Source: a bacterium
GTDB taxonomy: Bacteria > CSSED10-310 > JAJRTK01
Length of the DNA stretch: 9,361 bases
Direction of reading: 5' to 3'
NCBI GenBank assembly: GCA_024278345.1
Contig: JAJRTK010000382.1
Location: 1-9,361 of the forward strand
Made by a program: the position numbers and the translations under genes. Shown here one piece after another: positions 1-9,361 of this stretch. Position 1 is the stretch's first letter; the number at the start of each line of letters is the position of its first letter. Below the pieces are notes generated by a model, which searched no databases, had not been told where the DNA came from, and was given only the letters and a program-made list of their open reading frames with translations.

Positions 1-118
1 GGGGCAATGGATGAGCCGCGGGGAACTCGTGCCAAAGGCCCAGGTCGAACTGATGTGAGCGGAACGCAACACAAAGAAGACAAAGGGTTTGCCGACAACT
101 ACGCCCTAAAAGAAGAAC

Positions 119-277
119 ACGGCCGGGAATCGGGCTGCCGTCTCAGGAAGGGGTGGCGGAACCTTGAAACCGAAACCAGTGGTGGCCCTTGTGGCACAAC
201 AATGGAAGAAGAAACCTTCCTGTGTTAGCCTCGTGGCGCTCGGTCCGTGAATCATTGCCCCGTGGGAAATGGCCCAC
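119..277 (+). promoter_or_regulatory. Inverted-repeat-rich candidate leader RNA
   Basis: Three inverted repeats lie between 45 and 200 nt upstream of the actin gene. ACGGC (119-123) pairs with GCCGT (137-141). CAGGAAGG (144-151) pairs perfectly with CCTTCCTG (215-222) across a 63-nt loop. GTGGG (262-266) pairs with CCCAC (273-277) across a 6-nt loop. Their density is what a structured 5' leader would show, but each is short and GC-rich DNA yields such pairs by chance. I compared the region with the B12-box consensus of cobalamin riboswitches and found only a partial match (CAGGA), so I do not call a riboswitch. Confidence 0.25.
189..199. promoter_or_regulatory. Perfect 5-1-5 palindrome, possible operator half-site pair
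   Basis: TTGTG-G-CACAA is an exact odd palindrome about 120 nt upstream of the operon's first start codon. It sits in the loop of the CAGGAAGG/CCTTCCTG inverted repeat. The size and symmetry suit a dimeric repressor site, but no regulator is encoded nearby and a single copy could be chance. Confidence 0.2.
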
Positions 278-300
278 ACAGCCCCATCTCTTCAACGAAC

Positions 301-310
301 GGGAGAGAAG
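301..310 (+). promoter_or_regulatory. Ribosome-binding site of the MamK-like gene
   Basis: The purine run GGGAGAGAAG precedes two possible in-frame starts, TTG at 313 and ATG at 322. From GGGAG the spacing to TTG 313 is 7 nt. From GAGAAG the spacing to ATG 322 is about 11 nt. An upstream GTG at 247 is also in frame but has no comparable purine run. I favour ATG 322; TTG 313 would add only three residues. Confidence 0.5.
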
Positions 311-321
311 TTTTGAGCGCG

Positions 322-1398
322 ATGCAACAATCCGGTGGCTCGAACCGCAGGCGTAAGGGAAAGAACAACAACCTTCCCAAGAAAGAAGACGTCCTGTATA
401 TTGGAATAGACCTGGGCACATACGAGAGCACCATCAGTGCTTCCAACGGTGTGCGGCATCGGATCGAAAGCCTCATTGGTTGGCCCAAGGATCTGGTTTC
501 GAGGAGGGTCGTTGGGAAAAAGGTGCTCTACGGGAGCGAATGCCACAAGCACCGGCTTTCCCTGGAGCTCTACCGGCCGTTGGAATGGGGCGTGCTCAAG
601 CGAGGTTCGGAGCGGATGGAGGAAGCTGCCCGAGCCTTGCTGAAACACCTTGTGGAAAAGGCCGAACCGGAGACTTGGCAAAAGGTCTACCTGGTGGTGG
701 GGACTCCGGCGGAGGCATCGAACTACCAGATCAGCGCCATCCGCGATTCTCTGGAGGGAGTCTCCGAAGCGGTGCTCATCGTCTCGGAGCCGTTTGCCGT
801 CGCCTATGGGATGGCCTATCTCAACAACGCGCTCATCATCGACATAGGCGCCGGGACGACCGACCTTTGTCTGATGCATGGAACCGTGCCCGACGCCGAA
901 GATCAGATGACCATCAACCAGGCTGGAGACTTCATCGACCAGCAGCTCATGCAGCTTCTTCAGGAACGGTATCCCGAGGCGAGCTTCAGCCAAAACATGT
1001 GCCGCCAGTATAAAGAGCGGAACGCCTTTATTGGCGATGCCACGGGACCTGTCAAGGTCACCATGCCGGTGTCGGGAGTTCCGGCGACCTTTGACATCAC
1101 GCGCCCCATGAAGCGTGCCTGCGAGTCGATCCTTCCCTACCTCAGTGAAGCGATCAAGGAAATGGTGGCTCGCTACGATCCCGAATTCCAGGAAGAGCTT
1201 CGCCATCACGTCGTTCTCGCTGGCGGAGGGAGCGCTATCCGTGGATTGGAGAGTTTCGTCAAGGAGGTCCTCAACGAGCTCGGAGGCGGCACGGTGGTCG
1301 CGGTGGACGATCCCAACTACGCCCTCGCCGATGGCGCGTTGGCCATCGCGCAAGATACGCCTCTCGAGGACTGGGACTCCCTGAGGGCCGACCGCTGA
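322..1398 (+). CDS. MamK-family actin-like ATPase
   Basis: A bacterial actin homologue expected to bind ATP and polymerise into cytoplasmic filaments. From ATG 322 it is 358 residues, close to MamK (about 347). A basic, probably disordered N-terminus (1-22) precedes the fold. Phosphate-1 motif is DLGT (30-33); the SEPF element carries E156, the expected catalytic glutamate; phosphate-2 is IIDIGAGTTD (172-181) with D174; the adenosine motif is AGGGS (300-304). The stretches GWPKD (53-57), GVL (90-92) and GTVPDAEDQ (187-195) match my memory of Magnetospirillum MamK much better than MreB, ParM or FtsA. No other magnetosome gene is in the window. Its TGA overlaps the next gene's ATG by one nucleotide, so it is coupled to the importer genes. 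The family call is firm; whether it organises organelles, the importer or something else is unknown. A divergent MreB-type role is the main alternative. Confidence 0.88.
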   Translation: MQQSGGSNRRRKGKNNNLPKKEDVLYIGIDLGTYESTISASNGVRHRIESLIGWPKDLVSRRVVGKKVLYGSECHKHRLSLELYRPLEWGVLKRGSERMEEAARALLKHLVEKAEPETWQKVYLVVGTPAEASNYQISAIRDSLEGVSEAVLIVSEPFAVAYGMAYLNNALIIDIGAGTTDLCLMHGTVPDAEDQMTINQAGDFIDQQLMQLLQERYPEASFSQNMCRQYKERNAFIGDATGPVKVTMPVSGVPATFDITRPMKRACESILPYLSEAIKEMVARYDPEFQEELRHHVVLAGGGSAIRGLESFVKEVLNELGGGTVVAVDDPNYALADGALAIAQDTPLEDWDSLRADR

Positions 1399-2282
1399 TG
1401 CTTGGGGACGCTCGACCCTTGGCTGGCTTGGTCCTGGTGCTCTTCTCGCTGTCGGCTTTCGCGGGTGAAGGAGCGGGCGGCACCGATATGACCGGCCGGC
1501 AGGTGGCGGTCCCGGAACGGCCGACACGAATCGTGTCACTGCTGCCGGCCATCACGGAAACCCTCTTCGCAATTGGGGCCGGGCAGTTGGTGGTGGGCCG
1601 GACCAGCTACTGCCGATACCCGCCCGGAGTGCTGGAGATTCCAGTGGTTGGGGATATCGCGAACCCCGTGACGGAGGCTGTCCTTCGTCAGCGGCCCGAC
1701 CTGATCCTGGCCAGCGATTTCGGCGTGAACGCGGGTCCGCTGGAATCCCTGGAATCACTGGGCCTGCCGGTTCACCTCCTGGATTTCAGGTCCTATCCTT
1801 CTTCCCTGGAGGCGATGACCCGGATCGGGAGGATCGCGGGGGCCGAAAGCAAGACCGCCGAGCTGCTGAAAGGTATCCGGGCGGCGGAACAGGAGGTCCG
1901 GCACCGCGTGGAAGGACTCGGGCGGCCTCGGGTGCTCGTCACCATCATGCACGGACCGGTCTGGGTTGCCGGAAAGGAGACCTTTCTCCATCACCTTTTG
2001 ACCGTGGCCGGCGGAATCAACGTCGTGACCCGGCCGGGATACGGTCCCATGGAAACCGAGGCGATTCTGTTGGCCGCGCCCGACCTGGTTCTGGTGGCTG
2101 AGCATCCCGCTTCCTTGGAATCGGCCATGGATGCATGGCAAGCCCCGGAGTTCTCGGAGCTTCCAGCGCTGCGGAAAAGCCGTGTCCTGGCCTTGGACGC
2201 ACGGGTCACGGTACCGGGGCCCCGGATGCGCCAGGCCTTCTTCGACGTGCTGAAGGCGGTCCACCCCGAGATACTGCCGTGA
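1398..2282 (+). CDS. btuF: Periplasmic cobalamin-type ABC substrate-binding protein (BtuF-like)
   Basis: Substrate-capture component of a type II ABC importer, 294 residues. A Sec signal peptide spans about residues 1-22, with a hydrophobic core LVLVLF and likely cleavage after AFA; there is no lipobox cysteine, so the protein is probably soluble in the periplasm. The mature part has the two-lobed layout of the TroA/BtuF class: RIVSLLPAITETLFAIG (44-60), then GRTSYCRYPP (67-76), which parallels E. coli BtuF's SSYSDYPP, and RPDLILA (99-105). E93 in NPVTEAVL and E221 in METEAIL occupy the places of the glutamates that dock BtuF onto BtuC arginines. The lobes are joined by a long helix around 136-172. 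It starts one nucleotide inside the actin gene's stop and overlaps the permease gene by 4 nt. Cobalamin is the best guess; haem or a ferric chelate are the alternatives. Confidence 0.8.
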   Translation: MLGDARPLAGLVLVLFSLSAFAGEGAGGTDMTGRQVAVPERPTRIVSLLPAITETLFAIGAGQLVVGRTSYCRYPPGVLEIPVVGDIANPVTEAVLRQRPDLILASDFGVNAGPLESLESLGLPVHLLDFRSYPSSLEAMTRIGRIAGAESKTAELLKGIRAAEQEVRHRVEGLGRPRVLVTIMHGPVWVAGKETFLHHLLTVAGGINVVTRPGYGPMETEAILLAAPDLVLVAEHPASLESAMDAWQAPEFSELPALRKSRVLALDARVTVPGPRMRQAFFDVLKAVHPEILP

Positions 2283-3388
2283 AGCGGCCCGGTCGAACCG
2301 CCTGGTGGCTGGTTTTGGCGGTGGGTTGGGCGGGGCTTGGGCTCTCGCTCCTGGCGGCGATGGACATCGGCCTTCAACCCATCGCCCTTGTGGAAACGCT
2401 TCAATCCGGGTGGAAGGGTATAGCCCCGGCGGACCCCATCGCGGGCATCCTTGTGGATATCCGGCTCCGCCGGGCCCTGATGGCCGTCTGCGCGGGAGCG
2501 GCCCTAGCGCTGGCGGGCTGTAGTCTTCAAGCGCTTTTACGGAATCCTCTGGCGGATCCTTACGTGCTTGGGATCGCTGGCGGCGCCAGCTTGGGGGCGG
2601 TGGCGGTGATGGCTTCTCGTTCTCTTTTCGCGCGGTTCGGCACAGGGGAGCTGGACTGGCTTTGGGGGGTCCTGGGAAGCGAAGCAGCCTCTAATTGGAT
2701 GGTTCCAACGGGAAGCGGAATGGTCCTGGTGGGCGCCACCATTGGAGCATTCCTCTCCATTACCCTGGTCTACGCCATCGCCGGGGCGGGCGGCCGACTG
2801 GAGGTCCGCTCGATGATCCTGGCCGGAGTGGTGCTCCAGGTGCTTCTTGGAGCCGTGGTCTTGATCATCTGGACCCTGGCGGATCGGGCCGTGGTCAACG
2901 CCCACGTGCAGTGGCTCATCGGCCGAATCCCCGATCCTCCCAGCGTCCGTGTGATTCTTTTCGAAGCGGGACTTCTCAGCATCTGTTGGGTGGGCCTTCG
3001 TTCTTTGGCTCCATCCTTCAACGCGCTTGCTTCCGGTGAGGCCGACGCGGCAACCTTGGGCGTCGATGTTGAGAAGCTGAAGCGACGAACCTTCATCCTC
3101 TCTTCGCTCCTCACGGCGGGGGTCGTTTCGGTCTGCGGTCTCATTGGCTTCGTGGGCTTGGTGGTGCCCCACGCCGCCCGCCTTCTGGTGGGGCCGGATC
3201 ACCGGAGGTTGTTGACGGCTTCGGCCCTGGGCGGTGGGATCTTCCTGCTCTGGTGCGACACGCTGGCCCGTGCTTCCTTCCAGGGAATTGCCATGCCCGT
3301 TGGAGCTATCACGGCCCTTGTGGGCGGGCCACTTTTTCTTTGGCTGCTGGCGCGGGAGCGCCGATCCGGGCTCACGGAGAAACTCTAG
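2279..3388 (+). CDS. btuC: FecCD/BtuC-family ABC importer permease
   Basis: Membrane permease of the importer, 369 residues, predominantly hydrophobic with about ten membrane segments as in BtuC/FecCD. I chose GTG 2279, which forms a GTGA overlap with the binding-protein stop; the frame is open farther upstream (ATG 2135) but that part lies inside the previous gene and is not membrane-like. Family landmarks: RLRRALMA (62-69), LQALLRNPLADPYVLG (83-98), the coupling-helix segment GEADAATLGVD (253-263) that contacts the ATPase, GFVGLVVPHAAR (290-301), DTLAR (327-331) and the C-terminal PVGAITALVGGPLF (340-353). Unusual is a polar or aromatic stretch of roughly 35 residues (about 113-147, rich in W, G and charged residues) between two early membrane segments, where most relatives have a short loop. 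Substrate is inferred from the partner binding protein. Confidence 0.85.
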   Translation: MKRPGRTAWWLVLAVGWAGLGLSLLAAMDIGLQPIALVETLQSGWKGIAPADPIAGILVDIRLRRALMAVCAGAALALAGCSLQALLRNPLADPYVLGIAGGASLGAVAVMASRSLFARFGTGELDWLWGVLGSEAASNWMVPTGSGMVLVGATIGAFLSITLVYAIAGAGGRLEVRSMILAGVVLQVLLGAVVLIIWTLADRAVVNAHVQWLIGRIPDPPSVRVILFEAGLLSICWVGLRSLAPSFNALASGEADAATLGVDVEKLKRRTFILSSLLTAGVVSVCGLIGFVGLVVPHAARLLVGPDHRRLLTASALGGGIFLLWCDTLARASFQGIAMPVGAITALVGGPLFLWLLARERRSGLTEKL

Positions 3389-3389
3389 C

Positions 3390-4268
3390 ATGGCCGCAGC
3401 TGCCATGGAGCTTCAAGACGTACGGTTTGCCTACCGGTCCGGGCAGCCGATTCTGGATGGCGTCAGTTTCGGAATCGCCAAGGGGGAGGTGACAGCGCTG
3501 GTGGGTCCAAACGGGAGCGGTAAGACGACGCTGCTCAGGGCTATCTCCGGTTCCGTGAAACTGGATTCGGGGGCAATCCTCATCGATGGCTGCCACCTGG
3601 GCCGGCAAGGGCGGCGCGCACTGGCCAAGAAGGTCGCCGTGGTTCCTCAGCAGGCGGAATTTGCTTTCGACTACACCGTTGAAGAAGCTGTCTCAATGGG
3701 TAGAATCCCACACTTGGGCGCGTTGGGGATCGAAAGCGCCGCCGACCGGGATGCCGTGGCCAAGGCACTGGCGCAATCTGGGCTGGAACATCTTCGCCAT
3801 CGATCGGTCCACCGGCTGAGCGGTGGAGAGCTTCAGCTCGTTCTCATCGCTCGGGCCCTTGCTCAAGCCAGTCCCGTGATGCTTCTGGACGAACCGACAA
3901 GCTCCCTTGACCTGGGGCACGAACAGGCAGTGCTCCGGCTCTTGTCCAAGCTCAACGACGAACAAGGGCTGACGATCCTTTTGGTGACCCACGATCTGAA
4001 CCTGGCGGCCCGTGAAAGCCGGCGCGTTCTCTTGTTTAACCGGGGCCGACTCGCCGGTGACGGCCCGCCCGCTCAAGTCCTCACGGCAGACGCCATCCGG
4101 CAGGCCTACGGAGCTGACGTGGAGGTCTTGAGTCATCCACACGCTCCGGAATACCCCTTGATCCTGCCGGTCCATCGCTCGAGGGCTCCCTCTTCCACCG
4201 ACACTTCCAAGCGTCACCAGAGCCACCCGGGGGAATTGATCTCAAGCCGCCGCGGAGAAACATCGTGA
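3390..4268 (+). CDS. btuD: ABC importer ATPase, BtuD/FepC/HmuV class
   Basis: Cytoplasmic ATPase that powers the importer, 292 residues. ATG 3390 follows the permease stop by one nucleotide, with GGAG at 3376-3379 ten nucleotides upstream; ATG 3405 (residue 6) is a possible alternative. All ATPase motifs are intact: Walker A GPNGSGKTT (39-47), Q-loop around PQQ (86-88), signature LSGGE (143-147), Walker B VMLLDEP (163-169), D-loop SSLD (171-174) and H-loop THD (200-202). The order and sequence fit the vitamin B12/iron-chelate ATPases. After the core a tail of about 35 residues (258-292), rich in S, R, H and P and probably disordered, makes it longer than usual. The end overlaps the glycohydrolase gene by 4 nt. 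ATPase identity is certain; the substrate is inherited from its neighbours. Confidence 0.87.
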   Translation: MAAAAMELQDVRFAYRSGQPILDGVSFGIAKGEVTALVGPNGSGKTTLLRAISGSVKLDSGAILIDGCHLGRQGRRALAKKVAVVPQQAEFAFDYTVEEAVSMGRIPHLGALGIESAADRDAVAKALAQSGLEHLRHRSVHRLSGGELQLVLIARALAQASPVMLLDEPTSSLDLGHEQAVLRLLSKLNDEQGLTILLVTHDLNLAARESRRVLLFNRGRLAGDGPPAQVLTADAIRQAYGADVEVLSHPHAPEYPLILPVHRSRAPSSTDTSKRHQSHPGELISSRRGETS

Positions 4269-5317
4269 CCAAACCCTCAAAAAGCCGTCGTGACGCCCTT
4301 CTGGGGACGCTCTTGGGGACGGCCCTAGGAGACGCTCTCGGGCTGCCGGCGGAAGGCCTTTCCGCCAAGACTATCCAGAGAAGGTTTGGCCGAATCGACC
4401 GGTTCCGCCTCTTGGGAAAGTGGGGGTTTGTTTCCGATGATACCGAGCAGACCGCCTTGGTCGCCCAGAGCCTTCTCACTCTTTTCCCCGCCGGCGGCAA
4501 GCCAGATATCGAGGCCTGTCACCGGGCGTTTCGCCGAGCCATGAAAGGCTGGATCCTTCGGTTGCCCTTCGGAATAGGGTTTGGCACCCTTCGATCCTGC
4601 CTCAAGCTCCTTGTGGGGATGCGGAATTCTGGCGTCCCCAGCGCGGGAAACGGAGCGGCCATGCGGGCAGCCATCATCGGCGCGGCGATCCCCGATGATG
4701 GACAATTGCGGCTGGCCGTGGGAAGGCGGATCGCCGAAACGACTCACCGCGATCCCCGGGCCGTGGAAGGAGCTCTCTACGTGGCCGAGCTGGCGGCGCT
4801 CGCTCTGTCCGCCAAGCCGGACGCGGACCGGAGCGATCTGGGACGGCACGCCATGACGGTCGTGAGTCAAAAGCCGCTCCGAGAAGTCCTGCTGAAGAGC
4901 CAGGAGCTAGCCCGTGCCGGCGCCAGCTTGGAGGAAGCGGCCAAAACCCTTGGGACCAGTGGTTTCGTCATCCACAGCCTTCCTTTCGCCCTTTTTTGCT
5001 TTCTACAGTGGGGAGGCGACCCCGCTCGCTGCATCTCCGAAACGATCCGTGGCGGAGGAGATACCGATACCAACGCCGCCGTCGCAGGCGCCCTCTCCGG
5101 GGCTCTATGCGGAGAGAAGGCCCTTCCGCGGCACCTTGTTGAAAGCCTCTGCGGCGGCCCTTTCGGGCCCGCCCATCTCCGATCCCTTGCAGAGGCGCTT
5201 TGTGGCAAGAAAGCGGTGACGCCGCCAGGCTACTCCTGGATGGCGGCCTTACTTCGGAACTTGCTTCTCTATCCAGTGATTCTGGCCCACGGATTCCGGC
5301 GGATGCTTCCCTTCTAG
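4265..5317 (+). CDS. ADP-ribosylglycohydrolase (DraG/ARH) family protein
   Basis: Predicted binuclear metal (usually Mg2+) hydrolase of the DraG/ARH fold, which cleaves N- or O-glycosidic bonds to ADP-ribose or related ribosyl groups; 350 residues. GTG 4265 forms a GTGA overlap with the ATPase stop. Motifs appear in family order: GTLLGTALGDALGLPAE (14-30), the metal-binding SDDTEQT (57-63), GNGAAMR (128-134), THRDPRA (160-166) and the metal/catalytic GGDTDTNA (264-271). All key aspartates and threonines are present, so it is likely active. The last 29 residues (322-350) are hydrophobic with basic ends (RNLLLYPVILAHGFRR) and could form an amphipathic or membrane-associating helix. No ADP-ribosyltransferase is encoded in the window, so its target is unknown: protein ADP-ribosyl groups, a free nucleotide, or speculatively a cofactor-derived ribosyl compound brought in by the importer. 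Confidence 0.85.
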   Translation: MTKPSKSRRDALLGTLLGTALGDALGLPAEGLSAKTIQRRFGRIDRFRLLGKWGFVSDDTEQTALVAQSLLTLFPAGGKPDIEACHRAFRRAMKGWILRLPFGIGFGTLRSCLKLLVGMRNSGVPSAGNGAAMRAAIIGAAIPDDGQLRLAVGRRIAETTHRDPRAVEGALYVAELAALALSAKPDADRSDLGRHAMTVVSQKPLREVLLKSQELARAGASLEEAAKTLGTSGFVIHSLPFALFCFLQWGGDPARCISETIRGGGDTDTNAAVAGALSGALCGEKALPRHLVESLCGGPFGPAHLRSLAEALCGKKAVTPPGYSWMAALLRNLLLYPVILAHGFRRMLPF

Positions 5318-5387
5318 CAGGTGACCCGAAAGAGGCGAGCAGCGGTCGGCCGGATGGCCGCCGATGGGAGCGGACCTCAACCTGAAG

Positions 5388-5405
5388 AAGAAAAAGGATT
5401 TTCTT
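5388..5405. terminator. AT-rich hairpin, weak terminator candidate after the operon
   Basis: AAGAAAA (5388-5394) pairs perfectly with TTTTCTT (5399-5405) around an AGGA tetraloop, 71 nt beyond the glycohydrolase stop. A GC hairpin (5347-5360) lies just upstream. The descending arm is T-rich but is followed by GGCAG, not a T run, so intrinsic termination is only a possibility. Confidence 0.25.
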
Positions 5406-5485
5406 GGCAGAACACCCTAAATGCGACCGACCACCTGATTGTGTCGGGGCGCGGAAACCAAAAGTCCCTCCATGGCCCAGTGATT

Positions 5486-5505
5486 CTGGACGGAAGTATG
5501 TCCAG
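5486..5505. repeat. Short hairpin upstream of the zinc-finger gene
   Basis: CTGGAC (5486-5491) and GTCCAG (5500-5505) form a 6-bp perfect inverted repeat around an 8-nt loop, about 85 nt before the next start codon. The element CCAGTG also occurs at 5477-5482 and 5502-5507. It could be an operator or leader hairpin, with no direct support. Confidence 0.25.
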
Positions 5506-5590
5506 TGTGGAAGTTTGGTATTCTTGAGTTGGAGACCGACCTTGACACTGGCTATCAAGTCAATCAAACCTAATGATAGAGGTGAACGGA

Positions 5591-5914
5591 ATGACCTTGG
5601 CAACACACCAAGTGGTGACACCAAAGCTGCGAAGCTTTCTGAAGGAACGGCTGCCGACAACGGGTGCGGCCTGTGTGTTTTGCGGGGAAAAAACCCAGAA
5701 TCCGGCCGTCTGGCTGGCCCGGCCCACCGAAAGCGGAATCGTCTTCGAGGTCTGCTGCTGGATTTGCTCGCTGGAGCGATCGCCGGAGACACTGGTCCGG
5801 GAGGCACGGCAAGAGATCGCCCAGCGCCTGATTCCCCCCTTGCAGGTGGAGGACGAAAAGGAATGGAATCTACTGAGCCTTCACGACCTAAGCGCCTACC
5901 ACGTCGAAGGATAA
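5591..5914 (+). CDS. Small hypothetical protein with two CxxC pairs
   Basis: A 107-residue cytoplasmic protein I do not recognise. The start ATG 5591 is favoured because AGAGGTG (5578-5584) lies 6 nt upstream; an in-frame ATG at 5573 lacks such a site. Cysteines C28-x-x-C31 (ACVFCGE) and C56-x-x-C59 (CCWICSL, with an additional C55) are spaced about 25 residues apart, the pattern of a treble-clef or zinc-ribbon domain binding one Zn2+. The segment between them (residues 32-54) looks like beta-hairpin, and residues 60-82 are helical and charged. The acidic C-terminus ends in SAYHVEG. The gene overlaps the following membrane-protein gene by 52 nt, so the two are probably co-expressed. A redox or nucleic-acid-binding role is possible but not shown. 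Confidence 0.75.
   Translation: MTLATHQVVTPKLRSFLKERLPTTGAACVFCGEKTQNPAVWLARPTESGIVFEVCCWICSLERSPETLVREARQEIAQRLIPPLQVEDEKEWNLLSLHDLSAYHVEG
5848..5852 (+). promoter_or_regulatory. Internal ribosome-binding site fixing the membrane-protein start
   Basis: GGAGG lies inside the small cysteine-protein gene, 10 nt before ATG 5863 in a different frame; AAGGA also abuts the ATG. Neither ATG 5956 nor ATG 6061 has an equally strong site, although AAGGG (6050-6054) before 6061 is acceptable. This supports the upstream start and translational coupling. Confidence 0.5.
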
Positions 5915-6840
5915 GCAAGCTGCCCCGCGGCGTCACAGCCTGGGCGCGCCATGAAATGCCCGGCGCCGATGGAGGCCGGTCCGAGGAGGGGATTGATCTC
6001 CGCTGGATCTGGGTCCGGCTCTCGGATCGGGGCCGTCATTTAGGGGTTCAAGGGCACGGCATGCTGGCACGGCGTCTGGCGGGGAGTACCCAGTGGTGGG
6101 GATCTTTGCGAACCTTGTTGGCTCCCACGGCCCGGCGGCTGGGGCTTGGCTGCCTGGAGGCTGGTTTTTGGGTTCGGATAAAATCTGAACCCGCTCTGCT
6201 ACGGGGATGGGAGACGGTGAAACCGGCCTTGAAACGTACAGGGCGAGTGCTGGGAAAATCGGCGAAAAGCGCGGCAGGCAAGATGCCGCTCCGAGGGATC
6301 GCGGTCTCCTTCCTTCTCCTTCTTCTTGCATTTTGGCTCTTGGGTTGGGCAAACGAAAAGGCCCCTATGGACGGCCTTCCCTACGGCATTGGTTTCGCTC
6401 TTGGCCTCTTTGCATGGCTCGTTTTCTTTTGGTGGGGCATCGAGTTCCACGGGCATCGGTTCCACATCTGGGAAGATGTGGGAGTCTGCACGCTGCCCGT
6501 AGTCGTGGCAGCGCCCCTCATTTGCACGAGCCTTCTTGTCCTGGTCAATGCCGAGCTGGATAACTCCCCCGCGACCCACTACAAGACCCAGGTTCTGTCA
6601 ATCCTCGACTGGCCCTACCTGGAACGTGGGCAGAGAGCGGATCGGGCCAAGCTTCTTGTCCGTTCGTGGCGTGCCGAAAAACCCGACCTTGCGCTTGACT
6701 TCGACGTTTCGGGCTTCAAAGAGCTCAAGGCGAGCACCCCCGTGACGGTGACGACACGGGATGGCTTCCTGGGAATGGAGTATGTCTACGGCCCGCTGGA
6801 GCCCGCCTCGGCGCCACCGACGCGAAACCAACCGGAGTAG
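5863..6840 (+). CDS. Hypothetical membrane protein, three TM segments, basic N-terminus
   Basis: Unrecognised 325-residue protein from ATG 5863. Residues 1-30 are strongly basic (PKRLPRRR at 9-16) and residues up to about 140 are soluble and arginine/tryptophan-rich. Three membrane segments follow at about 146-163 (leucine-rich), 173-193 and 206-228, joined by very short loops; the turn EFHGHRFH (194-201) after the second contains three histidines. The remaining 97 residues form a soluble domain with beta-like segments and a charged stretch ERGQRADR (250-257), ending in a proline-rich tail. The frame is open much farther upstream, but that DNA lies in the intergenic spacer and the previous gene. 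Codons from 5914 on are strongly G/C in third position, so coding begins before the ATGs at 5956 and 6061, supporting the 5863 start. I cannot assign a function; DUF-type membrane protein is the honest label. Confidence 0.65.
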   Translation: MESTEPSRPKRLPRRRISKLPRGVTAWARHEMPGADGGRSEEGIDLRWIWVRLSDRGRHLGVQGHGMLARRLAGSTQWWGSLRTLLAPTARRLGLGCLEAGFWVRIKSEPALLRGWETVKPALKRTGRVLGKSAKSAAGKMPLRGIAVSFLLLLLAFWLLGWANEKAPMDGLPYGIGFALGLFAWLVFFWWGIEFHGHRFHIWEDVGVCTLPVVVAAPLICTSLLVLVNAELDNSPATHYKTQVLSILDWPYLERGQRADRAKLLVRSWRAEKPDLALDFDVSGFKELKASTPVTVTTRDGFLGMEYVYGPLEPASAPPTRNQPE

Positions 6841-6912
6841 CGGGGGCTCGTGCCCTTGGAAGCGGACCCGCGTTGGTGGCGGAACGCCCGATGAAATTGG
6901 CCGACCGGAGCG

Positions 6913-8727
<1,815 letters not shown>

Positions 8728-8739
8728 TTACCACTTTTG

Positions 8740-8755
8740 TTGATATTTATTGATA
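8740..8755. promoter_or_regulatory. TTGATA direct repeats one helical turn apart upstream of thiC
   Basis: TTGATA occurs at 8740-8745 and again at 8750-8755, exactly 10 bp apart, in an AT-rich island 34-49 bp upstream of thiC (reads TATCAA twice on the coding strand). The phasing suits a regulator bound on one DNA face. The same AT-rich stretch could instead serve as a -10 region for thiC, but no good -35 partner is visible. Confidence 0.3.
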
Positions 8756-8843
8756 CTCAGAGAGATATGGAACAGGAGCCCAAGTTTGGAAACTAAGACA
8801 TTACCAAAGACCACAGCCTTGGCAAGAGAAAGCCCTCTCCAGG

Positions 8844-9003
8844 ATTTCTCATCAGACTTCGGCGCGAGGGGTCCGAGGCCCCACGAGAACTAAGGAGAAC
8901 GACAGCCAGAGGCGCAGTGTCAGCTACGTTGAGGAGGGACGGCCGAGGCCGACGCTGTTCTCATGGGCGGATCGGGCGCCGCAGCATATTTCTGATGAGA
9001 TAT
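8844..9003 (-). ncRNA. Candidate structured RNA or small inverted-repeat element upstream of thiC
   Basis: Inverted repeats nest here. The outer pair TCTCATCAGA (8847-8856) and TCTGATGAGA (8991-9000) is a perfect 10-mer, with two more pairs beyond one mismatch. Inside are GGCGC (8861-8865) with GCGCC (8976-8980), a local hairpin GGGG/CCCC around 8868-8882, and GAGAAC...AGC (8895-8906) with GCTGTTCTC (8955-8963, a 3-nt bulge), enclosing CGGCC/GGCCG near 8940-8951. The co-linear nesting is suggestive of a multi-helix RNA in the thiC leader; a miniature inverted-repeat element is the alternative. Strand is assigned only because thiC lies downstream on the minus strand. Confidence 0.3.
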
Positions 9004-9263
9004 TCGGGTCTATGGGACCGGGTCCAAGCCACGTCATTGCGTTTCGTCCCTGGCAACCGCTAGAATTGATATAAATAGAGCGGGCCGCAAAACCCTTCGG
9101 TGATCCTCCCGTTGGTCAGTCTTCTCCAGAAAGCTACCGGTGACCTATGATTCTTTAACTTTGGTTGTGTTCCTCTCGGGTCGCTCGCGGCCGCTCACGC
9201 CTCTCGATTACGCCCCCCTCGGGACCTATCAGATCCGGTTGACAACATCACCGCTGGGGCAGG

Positions 9264-9318
9264 CCTCCTTCCCGGCTCCGTGCAGCCCGGAGGGCGCTAC
9301 ACCGGCAAGATGCCGGTG
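9264..9318. repeat. Tandem palindromic hairpins (REP-like) near the right edge
   Basis: CACCGGCA (9300-9307) and TGCCGGTG (9311-9318) form a perfect 8-bp stem with an AGA loop. Just upstream, CTCCG (9276-9280) pairs with CGGAG (9288-9292), and CCTCC (9264-9268) can alternatively pair with GGAGG (9289-9293). Paired GC-rich palindromes in a gene-free region resemble dispersed extragenic palindromic elements or the terminator of a gene beyond the window; no T run follows directly. Only one copy is in this window, so repetitiveness cannot be judged. Confidence 0.4.
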
Positions 9319-9361
9319 CCACCGTTTCGGCGAAGAAAATTGTAAAGCAAAAACACGACAA

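Follow-up and report, generated by a model that had tools for sequence, protein, structure and literature searches.

The window analysed here, a stretch of 9,361 nucleotides, covers contig C314 from end to end. This contig belongs to a MAG of 6.06 Mb (G000), which comprises 550 contigs and is 87.9 % complete. An actin gene begins 322 bp from the contig end and is followed by transporter and glycohydrolase genes:

1 to 321, no strand: upstream stretch with no recognisable gene up to the contig end
322 to 1398, forward strand: MamK-branch actin of 358 aa, with a basic N-terminal tail of 21 residues followed by the actin fold
1398 to 2282, forward strand: BtuF-type periplasmic binding protein (Peripla_BP_2), the start of which overlaps the actin stop
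2135 to 3388, forward strand: FecCD/BtuC-type permease, start codon uncertain
3234 to 4268, forward strand: BtuD/heme-type ABC ATPase, start codon uncertain
4265 to 5317, forward strand: ADP-ribosylglycohydrolase family protein (PF03747)

ThiC is also encoded in the window, and two ORFs without family matches occur between positions 5318 and 6912, one at 5573 to 5914 and the other, a likely membrane protein, within 5404 to 6840. An earlier note on this DNA had described the neighbours of the actin as a nutrient importer and a glycohydrolase; the annotation agrees, and mam genes are likewise absent from the 9,361 bases of the window.

The actin gene and its product

The actin ORF starts with ATG and contains no internal stops, while its TGA stop codon (1396 to 1398) shares bases with the ATG of the btuF-type gene (TGATG), through which translation of the two genes is probably coupled. 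The product incorporates the actin motifs IDLGT, SEPF, DIGAGTTD and GGGS, in agreement with the earlier note, which had credited it with all actin ATPase motifs, and its Pfam match is MreB_Mbl/Actin. Against the NCBIfam MamK model (NF040964) it scores 380.4 bits (E 6.8e-114), which is below the curated cut-off of 400 bits, and it fails both the BeeR model (211.9 bits; cut-off 530) and the MreB model (77.5 bits; cut-off 293). MreB proper is encoded separately in the same genome, on contig C39. The best matches in a PDB sequence search were the MamK structures 5ljw, 5jyg and 5ljv (E ~1e-77), followed by BeeR (4e-40) and then MreB (3e-14). An AlphaFold2 model, for which the window protein and seven relatives served as input, has a mean pLDDT of 85.5, with low confidence for residues 1 to 21, which probably form a disordered, basic tail. 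Among solved structures, the MamK filament 5ljv matches this model best (Z 40.2 and 38 % identity, with an rmsd of 2.5 over 325 residues), and BeeR is the runner-up (Z 37.6). The window protein is a MamK-branch actin and not MreB, and its motifs and predicted fold suggest that it may form filaments. No relatives were found in viral contigs or plasmids, and an anti-phage library gave only a marginal match (E 1.6e-5).

In a maximum likelihood tree of 47 rows, which included MamK, MreB and BeeR sequences and from which the actin of G723 was left out, the MamK branch including the window actin is separated from BeeR at 94/96 and from MreB at 100/100. The resemblance to MamK rather than MreB claimed in the earlier note thus holds in the tree as well as in the model scores, the PDB search and the modelled structure. 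Together with nine actins encoded next to an amidase gene (see below), the window actin forms an exclusive clade (100/99 support), within which it groups with those of G003, G130 and G267 (99/94). None of the magnetosome-linked MamKs included in the tree falls within this clade. They are scattered in several places around it and the deep branches are moderately supported, and no direction of recruitment, from magnetosomes to the cell wall or the reverse, is therefore claimed.

Amidase genes paired with MamK-branch actins

MamK-branch actins are encoded in 12/386 genomes representing mostly one genome per bacterial family sampled, and in 16/395 genomes of the phylum that includes the Geobacteraceae. 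The assemblies in these sets are mostly fragmented, many are incomplete and they are probably metagenomic. Gene context was read for twenty of the actins. Directly upstream of the actin, a protein with an Amidase_3 domain is encoded in seven genomes (G003, G095, G130, G136, G267, G298 and G583), and a search with a profile (A1) built from these seven amidases identified the same gene in the same place in G160 and G365. A tenth pair occurs in G723, where the contig end cuts the actin gene; this actin shares 51.7 % identity with that of the window over 207 residues. The amidase and actin genes lie in this order on the same strand in nine clade members and mostly overlap or are within ~100 bp of one another, with a gap of up to 257 bp in G267. 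The two genes are thus adjacent in ten genomes and apart in one, that of the window, where they occur on different contigs. The amidase of G000 (C2:11398-12495; 365 aa) is encoded inside a 26.9-kb contig, unlinked to the actin, and the clade amidases match positions 1 to 321 of the window at chance level only. Following the grouping used in the genome collection itself, the adjacent pairs span at least three phyla, namely those of G000 and G003, of G130 and G267 (the only two genomes of their phylum in the collection) and of G583 and G723.

The distribution of the amidase follows that of the actin. Full-length copies, taken as those with a match that begins no later than position 11 of the profile, were found in 9/386 genomes at a score limit of E 1e-70, which weaker copies of full length may have escaped; all nine are among the twelve with a MamK-branch actin (hypergeometric 5e-16). 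When restricted to genomes that played no part in building the profile, the co-occurrence is 3/3 (hypergeometric 2e-6). In the set of 395 genomes the two top amidase matches (515 and 345 bits; next match 299) both adjoin a MamK-branch actin, G723 being the independent one of the two, since G583 had helped to build the profile. These observations establish the genetic pairing of MamK-branch actin with amidase, and the adjacency over at least three phyla together with the matching presence pattern argues for a functional link. A mirror-tree correlation between actin and amidase identities (r 0.86) was discarded as evidence of pairing and taken to reflect shared inheritance only. It is not specific, because in six genomes ordinary amidases correlate with the actin nearly as well (0.75 versus 0.81). 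Nor did sequence identities point to one and the same pair as the nearest to the actin and amidase of G000. A DUF4384/DUF4214 gene beside the actin of G003 was likewise rejected as a partner, as the gene maps show no equivalent next to any of the other actins.

All eleven amidases, of 336 to 426 aa, share a layout in which a basic tail of 39 to 82 residues leads into one hydrophobic segment, which a linker connects to the catalytic domain; the seven that were scanned gave the Amidase_3 domain at E 1e-39 to 1e-46. From hydropathy and charge, on which the topology is based, the basic tail is predicted to lie in the cytosol and the N-acetylmuramoyl-L-alanine amidase domain in the periplasm, with a single transmembrane helix between them. 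All three zinc-binding/catalytic motifs are kept in ten of the eleven, including the G000 copy, while the G723 amidase has the first two and a variant of the third. The Amidase_3 catalytic domain is shared with the E. coli-type amidases AmiA, AmiB and AmiC; the linked amidases, however, differ from these in the basic cytosolic tail and internal transmembrane segment, and the scores of the three that were scanned do not come near the AmiA/B/C cut-offs. The majority of the linked amidases have fewer residues than the ordinary amidases used for comparison. In most of the latter the tails are shorter. A tail motif ([KR]xx[ILM]...xNL), defined after the sequences had been inspected, is present in 11/11 amidases of the linked type, 0/17 ordinary amidases and 0.17 % of shuffled tails. 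The amidase tree unites the linked amidases with the G000 copy in one group (98/98), apart from the seventeen ordinary amidases. The subgroups match those of the actin tree, the G000 copy being assigned to the group as a whole.

Different neighbours were observed for other MamK-branch actins. Those at L099 and L104 (G446 and G408) and at L101 (G395) are located downstream of genes for coiled-coil proteins of 344 to 663 aa, while tandem pairs of MamK-branch actins occur at L095, L096 and L098 (G536, G692 and G586) and in G631. A second, divergent MamK is encoded in the Geobacteraceae genome G065 (L009:686-1759), with DIGDEAVD in the phosphate-binding motif where its neighbours have DIGGGTVD.

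A possible role at the cell wall

We consider it fairly probable, on the strength of gene pairing and protein sequence, that actin and amidase form a functional system in which the filament would position or control a membrane-anchored wall hydrolase. The MamK-branch actin would assemble into ATP-dependent, MamK-like filaments in the cytosol, on which the cytosolic tail of the amidase may dock via its short motif. The filament could then place or gate amidase activity across the membrane, with daughter-cell separation or local wall remodelling as the potential outcome. That the pair represents an undescribed two-gene system, spread over at least three phyla, whose cytosolic filament directs the cleavage of the wall via the tail of the amidase, is put at slightly better than an even chance. 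A search of open-access papers found none linking a MamK-type actin with an amidase. The closest known way of working is that of Bacillus subtilis MreBH, which directs the autolysin LytE, a D,L-endopeptidase (PMC7478892). There too a bacterial actin directs a wall hydrolase, but the partners are an MreB and an endopeptidase, whereas here a MamK-branch actin occurs with a transmembrane amidase, the genes being adjacent in the other clade genomes.

An unlikely alternative, though one with some claim to attention, is a filament with a general structural or scaffolding role, comparable to Bbp or BeeR, in which case the amidase would be merely a co-inherited envelope neighbour. MamK relatives do occur in bacteria without magnetosomes. 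BeeR (PDB 8r2n), which polymerises and is found in Verrucomicrobiota without magnetosomes (PMC11929497), shares with the window actin an apparently non-magnetotactic host, the actin fold, in which it ranks second, and a disordered N-terminal tail, while Bbp ('big bacteria protein') is similarly a MamK-related actin of bacteria without magnetosomes (PMC10580974). Neither protein has a known function. However, an amidase partner was found for neither in these two papers, and the Bbp gene cluster is described as containing a hypothetical and a Kelch-like protein and no amidase, although the window actin could itself prove to be a Bbp. Furthermore, the window actin reaches only 212 bits on the BeeR model, BeeR falls outside the MamK-branch rows of the tree, and co-inheritance as a mere neighbour has to be set against an adjacency that persists across at least three phyla, along with the matching presence pattern.

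The pair may also work in the opposite sense, the amidase serving to anchor the filament at the membrane or to nucleate it, with wall cutting as a secondary activity. The short motif conserved in the tail would suit such a function, and in magnetotactic bacteria the magnetosome membranes are tethered to MamK by adapter proteins (PMC10653835), but the amidases examined have retained their catalytic motifs, a sign of selection for enzyme activity that leaves this arrangement quite improbable.

The earlier note had suggested that a MamK-branch filament was recruited to a new task, such as positioning a membrane transporter or another compartment. The placement in the MamK branch, in a genome without detected magnetosome genes, is borne out, but the suggested tasks are not, as the neighbours are not conserved and the companion of the clade is a transmembrane peptidoglycan amidase. 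That the actin gene heads a btu operon and its filament positions a B12-type transporter or another compartment is very improbable: BtuF- or BtuC-like and glycohydrolase neighbours are absent at all other loci of the clade in the stretches read, and both were thus rejected as partners, despite the probable coupling of translation with btuF and a BtuCD/FecCD-type ABC transporter ~3 kb beyond the actins of the distant MamK-branch group G446/G408. ABC importers are not known to need a filament for transport.

Magnetosome genes and the MamK annotation

Since the window ends where its contig ends and the MAG is 88 % complete, its lack of mam genes says little by itself, and a genome-wide search was used in place of the DNA just outside it. 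This search covered the magnetochrome domain (PF18509) and the MamM model among the mam families. Neither a magnetochrome domain nor a MamB/MamM-type CDF transporter was found in G000 (best match to the MamM model 129 bits; cut-off 350), while the positive controls, magnetotactic Geobacteraceae and Omnitrophota genomes, did yield magnetosome genes when searched in this way. In G003 (93 % complete), which belongs to the same phylum but a different family, both a MamM-type CDF and an above-cut-off magnetochrome domain are absent, the single match to the latter being very weak (17.8 bits; cut-off 30.4). Its actin adjoins the rimP-nusA-infB operon, with no mam genes nearby. Above-cut-off magnetochrome domains are also absent from G583 and from seven further clade genomes of the 386-genome set (G095, G130, G136, G160, G267, G298 and G365), three of which are given as 100 % complete. 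Gene content in the 87.9 % complete genome thus does not identify the window actin as a magnetosomal MamK. The GC content of the window (0.61, versus 0.58 to 0.60 for other contigs of the genome) and the grouping of its actin with that of G003 fit correct binning, which they do not prove.

An ordinary magnetosomal MamK, the magnetosome cluster of which is missing from an incomplete assembly in 550 contigs with the gene at a contig end, is barely credible: Omnitrophota relatives do have mamK (L003 and L004) and their magnetosome genes on separate contigs, but this explanation has against it the searches in G000, G003 and the other clade genomes, with positive controls, and the separation of the clade from all magnetosome-linked MamKs. 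In these Omnitrophota, mamK is preceded by two small conserved proteins (L003:9020-9920 and L004:82-938). A further MamK-branch actin (L007:63-1112) occurs on a possibly mis-binned contig labelled as uncultured archaeon, in a genome without a magnetochrome domain.

The best explanation is that the clade of the window actin is not magnetosomal and is paired with a dedicated transmembrane amidase. Its members resemble MamK in motifs, actin branch and best sequence and fold match, and differ in this partner and, for the window, in a genome without detected magnetosome genes. The MamK cut-off runs through the clade, with the actin of G003 (413.5 bits) above it and that of the window below. It is passed at loci without magnetosome genes in G003, G130, G136, G160, G298, G536, G692, G586 and G446, with no above-cut-off magnetochrome domain in the eight that were searched, all but G692; G536 has the top score of the survey (494 bits). 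MamK is known as the filament of magnetosomes, an actin that aligns the magnetic crystals. An annotation as MamK, which proteins of the clade can trigger, is by itself no sign of magnetotaxis. The conserved enzyme partner provides a testable job for one group of non-magnetosomal MamK relatives, and the amidase-linked clade bears on the origin of magnetosome filaments. If the two-gene system is real, MamK-type filaments would serve a cell-wall task outside magnetosomes, and possibly an older one.
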